From: Cytophagales bacterium
GTDB taxonomy: Bacteria > Bacteroidota > Bacteroidia > Cytophagales > 172606-1
Assembly: GCA_030446715.1 (NCBI GenBank)
Contig: JAUJMU010000004.1
Location: forward strand, 232,931-296,930
DNA: 64,000 nt
Reading direction: 5' to 3'
This document shows positions 1 through 64,000 of the stretch, piece by piece (the first letter of the stretch is position 1; each line of letters starts with the position of its first letter). The translations under genes and the position numbers were made by a program. Under the pieces are notes generated by a model. The model worked only from the letters and a program-made list of their open reading frames with translations. It made no database searches and was not told the origin of the DNA.

Positions 1-62
1 AACGAGTAGCTCTTGTGCCGCCACAGGTTGCGCAGGGCAATTTTGAAGTAGTTGCGTAGCAT
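1..62 (-). CDS. ABC transporter permease, N-terminal fragment (runs off window)
   Basis: The first 62 bases read on the minus strand as an open frame starting with ATG at 60-62. The roughly 20 visible residues (MLRNYFKIALRNLWRHKSYS) match the amino terminus of the next two genes almost residue for residue. This is the cytoplasmic lead-in before transmembrane helix 1 of the large MacB_PCD/FtsX permeases that Bacteroidetes carry in tandem. It is therefore the first codons of a third copy in the same minus-strand run. The rest lies outside the window. Confidence 0.75.
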   Translation of the reverse strand, partial: MLRNYFKIALRNLWRHKSYS

Positions 63-190
63 GTTATCAGGATTTACAGGGCTATTGTCAGAATCAGAAT
101 TTACAGGATTAAGGGATGAGCAGGATTAAAAGACTCAAGAATCTGATTAATTCTATAATCCTGAAAATCATGATTCAGACATTCTTATTA
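61..190. repeat. Intergenic word repeat (AGGATTTACAGG type), copy 1
   Basis: The gap between two permease genes is filled by repeated words such as TCAGAATTTACAGGATTA, GGATGAGCAGGATTA and their near-complements (ATAATCCTG, TGATTCAGAC). The same words fill the next permease gap at 2587-2745. The two copies therefore flank the intact permease gene. Function unknown. The words can fold back on each other, so the repeat may act as a transcript hairpin or simply spread like a REP element. Confidence 0.6.
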
Positions 191-194
191 TGAC

Positions 195-2585
195 TTACTC
201 CGACCTTAGCGACTTCACCGGGTTCGCCAGTGCCGCCTTTATCGCCTGGTAGCTGACGGTGAGTACGGCAATGAGCAGCGCAGTGCCGCCGGCTACGACG
301 AATACTGCCCAGCCGATGGGGATACGGTAGGCAAAATCCTGTAGCCAGGTGTCGAGGGCATACCACGCCAATGGGGTAGCCAGTACAATGGCGACCAAAA
401 CCAGCTTGACAAATTCGCCCGAAAGCAAAGCCACGAGGCTGCCCACTGAGGCGCCCAGCACCTTGCGGATGCCGATCTCTTTGGTGCGTTTTTCGGCCAT
501 GAAGGTGGCAAGGCCAAATAAGCCAAGGCAGGCAATGGCAATAGCCAGCGTGGCAAATACCGTAAACAACCGGGCCAGCCGCTGCTCCGTTTTGTACTGC
601 TTGTCAAAATCTTCGTCGAGGAAGAAATATTCGAAAGGATAGCCCGGGAAGCGGGACTTCCAGTAACGCTCCACCCCCGCAACGGTTCTGGTCAATTCCC
701 CCGGCCCTAGCCGGACGGCCAGGTACTGGTGAAATGGCTGAATAAAAGTAAGTACCGGCTCAATTTTGCGCTGCAAACCGTGCTGGTGGTAGTCAGCAAG
801 GACGCCGATCACTTTTCCTTTTTCCATGCCCGCCGTGCTGATGCCCTTGCCAACGGCTTCTTCCGGCGTCCAGCCGAAGGCCTTTGCGGCAGATTCGTTG
901 ATCAGCACACCACTTTCGGCGTCGGTGGCAAACTGTTCGGAGTAATCCCGCCCGGCCTTGATTTGAAGGCCAATCGTTTTTACGTAGTGGTGGTCCACCG
1001 GAATCACCTCCATGGTAATGGCCTGCTCCTGCGGACGCCCTTCCGGCACCACCAGCTGGCCTTCCCAGCCGCCCCGGCCCGGCAAGCCCGCGGCCCCGGA
1101 TACCGACTGCACGTTGGCTAATCCACGTAGTCCCTCCTTTACACTTTCGCGGTTTTCGAAGAAGTTCCGGCGCGGCGCTTTGCGAAGCTCCACCACCAGT
1201 ACCCGTTCCTTATTAAAGCCTAACTCCCGGCTCTGCATGTACCGCACCTGCCGTACCGCCACCAGGGTACCGATGATCAGCAGCAGGGAAACGCAAAACT
1301 GAAAAACTACCAGACCTTTGCGGAGCCATGCCCCTCTCCCATCCGTACGGATCTGGCCTTTAAGGGTATCCACCGGCTTGTACTTTGCCAGCAGCAGCGC
1401 CGGATACCAGCCCGCCAGCAGTCCGGTTACCAGCAGAAATCCAAGAATCAGAGCAGCCGTAACCGGCTTCACCAGCAGGCTCAGCGTCAGCGTTTTTTCG
1501 GCAATATCATTCAGCGACGGCAGCAGCAGACCCATCAGCAGCAGCGCCACCAGGCCCGACAAAAACACCAGTACCATTGATTCACCCATAAACTGCCCCA
1601 CCAGCGAACGGTAACCGGCTCCGATGGTCTTGCGGATGCCTACTTCGCGGGCCCGGTCGGCCTGGCGGGCGGTGGTCAGGTTTACAAAATTGATGCAGGC
1701 CAGCAGCAGGATAAAGAGCCCAATAGCGGCCAGGACGTACAGTTGCGTGGCACTGCCGGAAGGGCGGTTGAAGCCCCCGGCTTTGGAGTGGAGGTAAATC
1801 TGGGATACGGGTTCCAGGGAGTGGGAGACCTGGTAACCGTATTCCTTGTACTGCCTGCCGTAGTGATGCATCGACAGCGCCGCGATTTTCTTTTCGGCTG
1901 CTGCTTTGTTTACGTTTTCGGGCAGCAGCACGTACAGGGTTTCATCCCAGGTAAACCACTCCTTGTTGTCACCGCCGAGGGCAAAGAAGGTAGGCAGGGA
2001 TACCACTACTCCGAAATCCATGTGGGAGGGCTGCGGGTCAGCCATCACCCCCGTCACCTTGAAGGCAAGCGTATCGTTGAGCATAAGCGTTTTGCCCACG
2101 GCCGGTCCTTTGCCGAAGTATTTTTCCGCCACACTCTCCGCCAGCACCAGCGAGTAGGGTTCCTGCAAAGCCGTTTTCGGGTCGCCGGCCTTCAGCGGAA
2201 AGGTAAAGGCTTCGAAGAAATCATTTCCGCCGTACAGCATCTTCTCAAAAAAGTACCCGTTGTTGTGCCGGATCGGGAAATTAGCCCGGCGCACCGGAAT
2301 GACTTTTTCCACGTCGGGCACCTCGGCGGCAATGGTGGATGCCAGTGGCCGGCCAACGGTGGCGTTTACACTTGTCTCGCCGGTTTTGGTGACCACGTCG
2401 GTGGTGACCCGGTACAGGCGATTGCCCTTCTGGTGGAAGCGGTCTACGCGCCACTCGTCAAAAATGTACAGGCCGATCAGTCCGCACCCGGCAAGGCCCA
2501 TGCTGAGCCCGAAGATGTTGATGAACGTATACGCCTTCCGCTTTACCAGGCTGCGGAGGGAGATTTTGAGGAAATTGTCAAGCAT
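195..2585 (-). CDS. FtsX/MacB-type ABC transporter permease (796 aa)
   Basis: Large inner-membrane permease of the MacB_PCD plus FtsX architecture duplicated in one chain. A first transmembrane helix (about residues 20-45) is followed by a ~240-residue periplasmic domain, three helices around 280-400, a second lead-in helix near 425-450, a second periplasmic domain, and three FtsX helices at about 675-790. The motif EVGIRKTIGA (first half) recurs as EIGIRKVLGA (second half), the usual FtsX signature before a helix. The protein ends in NPVKSLRSE, shared with the next copy. No ATPase gene is adjacent, which is typical of these Bacteroidetes tandem permeases. The transported substrate is not predictable; antimicrobial-peptide or macrolide export is only a family-level guess. 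Confidence 0.9.
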   Translation of the reverse strand: MLDNFLKISLRSLVKRKAYTFINIFGLSMGLAGCGLIGLYIFDEWRVDRFHQKGNRLYRVTTDVVTKTGETSVNATVGRPLASTIAAEVPDVEKVIPVRRANFPIRHNNGYFFEKMLYGGNDFFEAFTFPLKAGDPKTALQEPYSLVLAESVAEKYFGKGPAVGKTLMLNDTLAFKVTGVMADPQPSHMDFGVVVSLPTFFALGGDNKEWFTWDETLYVLLPENVNKAAAEKKIAALSMHHYGRQYKEYGYQVSHSLEPVSQIYLHSKAGGFNRPSGSATQLYVLAAIGLFILLLACINFVNLTTARQADRAREVGIRKTIGAGYRSLVGQFMGESMVLVFLSGLVALLLMGLLLPSLNDIAEKTLTLSLLVKPVTAALILGFLLVTGLLAGWYPALLLAKYKPVDTLKGQIRTDGRGAWLRKGLVVFQFCVSLLLIIGTLVAVRQVRYMQSRELGFNKERVLVVELRKAPRRNFFENRESVKEGLRGLANVQSVSGAAGLPGRGGWEGQLVVPEGRPQEQAITMEVIPVDHHYVKTIGLQIKAGRDYSEQFATDAESGVLINESAAKAFGWTPEEAVGKGISTAGMEKGKVIGVLADYHQHGLQRKIEPVLTFIQPFHQYLAVRLGPGELTRTVAGVERYWKSRFPGYPFEYFFLDEDFDKQYKTEQRLARLFTVFATLAIAIACLGLFGLATFMAEKRTKEIGIRKVLGASVGSLVALLSGEFVKLVLVAIVLATPLAWYALDTWLQDFAYRIPIGWAVFVVAGGTALLIAVLTVSYQAIKAALANPVKSLRSE

Positions 2586-2586
2586 A

Positions 2587-2745
2587 TGATCAGGATTTTA
2601 TAGGTTGTCTGAATCAGAATGTCTGAATCAGGATTTGCAGGATTAAAAGATGAACAGGATTATCGTCAGAAACAGGATTCACAGGATTATAAAGAATCAG
2701 AATCTGGCTAATCCTTTCATCCTGCGAATCCTGATTCTGACAGCT
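2587..2745. repeat. Intergenic word repeat (AGGATTTACAGG type), copy 2, with fold-back
   Basis: Same word family as at 61-190. AATCAGGATTTGCAGGATT, followed by AGATGAACAGGATT, is mirrored by AATCCTTTCATCCTG and GAATCCTGATTCTGA towards 2745, giving a long imperfect inverted repeat with a ~50-base loop. It occupies the whole gap between two permease genes. Confidence 0.6.
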
Positions 2746-5183
2746 TTACTCCGACCGCAGCGACTTTACAGGGTTGGCCCGGGCCGCCCGGAATACCTGG
2801 AACACCAGCGTGCAGGCCGCAATCAGCAGGGCAATCCCGCCGGCGGCGGCAAACACCCACGCCTGCAAATTTATCTTATACGTAAAATCTTCCAGCCACT
2901 TGTTCATGGCAAAGTACGCCAGCGGCCACGCCAGCACTACCGCAATCCCGACCAGCAGCACAAAATCCCGTGAAAGCATGGCCATCAGCTGACCCTCCGA
3001 AGCGCCCAGCACCTTGCGGATGCCAATCTCCCTGATGCGCCGCGCCACGGCCAGGGTAGCCAGTCCGAACAGCCCGAGGCAGGCAATGAAGATGGAAAGT
3101 CCGGAAGAGATGGTTACCAGCTTGCCCAGCCGGGTTTCCATCTGGTACTGGTTCTGCACGTTCTCGTCGAGGAAGGAGTAGGTAAACGGCTCGTTGGGTG
3201 CCACCGATTTCCAGACACTTTCCAGCAGGGCAAAGCGTTCCGGAAGGTTGCCGGCGGTGAGCCGCACCGCTATGTCGGGCCGGGTCGAACTGCTGATGTT
3301 TACATTTTCGAGGCCCTCCGCGAGTGAATCGGGCCGCATCGCCAGCAGCAGCGGCTGCACCCCGCCGTGCAGGGATTCGTAGTGGAAGTCCTTCACCACG
3401 CCGATGATGCGGTGGTCAGGGAACTTGCCCGGCAGGCGTTCGTCCAGTGGATTCTGCCAGCCCATTGCTTTCACAAAGGCCTCATTCACGATGTAGCCGC
3501 CGAACTGATCGGCCGGGTTGCGGGGATCAAAGTTGCGGCCGGCCACCAGTTCAATGCCGAAGGTAGGCAGAAAGTGTTCATCCACGTCGTTGAACCGGAA
3601 TTCGCGGTATACTTTATTCTGATCCGTGTAACCGCCTGCCCCCAGTTGCCGGCGGCGAAGGGAAAGGCTGACGCCGATATATGCTCCACTTCTTTCCGGC
3701 TCTGCAGCGCATTGCGGAAACGTTCCGCAATTTGCCGGCCTTCCGCCCCGCCGTGGGGTACGGCTACCACTACCGTCTGTCCTACCCGGTAGCCCAGCGA
3801 CTTGTTGCGGATGTAGTTCAGTTGCTGGTTCATTACCAGCGTACCCACGATCAGAAACACCGACAGGCCAAACTGAATCACCACCAGACTGCGGCGGAAC
3901 AGGCTGGTATCGCCCTTTACGCTCAGCTTGCCCTTGAGTACTTCCACCGGCCGGAATCCCGACAGCACCAGCGCCGGGTAACTGCCCGCCAGCAAGCCTA
4001 CCACCGCCACCACGCCCAGCAGCAACATAATGGTGAACAACTCCACCTGCAGGGTCAGCCGTGTATCAATCAACTGGTTGAACCGGGGCAGCAGCAACAA
4101 GGCAGCCGCTACGCCTACAACCACCGCCAGCGCCGTCATCAGAATGGCTTCCCCCCAGAACTGCCCGATGAGCTGCCGGCGCAGGGCGCCCATTACTTTC
4201 CGCACGCCTACCTCGCGGGCCCGGCTCGCCGAACGGCCGATGGCAAGGGTCATGAAGTTGATGCAGGCAATGACTAATATGAATACGGCGATGGTCGCCA
4301 GTATGTACGAGTAGCTGGCATTGCCCTCATCCACGGTACCGGTAGATTCGGTTTGGGGCAGGCCCCGGCGCAGATGAATGCCAGTCAGGGCCTGCAGGTT
4401 CACCACGTACTCGCCCGGTTTGTACTTTTCGCCCAGTACCGTTTTTACCATCTGCGGAAACCTGGCCTGCAGCCGGGCGGCATCAGTACCTTCCCGCAGC
4501 AGCACGTAGCTATCGGGCTCAATGCTGAACCATGACCCGGTAAGCACTTTTTCGCTGCGGATGCGTCTGGCGTTGCTGTAGGGCAGCAGAAATCCGAACC
4601 GGAAACTGTTGTTTTCCGGCCAGTTGCGGGCCACGGCCGTAACGGTGAAAGGCAGGGTGAGGGTGTCGCGGTCAATCCGGATCTGCAAGACCCGGCCGAT
4701 GGGGTTTTCGGTGCCGAAGTATTTTCTGGCGGTTTCTTCAGTGACCACTACCGAGGCCGGTTCGTCCAGCGGATTGGGTCCGGCTGACTGCACCAGCGGG
4801 AAGTCAAACATGCGCAGGAAGTCGGGGTCTACCATAAACATCTGCTCACTCAGCACCTCGCCATCCTTTTTCACGGTGGTGCTGATGCTCATGTAGTGCG
4901 TAGCGGCCTCCACTTCGGGATAGGTGGCCTTAAGGGTGGTGGCCAGCGGGTGCGGCGTATTGATGTCAATAAATTCTTCGCCTCGGTATTTTTCGTACAC
5001 CCACGGCCGGTAAATCCGCTCCGCTTTGGCGTGAAACCCATCGAAGGTCCACTCCTGCCGCACAAAGAGGCCGATCAGGATGCACACGGTGACGGCGATG
5101 CCCAGCCCGCCGAGGTTGATGGCCGAATAAGTTTTGTGCCTGGCAAAGTTGCGCAGGGCGATCAGCAGGTAGTTTTTCAGCAT
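2746..5183 (-). CDS. FtsX/MacB-type ABC transporter permease, frame broken near 3640
   Basis: Second tandem permease, a paralogue of the 195-2585 gene with the same layout and the same C-terminal NPVKSLRSE. It starts at 5183 (MLKNYLLIALRNFARHKTYS). The frame carries the first half to about 3640, where the sequence around NWGQAVT leaves homology. A +1 frame then resumes (GYTDQNKVYREFRFNDVDEH) and runs to the stop at 2746. One base appears to be missing near a run of five G. The two pieces overlap at 3486-3585 only because both frames stay open. Together they give the ~810 aa expected. A sequencing indel is more likely than a real lesion, but a true pseudogene cannot be excluded. Confidence 0.85.
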
Positions 5184-5436
5184 ACGTGTGGGGGAGAAAG
5201 GGAAAACGGAGAAAAGGAAACCGGAGGACTGCAGGAGAGTATCAGTGTTTTAACCGTAAATCTCAGGGTAAACCCTCATCCGGTCTCCCGTCTGCTTTTC
5301 TCCGGTTTCCCATCCTTGACTTGCCAACAAATGTGCCAGCCGGAAAAAGGGCTTTTCCAACCCTGAAACCGGTTAAAATGGAGTTTACGTGTTCGGATGC
5401 GACCAGCCTTGTCCGGATGCGGACAGCGGGCAAATA

Positions 5437-5472
5437 AAAGACCTTCCGGGTTTTCAGGTCCGGAAGGTCTTT
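5437..5472 (-). terminator. Rho-independent terminator of the doxX gene
   Basis: Perfect 13 bp stem (AAAGACCTTCCGG / CCGGAAGGTCTTT) with a ten-base loop. On the minus strand it is followed by a T-rich stretch. It lies 28 bases past the doxX stop. The rest of 5184-5499 shows no gene, only A/G-rich sequence with an imperfect inverted repeat near 5190-5310. Confidence 0.8.
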
Positions 5473-5499
5473 CACCAATGGGGTATTATAAATAATAAG

Positions 5500-5973
5500 T
5501 TATGCATACCGGCCGGTCCGCCGCGACTCCGGCTTTTGCAGCTGGCTATCCACCGATAAGCGGCCACCTCCCCGCAGCATGATGGCAAGGGCAATGCCGG
5601 TTGCCAGCAGGTGATACTCGATTCCCTCTCCGGCTTTCTGCCCGGTCCAGTTCATAAAAAAACCGTATTGCAGGTGTACCTTAAGCACAGCGCCAACCAT
5701 TACGGCCAGCACTCCCATAGCGGCCAGCCGCGACATAAAGCCCAGAACCAGCATGGCAGCCCCGACTGATTCAATCATAATGACCAGAAAGGCAATGATC
5801 CAGGGCAGGCCCTGAGACCCGGTCAGGTAGCCCATAGTGCCTCCGAATCCGTTGCCGCCGAACCAGCCGAACAGTTTCTGGGCACCATGCGGAAATATAA
5901 CCAAGCCTAATACGATCCGGAGTAGCAGCGCCACACCATCAGTGGGATCCGTTCCAACCATTCTTTTCCACAT
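5500..5973 (-). CDS. DoxX family membrane protein (157 aa)
   Basis: Small four-helix inner-membrane protein of the DoxX family. It contains the family signature LRIVLGLVIFPHGAQKLFGW with FGG and GFGGTMGY after helix 1. Helices lie at about residues 15-35, 58-80, 83-103 and 125-145. Family members have been linked to sulfur or thiol redox complexes and oxidative stress, but the role in Cytophagales is not established. It is a single-gene unit with its own terminator downstream. The start at 5973 is the only one that keeps the N-terminal signature intact. Confidence 0.9.
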   Translation of the reverse strand: MWKRMVGTDPTDGVALLLRIVLGLVIFPHGAQKLFGWFGGNGFGGTMGYLTGSQGLPWIIAFLVIMIESVGAAMLVLGFMSRLAAMGVLAVMVGAVLKVHLQYGFFMNWTGQKAGEGIEYHLLATGIALAIMLRGGGRLSVDSQLQKPESRRTGRYA

Positions 5974-6206
5974 AGCTTCTGTGATTTATTGGTCAACAAT
6001 GGGGTAATAATTCTTCTCTCTGACTCTCTACCCGGTTTACGCCTTACCGTAGGGGACAGGTTGCAGAATCCGGACAACCTGACCTTGTCAATTGCAACGG
6101 CATCAGCGGAGCTGACAGGCAAAAAGCTTCATCAGGACCCGGGCAGAAATATGAGGCCTTTGGTGATTGGGAGCAGCTTTTGAATAAAGAAAAGAACCCA
6201 GAATAA

Positions 6207-6237
6207 AAAGCGGCGTACAGACGTTGTACGCCGCTTT
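6207..6237 (-). terminator. Terminator hairpin after the small lipoprotein gene
   Basis: Perfect 13 bp stem AAAGCGGCGTACA / TGTACGCCGCTTT around a five-base loop, 18 bases past the stop at 6255. On the minus strand it runs into CTTTTTATTC. The segment between it and the doxX start (5974-6206) has no convincing gene. Confidence 0.8.
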
Positions 6238-6254
6238 GCCTTATTCAGTCAGTT

Positions 6255-6620
6255 TTAGTGATTCTTGTTATCCTTCTGGTCTTTTAACCCGCTTTGCGCC
6301 GGGCTGGTGCCGGTATTGGTGGTATCGGAATTGCCGCCGTAGGTGGTGCCACCCGCACCGGTGCCGCTGGTAGTTCCTACTTCATCCATTCCCCGGGTAT
6401 TCGGAGTGCCCCGGCTGGTATCCATTCCGTAGGCATCCGTACCGGTGCTGCCGGTTTTACTTCCTCCCAACTCAGTGCTTTCTTCCGTAATGGCATCTGT
6501 CTCGCTGTGATCGCCGCTGCGCTGTTCGCAGGCATACAGGGAGGTCATTCCAGCTATTGCCAAACCTAATGCTCCTTTTGTCATCAGGTCTTTTACTTTA
6601 TTCATGTTCTTTTTCATCAC
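6255..6620 (-). CDS. Small low-complexity lipoprotein (about 120 aa)
   Basis: Unrecognised short protein. The N-terminus is basic (MKKNMNKVKDLM) and is followed by a hydrophobic stretch ending in LYAC, a plausible lipobox, so the mature form would be anchored in a membrane from the Cys at about residue 31. The rest is a Gly/Thr/Ser/Asp-rich, disordered segment with loose repeats (GTTSGTGAGGTTYGG). The composition is typical of short secreted Bacteroidetes lipoproteins. A start at the internal Met (MNKVKD) is also possible. No function can be assigned. Confidence 0.7.
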   Translation of the reverse strand: MMKKNMNKVKDLMTKGALGLAIAGMTSLYACEQRSGDHSETDAITEESTELGGSKTGSTGTDAYGMDTSRGTPNTRGMDEVGTTSGTGAGGTTYGGNSDTTNTGTSPAQSGLKDQKDNKNH

Positions 6621-6739
6621 AAATCCATCTTTGAGTAAAACACCCAGTTACTGTATGATTTTCAGGTGTATACGGAGAGGCTTGCAGCGGGTTGGGTAAA
6701 CTGCCCGTTTTAAAGGTCCGGATCCGGCCGGCGAGCCGC

Positions 6740-7360
6740 CTAAGCTTCGTCTATTTTCAGACGGGAGGATATCTTAAAAAACTCAACAAAGCACTTTGCC
6801 GTCAGTTCGGCATCTTCCAGCGCATTGTGGGTACCTTCTTCCCGTTCGTAGCCAAAGTAGGCCGAAATGGCCTTCAAACTCAGTGACCTGGGCGTCTTTT
6901 TGCCGTTGGCCGCCAGAATTTTAAACATCAGGAAGGACAGCGTATGCAGGTCTACCAGTTTGCGCGAAAACGGCCATTCCAGTTTCTCGTTCCGGTAGGC
7001 AAACTGCAGGAAGTTAATGTCGTGGATCACACTCTGGCCGCACACCACCACGTCCATCAGCAGCTTGCCGATACCCGCCTGGCCCGGGTGACTGCCCCGG
7101 TTGAGCTTTTTGAGTATCCATTCTTCAAACTCCGGCAGCACGTCATAGATCATCGGGGCGTCGTCGAGGTCGTCCAGCGACAGGCCGTGTACCTTCTCCG
7201 ACGCGGCGGTAAAGCTTTCTTCGTCTTCGGGGTACACGTTCTGCAGATAAGTACCGAGCTGCTGCCAGTCGTCGCTGAAGAGCACCGCGCCGATCTGGAT
7301 GATTTCGTTCCAGCCCGGATCGGGGCCGGTCATTTCAAGGTCGAGTACGAGGTAGGGCAT
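6740..7360 (-). CDS. 3'-5' exonuclease, DEDDh (DnaQ-like) family
   Basis: A 206-residue exonuclease-fold protein. Exo I is LDLEMTG (Asp and Glu metal ligands, near residues 6-8). Exo II lies around HDINFLQFAYRN (Asp near 105). Exo III is HNALEDAELTAK (His and Asp near 178-183), the DEDDh set. It resembles the proofreading epsilon/RNase T branch but carries no polymerase-binding tail. It probably trims 3' ends of DNA or RNA; the substrate cannot be told from sequence. It sits alone, upstream (in its own direction) of the lipoprotein gene and just outside the cassette array, and is probably the last ordinary chromosomal gene on that flank. Confidence 0.88.
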   Translation of the reverse strand: MPYLVLDLEMTGPDPGWNEIIQIGAVLFSDDWQQLGTYLQNVYPEDEESFTAASEKVHGLSLDDLDDAPMIYDVLPEFEEWILKKLNRGSHPGQAGIGKLLMDVVVCGQSVIHDINFLQFAYRNEKLEWPFSRKLVDLHTLSFLMFKILAANGKKTPRSLSLKAISAYFGYEREEGTHNALEDAELTAKCFVEFFKISSRLKIDEA

Positions 7361-7363
7361 TTT

Positions 7364-7395
7364 TTAAATTGAAAATGGACAATTGAAAATGGGGT
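7364..7395. repeat. AATTGAAAATGGAC word repeat
   Basis: AAATTGAAAATGGACAATTG plus a partial second copy lie just upstream of the exonuclease start. The same word family occurs at 34855-34880, 58622-58660 and 58733-58757. It is an A/T-rich intergenic repeat of unknown function. Confidence 0.5.
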
Positions 7396-7498
7396 CGCGT
7401 CGGGAGAGGATTGGGAAAGGATGAGATTTACCTGTTTCACTACGAAGGTCCCCTCCGGAATGCCATATTATTTTGTTTACTCCTGCACTGATATACTG

Positions 7499-7639
7499 TT
7501 AGCCATATAAGTTGATGAAAAGCTGATAAAAAGACTTAATTAATTCGCCTACATCAGTTTGCGGGGCTTCTTTAAAATATAATTCTACCAACTGTTTTCT
7601 CAACAGGTAAAATCCTTTTACAAATTCTTCTGGTGTCAT
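7499..7639 (-). CDS. Short hypothetical protein of the last cassette (46 aa)
   Basis: Open frame beginning 15 bases after the cassette start GTTACCTGTAAG. It encodes MTPEEFVKGFYLLRKQ, continuing to INLYG and a stop. It is too short for confident assignment, but its position right after a cassette boundary, on the array strand, matches the other cassette genes. The cassette has lost a normal attC-like end: only ACAGGTAA remains at 7427-7435. The gene may therefore be truncated. No homologue recognised. Confidence 0.4.
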   Translation of the reverse strand: MTPEEFVKGFYLLRKQLVELYFKEAPQTDVGELIKSFYQLFINLYG

Positions 7640-7650
7640 CTTTTGCTTAC

Positions 7651-7743
7651 AGGTAACGGATCAACTGCTGACGCAGCCGTGCCGACTGCGCTTTGGCAAT
7701 GCGCTGGAGCGGCCCGGTTGACGTTGGTGGGCGGTGTTAGCTG
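7651..7743 (-). other. attC-like site A
   Basis: Boundary between the last two cassettes. On the minus strand it runs from CACAGCTAACACC to GATCCGTTACC. Inner arms TCAAC (7661-7665) and GTTGA (7717-7721) can pair. The core is nearly identical to site B (GCTGACGCAGCCGTGCCGACT on the plus strand), so A and B are recent copies or share a cassette lineage. Confidence 0.75.
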
Positions 7744-7746
7744 TGG

Positions 7747-8233
7747 TTATTGCTTTTGAAGAGTGACACTGTTTTTACGGTCATTATAAAAGAACCTTAA
7801 ATACTGCGAATTAACCTCAAATTCCTTGAAATGAGATACTGCTCCATCAAACATTTTTTTCCCCATCTGAGGCTCATTAATTTCTGATCCGCTAAACTCC
7901 TCAATTTTTACTTCTCGTGGTGCCTGATAAGAGAACCTCCCCCATACGGTATTGGTCGTTTTCCTACCTGTTATCTGATTGGCATCAAAGGTTAAAACTA
8001 TGTCCAATCCTCCCCATGAGTTGGCACTGTCCTGCAGTATCTGACTGTTGGCAATCAAGTCATCATAGGAAATAACTTTCCGTGTACCTGCTATTGAGGT
8101 AATTGAAGGATCATCCCTGAAATCACTTGCCGGTGGGATAACATCATCTTTTTTTGCAACCTGTCACCAGAAGCATTACTGCTGAAAACAGGGTAAATAT
8201 TATTTTCAGCGAAAGGAGTTGCCGGTCTTTCAT
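7747..8233 (-). CDS. Cassette-borne lipoprotein, single-base frame break
   Basis: Starts at ATG 8231-8233 with a lipoprotein signal (MKDRQLLSLKII followed by a hydrophobic stretch and LVTGC). The frame hits TGA right after a run of seven A (8151-8157). With six A it continues KKDDVIPPASDFRDDPS and joins the open frame that ends at 7747 (stop after LQKQ). The restored protein has about 160 residues with an exported, mostly beta-like C-terminal part. Function unknown. The break is in a homopolymer, so a sequencing error is likely. Confidence 0.65.
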
Positions 8234-8319
8234 TTGTTTGATTTTAATTTGATAGTGATACTGCTGCTTTGATGACCCTTAAACTTCCGGTTGAGTTGCA
8301 GGTATTGATATTTTTTTAT

Positions 8320-8418
8320 CACAGCTAACGGATCAACTGCTGACGCAGCCGTGCCGACTGCGCTTTGGCTATGCGTTGGAGCAAGGCCGGTTGTCGTTTC
8401 AGCAGGGTGTTAGCTTCC
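8320..8418 (-). other. attC-like site B
   Basis: Separates the 7747-8233 cassette from the 8431-9045 cassette. On the minus strand it begins GGAAGCTAACACC and ends GATCCGTTAGCTGTG. It shares a 20-base core with site A. The TTAGCTGTG start matches the end of its downstream cassette at 7736-7744, and the GGAAGCTAAC end matches the start of its upstream cassette at 9058-9066. Confidence 0.75.
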
Positions 8419-8430
8419 TGGCTTCATTTT

Positions 8431-9045
8431 TCAAAAATTATCTTTACTTCTTTCCCTGCTGCATCCTTTGCCAGTACAGTTGTCTTGTGAGTGGAAGCCT
8501 TCACCCGAATGGAGAGTATAGAACACTTCTGGTTGCATTATCCCGTCTGACATTCCCACCTCTTTCTCGATCAGCCAGTTTTTCTCTACCAAAATCAACC
8601 TGCTTGCACCCATTAAGCCACCAAAAGACCTGATATCGTAATTGCTTCCCCGGTAATAAGTAACCGGCAGCAACAGGATTGCAATAAGCGGACTAGCCAC
8701 AATAAAGAAAAACATCCGTTCAATCAGGAAAGCCACGAGGGTAAAAGGGGATAGACGAGAAACAATCCAAAAATAAATCCTGCCCCATACCGACAGCCTT
8801 TTGCTAAAAAAGGCAAATATTGCCGCTCCCGTCGCATCAGTAAGCCAATCACCCGATCAGCCCATTCGCTGCGCAAGGAAGTTTTTGCTGCAAAAACTAA
8901 ATACACATCCATCGCCAGTAACAACAGTAAGGAAAAGTGGGTAATCAGTAAGGCTTTTTTTGTAAACCAAAGGCCAATCCTTCCGGATAAAAGTAACACC
9001 CAACATTACTCCCAATAAGCCAATATATATGATTACAAGTATCAT
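8431..9045 (-). pseudogene. Cassette-borne membrane protein, two frame breaks
   Basis: Three overlapping open pieces together read as one hydrophobic protein. It starts at ATG 9043-9045 (MILVIIYIGLLGVMLGVTF), continues in another frame (LLLLLAMDVYLVFAAKTS, FIFGLFLVYPL) and ends in a third (FFFIVASPLIAILLLPVTYY) with the stop at 8431. Breaks lie at about 8910-8990 and 8735-8755. The full product would have about 200 residues and three or four membrane helices. No family recognised. Either sequencing indels or a decayed cassette gene. Confidence 0.55.
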
Positions 9046-9057
9046 TATTCTTTTACT

Positions 9058-9154
9058 GGAAGCTAACGAAGCAAACACACCCGACGCCGCGGCCTCCTGC
9101 TGGGGTCTGCGCTTTGGCGGCCCGGTGGTCGGTCGTGTGTGGTGTTATGTTTCG
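9058..9154 (-). other. attC-like site C
   Basis: Inner arms are clear: ACACACCCGACG near 9075-9086 against GTCGGTCGTGTGT at 9128-9140, pairing with a few extra unpaired bases. Outer words: GAAACATAACACC on the upstream-cassette side and GCTTCGTTAGCTTCC at the start of the next cassette (minus strand). Confidence 0.78.
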
Positions 9155-9351
9155 TTATTCCTCCAACTCTATTTCAGGAAAGACTACCTCCTTAATATAG
9201 TCACTAATCGACTGCGAGGCACCTCTAATTAAATCTTTTCGTTTTACAAGTTCGGGTTTTACTCTGTTTACTATGTGTGCCTTAATAAATTCTCCTTGGG
9301 AGAATATTCGAAGAGTTGGCTAAATTATCGTAGAGTAATACACAAAGTGCT

Positions 9352-9685
9352 TCAAGGCAACGTATTAATCTTCGCTGGCAAATACTGCTTCTCATCGATG
9401 GCCTGTAATATCATGGGCAGATATTCTACCTCTGCTAGAAGTAATTCTTCATCTTGCTCCATTAAGGTCAGTTGAAGATTATTGCCCCATATATCGAGTA
9501 ACTGCTTGTCTAACTTTAACAAGGGGATACGATACAGATTTACATTCAGTTGATTTACAGGCTGGGCATTCTTTTTTCCAAAGAGCCGCAGAGTCGTATA
9601 AGTGAAAAGCAGCATCCATTTTAGCCAACTCTATTGTCTCTTCATAACCACAAGTTTTACAACTACGGGTGACCCAAAAATCCAT
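9352..9685 (-). pseudogene. Cassette-borne zinc-ribbon protein, one frame break
   Basis: The N-terminal frame (MDFWVTRSCKTCGYEETIE, then KKECPACKS) has two CxxC pairs spaced like a zinc ribbon, and stops at 9479. The second frame, from about 9540, continues IPLLKLDKQLLDIWGNNLQL to a stop at 9352. The natural protein is the two joined, about 110 residues, with one base lost or gained near 9530-9545. It may bind metal and contact nucleic acid or protein, but no family is recognised. The start lies 30 bases inside the cassette. Confidence 0.55.
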
Positions 9686-9706
9686 TCATTTTATTTTTTT
9701 AATGAA

Positions 9707-9829
9707 ACATAACGCATCAAACGCTGCCGTATACCGTGGCTCAAAGCTGAGGTTTTCCAGCGTTGGCTATGCGGTGAGGCACAGGATTGGCGGCCCGGTT
9801 ATCGGTCAGCGTGGTGTTACCAACAAGTT
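9707..9829 (-). other. attC-like site D
   Basis: Longest of the set at about 120 bp. Inner arms CGCTG-CCG (9724-9731) and CGG-T-CAGCG (9805-9813) pair with one extra base. Outer words: TTGTTGGTAACACC (end of the upstream cassette) and GATGCGTTATGTTTC (start of the next). The central part has GCTATGCGGTGAGGC, shared in variants with sites G and I. Confidence 0.78.
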
Positions 9830-9895
9830 TTGATTTACTTTAAGCTTCACTGTTTACTACAAGATCAAAGTATTTGCCTGCTGTCAGATTCACTT

Positions 9896-10324
9896 TCAAA
9901 TGGAAATAGCATTTACCCCGTCTTCTACTAAATATATTTCCTTTCTCCATTCTGTTGGTTGGCTGCAAGAGCAGCTGATCCATACTTCTTTTTCCCCTTT
10001 ATTGTTTACTACAGCGACATATTGTTTCCAATACTTGTCCAGATTGGAAATAACCCAAACACTCTTCACTTCAGAGTTCCATTCCTGAATAGCCAGTTTC
10101 AGTAGTCTGTCTATTTCCAAAAACTCTTCCTGAGTGATACTGGCTGGTTTACCTCTTTTTGAAAGCCGGCAGTCATAGTTGTAAGGAATAACTGCAATCC
10201 GGGATAAATCACTATTTTGAACCACAGCATCTCTTTTAGCAGGAGATGCTACTACTGGCTTTTCATTGTTCTGAGTACAACTGGCAAAAAGGGATACAAG
10301 CACTGCTGCAAAGACTACTTTCAT
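9896..10324 (-). CDS. Cassette-borne small lipoprotein (142 aa)
   Basis: Begins MKVVFAAVLVSLFASC, a clean lipoprotein signal with Cys at residue 16. The mature part holds NYDCRLSKRG near residues 49-58 and WISCSCSQPTEW near 115-126, so it has three further cysteines. It has no recognised domain. The gene starts 20 bases after the cassette terminus TTACCAACAA and the cassette ends at 9819. It is intact, unlike the neighbouring cassette genes. Confidence 0.65.
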   Translation of the reverse strand: MKVVFAAVLVSLFASCTQNNEKPVVASPAKRDAVVQNSDLSRIAVIPYNYDCRLSKRGKPASITQEEFLEIDRLLKLAIQEWNSEVKSVWVISNLDKYWKQYVAVVNNKGEKEVWISCSCSQPTEWRKEIYLVEDGVNAISI

Positions 10325-10333
10325 TGTTTCTTA

Positions 10334-10344
10334 TTGTTGGTAAC
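10334..10344 (-). other. attC-like site E, part 1 (cut by IS110)
   Basis: TTGTTGGTAAC is the start terminus of the lipoprotein cassette and matches GTTACCAACAA at 9818-9828. Normally CGTATC-type sequence would follow on the plus strand. Here the IS element intervenes and the site resumes at 11719. Confidence 0.7.
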
Positions 10345-10439
10345 CTCTAGCTTGGTGCTATATAATAATTCCAATACCCCTGTTAATACTACTATGATTT
10401 TGTGGGTAAGTGGGTAACTCTGCAAGAGTTATCCATCTT

Positions 10440-10600
10440 ATCCACAAAAAGCGACCGGTGAACTAAGCGCTAACCAGGCGAACGGTCCTACGATACGATA
10501 CAGTCCGGCTGCTTTTATTTTCAGTGAGGAGGAGATCAAATAGATTTTCGGGATAGGAGACAGCCCTAAGAGTAAAATCAGGGCAGTAGTCCAAGGCCCA
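10440..10600 (+). ncRNA. Candidate bridge RNA of the IS110 element
   Basis: Located in the left-end non-coding region. Reading 5' to 3', GCGCTAACC (10467-10475) partly resembles the left target ending GGTAAC. TACGATACG (10489-10497) contains CGATACG, the reverse complement of the right target CGTATCG (11719-11725). ATAGATTT (10540-10547) is identical to the last eight bases of the IS (11711-11718). CTAAGAG (10566-10572) is near the reverse complement of the IS left end CTCTAG. Target loop first and donor loop second is the order known for IS110 bridge RNAs. Limits of the RNA are guesses and folding was not computed. Confidence 0.5.
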
Positions 10601-10639
10601 GTATTGAGGTTTCGATTCAAGACTCACCTTTTACAAACT

Positions 10640-11682
10640 ATGAAAAAACTTTCCTTTACTCAAGCCTATGCCTTTATTTTAGGTATTGATGTTTCCAAAG
10701 AAAGCCTGGACGCGTGTCTGATCCGTACTGCTGACGGGCAGGTGTTTGAACAGAAGTTTAACAATCCCGAAGGCTTTAAGAAAATGAAAGCCTGGATGCG
10801 TCAGCAGGGCTCACAGGCAGACGCTGACACGCTTACCTGTATGGAGCACACCGGCTTGTATACCAGAAGACTGGTTCACTATCTGCTCGGCCGCAGGTGC
10901 ACGTGTGGCTGGAAAGCGCCCTGCAGATCAAGCGCAGCATGGGTCTTGTCAGGGCAAGGACGATAAGATTGATGCTCAACGGATCGCAAGATATGCCCTT
11001 TTGCAGCCCGACAAGGCCGTTTTGGTGAACCTCACTGGCACAACGCTGGAGAAACTCAAAGACCTTCAGGCCAACCGTACCCGTTTGCTCAAAGCCTTGC
11101 ACAGTTTGAAAGTGGCCATCAAAGAATTGCTCAAAGTGGACACCGAATCGGGCAAAACCCTGGAGAAAGTAAACAAACAAGCCATCCAGGGGCTCCAAAC
11201 AGCCTGGGAACAGGTGGAAGAAAAAGATGGCTGAATTCATTGAAAAGGATGATGAGCTCAAACGAAAGTACGATCTGCTCACTTCCATCAAGGGCGTAGG
11301 CAAGGTACTGGCTGTTTCCCTTCTGATTTACACCAACGGCTTTGCCAAACTACTGGATGCCCGTAAACTGGCCTGCTACAGCGGAGTGGCACCCTTTGAG
11401 CATAAAAGCGGGACGAGTGTCTTTGGACCAACCGGCGTATCCCAGTTTGCCAACAAGGACCTCAAACGGTACTGCACCTGGCCGCAATCAGCAGTGTGTG
11501 TCACAACCAGGAACTCAAGGCGTATTTCAGCGGAAAGTCAAAGAGGGGTAAAGAAAATGAGCGTGATCAACGCTGTCCGTAACAAGCTCCTTCACCAGAT
11601 CGTGGCCGTCATCAAACGCGGTACCCCTTATGAACTCCGACTCCCTGATACCATGAAACAGACTAAAGTAGAAGTTGGATAA
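10640..11682 (+). pseudogene. IS110 transposase (DEDD), multiply frame-shifted
   Basis: Starts MKKLSFTQAYAFILGIDVSKE (Asp of the first DEDD motif), then CMEHTGLY (Glu), then GKDDKIDAQRIARYAL (two Asp), and a C-terminal Transposase_20 part SIKGVGKVLAVSLL with AGVAPFE-like YSGVAPFEHKSG. Homology hops between frames near 10895, 10955, 11225, 11485 and 11535, several at short homopolymers, so no intact reading frame exists. Full length would be about 345 residues, normal for the family. Either the element is dead or the read quality here is poor. Confidence 0.8.
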
Positions 11683-11718
11683 AAAAGAGGCAATATCGCT
11701 TGCTCAAGTCATAGATTT

Positions 11719-11806
11719 CGTATCGAGTGCAGCCGTCCAACCGTGGCCTCATGCGTCAGCTCTGCGGGTTCCAGCGGCCCGGTGGCGGCCTGCACGGTGT
11801 TTGGCA
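11719..11806 (-). other. attC-like site E, part 2
   Basis: Continues the site cut by the IS. The arms GTGCAG-CCG (11727-11735) and CGG-C-CTGCAC (11786-11795) pair with one extra base. It ends with GTGTTTGGCA on the plus strand. Its sequence is closest to site F. Confidence 0.72.
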
Positions 11807-12111
11807 TACCCTTTCATCTTCATCTTTTTCTTCGTCTGGTCACGGATTCAGTCGTCTTTCCGTATTTGCTTCCGTCCCGCCAAACGTCTTTTTTATCTGT
11901 TCGATGGCTGGCGTTTTTTCACTTGCTTCTGCGTTTTCCCAAGTCACCAAACGTGTTTTATTCTTTGGTTGTCTTTCGGCAAGTTTTCCTGTTCGGTCTT
12001 GTTTTTCCTCACGCAGCCGTCTGTTCTATTCGTTCGGCTCGGCCTTGTCAATCTTTCCCGACTTTCGCTTCCTAACGCCAAACGTGTTGTTTTTTCTCCG
12101 GTTGCCACTAA
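11800..12111 (-). other. Cassette without a convincing gene, copy 1
   Basis: About 310 bp between sites E and G. On the minus strand it is purine-rich and contains the word ACGTTTGG four times at irregular spacing (for example 12080s, 11950s, 11880s). A 61-residue frame on the minus strand (12129-11944) exists but begins in the neighbouring site, and its translation is not clearly conserved in copy 2. DNA-level similarity to 12859-13179 is obvious (GGCATACCCTTTC at one end, CCGGTTGCC at the other, CCAAACGTCTTTTTxAT inside). It may encode a small RNA or a degraded protein. Confidence 0.6.
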
Positions 12112-12197
12112 CGCATCGAAAACCCACAACGGCGTGCCCTCAAGCTGGGCAATGCGGTGAGGCGGGCCGCTGGACGTTGGGTTTGGTGTTGCCTGCA
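12105..12197 (-). other. attC-like site G
   Basis: Arms AACCCACAACG (12121-12131) and CGTTGGGTT (12175-12183) pair with one extra base. Outer words: TGCAGGCAACACC (end of the GNAT cassette) and GATGCGTTAGTGGCA (start of the non-coding cassette) on the minus strand. Confidence 0.78.
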
Positions 12198-12210
12198 GTA
12201 TGTTATCCTT

Positions 12211-12747
12211 TCAATCTTGTTTATTGTATCGCTCCCTGTAGTCCTCAGCTCTGATTTCATAATAGGCCTGCTCACATCCATACTGAATTCTATGATCGAC
12301 GTATTTCATTCCGATTTTCTCCAGTACCCTTCGTGATGCGATGTTATCCGGATGAGTGGATGAGACAATTTTAGTCAGGTGTAAAGTCTCAAAACCATAC
12401 TTTAGCAAACCAACCGATGCTTCGGTTGCGTATCCCTGGTTCCAGTATTGTTTCAGAAAGCGGTAGCCTACTTCTACTTCCGTTGTATTATCATAGTGAA
12501 CCAGTCCACTTGCTCCGACAAAGCTGTTACCGTTTTTAAGCGTCGTTGCCCAAATGCCCGGAGCCTGGTTTCTTACGTAGTGTGATATGAGCATGTCTAA
12601 CTCTTTTCCCATTTGTTGTTGATCTCTCGTTGAGCCGTCCCCTACATATCTCATTATCTGAGGATCACTGTTCATCAGAAACAGGTCCGAGTAATCATCT
12701 TTGTGAATTTGGCGAAGTAGTAGTCTTTCCGTCTCCAAGATTTTCAT
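12211..12747 (-). CDS. GNAT N-acetyltransferase, RimJ/RimL type (178 aa), in a cassette
   Basis: Begins MKILETERLLLRQIHKDDY, the typical start of acetyltransferase_3 proteins. It has the acetyl-CoA region around GYRFLKQYWNQGYATEA (residues 92-108, with the Q/RxxGxA loop as NQGYAT) and SSTHPDNIASRRVLEKIGM further on. It would move an acetyl group from acetyl-CoA to an amine such as a protein N-terminus or a small molecule. GNATs are among the commonest cargo of integron cassettes, which fits its setting. The cassette limits are GTTGCCTGCA words at 12188 and 12771-12780. The frame is intact. Confidence 0.88.
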   Translation of the reverse strand: MKILETERLLLRQIHKDDYSDLFLMNSDPQIMRYVGDGSTRDQQQMGKELDMLISHYVRNQAPGIWATTLKNGNSFVGASGLVHYDNTTEVEVGYRFLKQYWNQGYATEASVGLLKYGFETLHLTKIVSSTHPDNIASRRVLEKIGMKYVDHRIQYGCEQAYYEIRAEDYRERYNKQD

Positions 12748-12770
12748 CAGTTACGTCTTATGAGTTCTAT

Positions 12771-12870
12771 TGCAGGCAACGTATCAAGTGCAGCCGGAAC
12801 CGTGTGCTACTGGCGTCGGCTTTGCGGTGGAGCGCACCGGTTACCGGACTGCACGGTGTTGTGGGCATAC
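12771..12870 (-). other. attC-like site F
   Basis: Best-formed site of the set: GTGCAG-CCGG-AACC (12788-12801) pairs with GGTT-A-CCGG-A-CTGCAC (12839-12853), with two extra single bases on one strand. Extrahelical bases of this kind mark the recombinogenic strand in true attC sites. Confidence 0.8.
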
Positions 12871-13179
12871 CCTTTCTCCTTTTATTCTTTTTTCATTTCA
12901 TTCGTTTCCTTCCGGCTCTCGTGGTTTCTTCAAGCCACTTTCCCGGCCGCCAAACGTCTTTTTGATTCATTCGCTGACTTACGACTTTTTCATTTGTTTC
13001 TGTATTGTTTCTGGTCGGAGCCGTTTTCATCCATTCGTTGGCTTCCGCTAAAATCTCTTGCTCTCGGGCTTTTCCGTTTCACAGCCGTTCAATTTCTTCC
13101 GTTCGGCTCGGAACTTTCTGGCTTCTCGTGCTTTAGCTTCCCCACACCAAACGTCTTTGTTTTTCCGGTTGCCCACAAC
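12859..13179 (-). other. Cassette without a convincing gene, copy 2
   Basis: About 320 bp with termini GTTGTGGGCA and TGCCCACAAC. Homologous at DNA level to the 11800-12111 cassette. It carries ACGTTTGG words near 12955 and 13150 and an AAGAGCCGAACGG-like block. A minus-strand frame of 62 residues (13236-13048) again starts in the neighbouring site. It is similarly purine-rich on the minus strand. No protein family recognised. Confidence 0.6.
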
Positions 13180-13268
13180 GTAACAAATACCCCCGCACAC
13201 CGTGTGCTCCTGCTGTGGCCCTGCGCTTTGGCGCACCGGTTGTCGGCGGGTGTGGTGTTATGGGCAAT
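13170..13268 (-). other. attC-like site H
   Basis: Arms CCCGCACACCG (13193-13203) and CGGCGGGTGTGG (13244-13255) pair imperfectly. Outer words: TTGCCCATAACACC (end of the next upstream cassette) and TTACGTTGTGGGCA (start of the non-coding cassette) on the minus strand. Confidence 0.76.
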
Positions 13269-13289
13269 TCTTACTCTTTAAATCCTTTT

Positions 13290-13901
13290 TTATTCTTGTT
13301 GCGTGATTTCTGATTCAACACCATATTTTACCCCGGCTTGGGCAAAGAAGGCTTTCAGTAAGTCAAACTTCTCGGCACAAAAATCACCGGCATTGACCTT
13401 CTTTGAGCTTACCCGGTATTGGTCACAAGCGAAACAAAGTTCAATATAAGCAAAGCCTCTCCCTTTGTCATCTTCAAAAACAATGGCGTTTCTGGGTTCG
13501 TAGCATCTTGCTTTAGAATATAAATGGAATACTCCTCGATAACCTGTATTGTAGAGGATATCAGTGAGCGAATCCACCTGAGCCGCTGAAAGCGTCTCCA
13601 CCTGCTCTACATTAGAGTAGTCAACGTAGCCCCTGCGGGTAGGTACTTGCCCACCCATCACTACACCGGGTGGTTGTTTAAAGGAGATGAGTTTGATGTG
13701 TTTTGCTTTGCTGAATGGCAGAAAAGTTAATCTTTCTTCAGGTGAGTATTTGTCTTGCCGAATGCAGTGGAAGTTCCGTTTACTTGCAGCTTCCTCTTCA
13801 TCGGTTAACGGCCTTACTGGACCCGGCAATGGCCGAAGTTGCCCATAGGAAAGGAAGGGCAACATAACAATTATCAGAGAGAATATTTTACCTATCGTCA
13901 T
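13290..13901 (-). CDS. Cassette-borne secreted hypothetical protein (about 203 aa)
   Basis: The start chosen is MTIGKIFSLIIVMLPFLSYG at 13901, which gives a clean signal peptide. An upstream ATG at 13934 falls inside the cassette terminus and is less likely. The mature part contains PPGVVMGGQVPTRRGYVDYS, a CYEPRNAIVF segment and an ELCFACDQYRVSS segment (a CxxC pair). It is probably periplasmic or secreted. No family recognised. The cassette termini match over 12 bases (GTTATGGGCAAT), the longest in the array. Confidence 0.65.
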   Translation of the reverse strand: MTIGKIFSLIIVMLPFLSYGQLRPLPGPVRPLTDEEEAASKRNFHCIRQDKYSPEERLTFLPFSKAKHIKLISFKQPPGVVMGGQVPTRRGYVDYSNVEQVETLSAAQVDSLTDILYNTGYRGVFHLYSKARCYEPRNAIVFEDDKGRGFAYIELCFACDQYRVSSKKVNAGDFCAEKFDLLKAFFAQAGVKYGVESEITQQE

Positions 13902-13927
13902 CAATGTTCGTCGCTTATTGCTTCTAT

Positions 13928-14024
13928 TGCCCATAACGGAACATGGCCACCCGGCGGCATCGCCTCCAGTGTTAGCAATGCGGTAAGGCGGCGTGCTGAC
14001 CGGCTTGGCTGGTGTTATAGCCTA
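13928..14024 (-). other. attC-like site I
   Basis: Arms GCCA-CCCGG (13946-13954) and CCGGCTTGGC (14000-14009) pair imperfectly. Outer words: GGCTATAACACC (end of the first cassette) and GTTCCGTTATGGGC (start of the second) on the minus strand. The centre GCAATGCGGTAAGGCGG is shared with sites D and G. Confidence 0.76.
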
Positions 14025-14028
14025 TTTT

Positions 14029-14625
14029 TCATTTTTCAGATATAATGCAATTGGTATATCCAACTATCACAACAGCTTCTTTTTTCCTGTTTTTATTGGT
14101 TCTGTTGCGTGACAAAGAGAACATTGGTACATCGACAGTCTTGTCAAAGTAAAATGAAGCGAACTCTTCCTTCGGCTCGTAGTCTTTATCACGGGTTAAT
14201 TCTCTTTCCGTTCGGGTAGCCAACTTTCGCCACTGCTCCTGTAAAGCATCGTAAGCTTCATCGGCCTTGGTCTGGTTCTCGAAAAATAAGGTTAGATGAA
14301 TCTCGAAGCAGTCCACAATTGAATTAGGAAATTCTTCGCGTGGAAGGGTTGGTTCTTTTTTGAACGAAAGCTGGACTTTTGTACAATCAAAATAAGGATG
14401 CTGTTTGTAATCCTTCTTGTATTGGTCAATCCACCATCCGGTTCCCGGTATCTCGGTAGCCCAACCTTCTGCCTGCTGTTTTTTGAGTTCTTCGATTACC
14501 GCTTGACTGCTTTCCGTTAGAGGAAGATTCAAAAATACCCGCTTCAGCTCGTTTTCCATATTCAATTCTTGTGCCTTACCATGCCAAGACCAAATCATCA
14601 CTACAATGAGGACAAACTGCTTCAT
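14029..14625 (-). CDS. First-cassette secreted hypothetical protein (198 aa)
   Basis: MKQFVLIVVMIWSWHGKAQE is a short signal peptide with a likely cleavage after GKA. The mature part is charged and probably alpha/beta (EIHLTLFFENQTKADEAYDAL in the middle, KEAVVIVGYTNCI near the end). It contains a FASFYFDKTVDVPMFSLSR segment. No recognised domain. The gene fills the cassette 14013-14644, whose outer end has no attC-like site behind it, so this is the cassette nearest the presumed integration end. Confidence 0.65.
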   Translation of the reverse strand: MKQFVLIVVMIWSWHGKAQELNMENELKRVFLNLPLTESSQAVIEELKKQQAEGWATEIPGTGWWIDQYKKDYKQHPYFDCTKVQLSFKKEPTLPREEFPNSIVDCFEIHLTLFFENQTKADEAYDALQEQWRKLATRTERELTRDKDYEPKEEFASFYFDKTVDVPMFSLSRNRTNKNRKKEAVVIVGYTNCIISEK

Positions 14626-14710
14626 TCATTTAATTGGCTATAACACCCCAATATACGACATACGTCGTTTATCCGCCCTGTACCCGAAGTCTATTCCCTT
14701 AGCCCTCCGA

Positions 14711-15626
14711 CTACTTCTTTTCCTTCCTCCCTTTCTTTTCCAGATAGTCGAATCTGAGAATAAAGCCGTCTTCTCCCCTGCCTTCACTGGAAAGGTACAG
14801 GTCGCTGCCGGGCGAAAAGCAGATGCCCTCCGGTTGCCTAAGCATCCGCGGGCTCAGATTCACGGCTGCCAGAATACCGCCCTGGCGGCTCAGCACCAGC
14901 AGCTTCCTGCCTTCCGAAGCTACCACGTACAGCTCGCCGGTAAGCGGGTGAACGGCAATGCCGGAGGGTTTGAACACTACCTTTTCCTTCTTCTTGCCGG
15001 ACTTCTTTTCCTTCACGAAGGCTTCCAGCGCCTCCTGCCGGATGGTCATAAACGGCTCGGGCAGCCATTTTCCCCGCGCCGGGCTGTAGGCGTAGATGAG
15101 CTTGTCGGTCAGCAGGCCGTCCAGCGAATCGCGCTGCGTCTTGAGGACCAGCAGCAGGTTGCGGCTGACCGGGTCGTAGCCCAGCCCCTCCACGTCCACC
15201 CCGCCGCTGACGGGCAGCGGGGTAGAGAATACCTGGGGATCATCTTCCAGCGAGGCAAACCGCAGCAAGGTACCGTCGCTCCGGACCACGTACAGGCTGT
15301 CGCCGACCCACTCCACGCCTTCGTAGTCACCGCCACGGCCAAACTTTATGCGTCTGGTGACTTTATCGGTTTCGGGGTCGTAGATAAACGCGGCCCGATT
15401 CGTCCTGCACGCAGGCCAGTTGGTTTTCCCCGAGCCACGACAGGCCCGAAATCTCTTCCAGCTCTTCGCCGAGAAAGTACTTTTTGCCGGGCCGGTCAAA
15501 ATCGTACGACAGCTGGTATTTTTCCGGAACCAGTTCTTCGTTGTTGTAGGTTTTCCTGCGGCTCAGCTCGCAGCCGGCCGCGGCCAGGAAACCGGAAACC
15601 AGTATCCAGAGAAAACTTTTCTTCAT
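14711..15626 (-). CDS. SdiA-regulated-like lipoprotein, one frame break
   Basis: Starts at 15626 with a lipoprotein signal (MKKSFLWILVSGFLAAAGC). The pattern of a YjiK/SdiA-regulated beta-propeller follows: EEISGLSWLGENQLACVQDE, YEGVEWVGDSLYVV, VDVEGLGYDPVSRNLLLV, PSGIAVHPLTGELYVVAS and QPEGICFSPGSDLYLSSE. The frame breaks near 15395 just after CVQDESG, where one base must be removed or two added to join AFIYDPETDK. The restored product is about 305 residues. Family members are exported propellers of uncertain activity, possibly phytase- or esterase-like. It is transcribed away from udk. Confidence 0.8.
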
Positions 15627-15738
15627 CCGTTGCTCTTCATCCCATTGATGAACAGGCAATATCCCGAAAGTTTGGCACTCCGCCAACCGGCCGTCAGTAG
15701 CAGGAGTAAGCCGGAAAAGACGTAGATTTGAGCCCGTT

Positions 15739-16356
15739 ATGACCTCTACTCCTTTTATCGTAGGTATCACCGGCGGCAGTGGTTCGGGCAAAACCCTGTT
15801 CTTGCGGCAATTGATGAATGCCTTTACGCCCGGCCAGATCTGCCTGATCTCTCAGGACAATTACTACCGGCCACGAGAGGAGCAGCCCCTCGACGAAAAC
15901 GGCACCTGCAACTTCGATACCCCCCTTTCCATTGACTTTGAACTGTATGCCAGCCATATCCGCACTCTGCGCGACGGCAAGCGGGTCGAAAAGCTGGAGT
16001 ACACCTTCAACAATCATAAGGTAAAGCCGGAAATGCTGGTTTTTGAACCCAGCCCCGTAATTGTGGTAGAAGGTCTTTTTGTTTTTTACTTTGCCGAAAT
16101 CGCCGGACTGCTCGACCTGAAGGTGTTCATTGATGCGCCCAGCTACCTGATGATGAAGCGCCGCATCGTGCGGGACCGCGACGAACGGGGCTACGACCTT
16201 GCCGATGTGCTGTACCGCTACGAGAAGCACGTAATGCCTGCCTACGAAAAATACATTGCTCCCTTTAAATCCGACGCCGACATCATCGTACCCAACAACC
16301 TGCACTTTGAACGGGCCCTGGACATGCTGATCACGTATCTGAAGGGGAAAGTTTGA
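15739..16356 (+). CDS. udk: Uridine kinase
   Basis: A 205-residue P-loop kinase that phosphorylates uridine (and cytidine) with NTP in pyrimidine salvage. The Walker A is GGSGSGKT at residues 12-19. Other family marks are SQDNYYRP (about 39-46), FDTPLSIDF, VVEGLFVFY (Walker B region near 112-120) and the lid RRIVRDRDERG (about 136-146) with the paired Arg residues. Length and motifs are normal. It is divergent from the SdiA-like gene (the two starts are about 110 bp apart) and convergent with the histidine kinase, with a palindromic repeat in the 40 bp between their stops. Confidence 0.93.
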   Translation: MTSTPFIVGITGGSGSGKTLFLRQLMNAFTPGQICLISQDNYYRPREEQPLDENGTCNFDTPLSIDFELYASHIRTLRDGKRVEKLEYTFNNHKVKPEMLVFEPSPVIVVEGLFVFYFAEIAGLLDLKVFIDAPSYLMMKRRIVRDRDERGYDLADVLYRYEKHVMPAYEKYIAPFKSDADIIVPNNLHFERALDMLITYLKGKV

Positions 16357-16382
16357 AGAGACGCCATGCATGGCGTCTGTAC
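16357..16382. repeat. GACGCCATGCATGGCGTC palindromic repeat, copy 1
   Basis: Perfect 18 bp palindrome at 16360-16377, flanked by AGA on one side and TGTAC on the other. It lies between convergent genes and could act as a two-way terminator or a REP-like element. Three further copies are at 31150, 39650 and 39880. Confidence 0.75.
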
Positions 16383-16396
16383 CCGAGGAGGTGTTG

Positions 16397-19300
16397 TCAG
16401 GGATTCTGCTCCCGGAAAGTAATGGTGAAGGAAGTACCCCGGCTTTCCTCACTGGCGACGCTGATGGAGCCGCCGCTGTTTTCCACAATCCGTTTCACGA
16501 TGGACAAGCCGATGCCGCTGCCCTCCACGTGGGAATGAAACCGCCGGAACATCACAAACATGCGCGGCAGCTGGCTGGCGGGGATGCCGAGTCCGTTGTC
16601 TCCGACGGTGAGCACTACGTCGCTTCCCTCCCGCCGGGTGGTAACCGTAATCAGCAGGGGCCGGTCGGGTGAGCGGTATTTGATGGCGTTGGACACCAGG
16701 TTGTAGAGGATGCTGCGCAGGTTTTTGCGGGCATAATGCAGGGAAGGCACCTCCAGTTGCGTCCGTATATTGGCTCCGGATTCCGCGATCAGGCTGCTGA
16801 TGTCCAGCTTTATGTCGGTCAGTATTTCTTCAAAAAACACTTCCCCGGCCTGTTCGCCGGTATCACGCTGTGCCCTAGAAATTTCGGTCAGGTCGGTGAT
16901 GGTCTGCTTCAGCCGCCCGATGGCCGTGGAAGCAAACTCCAGCAAAGGTACTTCGGCAGCTTCGAGGCGGCCGGCCAGCCGCTTGTTCAGCCGGGTCAGG
17001 ATCGCCTCCAGATTGGCGATGGGCGCCCTCAGGTCGTGGGAGGCAGCGTAAATAAAGTTGTCAAGGTCTGTGTTGATCCGCAGTAATTCCGTGTTTTTGG
17101 CACCCAGCTGGTTGTTCACCTGCAGCAACTGAGCCTGACTTTCCTTCTCGGCGGTGAGGTCGTGCACTTCGACGACGGTTGCCACCGGAACGCCATTTTC
17201 AAAGATCGGGCTGGCGGCGCAGGAAACCGGGAAGAAAGTGCCATCCTTGCGGATAAAAACATCCTGGTGGGCGCGGATCTCAGAATTCTGCGGCAGGGCC
17301 CGGTCAATGGGACAGTCCTCCAGCGGATAAGGGCTGCCATCGGGGTGGTGGTGGTGAATCATGTAGTGCAGGGGCTGCTGCGAAATCTCTTCAAATGTAA
17401 AGCCGAGCATCTTTTCACCCGCCGGGTTCATAAAGGTGCAGTATCCCCGGGCATCCATCATGAAGAGAGCCGAAGTGGCATTATCCGTAATGATTTTGGT
17501 GAGCCTGCTCTGGTAAAGCAGGGCCTGCTCTACCTTTTTGCGGGCGGTAATGTCTTCGTGCTGCACCACGGCGTTGATTACCTTCCCGTCGGCGTTCCGG
17601 ATCGGGAACACGGTGGTAATGAGGGTAATATGCCGCCCGGTTGGGATATCCACGTGCCGGACCCCGCTCAGGTCGTACTCCAGTTCGGCCCTGAAGATTT
17701 TTCCTTCACTGAATACCGCCTTTATTTCGCTATAAAAGGGCTTATCCTGTAGCGTATTGTCTTTCAGTATGTTGTACCGGCCGAGGCCGAGGGCTTCATT
17801 CTCTACCCCAAACAGGCCGAGGCAGGCTTTGTTTACCTGAATCATGGTACCTTCCGCATCGGCGATCCAGGTGGAAACCGGCGTCTGGTCAATGATACTG
17901 GCGAGAAAATTTTCGCGGCTCTGGAGCTGGTTGTTCAGGTCAATGGTCCGCACGAGGGCCTTGCGCAGACTCAGTTCGCTGGCAGCCAGTTCGCGGGTAC
18001 GTTCTTCCACTTTCTGCTCCAGCAGGTTATTGAGTTCCATCAGCGACTCCTGGGCGGCGCGGTATTCTTCCAGGGCCTGGTTCAGTTCAAAATTCTTGTG
18101 CTGCAGTTCCTGCTGGCTGGCCTTCTGAAGCGTAATGTCCTGAGAAGTCCCCAGTGTTTCCCGCACACTGCCGTCAGGGTCCCGGCTGAACACCGTAGCC
18201 CGGTCGTAAAACCAGAGCCAGTCGCCGCTGGCCGTCCGGATGCGGTAGGTTACCTCGGTCACATCATTGTCACTGGCCTGCGACAGTTTGCGGAACGTCC
18301 GCTTCACCCGCGGCCAGTCGTCGGGGTGAATTACGTCTTCCAGAAAAGCCGCGCCTTTTTCCCGGGCCTGTCCGTAGGTATACCCGAGCTGCCGGAAAAG
18401 CTCGCGGTTGGTGTAGATATTCTGTCCCTGCTTCACATCGTAGATGTAGAGCAGGTTGGGCGTGGTGTCGGCAATGCGTTCAATAAAATACTGGTGCCTG
18501 CGCAGTTGTTCTTCGGCCTGCCGGAGTTCAGTAATGTCCTGGGAGGCGCCGTATAGTTTTACCACTTGTCCCCGGGCATCTGTTTCTACGCTGCCCAGCA
18601 CCTGAATGATCCGCCCGGCACCATCTTTCCGGAAGATCCGGTGAACGGACGTAAAGGGCTGGGGCTGCTTTTTGATCTCTTCCAGTATCCGGAAAATATT
18701 CTCCCGGTCTTCGGGTACATAGTGGCTGAAGATCCATTCCGCAGTAAGCTTCCGGCCCTGCGGTTCGTAGCCGTAAATGCGGTACATCTCATCCGACCAG
18801 TTCAATTCACCGGTAGACAGATTCCACTCCCAGCTGCCAAAATGGGCTACTTCCTGAGCCCGTGCCATAAGGGCTTCGCTCCGGGTAAGCTTTTCAATGG
18901 CTTTTTTCCGCTCTGAAATATCCCGCGATACGGCCAGTAACCCGGTTACTTCTCCGGCGGGGTTCCGCAGCGGAATCACGTCAGACTCGTAATAGCCGTC
19001 CCTCAAGAGATAAGGCCGGTCGGTCAGACTGATTTTCTTCCCTTTGAGCGCCTCTGCCATGGCCTCCCCATCGGGAGTGTCCCGGCAGGCGGGAAAAACC
19101 GCAAAGAAATTTTTCCCGACAATTTCCTCCGCCCTCACGCCGGATTGCTCCGCCAGGGACCGGTTCCAGAGGGTCACCCCGAACTGGGTATCGAATACGG
19201 TAATTCCGTCGTCGGTATTGTCAATCACCGCCCGGAAAAGCTCTTTTTCGGCGTGCAGCTTTTCCTGCTGGATTTCCACAAAAGCTTCAACGGTATCGGC

Positions 19301-19711
19301 GAGAACGGAGGCATAGAAGTATTCAAGTTCCTGCACCACCGCCTCGAAAATATCAAGGTCGCTGGTGTACTGCCGGAGCAGTCTGATCATGGCAAACTTG
19401 CGGGTATGGGGAGAAAGCATCAGGTCTTGTCCGCTTATGCCTGTCTTCGGCACTTCCTGAATCTGGTCGGCTTTCCAGCGCCGGAGCCCGGCCACCTGGT
19501 GGTCCATCGCCGTACCGGCGGCAAGCTGGGTGAGCAGTTCCTTCAGGCTGTTCCGGGAGTATTCAAACACCTGAGCCTCGGACATATGACTGAACAGCTT
19601 CAGCAAGGGCAGCTTTACCTCTCTGGCCCTTGATAGGTTCAGGGTGGTCAGTTCGTCCAGATGATGGTCCAGCAGAAACTGCGCATAATCTTTCAGATGC
19701 CTGAAAATCAT
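16397..19711 (-). CDS. Multi-PAS sensor histidine kinase (1104 aa)
   Basis: Cytoplasmic kinase without membrane helices. Residues 1-155 form a helical N-terminal domain resembling RsbRD_N/RsbU-type regulators. Then come five PAS/PAC units (about 160-275, 285-400, 405-530, 605-735, 740-860), a coiled coil at 535-600 (KVEERTRELAASEL), HisKA with ASHDLRAP (His at about 892), and HATPase_c with NLVSNAIKY (N box), VGDNGLGIP (G1) and GSGIGLSIVKRIV (G2). It should autophosphorylate on His892 in response to cytosolic or diffusible signals. No receiver or partner regulator is nearby, so it is an orphan. Confidence 0.93.
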   Translation of the reverse strand: MIFRHLKDYAQFLLDHHLDELTTLNLSRAREVKLPLLKLFSHMSEAQVFEYSRNSLKELLTQLAAGTAMDHQVAGLRRWKADQIQEVPKTGISGQDLMLSPHTRKFAMIRLLRQYTSDLDIFEAVVQELEYFYASVLADTVEAFVEIQQEKLHAEKELFRAVIDNTDDGITVFDTQFGVTLWNRSLAEQSGVRAEEIVGKNFFAVFPACRDTPDGEAMAEALKGKKISLTDRPYLLRDGYYESDVIPLRNPAGEVTGLLAVSRDISERKKAIEKLTRSEALMARAQEVAHFGSWEWNLSTGELNWSDEMYRIYGYEPQGRKLTAEWIFSHYVPEDRENIFRILEEIKKQPQPFTSVHRIFRKDGAGRIIQVLGSVETDARGQVVKLYGASQDITELRQAEEQLRRHQYFIERIADTTPNLLYIYDVKQGQNIYTNRELFRQLGYTYGQAREKGAAFLEDVIHPDDWPRVKRTFRKLSQASDNDVTEVTYRIRTASGDWLWFYDRATVFSRDPDGSVRETLGTSQDITLQKASQQELQHKNFELNQALEEYRAAQESLMELNNLLEQKVEERTRELAASELSLRKALVRTIDLNNQLQSRENFLASIIDQTPVSTWIADAEGTMIQVNKACLGLFGVENEALGLGRYNILKDNTLQDKPFYSEIKAVFSEGKIFRAELEYDLSGVRHVDIPTGRHITLITTVFPIRNADGKVINAVVQHEDITARKKVEQALLYQSRLTKIITDNATSALFMMDARGYCTFMNPAGEKMLGFTFEEISQQPLHYMIHHHHPDGSPYPLEDCPIDRALPQNSEIRAHQDVFIRKDGTFFPVSCAASPIFENGVPVATVVEVHDLTAEKESQAQLLQVNNQLGAKNTELLRINTDLDNFIYAASHDLRAPIANLEAILTRLNKRLAGRLEAAEVPLLEFASTAIGRLKQTITDLTEISRAQRDTGEQAGEVFFEEILTDIKLDISSLIAESGANIRTQLEVPSLHYARKNLRSILYNLVSNAIKYRSPDRPLLITVTTRREGSDVVLTVGDNGLGIPASQLPRMFVMFRRFHSHVEGSGIGLSIVKRIVENSGGSISVASEESRGTSFTITFREQNP

Positions 19712-19819
19712 TTATCCAGTCTATTTTTAGTGGCCGGGACAGATACCATATTTTACACCACGGGAAAAGAAAGCATGGCACCGGTGCTGAGGCACGGACA
19801 GAAAGGAGGACTGCTGCGG

Positions 19820-20590
19820 CTACAGCGTTTTACCGGACACTGCGACAGCTTCCTCAGGCACGGTTTTACCGATCCGGAAGTCATTGAAACCCTCGCCGTG
19901 GTGGAGGGTTGCCTGGCCGGCCTGCACCAGTTCCAGAATCGCCAGAAAGTTGAAGATCACCGCAATCCGGACCGGGTCGGCCTGGATCACTTCGGCAAAG
20001 GAAAGCTGGCCCTGCGCCACCAACCGGCTCATCAGCCGTTCTTTCTGCCCCGAAATGGTGTAGGGATACTGCACTACCTTGTGCACCGGCCGCCGGCTGG
20101 CGATGTCGGACCGCTGCATCACCCGCTGGTACACTTTCAGAAGCTTGTACAGGTCAAGGTCCTGCAGTTCGGCATCCACGTTGCTGGTGGCGGCAATGGC
20201 TTCCAGTTCGCGGGCCAGGCTGCCCCTCACCTCCTGACCGCTGCGGGCTTCCTCAAGGGAAGACATTTCGCTGATCACGGATTTATACTTCCTGTATTCG
20301 ATCAGGTGCCGCACCAGTTCGTCACGGGGATCAATTTCGTTGCCCTGGGCATCGGTTTCGGGCCGCGGCAGCAGCATTTTGGCTTTGATGCGCATCAGCG
20401 TGGCGGCCACCAGAATAAACTCACTGGCAAGGTCAATGTTGATGGCTTCCAGTTTCCTGAGGTAGAACAGAAACTCGCCGGTGATGCGGGAGATGGGGAT
20501 GTCGTGGATGTCGAGTTCGTCCCGTTCGATGAAGAAAAGCAGCAGGTCGAAAGGCCCCTCAAACAGGGGAAGTTTAATTTCAAAAGTCAA
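19820..20590 (-). CDS. scpA: Segregation and condensation protein A
   Basis: A 256-residue kleisin that bridges SMC heads in the condensin complex for chromosome segregation. The N-terminal EIKLPLFEGPFDLLLFFIERDELDIHDIPI (SMC-neck binding) is the family hallmark. DLASEFILVAATLMRIKAKMLLPRP follows at about 52-76, and a winged-helix C-terminus at about 175-245. scpB is not next to it here. The start at 20590 puts the motif at residue 3, as usual. Confidence 0.93.
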   Translation of the reverse strand: MTFEIKLPLFEGPFDLLLFFIERDELDIHDIPISRITGEFLFYLRKLEAINIDLASEFILVAATLMRIKAKMLLPRPETDAQGNEIDPRDELVRHLIEYRKYKSVISEMSSLEEARSGQEVRGSLARELEAIAATSNVDAELQDLDLYKLLKVYQRVMQRSDIASRRPVHKVVQYPYTISGQKERLMSRLVAQGQLSFAEVIQADPVRIAVIFNFLAILELVQAGQATLHHGEGFNDFRIGKTVPEEAVAVSGKTL

Positions 20591-20692
20591 AGTTGCAGGC
20601 GGGATTAGGAATACTGAACGCTGAAGTTTTTATTTCTAAACGCGGAATGGCGGTAAGGATTTCATTTACCCCTGAGTTTTATCCTTCAGCAT

Positions 20693-21001
20693 TCAGATAA
20701 ATATGACGTCTTCCACCACCACTGTCTGGGCCTCGCGGTTCAGAATTTCGATGATTTTGGATTTGGACATGCCCAGTTCACTTTTCAGCGGGGCGGAAGT
20801 GATCTGGACGTAAAGCTTCTTGTTGCTGATGTAGATTTTGCCGGTGCGGTTGGCAATTGCCGGGCCCATGATCCGGCTCCAGGAAGAGATCAGGTATGTT
20901 TCGTTGAATTTGCCCCGGATCTTATAAGCGTTCAGGAGTTCGTCAATTGCTTCCTTCAGCGTATAGGTTTCCGCTTTGCGGGCTGTATATTCCTTTTTCA
21001 T
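20693..21001 (-). CDS. DUF721 (DciA-like) protein
   Basis: A roughly 100-residue KH-like protein of the DUF721 family: AIDELLNAYKIRGKF, then SWSRIMGPAIANRTGKIYI and LYVQITSAPLKSELGMSKSKII. Some DUF721 proteins (DciA) load the replicative helicase, and in Bacteroidetes these short copies are common and usually uncharacterised. The start MKKEYTARK at 21001 fits the family better than the 18-codon longer option at 21055. Confidence 0.8.
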   Translation of the reverse strand: MKKEYTARKAETYTLKEAIDELLNAYKIRGKFNETYLISSWSRIMGPAIANRTGKIYISNKKLYVQITSAPLKSELGMSKSKIIEILNREAQTVVVEDVIFI

Positions 21002-21241
21002 ACGTTGCCTTTTCAGTAGTCTGTTCCGGTCCTGCCGGGCTATGTCCGGCTGCACAAGGAGGCTAAAAGTACAATAATTTCCGGATCAATTACCCTAAAC
21101 CGGCGTCTGAGCGGCGCAAATTTTCCCTTGAACAGGTAACCCTCTGGCTGCCAGTTAAATGATTTTTTTGTTAAATATCTGCAATAGAGTTGCATTTAAT
21201 GTTGCCTGTTTTTACCTTTCATCCCTGTATCTGATCAAATC

Positions 21242-21784
21242 ATGCAAGTTTCTTTTTACTCCCTCCGCCTGCCGGCCGTTTTGGGTCTGTGCCTGGCATT
21301 TTCCGGCTGCACTACTGATCCCGATGTAGCCGGGACGGGTACCCGGGAAGGCTACCGGCCCGTGTACATGACCACTGAAGAGTTGCGGAGCATCTCGGCG
21401 CAGCCCCCCCGCAGCCTGCAGCACCCCGGCAAGATCTACGTACGCGGCAGCTATTTGTTCATCAACGAACAGGGCAGGGGCATTCACGTGGTCAACAACC
21501 AGCACCCGTCGGACCCGCAGCCGGTGGCTTTTATTTCGGTACCGGGCAATGCCGACATTGCGGTGCAAGGCAACGTGCTGTACGCCGACAATGCCACCGA
21601 CCTGGTGTCGCTGGACATCAGTGATCCGCTGCACGTGCGGGTACTGCACCGGGTTGAAAATGCTTTTCCGTACCAGATGTACCCCGGGCAGACCGGCGTA
21701 TTTTTCCAGTGCGTAGACCAATCAAAAGGTGTAGTGGTGGGCTGGGAAAAGACCACCCTCGAAAATCCGCAGTGCCGCCGCTGA
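21242..21784 (+). CDS. LVIVD-repeat lipoprotein, short form (180 aa)
   Basis: Lipoprotein signal ending LAFSGC (Cys near residue 23), then repeats of the LVIVD type: PGKIYVRGSYLFINEQGRGIHVVNN, VPGNADIAVQGNVLYADNATDLVSLDISD and so on. These build a beta-propeller-like solenoid. It is only about half the usual family length, but the ending GVVVGWEKTTLENP is a normal end. It is the first gene of an apparent three-gene run with the longer LVIVD protein and a beta-barrel. Probably a cell-surface or periplasmic lipoprotein of unknown ligand. Confidence 0.82.
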   Translation: MQVSFYSLRLPAVLGLCLAFSGCTTDPDVAGTGTREGYRPVYMTTEELRSISAQPPRSLQHPGKIYVRGSYLFINEQGRGIHVVNNQHPSDPQPVAFISVPGNADIAVQGNVLYADNATDLVSLDISDPLHVRVLHRVENAFPYQMYPGQTGVFFQCVDQSKGVVVGWEKTTLENPQCRR

Positions 21785-21925
21785 GGTAAAGTACGGAGAG
21801 GCAAGACCTTTTTCCGGCCTGCCACATTAAGTAGACGTTCGCAATCAGCTGTTAGCCATAAGCCTGGTTCTCAATAAATAACTCCTCTGATTCCTATACT
21901 TCATTCTGCCTTAGTACTTACTTTT

Positions 21926-22687
21926 ATGCAAAACCATACTTCCCGGTTCCTGAGCCTGCTGCTCGTATTTGTGGCCTTGCTGGCCGGCTGCGACGGCAAG
22001 GATTCCTCCAGCCTGGCTCCCGGCAACAACAGCGGGACCGGCGGCTCCATGGCCCGGTTTACCATTGCAGGCGACCACCTCTATACGGTCAGCAATTCGC
22101 AGCTGAAGGTATTCGACATCGGGCAGCCGCAGACGCCCCGGCAGGTAAGCACCGTGGCGCTGGGCCTGAACATCGAAACCATTTTTCCCTACAACGGCAT
22201 GTTGTTTATCGGCTCCCGCACGGGCATGCACATCTACGACAACTCCAACCCGCTGAGGCCAACCTTTCTGTCGCAGTACCAGCACGTGCAGAGCTGCGAC
22301 CCGGTGGTGGTGCAGGGCAACTACGCCTACGTGACCCTGCGTGACGGCACCAGCTGCCGCTTCGGCCAGAACCTGCTGGACGTGATCAATATTTCCGACC
22401 CCCGCAACCCGCGGGTGGAAGGCAGCTTTCCGATGCTCAACCCGCACGGCCTTGGGATTGACGGCAACCTGCTGTTTGTGAGTGAGGGCGACCACGGCCT
22501 GAAAGTGTTTGATGCCACCCATCCCGTCAACCTGGTGCAGAAACAGTTCCTGCAGGGCATCCGCACCTACGACGTCATTCCGCAGAACAAACTGCTGCTG
22601 GTGGTGGGCAAAGACGGCCTTTTTCAGTATGATTACAGCGACGGACAGACGCTGAAACCCCTCAGCATGATCCCGCTGGCGAATTAA
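21926..22687 (+). CDS. LVIVD-repeat lipoprotein (253 aa)
   Basis: Signal ending VALLAGC (Cys at about 22), then several repeats with the pattern LKVFDIGQPQTPRQVSTVAL, MHIYDNSNPLRPTFLSQ, LLDVINISDPRNPRVEGSF and LKVFDATHPVNLVQKQF. It is a paralogue of the preceding gene and lies 140 bases after it. Likely a lipoprotein with a beta-propeller fold facing the periplasm or the surface. Confidence 0.88.
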   Translation: MQNHTSRFLSLLLVFVALLAGCDGKDSSSLAPGNNSGTGGSMARFTIAGDHLYTVSNSQLKVFDIGQPQTPRQVSTVALGLNIETIFPYNGMLFIGSRTGMHIYDNSNPLRPTFLSQYQHVQSCDPVVVQGNYAYVTLRDGTSCRFGQNLLDVINISDPRNPRVEGSFPMLNPHGLGIDGNLLFVSEGDHGLKVFDATHPVNLVQKQFLQGIRTYDVIPQNKLLLVVGKDGLFQYDYSDGQTLKPLSMIPLAN

Positions 22688-22782
22688 GTCGGGAGGTTGG
22701 GGAGTTGGTGTTTGTCTTTTATCTGGTTTTGGAACGAATACGTCAGCCCGCCTGATGGTCCGGATGGCCGGGCACCTTTTTT

Positions 22783-23538
22783 ATGTTACTTTCCCGAAAC
22801 CTGTTTCTTCTGATTGCCGGGGTATTTCTGGCGGCTCCGGCGGCTTTTGCCCAGAGCTACCGCTACTTCCCCTTCCTGTCGGATACCATGGCCCGCAAGC
22901 CGCTGGGCGTGATCAAGCTGGCCCCGCTGAGTCTGCTGGAACCGTACAATACCTTTCAGGCGGGCTTTGAGTATATTCCGGAGAAAGGCGTATGGAGCAT
23001 CCAGGCGGAGGGAGGTTACGGCAACTATTTCACGAACCTGCACAACAACCAGGCTTTGAACGGCGGCGGCAATAACCGGCAGAATTCCGAAAACTGGCGG
23101 TTTCGCACGGAGATACGGCTCTACACGGAGGGATACATTTACCGGCCGCTCCGCTTCTATGTGGCGGCCGAATATTTTTACCGGCGATCCAACTGGCTGA
23201 GCCAGGGCTCAGTAGGCCGGGAATGCGAAAGCGGCGTGTGCGCTTATTTTGAGCAACTCAACTACCGGATGTTCAGGGACGTGTTTGGCTACCACGCGAA
23301 AGTGGGCGTTCAGCAGACCCTGTCGCCCCGGCTCCTGCTGGACCTGTACGCAGGGCTGGGCCGGCGGCACGTGTGGGTTCATTCTCCGCAACTGGGTCCC
23401 AACGACGATACCCGCCGGAGGAGGGTCATTTTCAACATTGATCCCGGCCAGCCGGGGTATTACCGGCTGGTCAGCGCCTCGATGGGTTTTAAACTGGGTT
23501 ATCTGCTTTACCGGAAGGAGTTATCAGATAGCAAATAG
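22783..23538 (+). CDS. Outer-membrane beta-barrel protein, DUF3575-like (251 aa)
   Basis: Signal peptide LLIAGVFLAAPAAFAQ, then alternating beta-strand pattern: FQAGFEYIPEKGVWSIQAEGGYG, RFRTEIRLYTEG, LRFYVAAEYFYRR, LLLDLYAGLGRRHVWV and a final GFKLGYLLYRKE. This is typical of an 8-10 strand outer-membrane barrel. It is the third member of the LVIVD gene run (95 bases after gene 2), which suggests the lipoproteins work with an outer-membrane partner. Confidence 0.75.
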   Translation: MLLSRNLFLLIAGVFLAAPAAFAQSYRYFPFLSDTMARKPLGVIKLAPLSLLEPYNTFQAGFEYIPEKGVWSIQAEGGYGNYFTNLHNNQALNGGGNNRQNSENWRFRTEIRLYTEGYIYRPLRFYVAAEYFYRRSNWLSQGSVGRECESGVCAYFEQLNYRMFRDVFGYHAKVGVQQTLSPRLLLDLYAGLGRRHVWVHSPQLGPNDDTRRRRVIFNIDPGQPGYYRLVSASMGFKLGYLLYRKELSDSK

Positions 23539-23609
23539 CAAATATCAAATAGCAGATATTTGTTGATGGTCAGTGAAAGGCCTTCAGGGAAAAAGTAATT
23601 CGTAATTCC
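23521..23609. repeat. 85-bp intergenic repeat, copy 1
   Basis: TCAGATAGCAAATA-type words followed by TCAGTGAAAGGCCTTCAGGG and AAGTAATTCGTAATT. Nearly the same string recurs at 25705-25789, so the two copies flank the TlpA-like gene. The remainder of the gap 23610-23993 holds only A/T-rich words (CCAAAATTTAAAATTCAC) and no gene. Confidence 0.7.
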
Positions 23610-23993
23610 GCTGGTTTCATTTTCTACCGCCCTGCACTGGCTCAGGCATCCCGCCCGAACCTTTTACCATTCATTTTCCTGAACGGCGCAGGGAACGTAA
23701 TTGTCAAACGAAGAAAGACATCAGAAAACAGGAATCAGTTCTAAAGAGGTCCATTCCGTATTTATGGAGCTGTTACCAACCAAAAAAGAGATACTCGTTA
23801 CCTGAAATGCATTAACGCGGTCCCTTAACACCCCAACTGCCTGTTTTAAGTACCCGAGCAGAAGTAATCAGGTATTTTAAAATTTAAAACCATGCTGCCA
23901 ACTTATTCAAAGTCAAAAGATTACCCAATAATCCAAAATTTAAAATTCACAATTTAAAATTGCGCAGCTACTTAATTGACTTGATCCACAATA

Positions 23994-25565
23994 ATGACCC
24001 TGATTATGCCTCTTCACCCGTTCGCTCTTGTTGTGCTTATCCTATTGGCGGCTTGTGGAAAACAGGTTGAAGACCAATCCGGATCTGAAGAATTAACCAA
24101 AGAATCAAATACACCCGGTCAAATTGTCCTTTATTTGCAAGCTCCCCCAAGAAACAATAGTTACAAGTTTGCCAATGGACGAGTAACGGGAAATGGCAGC
24201 TTTCACGAACTGAGTTACGTGGATGATAACTTGCTTACTCAATTGGTTCCTCTACATTATGCTCCCAGGCGTGATACGGTAGTAATTCTAACCAAAAGAG
24301 CCGTGCTGGAGGTAGAGCATGCTTACCGGGGAGTCGATAAGCTAAGTTACCTGTTTCAAAAAGGAGATACCGTCTTATTTACCTATCAGGGGCAAAAGCC
24401 CACCGCTACCATTCTTAACCGGAAAGCCCTGCCCGCAGAAGTGAACTACGAGATTTTGCAACGGCAAGTCGTTTGCAAAGATTCTTTTCCAGCTACTGAG
24501 AAAGGACTGGGCTTAGCGAATCTGATAAATTTTTATCCCGTTAATTTTAAAGCAAAGCATGCGGGAGAAGAACTGAGAAAATGGTACCAGATAAGCTTAC
24601 AGGAGGCACAAGCTGCCTGCCAGAAAGAGTCCAGGCTCCTCGATTCGCTCCTTCAGCCAGGTCAGCTTTCCCCAACCGTCAAAGCGTTCTATCAGCAAAA
24701 GGCTCGTTACCAGCTGGAAAGGCTTCAGATTACCGAGCCTAATCTTTTTCTGATCCGTGAACAGTTCAGTGCTGAGTTGAATATGAATATCGGGCAACGA
24801 GTCCTCAAAAAACAGAACGACTCGCTGCTGGTCTTTGGCTTTTACCGCGACTGGCTCAAGCTCGTTACGGCAGCCCAATACCGCAAGGTAAAGCGTCGTG
24901 TCGGACCAGGTTATGACTTGCCGGACTATCAGCACGTATATGATTCCCTGCAAGCGAACCCGCTCCTGAGCCCGCGCTCCAAAGCCGTGTTATTACTCGA
25001 CAACATGGACGGGCTTATAAATCAAGCTACTGCTCAGGAACGGCAGGTCCTGTTGCAGAAATTTGCTTTGGATGTAAAAGACACGGCTTTTATAAATCAC
25101 GTTACCCGAAAGTATAAGCTGGATAAAGAGGTTAGCAATGAACTGGCTCTACAGACACTCCAGGGGCAGAAGCTGACCTTCAGGCAGGTGCTGGCGCAGC
25201 ACCGCGGGAAAGTAGTATACGTCGATTTCTGGGCCAGCTGGTGTGGTCCTTGTATTCAGGCTTTGCCCGCTTCCCGTAAACTTCATCAGGCTTACCAAAA
25301 CCAACCCGTAGTATTTGTGTATCTGTCGAAGGACGAGAATACAGACCACTGGCAGAAAGCGGTGCGAAAGTTTGGACTAGCCGCTGATTCAAATAGCTAT
25401 ATTATTGACAACCTGTTTACCAACAAGCTACTGGAAGAGTTGGAAATCGGGCCTATTCCCCGGTACTTACTCTATGATAAGCAGGGCAAAATGATCCACA
25501 GTAATGCGCCCGGACCCGGAGGAACGCAAATAAAGGATTTGTTTGCTAAGCATTTGGCAGAATAA
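23994..25565 (+). CDS. TlpA-like thioredoxin-domain lipoprotein (523 aa)
   Basis: Lipoprotein signal (hydrophobic run to LLAACGK, Cys near residue 21). A long N-terminal region of about 360 residues, predicted beta then helical (a DUF4369-like start), precedes a C-terminal AhpC/TSA-thioredoxin domain with DFWASWCGPCIQA (active WCGPC near residue 408). Its role would be a membrane-anchored thiol-disulfide oxidoreductase in the periplasm. A start at 24006 (MPLHPF) is equally possible. The flanking 85-bp repeats and a base composition lower in GC than the neighbours hint at possible transfer. Confidence 0.85.
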   Translation: MTLIMPLHPFALVVLILLAACGKQVEDQSGSEELTKESNTPGQIVLYLQAPPRNNSYKFANGRVTGNGSFHELSYVDDNLLTQLVPLHYAPRRDTVVILTKRAVLEVEHAYRGVDKLSYLFQKGDTVLFTYQGQKPTATILNRKALPAEVNYEILQRQVVCKDSFPATEKGLGLANLINFYPVNFKAKHAGEELRKWYQISLQEAQAACQKESRLLDSLLQPGQLSPTVKAFYQQKARYQLERLQITEPNLFLIREQFSAELNMNIGQRVLKKQNDSLLVFGFYRDWLKLVTAAQYRKVKRRVGPGYDLPDYQHVYDSLQANPLLSPRSKAVLLLDNMDGLINQATAQERQVLLQKFALDVKDTAFINHVTRKYKLDKEVSNELALQTLQGQKLTFRQVLAQHRGKVVYVDFWASWCGPCIQALPASRKLHQAYQNQPVVFVYLSKDENTDHWQKAVRKFGLAADSNSYIIDNLFTNKLLEELEIGPIPRYLLYDKQGKMIHSNAPGPGGTQIKDLFAKHLAE

Positions 25566-25704
25566 GAAAAAGCACGGTTGGCAACACTTCCGGTACGGAA
25601 GAAAAGCATCAGGTTCGGATCAGGCAGGAAAGCACTGCCGGTAGTCATCGCCTCGCCGGAGCCGGGGAAAGATGGGTCCATGCGGGACGCCTGAACCAGC
25701 GGTG

Positions 25705-25813
25705 TTATCAGATAGCAAATATCAAATAGCAGATATTTGTTGTTAGTCAGTGAAAGGCCTTCAGGGAAAAGTAATTCGTAATTCGTAATTCGTAATTCGT
25801 AATTCGTAATTCT
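25705..25813. repeat. 85-bp intergenic repeat, copy 2, plus GTAATTC heptamer tract
   Basis: Second copy of the 23521-23609 repeat. It ends in about six tandem copies of the 7-bp unit GTAATTC (25772-25813) right at the stop of the FtsX gene. The equivalent place in copy 1 has only two units. Length variation of this kind suggests slippage. Confidence 0.75.
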
Positions 25814-28395
25814 TACGCTTCTGCCCGCAGCACCTCCAGCGGCGGCCGCGACAGTACCTCGCGGTTGTTGAAAACGCCGATCAGGATGGTGACGCCGGTG
25901 ACAACGGCCCCGACCGCCAGCAGGGGGGTAAATACCGGCACGAAAGTCATCTCAAACACAAAGACGGCCAGCACCCAGCTACCGGCCAGCGAGAGGATGA
26001 TTCCCGAAAAGGCCGCCAGCACACCCAGCAGCAGGTATTCGATCAGCGTAATCCGGAAAATCTGCCGGCGGCTGGCACCCAGCGTACGCAGCAGCACGCT
26101 TTCCTGCATCCGCTGAAACTTGCTGATGACCACCGAACTGCCCAGCACCAGCAAGCCGGTGAGAATGCTGAACAGGGCCATGAACCGGATCACAAAGGCG
26201 ATTTTTTCCAGAATTTCGTCAATGGTCCGGAGCACCAGCCCAAGGTCAACGGCCGAAACATTCGGATAGGCCATCACCAGGTCCCGCTGAAAAGTTGCCG
26301 ATAGTTGCGTGGAATCCACCCGGGTCATGATCACGTGAAACTGCGGGGCCTGGTCCAGCACGCCTCCCGGAAACACCACCAGAAAGTTGGTCTGCACCCG
26401 GTTCCACTGGATTTCGCGGGTACTGCCGATAATGGCCGGGATCAGGGCACCCTGCACGTTGAAGGTGAGCCGGTCGCCGAGTTTGAGGTTCAGCCGTTTC
26501 AGGTATCCCTCTTCCAGCGAAATACGCGCCGTATCCGTCGGCGACTGCAAGGTTTTGAGCTTACCCTGCACCAGTTTTTCGGAGTCAATCAGCGTGTCGC
26601 GGTACGTAACGCGGTACTCCCGGGTCAGCGCCCAGTCGGGCAGTTTAGCGGTGGTGTCCCGCCCAATGGCCTCCACCGACCGGCCGTTGATCTCCGCCAG
26701 CCGCATGGTCACTACGGGAACGTCCTGCAAAAGAGGCATTTTATTGTCGCGCACCAGTTGCCGTACGCCGGCTTTTTGCTCCGGCTGAATGTCAAACAGC
26801 ACCATATTTGGCTGGTTACCGCTCCCGGTCATGGCCACCTGACGGAGCAACAGGTTCTGAGTGAGGTACATGGTAGAAATCAGAAACGTGCCCAGACCAA
26901 TGGAAATGACCAGAATCAGCGTCTGGTTCTGCGGCCGGTACAGATTGGCAAGGCTTTGCCGCCACACGTAACTCCAGGAGACCGGAAAGAACCGCCGGAC
27001 CAGAAACATCAGCAGGTAGCCCAGACCGGTCAGGATGCCGAAGGCCACCACCAGACCGCCCGTGAAGCCAACGGCCAGCTTCCAGTCGCGGGTCTGCCAC
27101 CAGGAGAAGCCTCCGATGAACAACAGCACCAGTCCGTACACCAGCCAACGCAGCGGGTCACGGCCAGACAGGTCGTCTTCGTAGGAAGACCGCAGCGTCC
27201 GCAGCGGCGATACGCGGCGGATCACCAGCAGGGGCAGCAGGGCAAACAACACCGAAATGGCAAGGCCGGTAACAATGCCCTGGACCACCGCCTTCCACGA
27301 AATGTGCAGGGTAATCGCCACCGGCAGGAAATCACCGAACAGTCCGGGCAGGGCAAACTGAATCACCGAACCCAGCACCGCCCCGGCCGCCGCCCCGATA
27401 AGGCCCATCAGCGCCGTCTGGATCAGAAAAATGTAAAATCCCTGGCTGCCCGTAGCCCCGATGCAGCGCAGCACCGCCACCGAAGCTACTTTTTCCTTTA
27501 CGTACAGGTGCACGGCACTGGCCACGCCCACGCAGCCCAGCAGCAGCGCCACAAAGGCCACCAGGTTAAGGAAACGGGTCATGTCGGTAAAGGCGCGGCC
27601 CGTATTGGCTTTCCGCTCCCGCACGGTATCGTACCGGATGCCTTCCTTGTCGAGCCGGGGCTCGATTCTTTCCACAAATTTTTCTACATCCGTACCGGGG
27701 GCAAACTGGTAATAGTACTGGTAATTCACGCGGCTGCCCCGTTCCAGTAAGCCCGTCTCTGCCAGCGTTGGGGCCGGAATGAACACTGTAGGTGCCACGG
27801 TAGCGGCAATGGCGGCCTGTCCGGGCGTTTTCAGCACCCGGCCAATGATCTGGTAAGTGATGTTGCCTACTTTCACCGAATCGCCGGCTCTGGCGCCAAA
27901 CTGCACCAGCAGGGCATCATCTACGAGGGCTACATTCCGCCGGGTGCGGCTTGCTTTCTGAAAATACTTTGCCGCCGCCGCCGGACTGGTTTCCCAGACG
28001 CCGTAGTACGGAAAATCTCCCGCCAACGCCTTCACCTGGGCCAGCCGGGCATTGCCCTTTGCCGGGAATAAGACCATCGAAGGAAAAGAGGTTTCGGCGG
28101 TGCGGTAGCGGCCGAGGCTGTTCAGGTATTGCTGCGTGGCGGGTGCCGGTTCTTTACTGGCAGAAAGCACCAGATCGGCTCCCACCAATTCTTTCGCCTG
28201 GTCGTCAATGCTGCGCGAAAGGTTGTCGCTGAAGGAGTTGATGGCCACCAGCGCCGCAATGCCCAGCACAATGGACGACATGAACAGCAGCAGCCGGCGG
28301 CGGCTCCGGCGGCTGTCGCGCCAGGCCATTTTCCACAGCCAGGGATTGAACGGCGAACCGGAAGGCTTGTTTATTTTGGGAATGATACGGTCCAT
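25813..28395 (-). CDS. ABC transporter permease, FtsX/YbbP type (860 aa)
   Basis: Large permease with an N-terminal lead WLWKMAWRDSRRSRRRLLLFMSSIVLGIAALVA (helix 1 at about 32-55), an extracytoplasmic domain, helices near 255-400 and 425-470, a second domain, and FtsX helices near 735-850. It is the YbbP-like family, which pairs with a YbbA-type ATPase and is thought to extract lipids or lipoproteins. No ATPase gene is adjacent here. It differs from the 195-5183 permeases in length and ending (RPPLEVLRAEA). Confidence 0.88.
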   Translation of the reverse strand: MDRIIPKINKPSGSPFNPWLWKMAWRDSRRSRRRLLLFMSSIVLGIAALVAINSFSDNLSRSIDDQAKELVGADLVLSASKEPAPATQQYLNSLGRYRTAETSFPSMVLFPAKGNARLAQVKALAGDFPYYGVWETSPAAAAKYFQKASRTRRNVALVDDALLVQFGARAGDSVKVGNITYQIIGRVLKTPGQAAIAATVAPTVFIPAPTLAETGLLERGSRVNYQYYYQFAPGTDVEKFVERIEPRLDKEGIRYDTVRERKANTGRAFTDMTRFLNLVAFVALLLGCVGVASAVHLYVKEKVASVAVLRCIGATGSQGFYIFLIQTALMGLIGAAAGAVLGSVIQFALPGLFGDFLPVAITLHISWKAVVQGIVTGLAISVLFALLPLLVIRRVSPLRTLRSSYEDDLSGRDPLRWLVYGLVLLFIGGFSWWQTRDWKLAVGFTGGLVVAFGILTGLGYLLMFLVRRFFPVSWSYVWRQSLANLYRPQNQTLILVISIGLGTFLISTMYLTQNLLLRQVAMTGSGNQPNMVLFDIQPEQKAGVRQLVRDNKMPLLQDVPVVTMRLAEINGRSVEAIGRDTTAKLPDWALTREYRVTYRDTLIDSEKLVQGKLKTLQSPTDTARISLEEGYLKRLNLKLGDRLTFNVQGALIPAIIGSTREIQWNRVQTNFLVVFPGGVLDQAPQFHVIMTRVDSTQLSATFQRDLVMAYPNVSAVDLGLVLRTIDEILEKIAFVIRFMALFSILTGLLVLGSSVVISKFQRMQESVLLRTLGASRRQIFRITLIEYLLLGVLAAFSGIILSLAGSWVLAVFVFEMTFVPVFTPLLAVGAVVTGVTILIGVFNNREVLSRPPLEVLRAEA

Positions 28396-28775
28396 GGAAA
28401 TAATTACGGATTACCAGTTACGGATGCCGGAGACGCAGAGCACGTCCGGCCCTTTACCAAATATACGGGTATTGGCAGACTGCCGGGAAGTTTCAGGATA
28501 AGCGGCGGTGAGGCATGGTTTCGTGGTGGACACCTCCGGAGCAGTGTCAGCCTGGTAGCTTCGGCAAAAGAAACTCCGCTCTTTCATTATGACTTACCCC
28601 GCAAAAAACAAATCTTTGCACGGTATGGATATGATTCAAGCGTGGACGCTTGAACCAGACGGGACGCCTGAATCGGACGGCGGCTTTCCCAACCGGCATC
28701 CCACAGCAAGCCACCATAAACTCCATAAACTCCCAGACTCCTGAACCCTTAAACTCCTAAACTCCGCCGCTTCCC
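28396..28775. other. Intergenic region upstream of trpA
   Basis: 380 bp with no gene. Near its right end are repeated AACTCC words (CATAAACTCC twice, TTAAACTCCTAAACTCC) at 28718-28767. An AATCTTTG sequence at 28610-28617 could be part of a Bacteroidetes -7 box for trpA, but the fit is weak. Confidence 0.4.
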
Positions 28776-29564
28776 ATGTCCAACCGCATTGTCCGGCTTT
28801 TTGCTGAAAAAAATAAAAACCTGCTCAACGTTTATTTCACGGCCGGTTACCCGAAACTGGGCGATACCGTCACCATTCTGCAGGCATTGGAAGAGGCTGG
28901 CGCTGACCTGGTGGAAATCGGCATGCCCTACTCCGACCCGGTGGCCGATGGTCCGGTGATTCAGCAAAGCAACGACCAGGCACTGGAGAATGGCATGTCC
29001 CTGAGGATACTTTTCAACCAGCTGGAAAACATCCGGGCCACCGTAAAGCTGCCGGTCCTGCTGATGGGCTACCTGAACCCGGTGGTGCAGTACGGGGTTG
29101 AAAATTTCGTGAAAAAGTGCAGCGAAACCGGCATTGACGGCGTGATCCTGCCCGACCTGCCTCTTCAGGAATACCTGGATGATTACCACGAAATTTTCCG
29201 GAAGCACAACCTGCTCAACATTTTTCTGATCACTCCGCAGACCTCAGAGGCGAGAATCCGGCAGATTGATTCGGTTTCAGAGGGATTTATCTACATGGTG
29301 TCGTCGGCCAGCGTAACCGGCAGCTCGGGTGCCATTGGCAGTACGCAGGAAGATTACTTCCGCCGCATTGAGGCGATGCAACTGCAAAATCCAACGCTGA
29401 TCGGTTTCGGCATTTCCGGCAACGCTTCCTTCGCCAGGGCCTGCCGGTACGCCAACGGCGCCATCATCGGCAGTGCCTTTATCCGCGTGTTGCAGCACAG
29501 CAGTGATCTTCGTCCGGATATTCACCGCTTTGTGGGTGGGGTGAAGGGAATAACTACAAAATGA
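28776..29564 (+). CDS. trpA: Tryptophan synthase alpha subunit
   Basis: A 262-residue TIM barrel that cleaves indole-3-glycerol phosphate to indole, the last-but-one step of tryptophan synthesis, in complex with TrpB. Catalytic Glu is in LVEIGMPYSDP (about residue 48) and Asp in the same loop. The phosphate-binding GFGISGNASF is near 208-217. The start is at 28776. No trp gene is adjacent, so it lies apart from the rest of the operon, at least on this side. Confidence 0.95.
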   Translation: MSNRIVRLFAEKNKNLLNVYFTAGYPKLGDTVTILQALEEAGADLVEIGMPYSDPVADGPVIQQSNDQALENGMSLRILFNQLENIRATVKLPVLLMGYLNPVVQYGVENFVKKCSETGIDGVILPDLPLQEYLDDYHEIFRKHNLLNIFLITPQTSEARIRQIDSVSEGFIYMVSSASVTGSSGAIGSTQEDYFRRIEAMQLQNPTLIGFGISGNASFARACRYANGAIIGSAFIRVLQHSSDLRPDIHRFVGGVKGITTK

Positions 29565-29580
29565 GTGACGGAAGATCAAG

Positions 29581-29925
29581 TCAGGAACCGCCCAGGCACT
29601 TCTCCAAAGATTCTTCTACCAACTTATTCAGAGAAATGCCTCTTTCAATCGACACCAATGCTGCCTTACGGTGTAGCTCTGGCTTAATCCGCACATTAAA
29701 AGTACCTTTAAAACTCTTCTGAGGGTCTTTTCCAACTGCTGCGCACAGTTCAAGGTAGTCGTCTACAGCCTCCCCGAAAGCTTGTTCCAGTTCTGCTACA
29801 CTGGTTCCTTCAAAGGTCACCAGATCCGCAATGAATTCAATTTTGCCATGAAAAACCTTATCAGTGGCGCTGTACTGTACACTGCCAGCAAAATCTTTAT
29901 ATTTCATCACGTTTTCCATACGCAT
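29581..29925 (-). CDS. hicB: HicB-family antitoxin
   Basis: About 110 residues. The N-terminal HicB fold (GSVQYSATDKVFHGKIEFIADLVTFEGTSVAEL) is followed by a C-terminal ribbon-helix-helix (FNVRIKPELHRKAALVSIERGISLNKLVEESL) that should bind the module's own promoter. A start at MENVMK or MKYKDF, slightly inside, is possible. It follows the toxin gene with the stop and start 9 bases apart, as usual for hicAB. It would neutralise HicA and repress the pair. Confidence 0.85.
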   Translation of the reverse strand: MRMENVMKYKDFAGSVQYSATDKVFHGKIEFIADLVTFEGTSVAELEQAFGEAVDDYLELCAAVGKDPQKSFKGTFNVRIKPELHRKAALVSIERGISLNKLVEESLEKCLGGS

Positions 29926-29933
29926 GGGGTCAA

Positions 29934-30178
29934 TTAAATGCCTGAAATCTCTCTTACTTCTTTAATCTGATATTGCTTGAGAATATTCCCGGGATGCAGT
30001 TTATGTAACCCGATGACCTGTCTGGTCTTTTCGTTGATAAAAGCCCGGCGGCTGCCCGCTGTTTTGCCTTTCTTCACCTCCCTGAAACCGGAATGGTTTA
30101 ACAAAGTCTCTGATTCTGACCACGTAAAATCATGGAGATTAGCAGTTATGCGCTCAGTTAGTTTATCTTCTTACTCAT
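29934..30178 (-). pseudogene. hicA: HicA-family toxin, frame break near codon 5
   Basis: Not a complete open frame. After ATG at 30176-30178 the frame stops at codon 7. With one extra base near codon 5 (AAGAAG-ATAAAC) it reads through KLTERITANLHDFTWSESE, then NHSGFREVKKGKTAGSRRAFI and HKLHPGNILKQYQIKEVREI to TAA at 29934-29936. This is the short HicA mRNA-interferase fold. The position of the usual catalytic His (GSH) holds Arg (GSRRAF), as in some Bacteroidetes HicA proteins. The break may be a sequencing error or a disarmed toxin. Confidence 0.65.
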
Positions 30179-30342
30179 GAACACATGCAACTACATAACA
30201 GTTGCAACAAAAATACTGAAACAATAACTACCTGGAAATACGCCGGCTTTTAGAATTCTTGACTTTACATAATTCAGGTTGTAAGGGAAATTATAACAAT
30301 TCAACTACGTTTTATACCTGTTTCTACCAGATCATCGTATTT

Positions 30343-31122
30343 ATGAAAACGAAACGAACCGACATTAATCAACTGCCGACCATGAGACAGGAATATGACA
30401 AGTACACTGCCGAAGATTCTGAGGTATGGAAAATATTGTTTGAAAGACAAATTGCCCAGTTGCCCGGCATGGCCACTGATGAATACCTGGAAGGAATCAA
30501 ACGCGTTCAGTTCACCGCCGACCGCATTCCCCGTTTTGAAGAGGTCAGTGAGCAACTGCAGAAATACACTGGCTGGCGGCTGCACGTGGTGCCGGGTCTG
30601 ATCCCGAACAAGGAGTTTTTTGAACTCATGATGAACCGGAACTTCTGCGCCACTACCTGGCTGCGGCGCATGGATCAGCTCGACTACCTGGAGGAACCCG
30701 ATATGTTCCACGACGTATTCGGCCACGTACCCCTGCTGACCAATCAGCCGCTTTGTGATTTTCTGGTGAACCTGAGCCGCATTGCTCTCCGGTTTATCCA
30801 CAGCGAACTGGCCATTGAACTCGTGGCCCGCATTTACTGGTACACCGTTGAATTTGGCCTGATTCAGGAAGACAATGGATTACGCATTTATGGGGCTGGA
30901 ATTCTTTCTTCCAAAGGCGAAACCTTCTACTCCCTGCACAGCGACATTCCGCAGCGGGTGCCCTACACGGTACGGGCCGTGCTTGACACGCCCTACATCA
31001 AGGACCGTTTTCAGGAAAAATACTTCGTGATTGATTCTTTTGAGAACCTGTACGCCTCCATAGACGAAATTGAGCGGCTGATTGAGGAGGAAGTGAAGAA
31101 AAATCATTTGGTGAATTCGTAG
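30343..31122 (+). CDS. phhA: Phenylalanine 4-monooxygenase
   Basis: Aromatic amino acid hydroxylase of 259 residues (start at 30343, MKTKRTDINQ; the longer frame adds an unlikely leader). It is iron- and pterin-dependent and makes tyrosine from phenylalanine. Iron ligands: two His in EPDMFHDVFGHVPLL and Glu in WYTVEFGL. The pterin/Phe pocket is around RNFCATTWLR. The length is normal for the bacterial monomeric form. Convergent with the glutathionylspermidine-synthase-like gene, with a palindromic repeat between them. Confidence 0.93.
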   Translation: MKTKRTDINQLPTMRQEYDKYTAEDSEVWKILFERQIAQLPGMATDEYLEGIKRVQFTADRIPRFEEVSEQLQKYTGWRLHVVPGLIPNKEFFELMMNRNFCATTWLRRMDQLDYLEEPDMFHDVFGHVPLLTNQPLCDFLVNLSRIALRFIHSELAIELVARIYWYTVEFGLIQEDNGLRIYGAGILSSKGETFYSLHSDIPQRVPYTVRAVLDTPYIKDRFQEKYFVIDSFENLYASIDEIERLIEEEVKKNHLVNS

Positions 31123-31147
31123 AATTTACCACTACCTCCTTACCCTT

Positions 31148-31175
31148 GTACAGACGCCATGCATGGCGTCTCTCA
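31148..31175. repeat. GACGCCATGCATGGCGTC palindromic repeat, copy 2
   Basis: Palindrome at 31153-31170, in the opposite orientation to copy 1 (TGTAC on the left, TCTCTC on the right), again between convergent genes. Confidence 0.75.
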
Positions 31176-32342
31176 ATCCACAATATGCCCTACAAACTGG
31201 GAGGTATTGCCGATGATGGGGCCGCCGCGGCGGTAGCCCAGGCCGCAGGGCTCCCAGGCAAAGAACACGCCCGCCTGGTAATGGTTGTTGCTGGCATCCC
31301 GGTGCAGGGCAGTGTATTCCTGGTATATTTTCGGGTTGCCGGCGTAATCGCCATCCTCTTGGGAAATCACCTCGCCGGACGGATCGAGTATGCGCACATT
31401 GGCCCCCTCGCGGCCAAACAAGACTTTCTCCACCGACTTTTTATGGGCAAATGGTTCGTCTATAGTCTCCAGCAGCAGCGGGTGGTAGGGATACAGTTCC
31501 CACAGCACCTTCAGGATGGCCTTGGACTGAAACAGCAGCGTATACGCCGGATTGATGATGACCGCCTTGCGGTTTTCGGTGATCTGCGTCAGTACATCGG
31601 CCAGCTTCGGCTCGTCGAGGGCAATGTACTCCCACGGCACGAGCTTGAACCAGAAATTGAACTGCAGGAATCCGCCATTCTCCTGTTCAATGAAAATACC
31701 TTCATCGGGTGAAAAGTCCACATCGTTGATGTAGCGGTAACTCACGTCGAAACCGGCTTCGCGGGCGGCTTCACCCAGCACGGCAAGGTTGGCGTCGTCT
31801 TCCGGGAAATCCTGGATTCCCGAGATCAGCAGGGTGGGTTCGAGGTCGCGGTTCAGTTCCCGCAACCGCCGGAAGTTTTTGGTAAGGGCTTCAAAAAGGG
31901 TATTGAACTGCAGCTTTTCACTTAGGCCATTGGCCAGCAGCTGTGCCCACTGCACTACAGCAGTTTCGGGGATGCAGGTAGCCGTGTCCGCGTTGAACTC
32001 AATCAGCTTGACCTGCTCACCGTTCAGTCCGCCGCCCAGGTCGAAGCGGCCGTAGAGGTGCAGGTTGCGGTCATCTTCCCAGGTGAGACGGATCATTTTC
32101 ACCAGGTTATCGGGGATGCCCAGCTGGCTGAACAGGTTGCGGTCAATTACGTACTGGCCGGCTTCCACCAGCATTTCGTATAGCTGGGCTGCAGCAGTGG
32201 CGTAGGCTTCGGCCTCTTTTTCGCGCACCTGTACCACTTCGCCGGTCAGGTAAGGCAAGGTATCCTTGCCCAGCATCCAGTCCCAGCCCAGCTGCCGCAG
32301 CTGATCTTCCGGTGCCATTTGTAAAGATTGCAGTCTGATCAT
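31173..32342 (-). CDS. Glutathionylspermidine-synthase-like ATP-grasp ligase
   Basis: A 389-residue member of the GSP_synth family (YgiC/YjfC-like). Signature stretches are GRFDLGGGLNGEQVKLIEFNADTATCIPET, LISGIQDFPEDDANL, EQENGGFLQFNFWFKLVPWEYIA, NPAYTLLFQSKAIL and the C-terminal REGANVRILDPSGEV with AWEPCGLGYRRGGPI. It lacks the N-terminal amidase of true Gsp synthase/amidase, so it is a stand-alone C-N ligase forming an amide or peptide with ATP. Its substrate is unknown. It neighbours a YgiB/UPF0323-like lipoprotein, as in other bacteria. Confidence 0.88.
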   Translation of the reverse strand: MIRLQSLQMAPEDQLRQLGWDWMLGKDTLPYLTGEVVQVREKEAEAYATAAAQLYEMLVEAGQYVIDRNLFSQLGIPDNLVKMIRLTWEDDRNLHLYGRFDLGGGLNGEQVKLIEFNADTATCIPETAVVQWAQLLANGLSEKLQFNTLFEALTKNFRRLRELNRDLEPTLLISGIQDFPEDDANLAVLGEAAREAGFDVSYRYINDVDFSPDEGIFIEQENGGFLQFNFWFKLVPWEYIALDEPKLADVLTQITENRKAVIINPAYTLLFQSKAILKVLWELYPYHPLLLETIDEPFAHKKSVEKVLFGREGANVRILDPSGEVISQEDGDYAGNPKIYQEYTALHRDASNNHYQAGVFFAWEPCGLGYRRGGPIIGNTSQFVGHIVD

Positions 32343-32402
32343 CGGATAAGGGAGATTTTACCTGGAAGGAAATTAATATGGAGGAACAGAAGGGTCCGGC
32401 TA

Positions 32403-32437
32403 AAAACCCGGAAGGTTTCTGAAATCTACCGGGTTTT
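32403..32437 (-). terminator. Terminator after the UPF0323-like gene
   Basis: AAAACCCGG / CCGGGTTTT stem with a ~17-base arm region and T run on the minus strand, 8 bases beyond the stop at 32445. A second, inner AGGTTTC / GAAATCT part extends the stem. It sits between the two genes of the pair, so they may be separately transcribed. Confidence 0.7.
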
Positions 32438-32444
32438 TTGCTGA

Positions 32445-33017
32445 CTAGCTGCTGGCACCTCTGGAACCACTCCGGAAAAAGCCGCGGGAAGCGTTGGTGG
32501 GTCGGGAAACAACTGAATTCCGGACGATACCCGTGTTTTGCTGAGCCCGGCTGTAAACGCCCTGGTTGGCGTACACGCCCGGAGATGCCGGCTGGTTCAT
32601 GTTACGCCCCATCAGGTAGCCGAGGCTGCCGTACAGGAGTACATTAGACAGCCCGGAGTGTTGCCGGTAACTCTGCCCGCTGCCATTCGGGGCAGTAGCG
32701 GTACTGTCTGCGGGCATATCCACAATGCGGCGGGCTTCTTCCACGGAAAGGGTATCCACGCGGCCATCGAGGTAGGTAACAATGGCTTTGGACTGACCTT
32801 CGCCCACTACCTCCTCATCCGTGATTTTAAATTCGCCCCAGTCTACTTCCTTTATGTGCGTCTGCACCCCTTTGGTGTATACCTGTTCGTAACGCTCCTC
32901 ACTGCGGCCGCACGCCTGCGGCATTGCGGAAGCGGCCAGCAAGCCCAGTGACAGGGCACTGCTGACGGTAATATCTTTCACCTGCCGGATAAAGGCATTT
33001 TTTCTTTTGATGACCAT
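32445..33017 (-). CDS. YgiB/UPF0323-like lipoprotein (190 aa)
   Basis: Signal-like N-terminus IRQVKDITVSSALSLGLLAASAM ending QACGRS (possible lipid-modified Cys near 36), then EVDWGEFKITDEEVVGEG, a short helix (TLSVEEARRIVD) and a Ser/Gly/Gln-rich tail ending RGFFRSGSRGASS. Helicobacter UPF0323 and E. coli YgiB proteins share this layout and adjacency to a GspS-like ligase, so the gene pair is probably functionally linked. The role is unknown. The tail with SRG-rich residues could be the ligase target. Confidence 0.7.
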   Translation of the reverse strand: MVIKRKNAFIRQVKDITVSSALSLGLLAASAMPQACGRSEERYEQVYTKGVQTHIKEVDWGEFKITDEEVVGEGQSKAIVTYLDGRVDTLSVEEARRIVDMPADSTATAPNGSGQSYRQHSGLSNVLLYGSLGYLMGRNMNQPASPGVYANQGVYSRAQQNTGIVRNSVVSRPTNASRGFFRSGSRGASS

Positions 33018-33139
33018 AGGTTGATTCCTCCAAATGTGCCCTGCTGAAGGTAAATGGCTGGAGCAGACACGTTTCTTTATGAGAACGGATGAAGCAGGTA
33101 ACCTGTTCCGTTCAGAGAAAATAGTTGTGGAACGGAAGT

Positions 33140-34012
33140 TTACCCGGTCAGCATCTGCTGCTGGGTCAGGAAGGTAGTTTCGGTGACGCTGACTATCGTT
33201 TCCAGACTTGATCCGGCCGTGCCGCGGTAAATGCCGTTTACCGGAGACACGATTTCCGGAACCGCCGAGGCAGCCAGCACCACATGGCGGTCGGCTGCCA
33301 CCTCGCCCTGCGTCGGATCGTAGCCCCGCCAGCCGCCGCCGGGCAGGTAAACTTCCACCCAGGCATGCAGGTATTGCTCCTTATGGGGGTTGCCCAGCAG
33401 GTAGCCGCTCACAAAACGGGCCGCCAGACCCAGCGACCGGCACATTTCCATCATCAGCAGGGAGAAATCCCGGCAGGCACCCTTTTTCCGGGCAAGGGTT
33501 TCGGCGGGCTGGCCCGGCTGGCCGAATTCGCGGTACTGGTACTCAAAATCCTGATTGATGCGCCGGATGATCAGGTTCAGAAAGGCAAGGGTATCGTACT
33601 CCACTTCAGCCGCCATTGCCATGGCGTACTGCTTCACGGACTGCTGGCCGGCCCCCAGCTGCAGAAATGGCTGCAACACTGTTCCGGTCGCTTCGGGATA
33701 ACGGAAAGGAACCCGGACTGCCCCGAACGGATAAATGAGGTAGCCAAACGGGTTTTCCAGCCGCGTTTCGGCAACCAGTTTGCTGCGGACGGTAAGATGA
33801 TCCGCCGGGCCGCTGAAACACGCCAGGTGCATCGGATTGCCTTCCGCGTCGAGCCCCTCCGTCAGCAGCACCGGCAACGGATCAATTTCAATCCGGAACT
33901 GGTGGATGGTCTGAAAAGGGCCGGCTGGCGGCCGCAGGTGCAGGACATGCGGCTCCAGCCACACCGGAGCGGTATACTGATAGCGGGTTTCGTGGGATAC
34001 GGCGAGGAACAA
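33140..34012 (-). CDS. Transglutaminase-like protein (290 aa)
   Basis: N-terminal beta domain (HETRYQYTAPVWLEPHVLHLRPP), then the papain-like transglutaminase core with catalytic Cys in RKKGACRDFSLLMMEM (near 165), His in YLHAWVEVYLPGGGW (near 220) and Asp in GYDPTQGEVA (near 235). It would make or break isopeptide or amide bonds. It lies in the Anbu cluster, where transglutaminase, alpha-E and ATP-grasp genes travel with the Anbu protease in many bacteria. Confidence 0.9.
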   Translation of the reverse strand: MFLAVSHETRYQYTAPVWLEPHVLHLRPPAGPFQTIHQFRIEIDPLPVLLTEGLDAEGNPMHLACFSGPADHLTVRSKLVAETRLENPFGYLIYPFGAVRVPFRYPEATGTVLQPFLQLGAGQQSVKQYAMAMAAEVEYDTLAFLNLIIRRINQDFEYQYREFGQPGQPAETLARKKGACRDFSLLMMEMCRSLGLAARFVSGYLLGNPHKEQYLHAWVEVYLPGGGWRGYDPTQGEVAADRHVVLAASAVPEIVSPVNGIYRGTAGSSLETIVSVTETTFLTQQQMLTG

Positions 34013-34016
34013 AAAA

Positions 34017-34041
34017 ATTACGGATTACGGATTACGGATTA
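34017..34041. repeat. ATTACGG heptamer tract
   Basis: Three tandem ATTACGG units (plus a variant) just upstream of the transglutaminase start. Same class of intergenic heptamer as GTAATTC at 25772 and the ATTACGG/GTTACGG words at 28404-28420 and AATTCGTAACT near 36050. Confidence 0.6.
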
Positions 34042-34088
34042 CTAAACACAACTGCTTATTAAGCAATGCTTTTCTGATTCTCATTTGA

Positions 34089-34847
34089 TCAAATATTTTT
34101 TTCCTTTTCCACCTGCCCGAAAATCCGGGCGGCCCAGTCGTCGGGCAGCTCTGCCATTGATTCACGGAGCATTTCATTCCACCGCCTGGAAGTCTCCCGC
34201 AGCTCGGTGCGTTCCAGCCGGTGCTCAACCATCCGGAAGCTGTCTTTCTCGTAGATGATCACATCGAGCGGATAATCCACGTCGTTGACACTCACCTTGG
34301 TAGCGTCGAAGGAAAGGAAACCGACCTTCAGCGCCTCCCGCAGCGGGGAGTGGTAAGTAAGGTTGCGGTGCAGCAGCGGTTTGCCGAAGTTGGAATTGCC
34401 GATGATGAAAAACGGCGACCCCTGCCCTACTTCCACCCAGTTTCCCTGCGGATAGAGCAGAAAGAGTTTATGCTCCCCGTCATCCTGCAGTTGCCCTCCC
34501 ACAATCAGTTGCCCTCCCACAATGGCGTACAGGTTAAAACCGAGGCCTGCCTCCTCCAGTGATTGTTTGTCCTCTCCGGCTACCCGGCGCACCTGCGCTG
34601 CAAAGGCATTGACGGCCTTGTAGAGTTTGTTGAAATTCTGGTCCTGCTCCTCCAGCACTTCGTTGAAGTAGGTGATGGCCTTATCACGCACCGACCGCAG
34701 GCCCGAAGTCATGATGAACATCGAATGGTGCTCCAGTTGGTGTACCGATACTTTCCGGGCCGTAAAATACTCCGTGCCGGACGTAAGGCGGGTATCGGCT
34801 ATTGCCACCAGACCCGACGCAACCTTGATTCCCAGACAGTAGGTCAT
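34089..34847 (-). CDS. Anbu-type proteasome-like peptidase
   Basis: A 252-residue Ntn-hydrolase related to HslV and the 20S beta subunit. It begins MTYCLGIKVASGLVAIADTRLTSGTEYF: Thr after the initiator Met would be the nucleophile, and Asp and Lys equivalents follow (ADTR; ARKVSVHQLE). Further marks: FLLYPQGNWVEVGQGSPFFIIGNSNFGK. Anbu is the presumed ancestral bacterial proteasome, which forms helical rings. Its fixed neighbours elsewhere are exactly the alpha-E, ATP-grasp and transglutaminase genes seen here. Confidence 0.92.
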   Translation of the reverse strand: MTYCLGIKVASGLVAIADTRLTSGTEYFTARKVSVHQLEHHSMFIMTSGLRSVRDKAITYFNEVLEEQDQNFNKLYKAVNAFAAQVRRVAGEDKQSLEEAGLGFNLYAIVGGQLIVGGQLQDDGEHKLFLLYPQGNWVEVGQGSPFFIIGNSNFGKPLLHRNLTYHSPLREALKVGFLSFDATKVSVNDVDYPLDVIIYEKDSFRMVEHRLERTELRETSRRWNEMLRESMAELPDDWAARIFGQVEKEKNI

Positions 34848-34921
34848 GAGTGAATTGATAATTGAAAATTGACAATGGGTTGTCAGTTCATAACTGATTG
34901 TTTTTCAATTGATTGAAACGC

Positions 34922-35893
34922 TTAGCTGCTTTGTTCTCCAACCGGCTTGAGGGCAAAGAAAGTATTGAATATATCGGCTGCTACTTCGTTGTTGCGGGCC
35001 TGAAACTGATCAATGTACTCGTGGAGGCCAAAGTCAAAAATTTCCTTTACGTCCACGAACTCGAACTCCGAACATAGTCTGCTCAGCTTTTTTTCGGCTG
35101 AGTTGCTGTAGCGGCTCGTGAGGGAGGTGCCGGAAATCTCGTACAGGGAAGTTTCTGCCTGACGCAGACAGTGAATCACGGAACGGGGAAACTTCTTATC
35201 CAGAAACAGGAATTCAACGATCTGCGTCGGATTGATCACGCCGTACGCCTGCCGGTACATGTTGTAGGCACTGGCCGATTTGAGCACGGCTGTCCAGTGC
35301 AGCAGATCAATCGGAGCGCCTACCGTGTTGGGGTCGGGCAGCAAAATAAAGTACTTGATGTCCACAAACCGGGATGTTTTGTCGGCCCGTTCCAGAAACC
35401 GGCCCACGCGGCCAAAGTGCCAGCCTTCATTCCGGGTAATCGTAGAATCCACGATGCCGAAAAACAGCTGGCTGCCCATTTTTACTTCCGTGTAGAAATC
35501 CTGCAGGTCGTTCAGATCGTGGTTGCGTTTGTCGGCCCGTTCCCTGACCTTCAGGTAAAACTGATTCAGGTGTTCCCACATTTCCCTCGAAATACTCTCC
35601 CGGATGGAACGGGCATTTTCCCGGGCGGCCCACAGGCAACTCAGAATGGAATTAGGGTTGCGGGTGTCAAAGGTAACGAACTGAACCACATGATCGCGGG
35701 TGGGCGCACCGTACAGTTGCCTGAAGCTCGCTTCTTCGGCCATGGTAATGATGATCGGTCCCCACTGCGGGGGCACCTCTGGCGGCAGGTCAAGGGCAAG
35801 GCTGAAGTTTACCCCCATGAACCGGGCGTAGTTCTCAGCCCGTTCAATGTAGCGGTTTACCCAATATGTTGAATTGGCTACTCGGGAAAGCAT
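34922..35893 (-). CDS. Alpha-E domain protein (DUF403)
   Basis: A 323-residue all-alpha protein beginning MLSRVANSTYWVNRYIERAEN, the DUF403/alpha-E signature. Other conserved parts are SCLWAARENARSIRESIS and FLERADKTSRFVDIKYF. It probably acts with the ATP-grasp protein upstream as part of a peptide-modifying or peptide-forming system of unknown product. The start is unambiguous. It lies in the same minus-strand run as Anbu. Confidence 0.93.
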   Translation of the reverse strand: MLSRVANSTYWVNRYIERAENYARFMGVNFSLALDLPPEVPPQWGPIIITMAEEASFRQLYGAPTRDHVVQFVTFDTRNPNSILSCLWAARENARSIRESISREMWEHLNQFYLKVRERADKRNHDLNDLQDFYTEVKMGSQLFFGIVDSTITRNEGWHFGRVGRFLERADKTSRFVDIKYFILLPDPNTVGAPIDLLHWTAVLKSASAYNMYRQAYGVINPTQIVEFLFLDKKFPRSVIHCLRQAETSLYEISGTSLTSRYSNSAEKKLSRLCSEFEFVDVKEIFDFGLHEYIDQFQARNNEVAADIFNTFFALKPVGEQSS

Positions 35894-36079
35894 AGTTAAT
35901 TACCAATGACTGATTATGAATATTGCTCCTGTTCAATTACGAATTATGAATCACGAATGACGGAAAGCGGATAGCCATCATGAAGAAAGGAAGCTGAGGG
36001 TTGGTAGCAAGGAAGTAAAATGAATCCTTCCCGCAACTGCCCGGCCATTCGTAATTCGTAACTGGTAACTCGTAATTAT

Positions 36080-37510
36080 TTAATACAGCACCCACGTGTC
36101 TTTGCTGCCGCCGCCCTGTGAGGAGTTGACCACCAGCGAACCCTTGCGCAAGGCAACTCTGGTAAGCCCGCCGGGAATCACCTCAATGTTTTCACCGTAC
36201 AGGATGTAAGGGCGAAGGTCAACGTGGCGGCCTTCAAAGTGGTGATCCACAATGGCAGGCACCCGCGACAGGGAAATGGTGGGCTGGGCAATGTAATTGC
36301 GCGGGTTCTGCCTGATCTTCATGCCGAACAGACGCTGCTGCGCCCGGGTAGATTTCGGACCGATCAGCATGCCGTAGCCACCCGCCTCGTTGGCTTCCTT
36401 CACCACCAGCTGGTCAATGTTGTCCAGCACATACTGGCGGTCCTCTTCCTCCCAGCACATGTAGGTGCGTACGTTGGGGATAACCGGCTCCTCGTCCAGA
36501 TAATACTTGATGATGCGAGGCACATAGGCATAAATCACCTTATCGTCGGCAACGCCCGTGCCGGGAGCATTCGCCAGCGCCACGCGGCCTTTTTTGTATA
36601 CGTCAAACAGGCCCGGTATACCCAGCATCGAATCCGGCCGGAACACTTTAGGATCAAGAAAACTGTCATCGATGCGCCGGTAGATGGTATCAACGATCTG
36701 GAAACCTTTGGTGGTGCGCATCTTCACAAACCCGTCGTGTACCACCAGGTCGCGGTTTTCGACCAGTTCGACGCCCATTTGCTGCGCCAGGTATGAATGT
36801 TCAAAGTAGGCCGAGTTATAAATGCCCGGCGTGAGGACCACTACCGTCGGTGAAGGGTTCGCCGAAATGTGACGCAGCATTTCCAGCAGCCGCACCGGGT
36901 AGTTGGATACCGGCTGCACGCGCATCTGCTCAAATACCTCCGGAAAAGTGCGTTTGGAAATTTCCCGGTTTTCGAGCATATAAGACACACCCGACGGGCA
37001 GCGCAGATTGTCTTCCAGCACCATAAAAGTACCGCTGTCGTCGCGGATCAGGTCGGTGCCCGTTATATGACACCAGATGCCTTTGGGCGGTTTGAGCCCC
37101 ATGCAGGGCAGCAAAAAGCATTGGCAGGATTCTACCAGTGCCCGGGGCACAATGCCGTCCTTCAGGATCTTCTGGTCATTGTATACATCGTGGAGGAACA
37201 GGTTCAGGGCAGTAATGCGCTGCCTGAGCCCATCCTGGAGGCGTTTCCACTCCTGCCCTTCAATTACCCTTGGCACGATGTCAATGGGCATGATCCGTTC
37301 CGTGCCCGCCCCGTCGCTGTATACATTGAAGGTGATGCCCATCTGCATCAGGGCCCGTTCCGCCGCATGCTGCCGGTTAAGTAATTCATCTTTAGGGAGT
37401 TCTTCTACCCGTTTCCGGATTGCCTGCCAGGCAGGACGGACATTTCCCTGTTCATCGAACATTTCATCGAAAAAACCATCCGTTTTATAGTGATCAAACG
37501 TAAAAGCCAT
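36080..37510 (-). CDS. Circularly permuted ATP-grasp type 2 protein (DUF404/DUF407)
   Basis: A 476-residue ligase-like enzyme. It reads SYDEMFDEQG-like at the N-terminus as DGFFDEMFDEQGNVRPAW and continues LNLFLHDVYND, YMLENREISKRTFPEVF and a C-terminal ELVENRDLVVHDGFVKMRTTKG, DKVIYAYVPRIIKYYL and IAQPTISLSRVPAIVD. ATP-grasp enzymes join an acyl phosphate to an amine, so it would make an amide or peptide bond. It is the first gene of the Anbu run. The start at 37510 gives the full domain. Confidence 0.93.
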   Translation of the reverse strand: MAFTFDHYKTDGFFDEMFDEQGNVRPAWQAIRKRVEELPKDELLNRQHAAERALMQMGITFNVYSDGAGTERIMPIDIVPRVIEGQEWKRLQDGLRQRITALNLFLHDVYNDQKILKDGIVPRALVESCQCFLLPCMGLKPPKGIWCHITGTDLIRDDSGTFMVLEDNLRCPSGVSYMLENREISKRTFPEVFEQMRVQPVSNYPVRLLEMLRHISANPSPTVVVLTPGIYNSAYFEHSYLAQQMGVELVENRDLVVHDGFVKMRTTKGFQIVDTIYRRIDDSFLDPKVFRPDSMLGIPGLFDVYKKGRVALANAPGTGVADDKVIYAYVPRIIKYYLDEEPVIPNVRTYMCWEEEDRQYVLDNIDQLVVKEANEAGGYGMLIGPKSTRAQQRLFGMKIRQNPRNYIAQPTISLSRVPAIVDHHFEGRHVDLRPYILYGENIEVIPGGLTRVALRKGSLVVNSSQGGGSKDTWVLY

Positions 37511-37752
37511 AGGTTTTTTTTAGTGCGGGCATTTTCGCGCGGAGCCGGAAATATGATTAAATGAGAAGGTCAAGTTTACCGATTATTTGGGATAAAGGCT
37601 AGATACTAAAATTTTATTCTCCAATCATTCACTCCTGCCAATCCTGACGGTTCACTGAAAGTGGTAATATCCTGACGCCGGGCCGTACAGAAACTTTTGA
37701 GGGCCGGAGCATTTTTGCCTTGCCTTACAAAAATTGCCTGCTTCCGGAAACA

Positions 37753-37760
37753 TAAATTTG
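37753..37760 (+). promoter_or_regulatory. Possible -7 box (TAAATTTG) for the lipid kinase gene
   Basis: TAAATTTG fits the Bacteroidetes TAnnTTTG element 47 bases before the ATG. The nearest upstream TTG (37734-37736) is at 16 bases, shorter than the usual 19-21, so the match is partial. The rest of 37511-37806 has no gene. Confidence 0.3.
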
Positions 37761-37806
37761 CTTTTGATCAGGCACACTGCCAAATTAGAACTCAACCGAC
37801 AGAAGT

Positions 37807-38703
37807 ATGCCACCGCGAAAATTATTATTTGTGATCAATCCCATCTCGGGCGGAATTGATAAGGACGATCTTTGCACCCAGATTGAAGCGTTTTGCGCCA
37901 GAAAGGGGGCTGATTGCCATTTTTTTTATACCACGGGTGAGGACGATGAACGTCAGATCTGGGACCTGCACAATAAAATTCAGCCGGATGCCATTGTGGC
38001 GGTGGGTGGCGATGGTACAGTCAACCTCGTTGGCACGATGCTGATTGGCAAGGAAACGCCCCTGGGCATAATTCCCCTGGGCTCCGGCAACGGCCTTTCC
38101 AAAGATCTCAACATTCCGCAGGAATTTGAGGATGCCCTTGAAGTGCTACCTGACTTCCATATCCGGGCCATTGACACCCTCGAAATCAACGGCAGGCCCT
38201 CCCTGCACCTGGGCGACCTTGGCTTCAACGCATTGATCGTAAAGCGATTTTCGGAAGGCGATACCCGTGGTCCGGCGGCTTATGCGTGGCACGTGGCCAA
38301 GGAGTACGTGGGTTACCAGCCGCGGGAGTACGAAGTGTGGACGGATACGGAGCATTTTCGGGGAAATGCCTTTATGGTGGCCATTGCCAATGCCAATGCT
38401 TTCGGCTCCAATGCCATGATCAATCCGGTGGGTATCCTCGACGACGGACTTTTTGAGATTTGTATTCTGGAAGAATTTCCCAAACTGGAAGGTATTTCGA
38501 TTCTCTACCAGTTGTTCAACGGGGAAATCAATCATTCACTCCGGTCGCGTATTCTACAGTGCCGGCACGCCACCATCTGGAATCCGGAGGGAGAGTTTCT
38601 GCAGATTGACGGGGAGATTATTGACTCGCCCGAGAAAGTAGAGGTGATCATCAAGCCCGGAAGCCTGCGGATCATTTTGCCGGTACCGTCATCATCCGGA
38701 TAG
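37807..38703 (+). CDS. Diacylglycerol/lipid kinase family protein (298 aa)
   Basis: YegS/DgkB-type kinase: N-terminal KLLFVINPISGG, nucleotide-binding DAIVAVGGDGTVNLV (GGDGTVN near 64-70), IPLGSGNGLSKDLNIP (near 84-99), and DGLFEICILEEFP and LQIDGEII near the end. It phosphorylates a lipid or sphingoid base with ATP. Which lipid cannot be said. It stands alone, with a terminator-like hairpin about 65 bases after the stop. Confidence 0.92.
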   Translation: MPPRKLLFVINPISGGIDKDDLCTQIEAFCARKGADCHFFYTTGEDDERQIWDLHNKIQPDAIVAVGGDGTVNLVGTMLIGKETPLGIIPLGSGNGLSKDLNIPQEFEDALEVLPDFHIRAIDTLEINGRPSLHLGDLGFNALIVKRFSEGDTRGPAAYAWHVAKEYVGYQPREYEVWTDTEHFRGNAFMVAIANANAFGSNAMINPVGILDDGLFEICILEEFPKLEGISILYQLFNGEINHSLRSRILQCRHATIWNPEGEFLQIDGEIIDSPEKVEVIIKPGSLRIILPVPSSSG

Positions 38704-38762
38704 CATCCCCTGACGCAAGTGCCCCAGCAGCAGTATCCATAAATATCTTACCTGCCCCAAAA

Positions 38763-38796
38763 CAAAAAAGGTTGCAACAGTGTCGCAACCCTTTTC
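38763..38796 (+). terminator. Terminator hairpin after the lipid kinase gene
   Basis: AAAGGTTGC / GCAACCCTTT stem (38767-38775 with 38785-38794) around a nine-base loop, flanked by A and T tracts on both strands. It could serve both the kinase gene and the convergent glycosylase gene. The following stretch to 38985 is A/T-rich and empty. Confidence 0.65.
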
Positions 38797-38985
38797 CACT
38801 AAAATACGAGCAACCTAAAAAGATATTTTAATGCCGGTCAAGGCATAGAACTTCTGTGACAGGCAATAAAAACGGAATAAAATTTTATCCCGGCCTTTAT
38901 AGTAAAAAAAGTGTTTGAATCACTTTTCAACTCAGTATACGGGCACTTTTTGATATTGGTTACAAATTTGTAAAAAAAATCTCAA

Positions 38986-39621
38986 TTACTTTACACCTGA
39001 AATATTCTTTACCGGAAAACTTACATAGCGGTTGTCCCTTATATAGAACCGGTAAGGCAGATCAGTCCCCTGGGTAATACCGATCCGGGTGGTGGTAACC
39101 ATCGGGAACACCGGTACCGGACTGCCAAAGGCCCCGGCGGGCAGTACAAACAACGGGCTTTCCAGCAGACTGATTCCGTTCATGGCCTTCGAAATGCCCA
39201 TTGCCTGCACCAGCCGTCCGGGACCCCGGCAAAGATCAGTCAGCTTGTCGGTGCCGCGCCGGCGCTGCATCAGCAGGGTGCCTTCCAGCGGCTGGAGTGA
39301 CCGGATCAGCACCGCCTCTCCTACTCCCTCCGGTGCCGTAACCACATTCACGCAATGGTGCAGACCATATATCTGGTACACATACGCGTGGCCGGGCGGC
39401 CCGAACATCACTCCGTTGCGGTTGGTCTTGCGGCGGTAAGCGTGGCAGGCCGGGTCGCCCCACAGGTAAGCTTCAGTTTCGGTAATCCGGCCGATGGTGG
39501 TGCCTTCCGCACTTTCGTGCACCAGGCAGGTGCCCAGCAGGTTCCGGGCGACACTCAGGGTATCCTGCTGGTAAAATTGGAGTGGCAAGGGAGACATGGA
39601 GAGTTGTAAGTCCAGAGTCAT
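38986..39621 (-). CDS. 3-methyladenine DNA glycosylase (AAG/MPG family)
   Basis: A 211-residue base-excision repair enzyme that removes alkylated purines. Family marks: [13 protein letters not shown], then [19 protein letters not shown] (catalytic Glu in TEAY; near 47), [34 protein letters not shown] and [14 protein letters not shown]. Length is normal. The first Met in frame gives [14 protein letters not shown], and a start at the internal Met is also plausible. Confidence 0.93.
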
Positions 39622-39650
39622 AAGTCGTCAGTCGTAAGTGATGATTGAGA

Positions 39651-39677
39651 AGAGACGCCATGCATGGCGTCTGTACA
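39651..39677. repeat. GACGCCATGCATGGCGTC palindromic repeat, copy 3
   Basis: Palindrome 39654-39671 with AGA before and TGTAC after. It forms an inverted pair with copy 4, 210 bp away. The area 39605-39700 also has CAGTCGTAAGT words in tandem. Confidence 0.75.
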
Positions 39678-39878
39678 AGTCAGTCGTAAGGGCAGAGTCG
39701 GGAGTTGGCAGTGGGGAACAGGGCTGGAACCGGGCGGGGCTTCCGGCGTGAGAGAATGGCATGGCTGGCTATATTTTTTTACAAGTGATTTTTTATAAGT
39801 GATCCAATCCCACTCCGGCGGTTTGAACGGGTACGGCGATGATTGTGTTTACTAAATTTACGCCACCCTTACCATTCG

Positions 39879-39906
39879 GTACAGACGCAATGCATTGCGT
39901 CTCTTC
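39879..39906. repeat. GACGCAATGCATTGCGTC palindromic repeat, copy 4 (variant)
   Basis: Palindrome 39884-39901. Compared with the others, both arms changed (CC to CA on the left, GG to TG on the right), so base pairing is kept. Orientation is inverted relative to copy 3. It lies just upstream of the DUF4159 gene. Confidence 0.75.
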
Positions 39907-39922
39907 TAACTTACCACTCCCT

Positions 39923-40549
39923 ATGCCCGCTCCCCGCAAGTTTACCTTTACCCGAATTCAGTACGCCTCCGGCGACTGGGACACCGACCAGCGGATGCCG
40001 TCCAATATCCTGAACTCCCTGATCGAATACACCACACTCGAAGTAAACACGCAGGAGAAAATTGTCTCCTTGTCCGGCAATGACCTGTTTGCGTCTCCCT
40101 TCTGCTACCTGAGCGGCCACAAGCTGGTCCAGTTCAACGGCCGGGAAAAGGAAAATTTTAAGAATTACGTAGAAAATGGCGGCTTTGTGTTCGCAGACGA
40201 CTGCAACCACGACATCGACGGCCTTTTCGCCAAATCCTTCGAGGCCCAGATGGCGGCTTTGTTTGGCCCCAAAGCCCTGCAGAAGATTCCCGATAACCAC
40301 GACCTCTACCACAGTTTCTTCAAATTTGAGAAGGGACCGCCCACCACCTCCTTTGAACTGAACGGCTGGGGGGACGATCTGGTACACGATTACCTGAAGG
40401 CAATCTTCATCAATGGCCGCATGGCCGTGCTGTACAGCAACAAAGACTACGGCTGCGAATGGGATTACGATTTCCGCAACAAACGGTGGCTGGCTGAGGA
40501 CAATACCAAATTCGGGGTCAACATCATCCTGTACGCCCTCACCGTGTGA
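39923..40549 (+). CDS. DUF4159 domain protein (208 aa)
   Basis: Begins at 39923 (MPAPRKFTFTRIQYASGDWDTD), followed by the DUF4159 pattern: PFCYLSGHKLVQFNGREKENFKNYVENGGFVFADDCN, then KIPDNHDLYHSFFKFEKGPP and a final GRMAVLYSNKDYGCEWDYD. DUF4159 resembles a flavodoxin/glutamine-amidotransferase-like fold and occurs in Bacteroidetes beside peptidase and MoxR gene groups. No such neighbours are here. No signal peptide. Function unknown. Confidence 0.8.
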   Translation: MPAPRKFTFTRIQYASGDWDTDQRMPSNILNSLIEYTTLEVNTQEKIVSLSGNDLFASPFCYLSGHKLVQFNGREKENFKNYVENGGFVFADDCNHDIDGLFAKSFEAQMAALFGPKALQKIPDNHDLYHSFFKFEKGPPTTSFELNGWGDDLVHDYLKAIFINGRMAVLYSNKDYGCEWDYDFRNKRWLAEDNTKFGVNIILYALTV

Positions 40550-40610
40550 ATTATTTCCTTTTCTGTGGATTTATTCCATATTGCCTTCCATCCATCCTCC
40601 CCTGCCTGCT

Positions 40611-41651
40611 ATGCCCAGCCAGACCTTCACCCGCCGCGGTTTCCTGAAAGCCGGCTGCACACTTGCCGCCTGCTCTGCTTTGCCTCCCGCAGTTCGTGCT
40701 TCCGTGCCGGCCGCAGCTTCCATCATGACTGTGACCGGAGCCATAAAACCCGGGGCCCTGGGCATCACCCTGCCTCACGAACACGTAATGGTGGATTTTA
40801 TCGGCGCAGAAGGCGTGAGCCGGGACCGGTACAATGCGGAGGAGGTGTTTAACGTAGCCCTGCCCTATCTGGTGCAACTGCGCCGGTCGGGCTGCCGGAG
40901 TTTATTCGAATGTACGCCTGCCTGGCTCGGCCGTGATGCCGCCCTGCTGCAACGGCTGTCCAAAGCCAGCGGCCTGCAGATGATTACCAATACCGGGTAT
41001 TACAGCGCCGTGGGGGGTAAATACCTGCCGCCGCATGCTTACACCGAACCGGCGGAAGCGTTGGCAGAGAGGTGGGTGAAAGAGTGGCAGGACGGAATTG
41101 ACGGCACCGGCATCCGGCCCGGCTTCGTGAAAATCAGCGTGGACGGGGCTCCTTTAAAGGATTATAACCAGAAAATCGTGAAGGCGGCAGCCCTTTGCCA
41201 CCTGAGGAGCGGCCTCACCGTTGCCGCTCACACTGGCAACGGTGCCGCGGCACTGGAAGAAATCCGGATCATGCGGGAAAACGGCGTACACGGCAGCGCT
41301 TTTGTGTGGGTACACGCCCAGAATGAAAAGGATCCGAAAATTCATATGGAAGCGATACGGCTGGGCGCATGGGTGGAGTTTGACGGGTTGAATGACCAGA
41401 ATGCGGGCGACTACGCGGCGGTACTTCAGGCCATGAAAACGGCCGGGCACCTGAACCGGATTCTGGTCTCGCACGATGCCGGCTGGTACCACGTGGGCGA
41501 ACAAGGCGGCGGCAATTACCGGGCCTACAATACGGTTTTTGAAAAATTACTGCCCGCGCTGAAAAAAGCCGGCTTTACGGCCCGGGAGACCGACCAGTTG
41601 CTCCTTGTCAATCCGCGCGAAGCCTTCTCCATCCGGGTCCGGAAAGTGTAG
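40611..41651 (+). CDS. Phosphotriesterase-family metal hydrolase, Tat-exported
   Basis: Start at 40611 (MPSQTFTRRGFLKAGCTL); the twin-arginine signal RRGFLKAG is clear. A TIM-barrel amidohydrolase follows with ligand motifs LPHEHVMVDF (His-x-His), the carboxylated Lys in PGFVKISVDG, His in TVAAHTGNG and in FVWVHAQN, and Asp in VSHDAGWY. All five canonical metal-binding residues are present. It would hydrolyse a lactone, ester or phosphotriester in the periplasm. The natural substrate is not known. Confidence 0.9.
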   Translation: MPSQTFTRRGFLKAGCTLAACSALPPAVRASVPAAASIMTVTGAIKPGALGITLPHEHVMVDFIGAEGVSRDRYNAEEVFNVALPYLVQLRRSGCRSLFECTPAWLGRDAALLQRLSKASGLQMITNTGYYSAVGGKYLPPHAYTEPAEALAERWVKEWQDGIDGTGIRPGFVKISVDGAPLKDYNQKIVKAAALCHLRSGLTVAAHTGNGAAALEEIRIMRENGVHGSAFVWVHAQNEKDPKIHMEAIRLGAWVEFDGLNDQNAGDYAAVLQAMKTAGHLNRILVSHDAGWYHVGEQGGGNYRAYNTVFEKLLPALKKAGFTARETDQLLLVNPREAFSIRVRKV

Positions 41652-41777
41652 TTTATTGTGCCGGGACGGCACCTGGCTGCTTCAGTTGCTCCCATTCCTG
41701 ATTATATTGCCGGCCGGGTGACCGGGCCTCGCCGGGCAACCGTCACTTTTCAGCAGAAAGCAATGATTTTCCCAATA

Positions 41778-42569
41778 ATGGCAGCATTTCAGAATAAAAA
41801 AGTGCTGGTTACCGGGGCCGGCACGGGAATCGGGTTCGGCCTTTGCCGCAAATTTGCGGAAGCCGGTGCCCTGGTTGCCCTCAACGACGTAAATCCCGGA
41901 TTGGCTGCCGAAGCGGCCCTTGCCATCAACAATGAGATAGGCACCGTCCGCGTGCATGCCTGCCCCTTCGACGTTGCTGATGTACCCGGACTCCGGGCAG
42001 CAGTCAAAACCTTCACCGGCAGCTTTGGCGGCCTTGATGTGGCCGTTGCCAATGCCGGTATTACCAATTACGGTGATTTCCTCACGTATACGCCGGAGGA
42101 TTTTGATCGCCTGACTGCCGTCAATCTGAAAGGAAGCTATTTTACCGCCCAGTCCGCTGCCCTTGCCATGATCAGCGTAAATCAGCCCGGCCGGATCATT
42201 TTTCTCTCTTCCGTAACGGGAGTGCAGGCCCACCGCAACCTGAGTGCCTACGGTGTCACCAAGGCTGGTATCCGCATGATGGCCAGGGCGCTGGCCCTCG
42301 AGCTGGGGCCAAGAGCCATTACGGTCAATGCCGTGGCGGCTGGTGCCACCATCACCGAAAGAACACTGCAGGACGACCCGGATTACGAACGGAACTGGAA
42401 TGGAGTAGCACCCAACCGCCGCACCGCTACCGTGGATGACATTGCGGCGGCAGTGTTGTTTCTGGCTTCGCCCGAAGCACGGCACATTACCGGCGAAACC
42501 CTGATCGTGGACGGCGGCTGGACAATTTACAGTCCGCTGCCTGCCAACCATCCTCAGGTGCCCGATTGA
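41778..42569 (+). CDS. SDR-family oxidoreductase (263 aa)
   Basis: Short-chain dehydrogenase/reductase. Start at 41778 (MAAFQNKKVLVTGAGTGIG). The cofactor motif TGAGTGIG follows at about 11-18, NAGI near 95, catalytic Ser near 144 (LSSVTG), and YGVTKAG (Tyr and Lys, near 157-161). The C-terminal SPEARHITGETLIVDGGW is typical. It reduces or oxidises a carbonyl with NAD(P)H. The substrate is unknown. It lies 126 bases after the phosphotriesterase gene in the same direction, possibly the same transcript. Confidence 0.9.
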   Translation: MAAFQNKKVLVTGAGTGIGFGLCRKFAEAGALVALNDVNPGLAAEAALAINNEIGTVRVHACPFDVADVPGLRAAVKTFTGSFGGLDVAVANAGITNYGDFLTYTPEDFDRLTAVNLKGSYFTAQSAALAMISVNQPGRIIFLSSVTGVQAHRNLSAYGVTKAGIRMMARALALELGPRAITVNAVAAGATITERTLQDDPDYERNWNGVAPNRRTATVDDIAAAVLFLASPEARHITGETLIVDGGWTIYSPLPANHPQVPD

Positions 42570-43325
42570 AAAGCGCAGTAGAAAGCCCCGGCAGTCCCCG
42601 GAAAAACCTGAACAGCCAAGAGCTGATCAGCAGGACTGGCTGCAGCCTGCTCCATGACTTCACGCCGTCTGGCCCGGGGGTCGGCAGGCCTGGCAAGATG
42701 GCCACCGGGAAGTAAACCCGGAGGGAGGAAGCTTTTCTTTTGCCCGGACGTTTTTGGTTCTTTTGTGGCAATACCGGTCCCCGGGAGATCAGCGTTGCTG
42801 ACAGGAACAAATCTTTCTTTGAGCAAAGAATTCTTTAAAGTAGATCCTGACCTAAAACTGAGAGTTGGCCGGGATTTGGATTTTCTGGAATCTGATAACG
42901 GTAACAGCTGTGAAAAATCGACCCTGAGAAAATCCGTAAACTTAAAATAATTCAAAAACAAGAATTAAACTGGCCTGACGGGATTTTTTCCGGAAAATGG
43001 GTGCCTGAAGGAGGGCCAGTTTATCAAGTTAAAAAAATAAACCGAAAAACAAAACTTTTGCCTCCATATCTTTGTATGAGGTAGGGAGGTTGCTGAATGG
43101 GCTAATCTTCTGATTTTAAGCAAACATCTGGCAGCCTGACCTCAGATTCTATCCTTGTCAGAAACGGCAAAATAATCCGGCAACCTTAAAAATACGGGCA
43201 ATTCCACTATCACCGCATGGATACTCCGGTAGCGGATTAACAATTTTGCGCTTTACCTGAAAGGGTAAACAGTATACATACAACCATTTAGACACTGAAT
43301 AAATAAAAAAATTTAATTTTTTACG
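42570..43325. other. Long intergenic region upstream of the sigma factor gene
   Basis: About 750 bp without a recognisable gene. A 98-codon open frame at 42654-42950 has no family features. A TATCTTTG box at 43067-43074 fits a Bacteroidetes -7 element. The last 100 bases are A/T-rich. Possibly it holds a long untranslated leader for the sigma gene. Confidence 0.5.
43067..43074 (+). promoter_or_regulatory. Possible -7 box (TATCTTTG) for rpoD
   Basis: Exact match to TAnnTTTG, about 250 bases before the sigma factor ATG. No well-placed TTG -33 element is seen. Weak on its own. Confidence 0.35.
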
Positions 43326-44197
43326 ATGAGACAATTAAAGATCACCCATCAGATTACCAACCGCGACAGCTCTACGGTAGAGAAGTACTTCAATGAAATC
43401 TCTAAAGAGAGTTTGCTGACGGCTCAGGAAGAGGTGGACCTGGCCCGGCGGATCAGGCAGGGAGATCAGAAGGCGCTGGAGCGGCTGGTAAGGGCCAATC
43501 TGCGCTTTGTCGTATCGGTAGCCAAGCAGTACCACCACGGCTCCATGCCGCTCAACGATCTGATCAACGAGGGCAACGTGGGGCTGATCAAGGCTGCCAA
43601 AATGTTTGACGAGACGAAAGGCTTCAAGTTCATCTCCTACGCCGTCTGGTGGATCAGGCAATCCATCATGGAGGCCCTCAACGAGCACTCGCGCATTGTC
43701 AGGATTCCGTCCAACAAGATCGGGGGCTTTCCAAGATCTCCCAGGCTGTGTCCAGAATTGAGCAGCGCTTTGAACGCGAGCCCACCCACGATGAGCTGGC
43801 CGAGTATCTGGGCGTGAAGGTGGAAGACATCAAGAGTGCCAACACGGCCGCCATCCGCCAGTCTTCCCTCGATGCGCCCATCGGCGAAGAGGAAGACGGA
43901 ACCATGTACGACGTGCTGCAAAGCCAGGATGCCAATACAACTGATTCGTTGCTGGCAGATAAAGACTCACTGAAAACCGAACTGGACCGGCTGCTGGCCA
44001 GCCTGCTGTCGGACCGGGAGCAGGAAGTGCTGAAGCGTTTCTTCGGCATCGGCTGCGATTACAGCCTTTCGCTGGACGACATTGCCGAAGACCTCGGCCT
44101 CACCCGCGAACGGGCAAGACAAATCAAGGAAGGCGCATTGAAGAAACTGAGGGCCAACTTTGGTGCTATGAAGCTGCTGCAGCCTTATCTGTTGTAA
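43326..44197 (+). CDS. rpoD: Primary sigma factor, frame break near 43730
   Basis: Short (about 290 aa) Bacteroidetes-type housekeeping sigma-70. It starts MRQLKITHQITNRDSSTVEKYF, followed by region 2 (RANLRFVVSVAKQY, INEGNVGLIKAAKMFDE, KFISYAVWWIRQSIM) and region 3 (IVRIPSNKIGG). Homology then moves to another frame: one base missing in GGGGGCTTTCC near 43730 turns LSKISQ into FPRSPR. The second frame carries SKISQAVSRIEQRFER and region 4 (GLTRERARQIKEGALKKLR). Because rpoD is essential, the break is almost certainly a sequence error. A terminator follows. Confidence 0.92.
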
Positions 44198-44295
44198 CAG
44201 GGAACTGTTAACTTTTAGCTGCTGAGCGGTTGGCTTTCTGCTCAGCAATGATCCATACCAATTCAATAACCGGGGGATTTTCCGGTTATCACCGG

Positions 44296-44333
44296 AGACC
44301 ACGGAAGACTTCAGGCTTCTGTGGTCTTTTTTA
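44296..44333 (+). terminator. Rho-independent terminator of rpoD
   Basis: Stem AGACCACGGAAG with CTTCTGTGGTCT (one mismatch), then TTTTTTATT. It lies about 100 bases after the stop, in a 360 bp gap with no other feature. Confidence 0.85.
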
Positions 44334-44559
44334 TTCCGGACTATACCTGGAGCCGTCCTTGCGTTCCCCTTCAAGCGTCCAGGCGTGATCTAAAGGAAAT
44401 GAGTCTGTCGCCGACGCTGCCGCAAGACTGAGCCTTGCGGCAGCAAAAATAGTAATCTGGTATCCGGTGCGCCTTTTGTTAACTGAGCCTGGTTGCCCGG
44501 CCAACAATCAATCACCAGCAACTACTTACTTTTGCTGTCCGGGACAAACCGTTGCACTC

Positions 44560-45603
44560 ATGGAAGAATTGCTGCAATTGCGGATCAGGGAAATTATTCC
44601 GGAAACTTCAGAAGCCGCTACTTTTGTACTGGAATCTCCGGATGATTATCCCCTTCACTACGAGGCGGGTCAGTTTCTCACATTACTGATACCCGTACAT
44701 GGCCGCGAATTGCGGCGGTCCTATTCACTCAGTTCGGCCCCGGAAGCTGATCCGTTTCCGGCCGTTACGGTCAAAAGGGTAGTCAACGGAGAGGTCTCCC
44801 GGTTTATTCTGACGCACTGGCGCGCAGGCGACCTAGTGAAGGCTTTGCCGCCGTCGGGTCGTTTTACGCTGCAACACCTTCAGGGGCTACCCCGCGACGT
44901 GTTCCTGATCGGGGCGGGCAGTGGCATGACTCCGCTTTTTTCGCTGCTCAAAGCGCTGCTCGTGCGCGAGCCGCAAACCCGGGTTACCCTGATCAGCAGT
45001 GACCGGAACGAAACTTCTGCTCTTTTCCGCGACCAGCTGATCCGGCTGGCTGGTATCCATCCTCAACTGAAATATATACCATTCTACAGCGACCCGTCAC
45101 CAGCCAACCGTCAGTTGTCGGGGCGTCTGAACCTTGAGCTGGTGGAGAAACTGGTGACCGGCAATCTTCATTACGACCGCCAGCGGGCTGAGGTATATCT
45201 GTGCGGCCCTTTTGCCTTTATGCGAATGGTCCGGATGGCACTGGTATTTATGCAGTTCCGCGAAGAGCAGATCCACCGGGAAGTTTTTGACCCCTATGTG
45301 CTTTCTGCTCCCGCCGATCCGGTACCCCAGGATGCCTCCCTTAAAAATGTCACTATTCATTTTCGGGCAGGAACTTACCATTTCCCCGTCCCTGGCAACC
45401 AGACGATTCTGAAAGCGGCGCAGGAAAAGGGCATTTCCCTCCCCTACAGCTGCCTTGGCGGTGTCTGTTCCACCTGTTCGGCAGTATGCACGGAGGGCAA
45501 GGTCCGCATGACGGTCAACGAAGTGTTGACTGCCACAGACTTAGCGGCCGGTTGGGTACTGACTTGCACGGGTTATCCGGTTTCTGGACAGGTAACCCTG
45601 TAG
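44560..45603 (+). CDS. FNR-type NAD(P)H reductase with C-terminal 2Fe-2S ferredoxin domain
   Basis: A 347-residue two-domain electron-transfer protein. The FAD-binding barrel (GQFLTLLIPVHGRELRRSYSLSSAP: RSYS motif) and NAD(P) domain (LIGAGSGMTPLFSLLKALL, YLCGPFAFM) are followed by a plant-type ferredoxin with YSCLGGVCSTCSAVC and a final CTGYP (four Cys). This order (FNR then ferredoxin) is that of phenylacetyl-CoA epoxidase subunit PaaE and ring-hydroxylating reductases, but no partner oxygenase is nearby. The start at 44560 is chosen over the frame opening at 44467. Confidence 0.9.
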   Translation: MEELLQLRIREIIPETSEAATFVLESPDDYPLHYEAGQFLTLLIPVHGRELRRSYSLSSAPEADPFPAVTVKRVVNGEVSRFILTHWRAGDLVKALPPSGRFTLQHLQGLPRDVFLIGAGSGMTPLFSLLKALLVREPQTRVTLISSDRNETSALFRDQLIRLAGIHPQLKYIPFYSDPSPANRQLSGRLNLELVEKLVTGNLHYDRQRAEVYLCGPFAFMRMVRMALVFMQFREEQIHREVFDPYVLSAPADPVPQDASLKNVTIHFRAGTYHFPVPGNQTILKAAQEKGISLPYSCLGGVCSTCSAVCTEGKVRMTVNEVLTATDLAAGWVLTCTGYPVSGQVTL

Positions 45604-45629
45604 ATTTCCTGAAAAACGTATTTTTGGGC

Positions 45630-46178
45630 ATGGAACAATATCCCAATCCCTGGAAAACCCTCTCCAGCGAATTCATCTATGACAACCCCTGGATCAGTGT
45701 CCGCGAAGACAAAGTAATCAATCCCAAAGGTGGTAACGGCATCTACGGCGTGGTGCACATGAAGAATAAGGCCATCGGCATCATTCCCGTGGACGAAGAA
45801 GGCTACACGTGGCTGGTAGGGCAGTATCGCTACTCCGTAGACGAGTATTCCTGGGAAATACCAATGGGCGGAGGGCCGATAGCAATTGACGTGCTCGAAT
45901 CGGCAAAGCGCGAACTGAAGGAAGAAACCGGTTTTACGGCGGCCCGCTGGAGCCTGATCGCCCGAATTCACACTTCCAACTCCGTCACGGATGAGGAAGG
46001 CTTTGTCTACCTGGCCGAAGGTCTGAACGCTGGGGAAACGGCTATGGAAGAAACTGAAGACCTGGCCATTCTGAAAGTTCACATGCGCGAAGCCGTGGAA
46101 ATGGTGATGGACAACCGCATCACTGACTCCATCAGTGTGGGAGGTATCCTCAAAGCCGCCCGGATGATGGGAATATAA
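45630..46178 (+). CDS. Nudix hydrolase (182 aa)
   Basis: Begins at 45630 (MEQYPNPWKTLSSEFIYDNPW), after which the protein has the ADP-ribose-pyrophosphatase-like layout: GIIPVDEEGYTWLVGQYRY and the Nudix box GGGPIAIDVLESAKRELKEETGF. REL and EETG are present, but the residue where the first Glu of GX5E normally sits is Ile. The catalytic REUXEEXGU core is intact. It hydrolyses a nucleoside diphosphate linked to another group; the substrate is not clear. It overlaps nothing, starts 27 bases after the previous stop, and ends before a strong terminator. Confidence 0.9.
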   Translation: MEQYPNPWKTLSSEFIYDNPWISVREDKVINPKGGNGIYGVVHMKNKAIGIIPVDEEGYTWLVGQYRYSVDEYSWEIPMGGGPIAIDVLESAKRELKEETGFTAARWSLIARIHTSNSVTDEEGFVYLAEGLNAGETAMEETEDLAILKVHMREAVEMVMDNRITDSISVGGILKAARMMGI

Positions 46179-46247
46179 GTAGTTATTGGTTATTCGTACA
46201 AAAAGGAAAATACCTTATACTTTCTTTTGCACGGCTGCTTAAACACA

Positions 46248-46278
46248 AAAGCCCTGAGATTTATTTTCTCAGGGCTTT
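46248..46278 (+). terminator. Terminator between convergent genes
   Basis: Perfect 12 bp stem AAAGCCCTGAGA / TCTCAGGGCTTT with a seven-base loop. T and A tracts on either side make it usable from both directions, by the Nudix gene (+) and the stress-protein gene (-). Confidence 0.85.
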
Positions 46279-46328
46279 TGTTAAAGGGCAACTGCAGATG
46301 AATTACTGCTGCCGTATATACGCCGGGC

Positions 46329-47195
46329 TTACAGGGATCCCGGACGATTCAGGTCGGCGTCATCATTGTAACGGCGGTCGCTGAGGTTCCGGTCATTGCC
46401 CGAAAGCTTCTCCACGTCCACATCCGTTCCACGCAGGGTTTCGCGGATTGTTTCGTCGCGCTCTTCCACATCCTTCTCAAGGCGGACTTCTTCAACTACA
46501 CGGGCAGTTTTGCTTACTACCGGCATTTCAGCCTGCTCTCTCACTTCAATCGTTCCTTCCTGGAAATTATTCAGATCAGCTTCAGAAGCCGGCCGGTTTA
46601 CGGGGTTACGCTCCACGTGAACGTGCTCAGTCCGCAGGCGCAGATGCTCCTCAACAGGACGCTCCACGATCCGGCTGCGCAGACGCACGCCACCGGTTTC
46701 TACGATCCGCTTACCTACCTGCAGGTCTTCCTCAATGATTGGAAGAGAATTAGTGGTATCGGCAGTAGAACGGGTATCAATATCTCTGTCAGCAAAAGAA
46801 TTGGCGGTGCTGGCACCACTACCATACTGGGCAGCTTTCTCGTTTACGTCAACTGCACCATAGCGGTCCAGAAGATCAGCCGCACGTTCAGCTTCCTGCA
46901 TAGACTGGGTATGTACGGTTACCACGCAGCCTTGTGTGCCAACCGAAGAATAAGTACGGGCATCGTCATCACTGTCAAACAGCGAACTGAAGAAATTGCT
47001 AATTTTATCGCCGAAGCTATCATCATCGCGCCTGTCGCTGTAGCTGCTTGTTGTACCGGTTGAAGTCCGGTCCATATCATCGCCGCGGGAAGACACATCA
47101 ATATCGCTGCGGGTAAATCCGTTACTGATCAGTTGTTCCACGGCCCGCTGTGCTTCACTTGAGCTGTCAAAAATTCCAATTACTGTGTTTGCCAT
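46329..47195 (-). CDS. DUF2382 (YsnF/AvaK) stress protein with N-terminal YflT-like domain
   Basis: A 288-residue protein. Residues 1-120 (ANTVIGIFDSSSEAQRAVEQLISNGF) look like the heat-induced stress protein YflT / general stress 17M domain. A Ser/Asp/Arg-rich linker leads to a DUF2382 domain at about 150-260 (LPIIEEDLQVGKRIVETGGVRLRSRIVERPVEE, VVEEVRLEKDV). It is cytoplasmic by sequence. Such proteins rise under osmotic or desiccation stress; the mechanism is not known. It forms a pair with the DUF2382 gene next to it. Confidence 0.88.
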   Translation of the reverse strand: MANTVIGIFDSSSEAQRAVEQLISNGFTRSDIDVSSRGDDMDRTSTGTTSSYSDRRDDDSFGDKISNFFSSLFDSDDDARTYSSVGTQGCVVTVHTQSMQEAERAADLLDRYGAVDVNEKAAQYGSGASTANSFADRDIDTRSTADTTNSLPIIEEDLQVGKRIVETGGVRLRSRIVERPVEEHLRLRTEHVHVERNPVNRPASEADLNNFQEGTIEVREQAEMPVVSKTARVVEEVRLEKDVEERDETIRETLRGTDVDVEKLSGNDRNLSDRRYNDDADLNRPGSL

Positions 47196-47231
47196 GATTT
47201 CTAACTTGTTTTAGGTGAAAGGTTTGTTTAA

Positions 47232-47699
47232 TTAAGGTTTATGGACAGGATTCTGATCATCGTCCCGGTGGTCAATGCGCTCAATGGTTACCTCTTCCTT
47301 CCGGAGCGTAACCGGCTTTGACACATTGGTATGCACCTGACGCTTCGTGATGCGCAGTTCTTCGCGCAGTACCAGCCGCTTTTCAACCACCACAACCTCC
47401 TCCAGAATGGGAACAATCATGGTGTCGCCTTCGTAACGAACGGCCGGAGGAGCGGTATCCACGTACTCATTGATCGGTATCCGTTCGATATCAAGGTTAT
47501 CGTACACAACCGGAGCATCAACACTGACCTCTTCTTCGTGTACCTTCTTGTTGATCCGAACGGTGCCCGTCTCTATGATCCGGGTTTCTACCTGCAACTG
47601 TTCTTCGATCACAGGTATTACCATTGCCTTTCCGGGTGGCTGGCGGTCTTCAGAATGCTTCTCACTGTCGGGTTGCTGATCAAATTCTCTCCTGTTCAT
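47232..47699 (-). CDS. DUF2382 (YsnF/AvaK) domain protein (155 aa)
   Basis: Start MNRREFDQQ at 47699. Two DUF2382-like halves: VIPVIEEQLQVETRIIETGTVRINKKVHEEEV at about 27-60 and VPILEEVVVVEKRLVLREELRITKRQVHTN at about 95-125. It has no YflT part. Same direction as the larger neighbour and 36 bases upstream of it, so probably one operon. Role unknown beyond stress association. Confidence 0.87.
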   Translation of the reverse strand: MNRREFDQQPDSEKHSEDRQPPGKAMVIPVIEEQLQVETRIIETGTVRINKKVHEEEVSVDAPVVYDNLDIERIPINEYVDTAPPAVRYEGDTMIVPILEEVVVVEKRLVLREELRITKRQVHTNVSKPVTLRKEEVTIERIDHRDDDQNPVHKP

Positions 47700-47947
47700 A
47701 ACTACGCCTTCAGTTCTAAGAAAATTAATATTGCTCCGGATCAAAGTGCGTATCCGTTGCATTGGGTATTCCTTGTAACGAGGTAAAAAAGTATATAGTT
47801 TTGCACTAATACCAGTTTTTTTTAACTATTTAAACTATATGATTTTTATAGTTTTATCGGATAACTTATACTTATTAATTTTTATTGGCATGAGGCCATT
47901 GCTTCTGACTATAGCAGGCGACATGACTTATCAGAAAGCGGAACGCA

Positions 47948-47980
47948 AGAGATGCCATCACCTGAAGCAATGGCATCTCT
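47948..47980 (-). terminator. Hairpin after the SUI1-like gene
   Basis: Perfect 11 bp stem AGAGATGCCAT / ATGGCATCTCT with an eleven-base loop, 80 bases past the SUI1-like stop. No clear T run. It may terminate or stabilise the transcript. Nothing else is visible in 47763-48060. Confidence 0.5.
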
Positions 47981-48060
47981 GCTTGTCCGAAAGGTTGTGA
48001 CGCCTTCTGTATGTATTGTCTCCGGAAAACCAAATCAGTAACCGGGCCCGGCAGAGATCA

Positions 48061-48397
48061 TTAACCACCTGCTTTCCTGGCCTTGTAGCCTTCCGCCACC
48101 AGCACCTGCAGCACTTTGTCGCGGAAATCCCCCTGTAGCAGAATTTCGCCCTCTTTGGCACTTCCGCCCACGCCACATTTGGTTTGAGCTTTTTGGTGAG
48201 TTCCTGCAGGTCCTGATCCGTGCCCGCAAAGCCGGTTACCAGTGTGACCTGTTTGCCAGCTCTTGCTTTCTTGTCGAGCAGGACGCGGAGTTGCTGTTGC
48301 CCGGGAGGCAGCGTCTGCCGGGGATCATCGCCGGACTGCTGGTACTGAAATCAGGATTGGTAGAATAAACTACCCCTTCCTGTTCTTTTTTATCCAT
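48061..48397 (-). pseudogene. SUI1/YciH-like translation initiation factor, two frame breaks
   Basis: With two one-base corrections this is a normal ~112 aa YciH/SUI1 protein. The start MDKKEQEGVVYSTNPDF is at 48397. After a correction near 48352 comes [55 protein letters not shown]. After a second near 48183 comes [39 protein letters not shown] with stop at 48061. KCGVGGS and the GDF/GDR loop are the family hallmarks. Both breaks are likely sequence errors. Probably an initiation-fidelity factor binding the 30S subunit. Confidence 0.75.
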
Positions 48398-48560
48398 GAA
48401 GCAAATATCAGATAACAAATGACAGATATCAAATAACAGAATTGCCCGCCACGGCGGATAAGCCGACAGGCTGGTATTCGCCGGTAAAACAGAGTTTCTG
48501 CGAAAACCCGCCCGCATTGTCTGTTGTCTGATATTTGCTATTTGTTATTTAATATCCGCT
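48398..48560. repeat. AAATATCAGATAACAAAT word repeat, inverted pair
   Basis: AGCAAATATCAGATAACAAATGACAGATATC at 48401-48432 is mirrored by GTTGTCTGATATTTGCTATTTGTTATTTAATATCCGC at 48520-48556, enclosing about 90 bases. Same word class as 23521 and 25705, and as AACCAATAACCAATAGC at 50062. Confidence 0.6.
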
Positions 48561-48563
48561 TCA

Positions 48564-49242
48564 TCAGTTCCAGAAAATCCGGACGGCGCCGTAAACCGAA
48601 AGGCAGATCAGTACCACGCCGACCACCTGGTTCACCGGCAAGCGCTGCAGGTCAAAGCGACGGTTCAGACGTTCACCCAGTGCCGCATACAGGACCAGTG
48701 CCAATACGGTTCCCACGGGTACCCCGGCAATAAAACCAAGCAGTCTGTGCGCTTCGTCGATCCGGATCCAGCCGTTGCCGGTAAGAAAAGTGGTATACAC
48801 CAGCCAGAAGGGGACTGATGCCAGGTTGACCAGACTTACAGCCAGCCCAAGGTAATAAGAATTGGTTTTGGGCGGCAGCGCCCGGTGTTTTGTGTTGAGC
48901 GTGAGCAGCAGAATGCCCACTACCAGAAAAAGCCCGGCCGAAACGCTCTGTAATGCCATCTGCAGGGTTTCGGATTGCAGCAGAAACTGGGAAAGGCGGA
49001 CGGCAATGGTACTGTAAAGAATCTCAACAGAGGCACAGCCAGGCAAAAATAACCGCCGCCTTAAATCCTCTCTCCAATGACACCCGCACCGAAGTGAGGT
49101 TGGTGACACCGAGGGGAATAAGGCCGATAAAACTGATCGCCATGGCCACCAGCGCATTATATATAAAGGCGTACAAGAGCAAATGAAGTTGAAAATGAAA
49201 TGGATATTTTCGCCGGCTGAATTCTCCTTCTGCAGGGTTCAC
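48564..49242 (-). CDS. LysE-type transporter, one frame break near 49025
   Basis: Six-helix amino-acid exporter-like protein. The N-terminal frame (LLLYAFIYNALVAMAISFIGLIPLGVTNLTSV, ERGFKAAVIFAWL) holds the GxIPxGVxNL-type signature in helix 1. The homology continues in another frame from about 49025 (VEILYSTIAVRLSQFLL, GLFLVVGILLLTLN, LVNLASVPFWLVYTTFL, VPVGTVLALVLYAALGERL, GVVLICLSVYGAVRIF) to the stop at 48564. One base is missing in CTGTGCCTCTG. The true start could be 49242 or an internal Met. Divergent from the methyltransferase gene. Confidence 0.72.
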
Positions 49243-49276
49243 CTGTTTCCCTTAACGAAAATCCGGACTTTGGGAT

Positions 49277-50041
49277 TTGAAAAGAACCTTCCGGGTGCCA
49301 TTTTATTTATTCGGGAGTTACCTTTGGAGCTTCTATGCCCAACTCCTTTTTCAGTTCAAGCAGTTCCGGATCCGGCAGGACCGCGCGGCCATGAAAGTGT
49401 GCACGGACGCCTGCGTACTGGGCGCATGGGCGGAGGTAAACGGCACTAACCGCATGCTGGACATCGGTGCCGGTACGGGCCTGCTGGCCCTGATGGCAGC
49501 CCAGCGGAATGCGGCAATTCTGATTGATGCGGTCGAAATAGACGGAGAAGCGTACGGGCAGGCCCTCGGAAACGTGGAAGCCAGCCCCTGGGCGGACCGG
49601 ATACGGGTGGTTCACGCCGCCATTCAGATGTACAACCCCGCCCACCGCTACAACCTGGTCCTCTCGAATCCTCCTTTTTTCCAGAATCACCTCCGGCGGC
49701 CGGAGCGCAGCCAAAACGTTGCCCTGCACGACGAAACCCTGACCCTTCCGGAGCTGGCCCAGGCTGTTTTTCGTCTGCTCCTGCCCGGCGGCCGTTTTGT
49801 GGTGCTGTTGCCGCCTTTTCAGAGCTGCCAGATGGATGGGTTGATGGCCAAAGCGGGGCTCTTTCCCACCGAAAAGCTGCATGTTTATGATTATACAGGT
49901 GGCAAAGAGATCCGGATCATCACTACCTACACCATCGGAGCCCGGCAACTTCGGGAATGGGTCCTCTACATCCGGGATGCGGATAACCAGTACAGCGAAG
50001 AGTACGTGCGGCTTCTTAAACCATACTACCTGTACCTGTAA
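49277..50041 (+). CDS. tRNA1(Val) adenine-37 N6-methyltransferase, TrmN6-like
   Basis: A 254-residue SAM-dependent methyltransferase: FQFKQFRIRQDRAAMKVCTDACVLGAW (family start), MLDIGAGTGLLALMAAQR (SAM motif I), AVEIDGEAYGQALGN, and the N6-adenine methylase motif NPPFF near 143-147. It methylates A37 in tRNA-Val. The start may be later (the family usually begins just before FRFKQF). Divergent from LysE. Confidence 0.85.
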   Translation: MKRTFRVPFYLFGSYLWSFYAQLLFQFKQFRIRQDRAAMKVCTDACVLGAWAEVNGTNRMLDIGAGTGLLALMAAQRNAAILIDAVEIDGEAYGQALGNVEASPWADRIRVVHAAIQMYNPAHRYNLVLSNPPFFQNHLRRPERSQNVALHDETLTLPELAQAVFRLLLPGGRFVVLLPPFQSCQMDGLMAKAGLFPTEKLHVYDYTGGKEIRIITTYTIGARQLREWVLYIRDADNQYSEEYVRLLKPYYLYL

Positions 50042-50148
50042 CTCAACCTTTTCAAATAACCAATAACCAATAGCAGTATACGCGGCAGTGGCATCTTTTC
50101 ATGATGATCAGGCCTTCAGGGATGTTTATCTGCTATTTGCTGTTTGCT

Positions 50149-53100
50149 CTACTGACTGAGGCTGTAGCGGAGATTGACGCCAAAAGATGTGTTGCTGCGC
50201 AGGTACGAGCTGGTGATGTGCGGTTGGTTTACTGTTCTTTCAAAATACCCCTGGAGGTTCAGCCGCTGATTCACCACGTAATTGATCGTTGGCTTGAACT
50301 GGAAGTTAAGCCCGCCTGCCGTGGTATCGTTGGTGCCGTCCAGTTTCCGCTGTACCGTTCGGGTATCGCGTACGGTAACATCGCAGCGGACCTGCAGATC
50401 ATTTTTCAGAATCACGTCCCGGCCCTGCACCTTGAACGGCACGCGTACATTGTTGCGGGTAAGACCCACACTGGCAGTGATGTCACGGCTGTTGAGTTCC
50501 TGCACCTGCCGGTTGCTGAGGTTGAGGGCCACAATCCGTTCGGTGTTGAACTGAAGGCGGGCAGTAATCCGGCTCAGCGTACGGGCTTCCACGCCGATCA
50601 ACGGGGCAAACCGCTCCGAAATCAGTACCTGACTCATCACGTACACGGGTACGTACCGGCCGCTGTCATTGGCAATGGTGGGCAGCGGGTAATTGAGCCG
50701 GGGATTCAGCGCAACCTGTCCTTCTCCGTATTCCAGCGAAGAGATAAAGTTCCGGACCGTATACCGCGAACTGTAGCTGTGCTGCAGGCTGAAGGAGGAG
50801 AATATCTTCCGGAAAGCTTCCAGCCGCGAAAGGCCGGCGTAATTCACCACCCAGTTGGGCAGCGGTATCTTCGGGAAAGGCGACAGCCCTACCTTGTTGA
50901 CATCTTTGCCGCCGTAAGCCGCCATGAAGGCGGGAATGAGAATATCCTGCGAATTGAGGTCGTACTCGCCGCCGCCGCCATTGAGGGTCTGCAGCCGGTT
51001 CAGGATCAGCTCCCGGTTGGCCTCAAACTGCTCAAATACCCGCGAACTGCCGCTGCCCAGACCCTGAAACGCCGTTTTGATGGAGATAAAGGTAATATCA
51101 TAGTCACCCGATACGTTGGGGCTCTGGCTCACAAAGCCTGACAAGGTGCTGTCCTGGCGATATAACTCCGTGAAATACTGCGAATGGTTCCGCTTCACGT
51201 TCAATTGCACCTTAAAGTCCCGGAACGGCTCCAGATCCGTGCGGGCCGTTATGGCCTCGGTCCACGTCTGCACGAACGGATTGTTCAGCGAGGGACTCAG
51301 GGAATACTGCCCCTGTTCGGCCAAACTGCGGCGAATGTTGCCGTCCTGGCTGCCGAGCAGGGCAAACGGTAAACCCGGAGAAGCAGATTCATCCACCCCC
51401 AGATAACGCGGCCGGGCCAGCAGTCCCGGAAGCAGGGTCGTTTCGTCGGCCTGGTAGGTAAAGTTGATGTTCCGGGCGGTCATCAATGCCCGCAGTACAC
51501 CTTTCAGTACCTTGAATTCCGGGGGTCTCTTCACAGTGTCCTGGGTTGCTACCCGTGGCGGCCCGGGTGCATTGCGCCGCACCGAATCGGTACGCCCTGC
51601 CGGGGGCTTTGTCTCATTTATTTCCTTCAGGAATTTTACCTTATTGTATAGTTTGGTCAGGCTGATCTGGCCGTTTACAGCTCGCTCACGGTTATTCTGG
51701 GCAATGTTGCCGAACGAATAACCCAGTGTATCGGCTACCCCGAGCGGAGCCGCCGTCCACATGAATCCGGTGGCGTAGCGTATATCGGCGTTTACCCAGT
51801 CGGTCAATGGAAATTTATCCAGCGGCAGGCGGTACGTAAGGGCAGCCCGCTGCTGAAAATGCTTCATCCGGCCCAGCCGCCGCAGGTTGGCCATCAGGGA
51901 GTCGCGCCTGGTGTAACCCGTGCCGGCCAGCAGGGTATCAGTACCCGGAATGATTTCGGTATCGTCAATATCGCCCCGCGGCTCATCAATCACGGCATTG
52001 GCGGAGGCCGTATAATCGAGGGTCAGGTTACGGGCAAGGTTCCACCGCAGATCGTACATGCGGTTAAAGGTGAAAAACTTTTCGTACAGCGGCGTTATGC
52101 CGCGGGTGGTCAGGTCGGAATTCCGGAACTGGGTACGGCTAAAACTGCGGTCCAGTTCTCCTCTCACGCCAACGCTGGACGGCGTAAGGGCAAAGTTGAA
52201 TTCCTGCAGCCACTTAAACCACGGCGAACCAAGGAATTTGATGTTCTTCAGCGGTTCAAAATACTTGGGTTGCAGGCTGTAGGCATAGGCCACGCTGCCC
52301 CGGTAGCTTTTCCGCAGGTACTGGTCAGTGGTTACGTTGGTGCGCACTTCGTCACTGTAGGCGTAGGAGAGCGACAAGTTTTCAATGTCCCAGAAATGCA
52401 CCTTGGCGTCAGGGTTCAGCCTGACCTTCTGCACATTGGAAAAGTTGATGCCCCGCCGGATGGTGTTGTCTTCCACAATCTGCCGGTAGGCCCTTTCATC
52501 CCCGGCCGGCCGGTTGGCGAAGCGCGAATCAATCGATTGCTCCAGCGGCACGTCGGGGTCCAGGGGATTAAACCGCGGGCGGACTCTCTCCCTCTCGTAT
52601 CCGATAAACATGGGCACTTTGAGTCCCCAGCGGGTCGGCAAAAGTTTATCGAGGTTGATGTTGGCGTTGGCGTCCCAGCGGGTCGAGTTTTCGCGGGCCC
52701 GGTCGGAGATCCGGTCCTGAATGCCGCCAAAACCGTACGTGGTGTGCCGGGCCGAAGCCGTAACGGTGGCAAAGTCAGCCAGTTTGAGGTTAAGCCGCCC
52801 CGTAGCCGCCCAGCCCGACTCCTGATCAAAATCGGTTACGCGCATTTCATTGGCCCAGATGCACACCGACTTGGGTTCGGCATTGCCCGGACTGGCGGGA
52901 TTGCGTACGCCCAGCATCATGATCTGTACGGCGCTCAGGTCGGGGTTGCCCACCACCGTAACGCGGTACCGGTACGCCCTGCCGTCGGAATGCGGTATTT
53001 GTAAAGTATCGGTGTACGGAATCAGTACGCTGGCACCTGCCCGGTTGCGCGCCGATTTTACGTTGATCAGTTCCTGGAAGGGAAAATCGATTTCATTTTC

Positions 53101-56100
53101 TTCGGGCCATACTTCGCGGTCCGTGTAGGTGCCGGGCCGGATCGGCGTCAGCACCAGTTCCTTCTCAATCTCATAGTAGTTTTCGATATAGTCGGTACCC
53201 AGCCGCAGGAAGGCGGTTACGTCCCCGCTGCGGGTCTGGTTGACCTGATCGTTGGCGTCGGCGTCGGCGTGCAGAAACATCCTGATCCGCTTGTAGTTGA
53301 TGAAATCAAGGTTCACCACCTTGAAGGCAGCCCGGGCATCACGGTCACGCAGGTTTTCGACGCACAGGCGCAGCGACTGTTCGTTGAGCAGGCGGTTGTT
53401 GATGGTGGTGATGTCGCGGTCGCGGATAAATCCGGGAGGAAGCTGGTAAGGAACTTTGTTTTCGCCTCCGCCGGAGTTTTCTTCAATATTGACCGTTCCC
53501 AGGGTAAAGCGGGCGTCATACGGTTCGGGTGGCAACTGCAGTCCTTTTTCAATCAGTTTCTCTCCATAGGTACGCCACTGGTTGGCTACCAGCTGATACT
53601 GGGCCATGCGCAGCACGACCGGCTGCGACCAACCCGTCAGAAACATCCGCATAAACCGGATGGACTTGAATCCTTCAATGTTGCCGATCTTCTCGTTGTA
53701 CTCCCGGATGGGAATCCGGAACTGGTACCAGGTCACTTGATCCCCATCCACGAGCCGCTCAACCTGGTCTACAATGTAGTTTTGGCCAACCCGCATGTCC
53801 TGGGGCCGGAGGCTCAGCCGGTACTGGTAGTAGGATTCAAGGTCACTGATGGTATTGTCCTGGTTGAGGTCTTCGTTGTCGGGCAGGGTGGTAGCTCCCC
53901 GGGAAATATCTGAATTACCGGCTTCGGGAGAATTGCCTTCCATGCCGTTGAAATTCTTATAGCGGTCCAGCACCGGAACGTTGCCCGAATTGAATTCGGG
54001 GTCAAGGAAGAACTTAAAATCGTCCCCGGAGGGATCATCCACATTGGAATTAAAATAGGCCCTTTCCGCTTCACTGGTCAGGCCATCAAGACCAATGTCC
54101 TGCCGCTGGCGGGCACCGTTGGTGTTCTCAAAAGCATTGGTCAGAAACTGAGTGCCGGGCACCCGGCCCCAGCGGGTCTGAACGGCCTGATTGGCCGGGT
54201 CATTTGCATTTACGGGCAGGCCGTTCTCGAAGGCGTGGCGGCCATCCTTCATCACATCTTCGGAAATATTGCCAAGGTTGAAGTACAGTTCGCCACCCGG
54301 ATTGGTGCGGGCCCGGCGGCCCCCAATCACATCGCGGTCCGCGTTATTGGATTTCAGCAGGAACGGGTCCATCATCCAGAACTCAATGTACTGCACGTTG
54401 GCATTATCAAAGTCAATATCACTGCGGATGGCCCGGGTGATACCGGCCCAGTTTTGCCGGGGATCGTTGTTCAGCCTGACCGCCCCGTTTTGTCCCACAG
54501 TCACATTAGGGTTGTGATTGTACATACCCCTCTCTTCCGGATAGTACGCCAAGTCCATAACATTCTCGGGATAAGGCACTTGCTGACGGTCCCGGTTGGG
54601 GAAAATCTCCTGCTGCCCTACGCCCCGTACAAAGTGGTTCTTGATTTGCTCTTCCGTGATTCCGGGTGGCCGGCGGTTACCCAGATAAAAGGTATTGTCA
54701 ATACTGTACCAGGCCAGTTTGGCCCGGCGATACGCAAACTGCAGCGTGGTATCCGCAGATTCGGGGAAACGGCGGGGAGTAGCACCCAGTTTCCAGTTGA
54801 CCTGCGGGAGCCGGGTCAGGTCAAAGGGCGTTTCGGCACCTTCAAAATCATCAATGAACGAATTGCCTTTGGCCCCGGGTGCTACACCCGGAAAAAGTTT
54901 GGCGTATTCACCGGTGAAGGTGATGTTGGAGAGTTCTTTTGTCTGGATCAGGGGAAGCTTGTCCACCAGCCGGGTCAGGAAGCGGGAGTCTTTCCGGAAG
55001 TTGGCATCCAGACCGAAAACGGTATTATTCGTAGGTTCGCTGCCTATTCCCACGCGGGAGATGATCGGCCGTTCCTTGAGGCGCATCAGCGTGGAGCCGA
55101 CCACAAAGTCCTTGCTGATCAGGTAATCCAGGCGGGTACCCATCAGGGTCCGGATCTGGTTGTTGAACAGGTCGGGCTTCTCGTACTGCACGTCAATGGG
55201 CTTGCCTGACTGCAGGATGCCTTCATTGATGACCTTCACCGAGCCATTTTCCATGATATAGTCCTGCCCCGGAATCAGCGGTACGCCGCCCGCCGTAACG
55301 GTAACAGCCCCGGCATCGGCCCCGAAAGTGGGCAACTGCACTTCGTTGGAAGCCGTACCCTGGTAGGTGCCCTTCAGGAAAAACTTGTTCTTTTCGGCTA
55401 CCTGCTGGGCCTCCTGCTTGGTAGACCGGTACAGCGTGTTGAATACGTACTTGTTGACCAGTTCCCGTTCGGTCTGCGGATCAAACCACGGCGGCGGCGG
55501 CTGGGTAGAAGCCCGGCCGTCGTCGGTGATCAGATGGCTGCCGAACGGCTCCAGTACCGGAAAAATAATGCGGCCCGTGCGGCTTTCAACCGTGACGCCT
55601 TCGATCCAGTCAAAGTTGCCGTCGGGCTGCGGATCTCCCTGCGGGTTGAGCCGGTCAAGGTTAAACACCTGCAGCAGGGGAACGTCTCTGGTGAGCCGGC
55701 CTTCCTGAAGAGAGGGGTTGTCAATGCCGGTCAGGTCATCCTTGTAAATCACCCGCAGCTGAAAACCTTCCCGGTTGATCTGGCCGGCACCAAGCGAGTA
55801 GATGTTTTTCATCATCAGGTCCCAGGTAGGCAGATCCAGCCGGATGGAAGACGGACGCACCATTTTGAGAATGATGGCTTCGTTTTCGGGCCGGGCCTGA
55901 TAGTCTTCAGTCAGTTCACCGACTTTGTAGCGGCGTCCGTTGAGGGTGTATTCGTAGGCAACCGCCAGAATTTCGTCCGGGCGGAGGGGCGCATTCAGGG
56001 AAATATACCCCAGTTGTGAATGGAAGCTGAATTCCTGCGGGGAAAGCTGGCGGGCTCCGCGGAGCACTTCGAAGTCAGTGCCTTTTTCGAGTCCAAGCGA

Positions 56101-57600
56101 CAGCAGGGTACCGCTGGTCTGGTCGGCATTGCGGACGCCTCCGTTGCCGGCTACGTTGGCGTACAGGTCATTTGATTCATTGGCAAGCGGTGCTCTTGCG
56201 CCCTGACCGGCCCCTACCAGCGGCAACTGGCTCCGGAAGGGCGTTCCCTCCCCGAGATCCAGAAAAGCAACGAGGTTACGCAGGGTCTGCGTATTGTTGG
56301 CCCGGTTGGTTACGTATACTTCAATCCGGGTGATGTTTACGCCCGAATTGACCGAACTTCCGCCGATGCTGTTGGTATTGGCATTGATGGTGCCGGCGTT
56401 GGCCCCGGGTGTGGTACCTTCAAAGCCGCCGCCCGGGCCCGTACCAGCCGTACTCCCCGTTTCGCGGCCGGGGCCGCTGGGAGGGGTAGCCGCCACGGGG
56501 GCCGCCCCCGAACTGCGGGGACTGTAGTTGCCCGTAACCGGAATGGTCCGGAGGGCCGTTTCGTAGTTGTTCCGGAAAAACTGCCCCAGCAGGAAGTGGC
56601 GGTTGTCTTCGTAATCTGAAGCCCTGATCTCAAAGCGGCGACGCTGGGCACCGCCCTCCACCCGGATCTGGTCGAGCCGGGCCCGCTGGTTGGCCAGCAC
56701 GGAGGTCACCTGCAGGCGGCCAAACCGCAGCTGGGTCTTCAGACCAAACAGGTTCTGCGCCCCGCTGATCAGGGTGCTGTTGAGCGGCATGCTGACGTTG
56801 CCCGCCTCTATCTTCTGAATGATGTCTTCTTCAAAGCCGGTGTACTCCAGTTTCAGGTTTTGCTCAAACTGAAAAGATGCCTTGGAATCAAAATTACCGG
56901 TCATTTTCAGCTTTTCGCCCAGCTTGCCCGTGAAATTGACACTCATCTGCTGATCGAAGTTGAGCGGCAGAAACACACGCTGCTGCCGCACGGGCAGGTT
57001 GGGGTTTTCTACCTTCTGAAACTGGGAGCCGAAATCAAGGGTAACAAAGCCGTTCGTCTGGAAGTCGAGGTATGAGCCGCCGAACAGCCGGTCCATGCCT
57101 TCCCCGACGTAAATTTTGGGAATCAGCCGGCGGCCGGTTACTTCGCTTTTGCCGCCAGCCCCCGCAGATTTGGTCCGCCAGTATTCGCGGGAAAGATAGC
57201 CGTCCTGGTAACTGGAGAATTCATCCCTGTTCAGGACCATGGGCGGCCGGTAGTCATAGGCCCCTACCCGCTCCTGAACTGAAACGTTGCCACCGCTGTC
57301 TACCCGGTACTGGGTATTGATATTAGACGGATTTTTCAGCAGCAACGGGGAAGACATCGGCCGGTCGGAGAAGGGGTCACCGTACCGGTCACGCTGCATG
57401 AAGGAGGGTTGCCGCGGTCCTCTTTTCAGCGAATCCTTCAAAACAACTTTCTGTCGGGTAGTATCCCGGCCGGGCGTGTCTGCCACCCACACCGGAGTAC
57501 GGCGCCAGCCACGTGAATCTGACTCTACTCCCGCAAACCAGGTCGTGAGTGCAAACAGTACGCTTCCCGAAAACAATATGTGGTAAGTAGCCTTAGGCAA
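50149..57600 (-). CDS. sprA: SprA, outer-membrane translocon of the type IX secretion system
   Basis: A 2,483-residue protein, the size of known SprA, with an N-terminal signal (ILFSGSVLFALTTWFAG) and, near 140-190, GEGMDRLFGGSYLDFQTNGFVTLDFGSQFQK and the QQMSVNFTGKLGEKLKMTGNFDSKASFQFEQN segment typical of SprA_N. The rest is a giant 36-strand beta barrel ending NTSFGVNLRYSLSQ. It exports gliding and T9SS cargo (RemA, SprB and enzymes) across the outer membrane. No ATG fits: the reading frame starts with TTG at 57598-57600, and the previous in-frame codon run has a stop, so the start codon is unusual. ruvA lies upstream. Confidence 0.95.
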   Translation of the reverse strand: MPKATYHILFSGSVLFALTTWFAGVESDSRGWRRTPVWVADTPGRDTTRQKVVLKDSLKRGPRQPSFMQRDRYGDPFSDRPMSSPLLLKNPSNINTQYRVDSGGNVSVQERVGAYDYRPPMVLNRDEFSSYQDGYLSREYWRTKSAGAGGKSEVTGRRLIPKIYVGEGMDRLFGGSYLDFQTNGFVTLDFGSQFQKVENPNLPVRQQRVFLPLNFDQQMSVNFTGKLGEKLKMTGNFDSKASFQFEQNLKLEYTGFEEDIIQKIEAGNVSMPLNSTLISGAQNLFGLKTQLRFGRLQVTSVLANQRARLDQIRVEGGAQRRRFEIRASDYEDNRHFLLGQFFRNNYETALRTIPVTGNYSPRSSGAAPVAATPPSGPGRETGSTAGTGPGGGFEGTTPGANAGTINANTNSIGGSSVNSGVNITRIEVYVTNRANNTQTLRNLVAFLDLGEGTPFRSQLPLVGAGQGARAPLANESNDLYANVAGNGGVRNADQTSGTLLSLGLEKGTDFEVLRGARQLSPQEFSFHSQLGYISLNAPLRPDEILAVAYEYTLNGRRYKVGELTEDYQARPENEAIILKMVRPSSIRLDLPTWDLMMKNIYSLGAGQINREGFQLRVIYKDDLTGIDNPSLQEGRLTRDVPLLQVFNLDRLNPQGDPQPDGNFDWIEGVTVESRTGRIIFPVLEPFGSHLITDDGRASTQPPPPWFDPQTERELVNKYVFNTLYRSTKQEAQQVAEKNKFFLKGTYQGTASNEVQLPTFGADAGAVTVTAGGVPLIPGQDYIMENGSVKVINEGILQSGKPIDVQYEKPDLFNNQIRTLMGTRLDYLISKDFVVGSTLMRLKERPIISRVGIGSEPTNNTVFGLDANFRKDSRFLTRLVDKLPLIQTKELSNITFTGEYAKLFPGVAPGAKGNSFIDDFEGAETPFDLTRLPQVNWKLGATPRRFPESADTTLQFAYRRAKLAWYSIDNTFYLGNRRPPGITEEQIKNHFVRGVGQQEIFPNRDRQQVPYPENVMDLAYYPEERGMYNHNPNVTVGQNGAVRLNNDPRQNWAGITRAIRSDIDFDNANVQYIEFWMMDPFLLKSNNADRDVIGGRRARTNPGGELYFNLGNISEDVMKDGRHAFENGLPVNANDPANQAVQTRWGRVPGTQFLTNAFENTNGARQRQDIGLDGLTSEAERAYFNSNVDDPSGDDFKFFLDPEFNSGNVPVLDRYKNFNGMEGNSPEAGNSDISRGATTLPDNEDLNQDNTISDLESYYQYRLSLRPQDMRVGQNYIVDQVERLVDGDQVTWYQFRIPIREYNEKIGNIEGFKSIRFMRMFLTGWSQPVVLRMAQYQLVANQWRTYGEKLIEKGLQLPPEPYDARFTLGTVNIEENSGGGENKVPYQLPPGFIRDRDITTINNRLLNEQSLRLCVENLRDRDARAAFKVVNLDFINYKRIRMFLHADADANDQVNQTRSGDVTAFLRLGTDYIENYYEIEKELVLTPIRPGTYTDREVWPEENEIDFPFQELINVKSARNRAGASVLIPYTDTLQIPHSDGRAYRYRVTVVGNPDLSAVQIMMLGVRNPASPGNAEPKSVCIWANEMRVTDFDQESGWAATGRLNLKLADFATVTASARHTTYGFGGIQDRISDRARENSTRWDANANINLDKLLPTRWGLKVPMFIGYERERVRPRFNPLDPDVPLEQSIDSRFANRPAGDERAYRQIVEDNTIRRGINFSNVQKVRLNPDAKVHFWDIENLSLSYAYSDEVRTNVTTDQYLRKSYRGSVAYAYSLQPKYFEPLKNIKFLGSPWFKWLQEFNFALTPSSVGVRGELDRSFSRTQFRNSDLTTRGITPLYEKFFTFNRMYDLRWNLARNLTLDYTASANAVIDEPRGDIDDTEIIPGTDTLLAGTGYTRRDSLMANLRRLGRMKHFQQRAALTYRLPLDKFPLTDWVNADIRYATGFMWTAAPLGVADTLGYSFGNIAQNNRERAVNGQISLTKLYNKVKFLKEINETKPPAGRTDSVRRNAPGPPRVATQDTVKRPPEFKVLKGVLRALMTARNINFTYQADETTLLPGLLARPRYLGVDESASPGLPFALLGSQDGNIRRSLAEQGQYSLSPSLNNPFVQTWTEAITARTDLEPFRDFKVQLNVKRNHSQYFTELYRQDSTLSGFVSQSPNVSGDYDITFISIKTAFQGLGSGSSRVFEQFEANRELILNRLQTLNGGGGEYDLNSQDILIPAFMAAYGGKDVNKVGLSPFPKIPLPNWVVNYAGLSRLEAFRKIFSSFSLQHSYSSRYTVRNFISSLEYGEGQVALNPRLNYPLPTIANDSGRYVPVYVMSQVLISERFAPLIGVEARTLSRITARLQFNTERIVALNLSNRQVQELNSRDITASVGLTRNNVRVPFKVQGRDVILKNDLQVRCDVTVRDTRTVQRKLDGTNDTTAGGLNFQFKPTINYVVNQRLNLQGYFERTVNQPHITSSYLRSNTSFGVNLRYSLSQ

Positions 57601-58027
57601 AGGAAATAAAACTTATTGGGTAGCTATTCGTACAAGTATGGGAACAGGAATGTCCTTTCCTATACGCGGGTGCTTTTTTTGCCTGAATCGCGCCAGACAG
57701 GCACTGCCGGCAATGATTGCCTCATCTTTCCCCTGATGAGGTAACCCCGTAAAAACACGTATAAGGAAGCTTTATCATACCCCGAAAGGGAAATGCAGAA
57801 TGATACTGATCCATTGTATAGAACTTCATCTACCAGAATTGTAAATTCTTCCGCAAAGGTTATTCAATCAGCCGGAAGTAAAATTTTAGTTGTAGAGTTG
57901 GATCAATAGATATGGGGGATTTTTGAATAAATGTGAATTTAACGAATAAATTCCTTCCGGAACATACCTGCGGCAACAATCCGATGCAAGTTACCCTGGT
58001 GAATTAAACTTCTGCGTACACAAAAAA
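57601..58027. other. Intergenic region between ruvA and sprA
   Basis: 427 bp without a gene or a clear hairpin. It must hold the sprA promoter, reading on the minus strand, unless sprA is cotranscribed with ruvA. Confidence 0.5.
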
Positions 58028-58624
58028 TCAGCTTGTTTTCAATGCCATTTTGATCAGCTGTTCGAGGGTAATTCCGTTTCCTTCCCGCTTCAGGATGCTT
58101 TCAATGCTTTTTTCTGCCACATTCCGGGGAATTCCAAGGGTTGTCAATGCTGATAACGCTTCATTGCGCAGGGTATTGTTGGAAGTAACCGGTAAAGCTG
58201 GAGAGGACGGCGTAAGGTAGAGGTCTTTTTTGATCTTGTCACGCAGTTCAAGCAGAATCCGCTGGGCCGTTTTGGCACCAATTCCTTTGATGGCCTGTAT
58301 GGTCCGGATGTCTTCCGACACAATGGCGTGTTGTATTTCGGTAGCCGACAGCGTGGAAAGCATCATCAGCGCCGTGTTCGGACCAATTCCCGATACGCTG
58401 ACCAGGTCCAGAAAGATCTTTTTCTCGGATCGGTCCAGAAAGCCGTACAGGGTGTGGCCGTCCTCCTTCACGTGCAGGTGGGTGTGCAGCCGGCACCGTT
58501 CCCCCTCGGTAATGGTGCCGAAGGTCTGCAGGGAAATCCGGATTTCGTAACCAACTCCGTTCACATCAATCACGGCGTGGGCAGCGTCTTTGTAAGTGAG
58601 TTTGCCGTCAATATAGGCGATCAT
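58028..58624 (-). CDS. ruvA: Holliday junction DNA helicase subunit RuvA
   Basis: A 198-residue DNA-binding tetramer subunit. It starts MIAYIDGKLTYKDAAHAVIDVNGVGYEI, holds two helix-hairpin-helix motifs (SGIGPNTALMM and KGIGAKTAQRIL near 75-125) and a C-terminal RuvB-binding domain (EALSALTTLGI onward). With RuvB it moves Holliday junctions in recombination repair. ruvB is not next to it. The gene order malic enzyme-ruvA-sprA is usual in Bacteroidetes. Confidence 0.95.
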   Translation of the reverse strand: MIAYIDGKLTYKDAAHAVIDVNGVGYEIRISLQTFGTITEGERCRLHTHLHVKEDGHTLYGFLDRSEKKIFLDLVSVSGIGPNTALMMLSTLSATEIQHAIVSEDIRTIQAIKGIGAKTAQRILLELRDKIKKDLYLTPSSPALPVTSNNTLRNEALSALTTLGIPRNVAEKSIESILKREGNGITLEQLIKMALKTS

Positions 58625-58760
58625 AAGAAATTGACAATTGAAAATTGATAATTGACAATGGAGGGAACGTGGTTATCCGGTTGTTCTGATGCTTGGTGCG
58701 GCGTTTTTCGTAACCCGGAGGCTGCGGCTATAATTTTCAATTGTCAGTTTTCAATTTCTC
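58622..58760. repeat. AATTGACAATTGAAAATTGA word repeat
   Basis: A/T-rich words in tandem just upstream of ruvA (58624-58660), with mirrored words (TTTCAATTGTCAGTTTTCAATT) at 58735-58757 overlapping the end of the malic enzyme frame. Same class as 7364 and 34855. Confidence 0.55.
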
Positions 58761-61034
58761 CTCCGTCATTTTTCTCTCCTGCGCTTCTACTACCGCAATG
58801 GCGACCATGTTGACGATTTCGCGGATGGAGCTGCCCAGCTGCAGAATGTGAACCGGTTTGCGCATGCCCATCAGAATAGGCCCAATGGCCTCCGCCCCAC
58901 CGATTTCCTGCAGCAGTTTGTAGGCGATGTTACCCGAAGCCAGCCCCGGGAAAATAAGCGTATTGGCACTGGTCTGGGCCAGGGTGCTGAACGGATAATT
59001 TTCCTGCAGCAGGCGGGTATTGAGGGCCACGTTGGCCTGAATGTCGCCGTCGATGACCAGATCGGGGTACTTTTGCTTGGCCAGCCGGGTCGCTTCGATG
59101 GTTTTGGCCGGAATCTCGCCGGGATTGGAGCCGAAGTTGGAGTAGGAAAGTACCGCAATCCGGGGCTCCACGTCAAAGAAACGCACCTTACGGGAAGCCA
59201 GTCCGATGATCTCGACCAGTTCCCCGGCAGTAGGATTTTCGTTGACGGTGGTGTCGGCAAAGAAATACGCCTGCTTTTTGTTCTGGATGATGTACATGCC
59301 GGCCACGCGCCGCCGCCCGTCCTCCACGCCAATCACCTGCAGGGCCGGCCGGATGGTACGGGCATACTCCTTGGTGAGTCCCGAAATCAGGGCATCGCCT
59401 TCTCCGGTGGCTACCATCATGGCACCGAAGTAGTTGCGGTCCCGCATGAGTTTGCGGCTGTCGTGCAGGGTGACGCCTTTGCGCTGGCGCTTCTCGTAAA
59501 ACATGGCAGCGTAGCGGTCAAACCGTTCGTGATCCTCGTACGGATCGATGATCAGGCAATTACAGTCCAGCTCAATTTTGTTTTGCCGGCTGATCTCCCT
59601 GATCCGGTCCTTGTTGCCAAGCAGAATCGGAACGCCGAGGCCCTCATCCAGAATGATCTGCGCTGCTTTCAGGATTTTATAATTATCCGCTTCGGCAAAC
59701 ACGACCCGCTTGGGCTCTTGGCGGGCCCGGCCGATTACCCGCGACATGAGCCGCTGGTCAATGCCTACGCGCTTCTCCAGTTCCTCGTGGTAAGCATTCC
59801 AGTCGGGAATATTCCGCCGGGCTACGCCCGAATCCATGGCGGCCTTGGCCACGGCTGGTGAAATGGTGGTGATCAGCCGCGGGTCCAGCGGCTTGGGAAT
59901 CAGGTATTCGCGGCCAAATGAGAGGGCATTGTTCTCGTACGCCTTGTTGACTACCTCCGGCACTGCTTCCTTGGCGAGGTCGGCAATGGCATTGACGGCG
60001 GCCAGCTTCATGGCCTCGTTGATTTCGGTGGCCCGCACATCCAGCGCCCCGCGGAAAATATAGGGAAAGCCGAGTACGTTGTTGACCTGATTGGGATTAT
60101 CGGAGCGGCCGGTGGCCATGATGATGTCCGGGCGGGAGGCAATGGCCAGGTCGTAGGCGATTTCGGGGTCAGGATTGGCAAGGGCAAACACGATCGGATT
60201 GGCCGCCATTACTTTAAGGTGCGCCGGCGTGATCACGTTGCCGGCCGACAAGCCAAGAAATACGTCGGCATCCTGCATGGCTTCCAGCAAACTGGTAACC
60301 GGCCGCCGGGTGGCAAACTCCCGCCGGATTTCGTCAAGGTCCTCCCGGTCGGCGTGCAGAATGCCGGCAATGTCATTCATGACGATGTTTTCCCGTTTCA
60401 CCCCCAGCGCCACGTAGAGTTTTACGCAGGCAGTGGCTGCTGCCCCTGCTCCATTCACCACAAGACGGATGTCTTCTGTTTTTTTGCCAACCACTTCCAG
60501 GGCGTTGAGCAGGGCCGCCGACGAAATGATGGCGGTGCCGTGCTGATCGTCGTGCATGACGGGAATGTTCATCAGCCGGCGCAACTCCTGCTCGATGTAA
60601 AAGCACTCCGGCGCCTTAATGTCTTCCAGATTGACCGCGCCGAAGGTAGGCTCCAGCGACTTTACGATCCTGATAAATTCTTTGGGGTCGTTGCAGTCAA
60701 TCTCAATGTCGAATACGTCGATTCCCGCAAACTTCTTGAAGAGTACGCCTTTTCCTTCCATTACGGGTTTGGAGGCCTCCGGACCGATGTTGCCCAACCC
60801 CAGCACGGCGGTCCCGTTGGTGATGACCGCCACCAGGTTGCCCCGGGAGGTGTATTTATAGCTGTCTTCGGGGTTGGCGGCAATCTCCTTGCAGGGTTCG
60901 GCCACGCCGGGTGAGTAGGCAAGGGCCAGATCCAGCTGAGAGCTGAGCACTTTGGTGGGTACTACTTCAATTTTACCGGGCTGTCCCTGGGAGTGGTAGG
61001 CAAGGGCGTCTTCTCTGCGAATTTTAACGGCCAT
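58737..61034 (-). CDS. maeB: NADP-dependent malic enzyme (MaeB type)
   Basis: A 765-residue hybrid. The N-terminal malic domain ([45 protein letters not shown] and NAD(P)-binding [15 protein letters not shown] near 195-210) is followed by a C-terminal phosphotransacetylase-like regulatory domain from about 430 (GVDERLMS-like [26 protein letters not shown]). It decarboxylates malate to pyruvate while reducing NADP, feeding lipid synthesis and gluconeogenic balance. The PTA-like part binds acetyl-CoA as an inhibitor in E. coli MaeB. Confidence 0.95.
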
Positions 61035-61350
61035 AAATTACGGAATGGCACCTCATGTGCGCCAGTGGTTCACCTTCAAAATTAGGAGAATATTTTGATT
61101 GACCCCTCCGGTTTTGAGAAGTTGGACAAGGGCCAGAATTTATGAGGCGATCCGGACCCTGCCGGCCGTCTGACCGGGCGTAGTGGCGGGGTGGAGAATC
61201 AATTCGCCGAAACGGTGCAGGCCCTGAAGGGAAGTGGAGCCCATGGTGCTGGCATCCGGAAATACAATTCGAAGCATGGAGCGGGGGTGTGAACGGGAGG
61301 ACAAAGATCAGGGAAGTTCCCCAGGATTTTGTCCTCCCGGCTGAAAAGGA
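61035..61350. other. Intergenic region, no gene
   Basis: 316 bp between maeB and the DUF4112 gene. No hairpin, repeat or coding pattern stands out. Confidence 0.4.
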
Positions 61351-61863
61351 TTACCCCTGAAAGAGCCCGATCACGTAAGCAACCAGCTTCCAGGTCAGAA
61401 AGACGAGCACGCCGGCAATTGCCATGATGACCAGTGCCATCCCCACCAGCAGCCCGGTGCCTTTCCCCCGGTGCTTGCCTTCGTGGTAGTGCCTGCGGAG
61501 CAGCTCCAGGTTGCGGCGGTTGGACTTGAAGCCAACGTCAAAAAGATCGCCGATGATCGGAATGGCACCCAGCGTGCTGTCAAGCAGAATGTTACCGGCC
61601 ATCATGATCAGCACTTTGCGGCTTACCCCGTGCCGGGCCATTACCATCAGCAGGGCACCGGAAATCCCGAAAGTGACCAGTTCCCCGACTCCGGGGATCA
61701 GGCCGATCAGGGGGTCCAGCCCGAAACGGAATTTGGTACCCGGTACGCGAAAGGCGGTGTCCATGACACCGGTTACTTTATCCAGCCATACCAGCTCGGG
61801 TACATCGCGGACTGCCTGTGGACTGGGAGGAGTATATGGATCATTTTTCATGGTTACGTTCAC
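61351..61863 (-). CDS. DUF4112 membrane protein (170 aa)
   Basis: DUF4112 hallmark: FRFGLDPLIGLIPGVGELVTFGISGALLMVMARHGVSRKVLIMMAGNILLDSTLGAIPIIGDLFDVGFKSNRRNLELL. Two hydrophobic hairpins around IPGVGE and IPIIGDLFD, then a C-terminal helix (VGMALVIMAIAGVLVFLTWKLV). It is an inner-membrane protein of unknown function. The last 10 residues (VIGLFQG) end just past the helix. It stands alone between larger genes. Confidence 0.85.
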   Translation of the reverse strand: MNVTMKNDPYTPPSPQAVRDVPELVWLDKVTGVMDTAFRVPGTKFRFGLDPLIGLIPGVGELVTFGISGALLMVMARHGVSRKVLIMMAGNILLDSTLGAIPIIGDLFDVGFKSNRRNLELLRRHYHEGKHRGKGTGLLVGMALVIMAIAGVLVFLTWKLVAYVIGLFQG

Positions 61864-61906
61864 TTTTACAGTATTTTACGTAACCAGGTGGGCAGATCGT
61901 TGCGGG

Positions 61907-62500
61907 TCAGGATTTGAGGAAGCCGGAAGTCACCTCGTTGAGGGCTTTCAGCTTGGCCTGAAAATCACCTTCTATGCGGGCCCGGATACTGCTCAGGTTA
62001 TCCAGCAGCTCCTGGGTGCTGTCGGGCAGGCTGGCCTCCAGAAATTCGCGCATGCGTTTGGCAAGGGTGGGCGACTTGCCATTGGTGGAGATGGCAATCT
62101 TGAGATCACCTTTTTTTACGACGGAACCTAAATAAAAATCGCAGAGAGCCGGAGTATCCGCCACGTTGATCAGAACCTTCCGCACTTTTGCCTCCGCCCT
62201 GATCCGTTCGTGCAGGGCTTTGTCGTCAGTGGCGGCAATGACAATGTCGCGTCCGTTCAGGTCTTCATTGGCAAAAGAACGTTCGATCAGCTCTACGTTG
62301 GGGTATTGGCCCGCCAGATCCCGCACTTCCTGATTGATTTCGCGGCTCACCAGCGTAACCGGCGCAGCGGGGCTGTTGCGGAGCACTGCGGAGAGTTTTT
62401 CGTGACCCACGTTTCCACCGCCCACAATCAGCAGGTTCAGTTCCTCCAGCTTCAGAAAAACCGGAAAAAGGAGGTTGCCTTCGCGTTCGGTGGTTTGCAT
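61907..62500 (-). CDS. Precorrin-2 dehydrogenase / sirohydrochlorin ferrochelatase domain
   Basis: A 197-residue CysG-N/Met8-like enzyme: FLKLEELNLLIVGGGNVGHEKLSAVL (NAD-binding, near 15-40), VIAATDDKALHERIRAEA (near 88-105), NVADTPALCDFYLGSVVKKGDLKIAISTNGKSPTLAKRMRE (catalytic Asp region). It oxidises precorrin-2 and adds iron to make siroheme. Together with SUMT upstream it builds the siroheme of sulfite or nitrite reductase. Confidence 0.93.
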   Translation of the reverse strand: MQTTEREGNLLFPVFLKLEELNLLIVGGGNVGHEKLSAVLRNSPAAPVTLVSREINQEVRDLAGQYPNVELIERSFANEDLNGRDIVIAATDDKALHERIRAEAKVRKVLINVADTPALCDFYLGSVVKKGDLKIAISTNGKSPTLAKRMREFLEASLPDSTQELLDNLSSIRARIEGDFQAKLKALNEVTSGFLKS

Positions 62501-62607
62501 GGGGAGGATGGTGTGGGATACAAAGTATCAGGTATCAGGTACAATGTATCAGGTACAGATGTGCATCAGCGGGTGGGCCGCCAAAACCGGACTTGCCGGA
62601 TATTGCA

Positions 62608-62672
62608 TTTTCTCTCAGTATTTCAGCAGGATAGGGTTAAAACCCTATCCTGCTGAAATACTGAGAGAATTG
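62608..62672 (-). terminator. 29-bp perfect hairpin between the siroheme genes
   Basis: TTCTCTCAGTATTTCAGCAG...GGGTT (62610-62638) is an exact reverse complement of 62641-62669, separated only by AA. That is far longer than an ordinary terminator. It sits in the 186-bp gap between the SUMT stop (62687) and the precorrin-2 dehydrogenase start (62500) on the minus strand, so it would be transcribed between the two. Confidence 0.65.
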
Positions 62673-62686
62673 AGAATCACGTCAGT

Positions 62687-63454
62687 CTAATTACACTCCG
62701 CAACCACCAGTTCCCGTAACCGGGCGGCGGGATGGCTGCGGACCACTTCGCCCAGTACAATAATGGCCGGCGAGCCGATGTTCTCCCGCTGCACGATTTC
62801 GGTAATGGTATCCACCTCCGCGACCACAATCCGCTCCCCGGGCAGTGATCCGTTCTGAATCACGGCAACCGGCAGCGTCCCCCGGCCAGCCTGCTGGTAA
62901 AGAGCCGTAATTTCGGCTAGTTTCCCCAGGCCCATCAGCACAATGGCCGTGGCACTGGATTGAGCGGCCAGCTGAAGATCAGCTGACAGTGCACCGGCCC
63001 GGGTGGTACCGGTCAGTACCCAGAAGCTTTCGCTTACCCCGCGCCGGGTCAGCGGAATGTGCTGCAACTCGGGCACGGCAATGGAGCTGGAGATGCCCGG
63101 CACTACGGAAGTTTCGATGCCGTGCTGCGCGGCGTACTCCATTTCTTCGCGGCCGCGGCCGAATACGAACGAATCGCCGCCCTTCAGCCGTACGACGTGG
63201 CCGTAGGTAAGGGCAGACTGAACAATCAGTTCGTTGATCCGGCTTTGCGGCAATTCGTGGTTACCGGCTCTTTTACCCACAAAAATGGCAGGCACGTTTT
63301 CGCCGGCGTACTCCAGCAGTTCCTTGTTCACCAGCGCATCGTACAGAATTACATCAGCCGACCGCAAGGCGCGGATTCCTTTGAGCGTGATCAGTTCGGC
63401 GTCGCCAGGCCCGGCTCCAACCAGCGTTACTTTAGGATGAATGTGCTTCTGCAT
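62687..63454 (-). CDS. cobA: Uroporphyrinogen-III C-methyltransferase (SUMT)
   Basis: A 255-residue tetrapyrrole methylase that makes precorrin-2 with SAM. Marks: VGAGPGDAELIT near 10-21, ILYDALVNKELLEYA, GKRAGNHELPQSRINEL, VRLKGGDSFVFGRGREEME and VPGISSSIAVPE, TRRGVSESF, VLMGLGKLAEI and GSLPGERIVVAEVDTI. The gene starts at 63454, overlapping by about 23 bases the stop of the upstream reductase-like gene (63432), which indicates translational coupling. Confidence 0.95.
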   Translation of the reverse strand: MQKHIHPKVTLVGAGPGDAELITLKGIRALRSADVILYDALVNKELLEYAGENVPAIFVGKRAGNHELPQSRINELIVQSALTYGHVVRLKGGDSFVFGRGREEMEYAAQHGIETSVVPGISSSIAVPELQHIPLTRRGVSESFWVLTGTTRAGALSADLQLAAQSSATAIVLMGLGKLAEITALYQQAGRGTLPVAVIQNGSLPGERIVVAEVDTITEIVQRENIGSPAIIVLGEVVRSHPAARLRELVVAECN

Positions 63455-64000
63455 ATTGTGCTTGCTGCTTAAGTCTGATGGAAAAAATAGTTTTCAAAAA
63501 ATCGGTGGCTTCGTCAAGGTATTTCCGGGCAAAGGCTTCACCCGGCTCATTGGCATTGATCTGCATCACCAGCGTCTTAAAGTCGCCGGGGAGCGGCACC
63601 AGACCGGTCTGGACGGCGTGCTTGTCAAAATCACTGATAATGCCGTGCTGCGTGTTGCAGTTGATTTCCTGCGTGAGCAGCCAGGCTTTGGCGGTGCTCA
63701 CGAATGTGCTGTAGCTGTGATAGATGGAATCGGCCCATGCACCATTCGCGTACGTTTCTCTGGCCCAGCTGATTTTTTCCTCCGACTCAAAAAGCAACGT
63801 TGCGATCAGGTCTATCTGCACCCCGGCGCACTCCCCTACCCCAATGGCGGTATGGAATGAATCTGATTGCCCCCAGTCAATAAAATCCATCGGCGTCAGG
63901 TTTTCCAGGTTGGCCAGCGGCTTGAGCATCTGGTAAAAATAATCCTTGCCCTGCCGGTCGTAGTAGTTGTTGAAATACTCGCCGTCCTGTGCGTGCCTTT
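63432..64000 (-). CDS. C-terminal part of a siroheme-dependent sulfite/nitrite reductase-like protein with HEPN tail (runs off window)
   Basis: The frame is open to the window end on the minus strand (RHAQDGEYFNNYYDRQGKDYF at the edge) and ends at 63432. The visible part is all-helical: FIDWGQSDSFHTAIGVGECAGVQIDLIATLLFESEEKISWARETYANGAWADSIYHSYSTFV looks like a HEPN-type domain. Bacteroidetes sulfite/nitrite reductases often end in such a domain. The overlap with SUMT and the siroheme genes next door support that reading. The catalytic siroheme part lies outside the window, so the identity is inferred. Confidence 0.6.
   Translation of the reverse strand, partial: RHAQDGEYFNNYYDRQGKDYFYQMLKPLANLENLTPMDFIDWGQSDSFHTAIGVGECAGVQIDLIATLLFESEEKISWARETYANGAWADSIYHSYSTFVSTAKAWLLTQEINCNTQHGIISDFDKHAVQTGLVPLPGDFKTLVMQINANEPGEAFARKYLDEATDFLKTIFSIRLKQQAQYAEAHSS

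What the first reader, a model, noticed from the sequence alone, without database searches (positions are those of the whole stretch)
10440..10600. Readable bridge-RNA guides aimed at attC-like targets
In the IS left end, CGATACG (10491-10497) is the reverse complement of the right target CGTATCG, and ATAGATTT (10540-10547) is identical to the IS right terminus. The other two guide positions match weakly (TAAC; CTAAGAG against CTCTAG). Order and polarity agree with IS110 bridge RNAs (target loop, then donor loop). If right, this is a bridge RNA naturally programmed for integron-type sites.
Basis: partly seen in the sequence, partly recalled or inferred. Interest (0 to 1): 0.75.

Follow-up and report, generated by a model that had tools for sequence, protein, structure and literature searches.

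The report
IS110 bridge RNA aimed at attC
A broken jumping gene in a Cytophagales bacterium carries what looks like a guide RNA whose short guide words match the integron-like cassette site in which it sits, and relatives in other bacteria carry changed guides that tend to match their own, different cassette sites.

Summary
Window 10345-11719 is an IS110-type element: its transposase is broken, but an upstream noncoding region has bridge-RNA architecture. I compared 19 copies from 16 Cytophagales genomes (18 with both junctions readable). Covariation supports a two-internal-loop RNA. The right target guide (RTG) matches its own right flank at 63 of 90 positions, against 38.2 (sd 4.5) when guides are dealt to other copies' flanks (p 5e-5); this holds with one copy per distinct guide, and inside clade f12. 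The left target guide (LTG) follows its flank overall (p 3e-4), but not inside f12. Two corrections: the right donor guide is TTGAGG (10604-10609), not CTAAGAG; the empty target reads AAY|G, the R' end of an attC-like site. The window holds nine such sites in one orientation; a model partly trained on them finds 98 in the genome. XerA/IntI-like tyrosine recombinases lacking the IntI-specific stretch head arrays in three of seven stretches read around such genes. attC targeting by IS1111-group guide RNAs is published. New, as far as my searches show, are an upstream-RNA IS110 lineage doing it, guide drift tracking attC diversity, and the unusual integron-like platform. No activity was tested.

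The parts
10345..11719 (+). IS110-type element, CTCTAG...ATAGATTTC, no target duplication
   Evidence: Ends set by comparing 19 copies and empty attC-like sites that read AAYG without an extra base
10338..10344 (+). left half of the target (TGGTAAC), reverse complement of the R' box GTTACCA
11720..11808 (+). right half of the target: the rest of the attC-like site (GTATCGAGTGCAGCC...)
   Evidence: R2 hit 11711-11808, 60.0 bits; this site is in the training set of R2
10398..10450 (+). 5' hairpin of the bridge RNA
   Evidence: fold of 10398-10632, z -4.45; hairpin sequence shared with G003/G004 copies
10450..10513 (+). target-binding loop: stem 10450-10458 / 10505-10513 around the internal loop
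   Evidence: helix 1, 98.2% of cells paired, 3 pairs with two-sided change
10467..10474 (+). left target guide (GCGCTAAC)
   Evidence: matches left flank GGTAAC 5 of 6; follows the flank across all copies, not within f12
10491..10497 (+). right target guide (CGATACG, reverse complement CGTATCG)
   Evidence: 7 of 7 with its own right flank; permutation p 5e-5 over 18 copies
10526..10627 (+). [quoted passage not shown]
   Evidence: helices 3-5; window-specific apical insertion inside
10540..10547 (+). left donor guide ATAGATTT, identical to the IS right end
   Evidence: ATAGATTTT in 19 of 19 copies; right-end word in 18 of 19
10604..10609 (+). right donor guide TTGAGG (reverse complement CCTCAA) against left end CCTC
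10640..11682 (+). IS110 transposase pseudogene (PF01548 and PF02371 pieces in separate frames)
   Evidence: L023, L012, L006 and L020 have intact frames of 344, 349, 340 and 347 aa; L010 has none of 250 aa or more
7649..9825 (+). four attC-like sites: 7649-7745, 8321-8418, 9059-9153, 9705-9825
   Evidence: R2 hits 47.9-75.4 bits; the first three were not used to build R2
12104..14023 (+). four attC-like sites: 12104-12197, 12772-12867, 13171-13266, 13929-14023
   Evidence: R2 hits 84.8-94.1 bits, all four used to build R2; repeats

Best explanation
10345-11719 is a decayed IS110-type insertion sequence with an upstream bridge RNA. The RNA's target-binding loop is naturally programmed for one end of attC-like cassette sites: the left guide reads the R'-box complement (YYYAAY) and the right guide reads the next bases (YG plus about five). 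The donor loop reads the IS's own right end (ATAGATTT) and left end (CCTC). An active relative would circularise, pair both guides at an attC-like site and insert at AAY|G, splitting the R' box from the rest of the hairpin. Shown from sequence: element, ends, target position, RNA architecture, guide-target covariation, cassette arrays. Inferred: transcription, circularisation, RNA-guided recombination, loss of cassette mobility at the split site. This copy's transposase is broken, so it should not move by itself.
For: IS110 domains. The RNA region is at the left end in 19 of 19 copies. Two-loop RNA: 26 cells with two-sided change against 9.8 shuffled, 0 of 500 shuffles reach it. RTG to own flank 63 of 90 against 38.2 sd 4.46; within the 13 f12 copies 43 of 65 against 31.1, p 0.001; with one copy for each of 11 distinct guides median p 2.5e-4, worst of 50 draws 0.0017. 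LTG 92 of 108 against 83.0 sd 2.3, p 3e-4. Matching peaks only at offset 0: 63 of 90, next best 38 over offsets -6 to 24. LTG and flank changed together: CATAAT in L037, GCCAAC in L064, AAT in L019, L010 and L037. Guides fit the attC population of their own clade better than the other clade's in 5 of 5 f1 copies and in 11 of 14 f12 copies; L057, L058 and L066 are the exceptions. A minus-strand ORF of at least 100 codons starts within 75 nt left of the IS in 18 of 19 copies, against 21% of 7,400 random positions. Right flanks not used in training score as attC-like: L022, L029, L039, L059, L061 by R1 (32.7-59.1 bits, 5 of 5), L002, L003 and L037 by R2 (22.6-62.4 bits).
Against: LTG covariation is not significant within f12 (66 of 78 against 64.8, p 0.39), and RTG within the five f1 copies is borderline (20 of 25 against 15.0, p 0.05). 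The permutations ignore the tree. L057, L060, L064 and L065 match at only 2 of 5 RTG positions. Of the f1 right flanks not used in training, L012 has no R2 hit and L019 only 11.9 bits, E 0.2. Unconstrained folding of the window RNA pairs the guides: mean unpaired probability LTG 0.54, RTG 0.32, LDG 0.38, RDG 0.11. A naive test for an R-box partner in the right flank was not significant (108 of 152 against 105.4, p 0.23). No Rfam match. Cores differ from IS621: junctions read YC left and CG right, not one shared dinucleotide.
Confidence: 0.9

Rival explanations
1. The words match by chance or by shared clade composition: an ordinary IS110 whose guides are not readable.
For: Short words; several copies match poorly (L057, L060, L064, L065).
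Against: Single-copy shuffles give both words in order in 1 of 20,000; permutation p 5e-5 overall, 0.001 within f12, median 2.5e-4 with distinct guides; only offset 0 matches.
Confidence: 0.03
2. The element targets a palindromic repeat (REP-like or any hairpin), and attC-likeness is incidental.
For: IS110/IS1111 elements are known to hit REP hairpins; no IntI above the curated cut-off in 16 of 16 genomes.
Against: Sites have AAC/AAT...GTT ends, lie between same-strand genes at cassette spacing, form long one-orientation arrays, and in L107, L108 and L112 the array starts at a recombinase gene.
Confidence: 0.12
3. It works through a structure-recognising or protein-only route: the transposase recognises attC hairpins and the guides merely co-evolve.
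For: ISKpn4 and this element both sit at one end of a potentially folded attC site.
Against: Per-copy agreement of guide and flank bases is unexplained; published relatives are RNA-guided, some on linear targets.
Confidence: 0.04

Closest known systems
IS621 / IS110 bridge RNA systems (Durrant et al. 2024, PMC11208160; passages and section 7 read)
   Same: IS110 recombinase plus noncoding RNA with a target loop and a donor loop; left guides pair with the bottom strand, right guides with the top strand
   Different: Target is an attC-like R' box, not REP; junction dinucleotides are not the same at both ends (YC left, CG right)
ISKpn4 and ISPst6 (also ISPa25, by comparison) of the IS1111-attC group (Siddiquee et al. 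2024, PMC11187229; abstract, passages, sections 12 and 13 read; Tetu & Holmes 2008 not held)
   Same: Transposase-bound guide RNA with matches to one end of integron attC sites
   Different: IS1111 elements usually carry the RNA downstream of tnp and have the reverse guide order; here it is upstream with IS110 order, in Bacteroidota
ISEc21 and ISMch6 (PMC11187229, section 12 read)
   Same: IS110 type, upstream RNA; ISMch6 is a described natural redirection by guide change
   Different: ISEc21's target is in IS3-family transposase genes; one redirected copy reported, against 11 distinct right guides in 18 copies here

Membership tests
IS110 family (IS110 group) | DEDD transposase with PF01548 and PF02371 | tested here: met
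   L012 and L023 pass both Pfam cut-offs and L012 passes NF033542; each of two window pieces passes one Pfam model, and the window piece scanned is below the NF033542 cut-off (57.6 of 140)
IS110 family (IS110 group) | long noncoding region upstream of tnp (IS1111: usually downstream) | tested here: met
   RNA region at the left end in 19 of 19 copies; tnp frame downstream of it read in the window, L006, L012, L020 and L023
IS110 bridge RNA | two internal loops, target loop before donor loop | tested here: met
   covariation in 17 sequences; but not the minimum-energy fold of the window RNA alone
IS110 bridge RNA | guides complementary to target halves | tested here: met
   permutation tests; LTG not significant inside f12
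IS110 bridge RNA | same core dinucleotide in donor and target | tested here: not met
   left junction YC, right junction CG; empty sites YG. A one-base core or a mismatched core would explain it; the circle junction was not seen
IS110 bridge RNA | RNA is made, binds the transposase, guides recombination | not testable with these tools
   needs experiments
integron attC site | AAC...GTT boxes around an imperfect hairpin, between same-strand genes, in tandem | tested here: met
   exceptions among the IS flanks: L012 (no R2 hit), L019 (weak), L061 (no far GTT box)
integron attC site | full RYYYAAC/GTTRRRY consensus (recalled) | tested here: inconclusive
   AAC or AAT and GTT hold in most sites, the flanking letters only in part; R-box partner test p 0.23
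integron | IntI integrase with its specific insertion | tested here: not met
   TIGR02249 over its cut-off in 0 of 16 genomes; best hits skip model positions about 180-240; place of the IntI-specific insertion recalled

The most novel reading that the evidence does not exclude
Cytophagales carry a large, largely unrecognised integron-like system: attC-like cassette arrays run by a XerA/IntI-like tyrosine recombinase that lacks the IntI-specific insertion and has an N-terminal extension of about 200-320 residues. A lineage of IS110 elements parasitises it, its bridge-RNA guides drifting to follow the attC repertoire of each host.
Probability: 0.5. Interest if true: 0.75.

Novelty: new variant of a known kind. 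Interest (0 to 1): 0.6.

Why it matters
It gives a natural, many-copy record of bridge-RNA guides changing in step with their targets, in a group other than the one where attC targeting was published. That makes guide-target rules (guide length, tolerated mismatches, core rules) readable from genomes alone. It also points to integron-like cassette arrays in Cytophagales that IntI-based searches would probably score as integrase-less.

Tried and rejected
Rfam scan: no match at gathering cut-offs. TIGR02249 in the own genome at E 0.001 was useless as a test, because 14 of 14 control genomes rang too; repeated at 1e-25 (1 of 14 controls rings). An orthologous empty site for L012 in G004, G005 and G006 was sought, but similarity stops right of the insertion point, so the empty target rests on paralogous attC-like sites. 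The gapped pattern for empty attC found nothing in 204 genomes; the pattern was probably too narrow. The R-box partner test was not significant. Model R1 (f12 sites) does not see the window's sites, hence R2. Rejected: CTAAGAG as right donor guide. Rejected: L004, L008 and L014 as copies of the element; by eye they are lone hairpins. Not used in the guide statistics: copies or fragments with one end only (L002, L003, L013, L015/L041, L022, L027, L028, L029, L039, L067-L073), and L059, whose right end is altered. No null was computed for the distance between recombinase and arrays.

Full report
The element. Window 10345-11719 is an IS110-type element: two pieces of its transposase match PF01548 and PF02371, the intact relative L012 passes NF033542, and the window gene is split over frames. 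Named records were met for relatives: Rhodocytophaga aerolata, Pontibacter diazotrophicus, P. pamirensis and an uncultured Pontibacter. I equate these with G003, G487, G184 and G370 only by contig coordinates.

Copies. DNA searches of 8, 390 and 204 genomes (the groups overlap) gave 19 copies with both ends held, from 16 genomes: the window; L010, L012, L037 (G003); L019 (G004); and 14 from 13 genomes of family f12 (L020, L054-L066). In all 19 the RNA region is at the left end. Left junctions read ...AAC or ...AAT | CTTTAG (window CTCTAG; L064 CTATAG). Right junctions read ATAGATTTC | G in 18; L059's right end is altered and was left out of the guide tests.

RNA architecture. In 17 aligned RNAs a structure with two internal loops keeps 95.5% of cells paired, against 26-51% when the partners are slid, with 26 cells changed on both sides against 9.8 shuffled (the structure was in part derived from this alignment). 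The target loop is closed by a 10-pair stem and capped by AGG/CCT; the donor loop is closed by stems of 5 and 4 pairs and capped by GGG/CCC. LTG, RTG, LDG and RDG fall inside the loops. The window RNA alone prefers another fold (-78.6 against -76.1 with two of the conserved stems enforced), in which the guides are largely paired.

Guides and targets. RTG reads, as reverse complement, CG plus five bases; the next bases are a constant TAG. Per copy (guide/flank): window TATCG/TATCG; L020 GCTTT/GCTTT; L063 GTCTG/GTCTG; L058 GCTCT/GCTCG; L061 GTCTG/GTCTA; L066 TCTAA/TCTAG; L056 GACTG/GACTT; L019, L037, L010 GACCA against GAGCA, AACCA, GAACA; L012 AATCA/AATAG; L054, L055 GACTG/GATTA; L062 GTCTG/GCCTC; weak are L057 TCTAA/GCTCG, L060 GCTGT/GTTAG, L064 GTTGG/GACTG, L065 GTTAT/GACTT. 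The sum is 63 of 90; 20,000 permutations give 38.2 sd 4.46, none as high. Clade f1 alone (5 copies): 20 of 25, p 0.05; f12 alone (13 copies): 43 of 65, p 0.001. With one copy for each of 11 distinct guides the median p is 2.5e-4 and the worst of 50 draws 0.0017. LTG: 92 of 108 against 83.0, p 3e-4; f1 p 0.03; f12 p 0.39. The permutations ignore the tree; the within-clade and distinct-guide versions are a partial answer to that.

The donor side. LDG ATAGATTTT occurs in 19 of 19 copies. The window's right donor word is TTGAGG at 10604-10609, matching its divergent left end CCTC; most other copies have AAAGG or AAGG against CCTT or TCTT, with L063 and L064 fitting less well.

The target is attC-like. 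Flanks joined across the IS give sites that start ...AACG or ...AATG and, in 12 of 13 f12 cases (by my reading; L061 lacks it), have a GTT box at the far end of a hairpin. A minus-strand ORF of at least 100 codons starts within 75 nt left of the IS in 18 of 19 copies against 21% of random positions. A minus-strand ORF of at least 50 codons ends within 220 nt right of it in 15 of 19. So the IS sits at the R' end, next to the integron crossover point (R' naming and crossover point recalled). Empty sites: I gave the script the 36 best of 60 hits and the 8 empty window sites. A box was found in 43 of 44: 37 read AAC and 6 AAT, all six in G004; the next base is G in 40 of 43 (in L113:11318 the script picked a wrong box). 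Of 13 f12 hits given, 11 had a box and all 11 read AACG. The AAT kind is what L019, L010 and L037 entered, with AAT guides. L115 near 2590 reads GCTAATGGACCAT, which fits L019's left guide GCTAAT and right guide GGACCAT throughout.

Models of the sites. R1 (20 f12 sites) finds 13-58 sites per f12 genome at E 0.01; R2 (7 f1 sites) finds 98 in G000 at E 0.001. At most 150 candidates were scored per genome, and both models are partly trained on IS-split sites. Right flanks that were not in training: L022, L029, L039, L059, L061 score 32.7-59.1 bits with R1 (5 of 5); with R2, L002 62.4, L003 36.2, L037 22.6, L019 11.9 (E 0.2), L012 none. Eight empty sites plus the split one lie in the window in one orientation; three of them (7649, 8321, 9059) were not in training. 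G000 has a further array with 29 hits in one orientation, a few overlapping, in L113/L114.

The platform. None of 16 genomes has an IntI over the curated cut-off. Seven stretches around IntI/Xer-like genes were read (L107-L112 and L116). In L107, L108 and L112 an intact tyrosine recombinase of 481-596 residues heads an array on the same strand. In L109 the nearest site is about 5 kb away, L111 has no site, in L110 the contig ends about 0.2 kb after the gene, and in L116 the gene looks broken beside an array. NF040815 ('site-specific tyrosine recombinase/integron integrase') passes its cut-off for L107 and L112, not for L108. The closest solved structures to the L112 protein are XerA, a XerC-like protein and IntI4. 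TIGR02249 aligns without model positions about 180-240, where the IntI-specific insertion lies (recalled). Pfam finds nothing in the N-terminal extension of L107, L108 and L111. By my reading of the lists, 14 of the 23 such genes whose first segment scores over 100 bits have a listed site within about 8 kb; the lists are truncated, several of the rest lie near contig ends, and no null was computed.

What is known. Transposase-bound guide RNAs matching attC are published for the IS1111-group elements ISKpn4 and ISPst6, with downstream RNA and reversed guide order; natural redirection of an IS110 relative (ISMch6) is published too (PMC11187229). Guide-target concordance over many IS110s is published (PMC11208160). 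An IS1111-group element (ISPa21) interrupting attC in clinical integrons is reported (PMC11616780 passages). IntegronFinder 2.0 reports a complete integron in one Bacteroidetes, Salinibacter ruber (PMC9024848 passages). Searches for bridge RNA with attC, seeker RNA, IS110 with attC and integron, IS1111-attC, attC with CALIN and Bacteroidetes, integrons in Bacteroidota, and Pontibacter with integron (hit lists, with passages read in the papers named here and in PMC12444791) showed no upstream-RNA IS110 group aimed at attC. The library lacks most subscription papers.

Verdict. An IS110 bridge RNA naturally programmed for attC-like sites: well supported from sequence. The window copy is dead. The concept is not new; the lineage, the drift record and the host platform appear to be.

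Noticed in passing
L112:15132-16922 (-), L107:9898-11343 (-), L108:12881-14335 (-): Tyrosine recombinases with a long N-terminal extension head attC-like cassette arrays; they lack the IntI-specific stretch. A possible integron-like class in Cytophagales.
   Followed up: partly
L113, L114 (G000:C25 about 95-113 kb): Dense array with 29 attC-like hits in one orientation; no TIGR02249 match is listed on that contig.
   Followed up: partly
L094, L095: Distant IS110 relatives (35-36% identity) in a Bacteroidetes MAG and Mariniradius also seem to sit inside attC-like sites, at other positions; L094's candidate right guide matches GCAGCTA in its right flank (by eye).
   Followed up: no
window 11870-13170: Recurrent CCAAACGT-containing words between the attC-like sites.
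   Followed up: no
L004, L008, L014: A hairpin closely similar to the core of the bridge RNA's 5' hairpin (GTAACTCTGCAAGAGTTATCC) occurs alone elsewhere; by eye L004 lies beside an IS3-like transposase.
   Followed up: partly
L003:600-1500: A second copy in the same genome appears interrupted by a group II intron-like reverse transcriptase segment (by eye and recall).
   Followed up: no
L010:2899-3822: A tyrosine recombinase gene lies directly right of the attC-like site entered by this copy, perhaps part of an IS91-type element (recalled resemblance).
   Followed up: no
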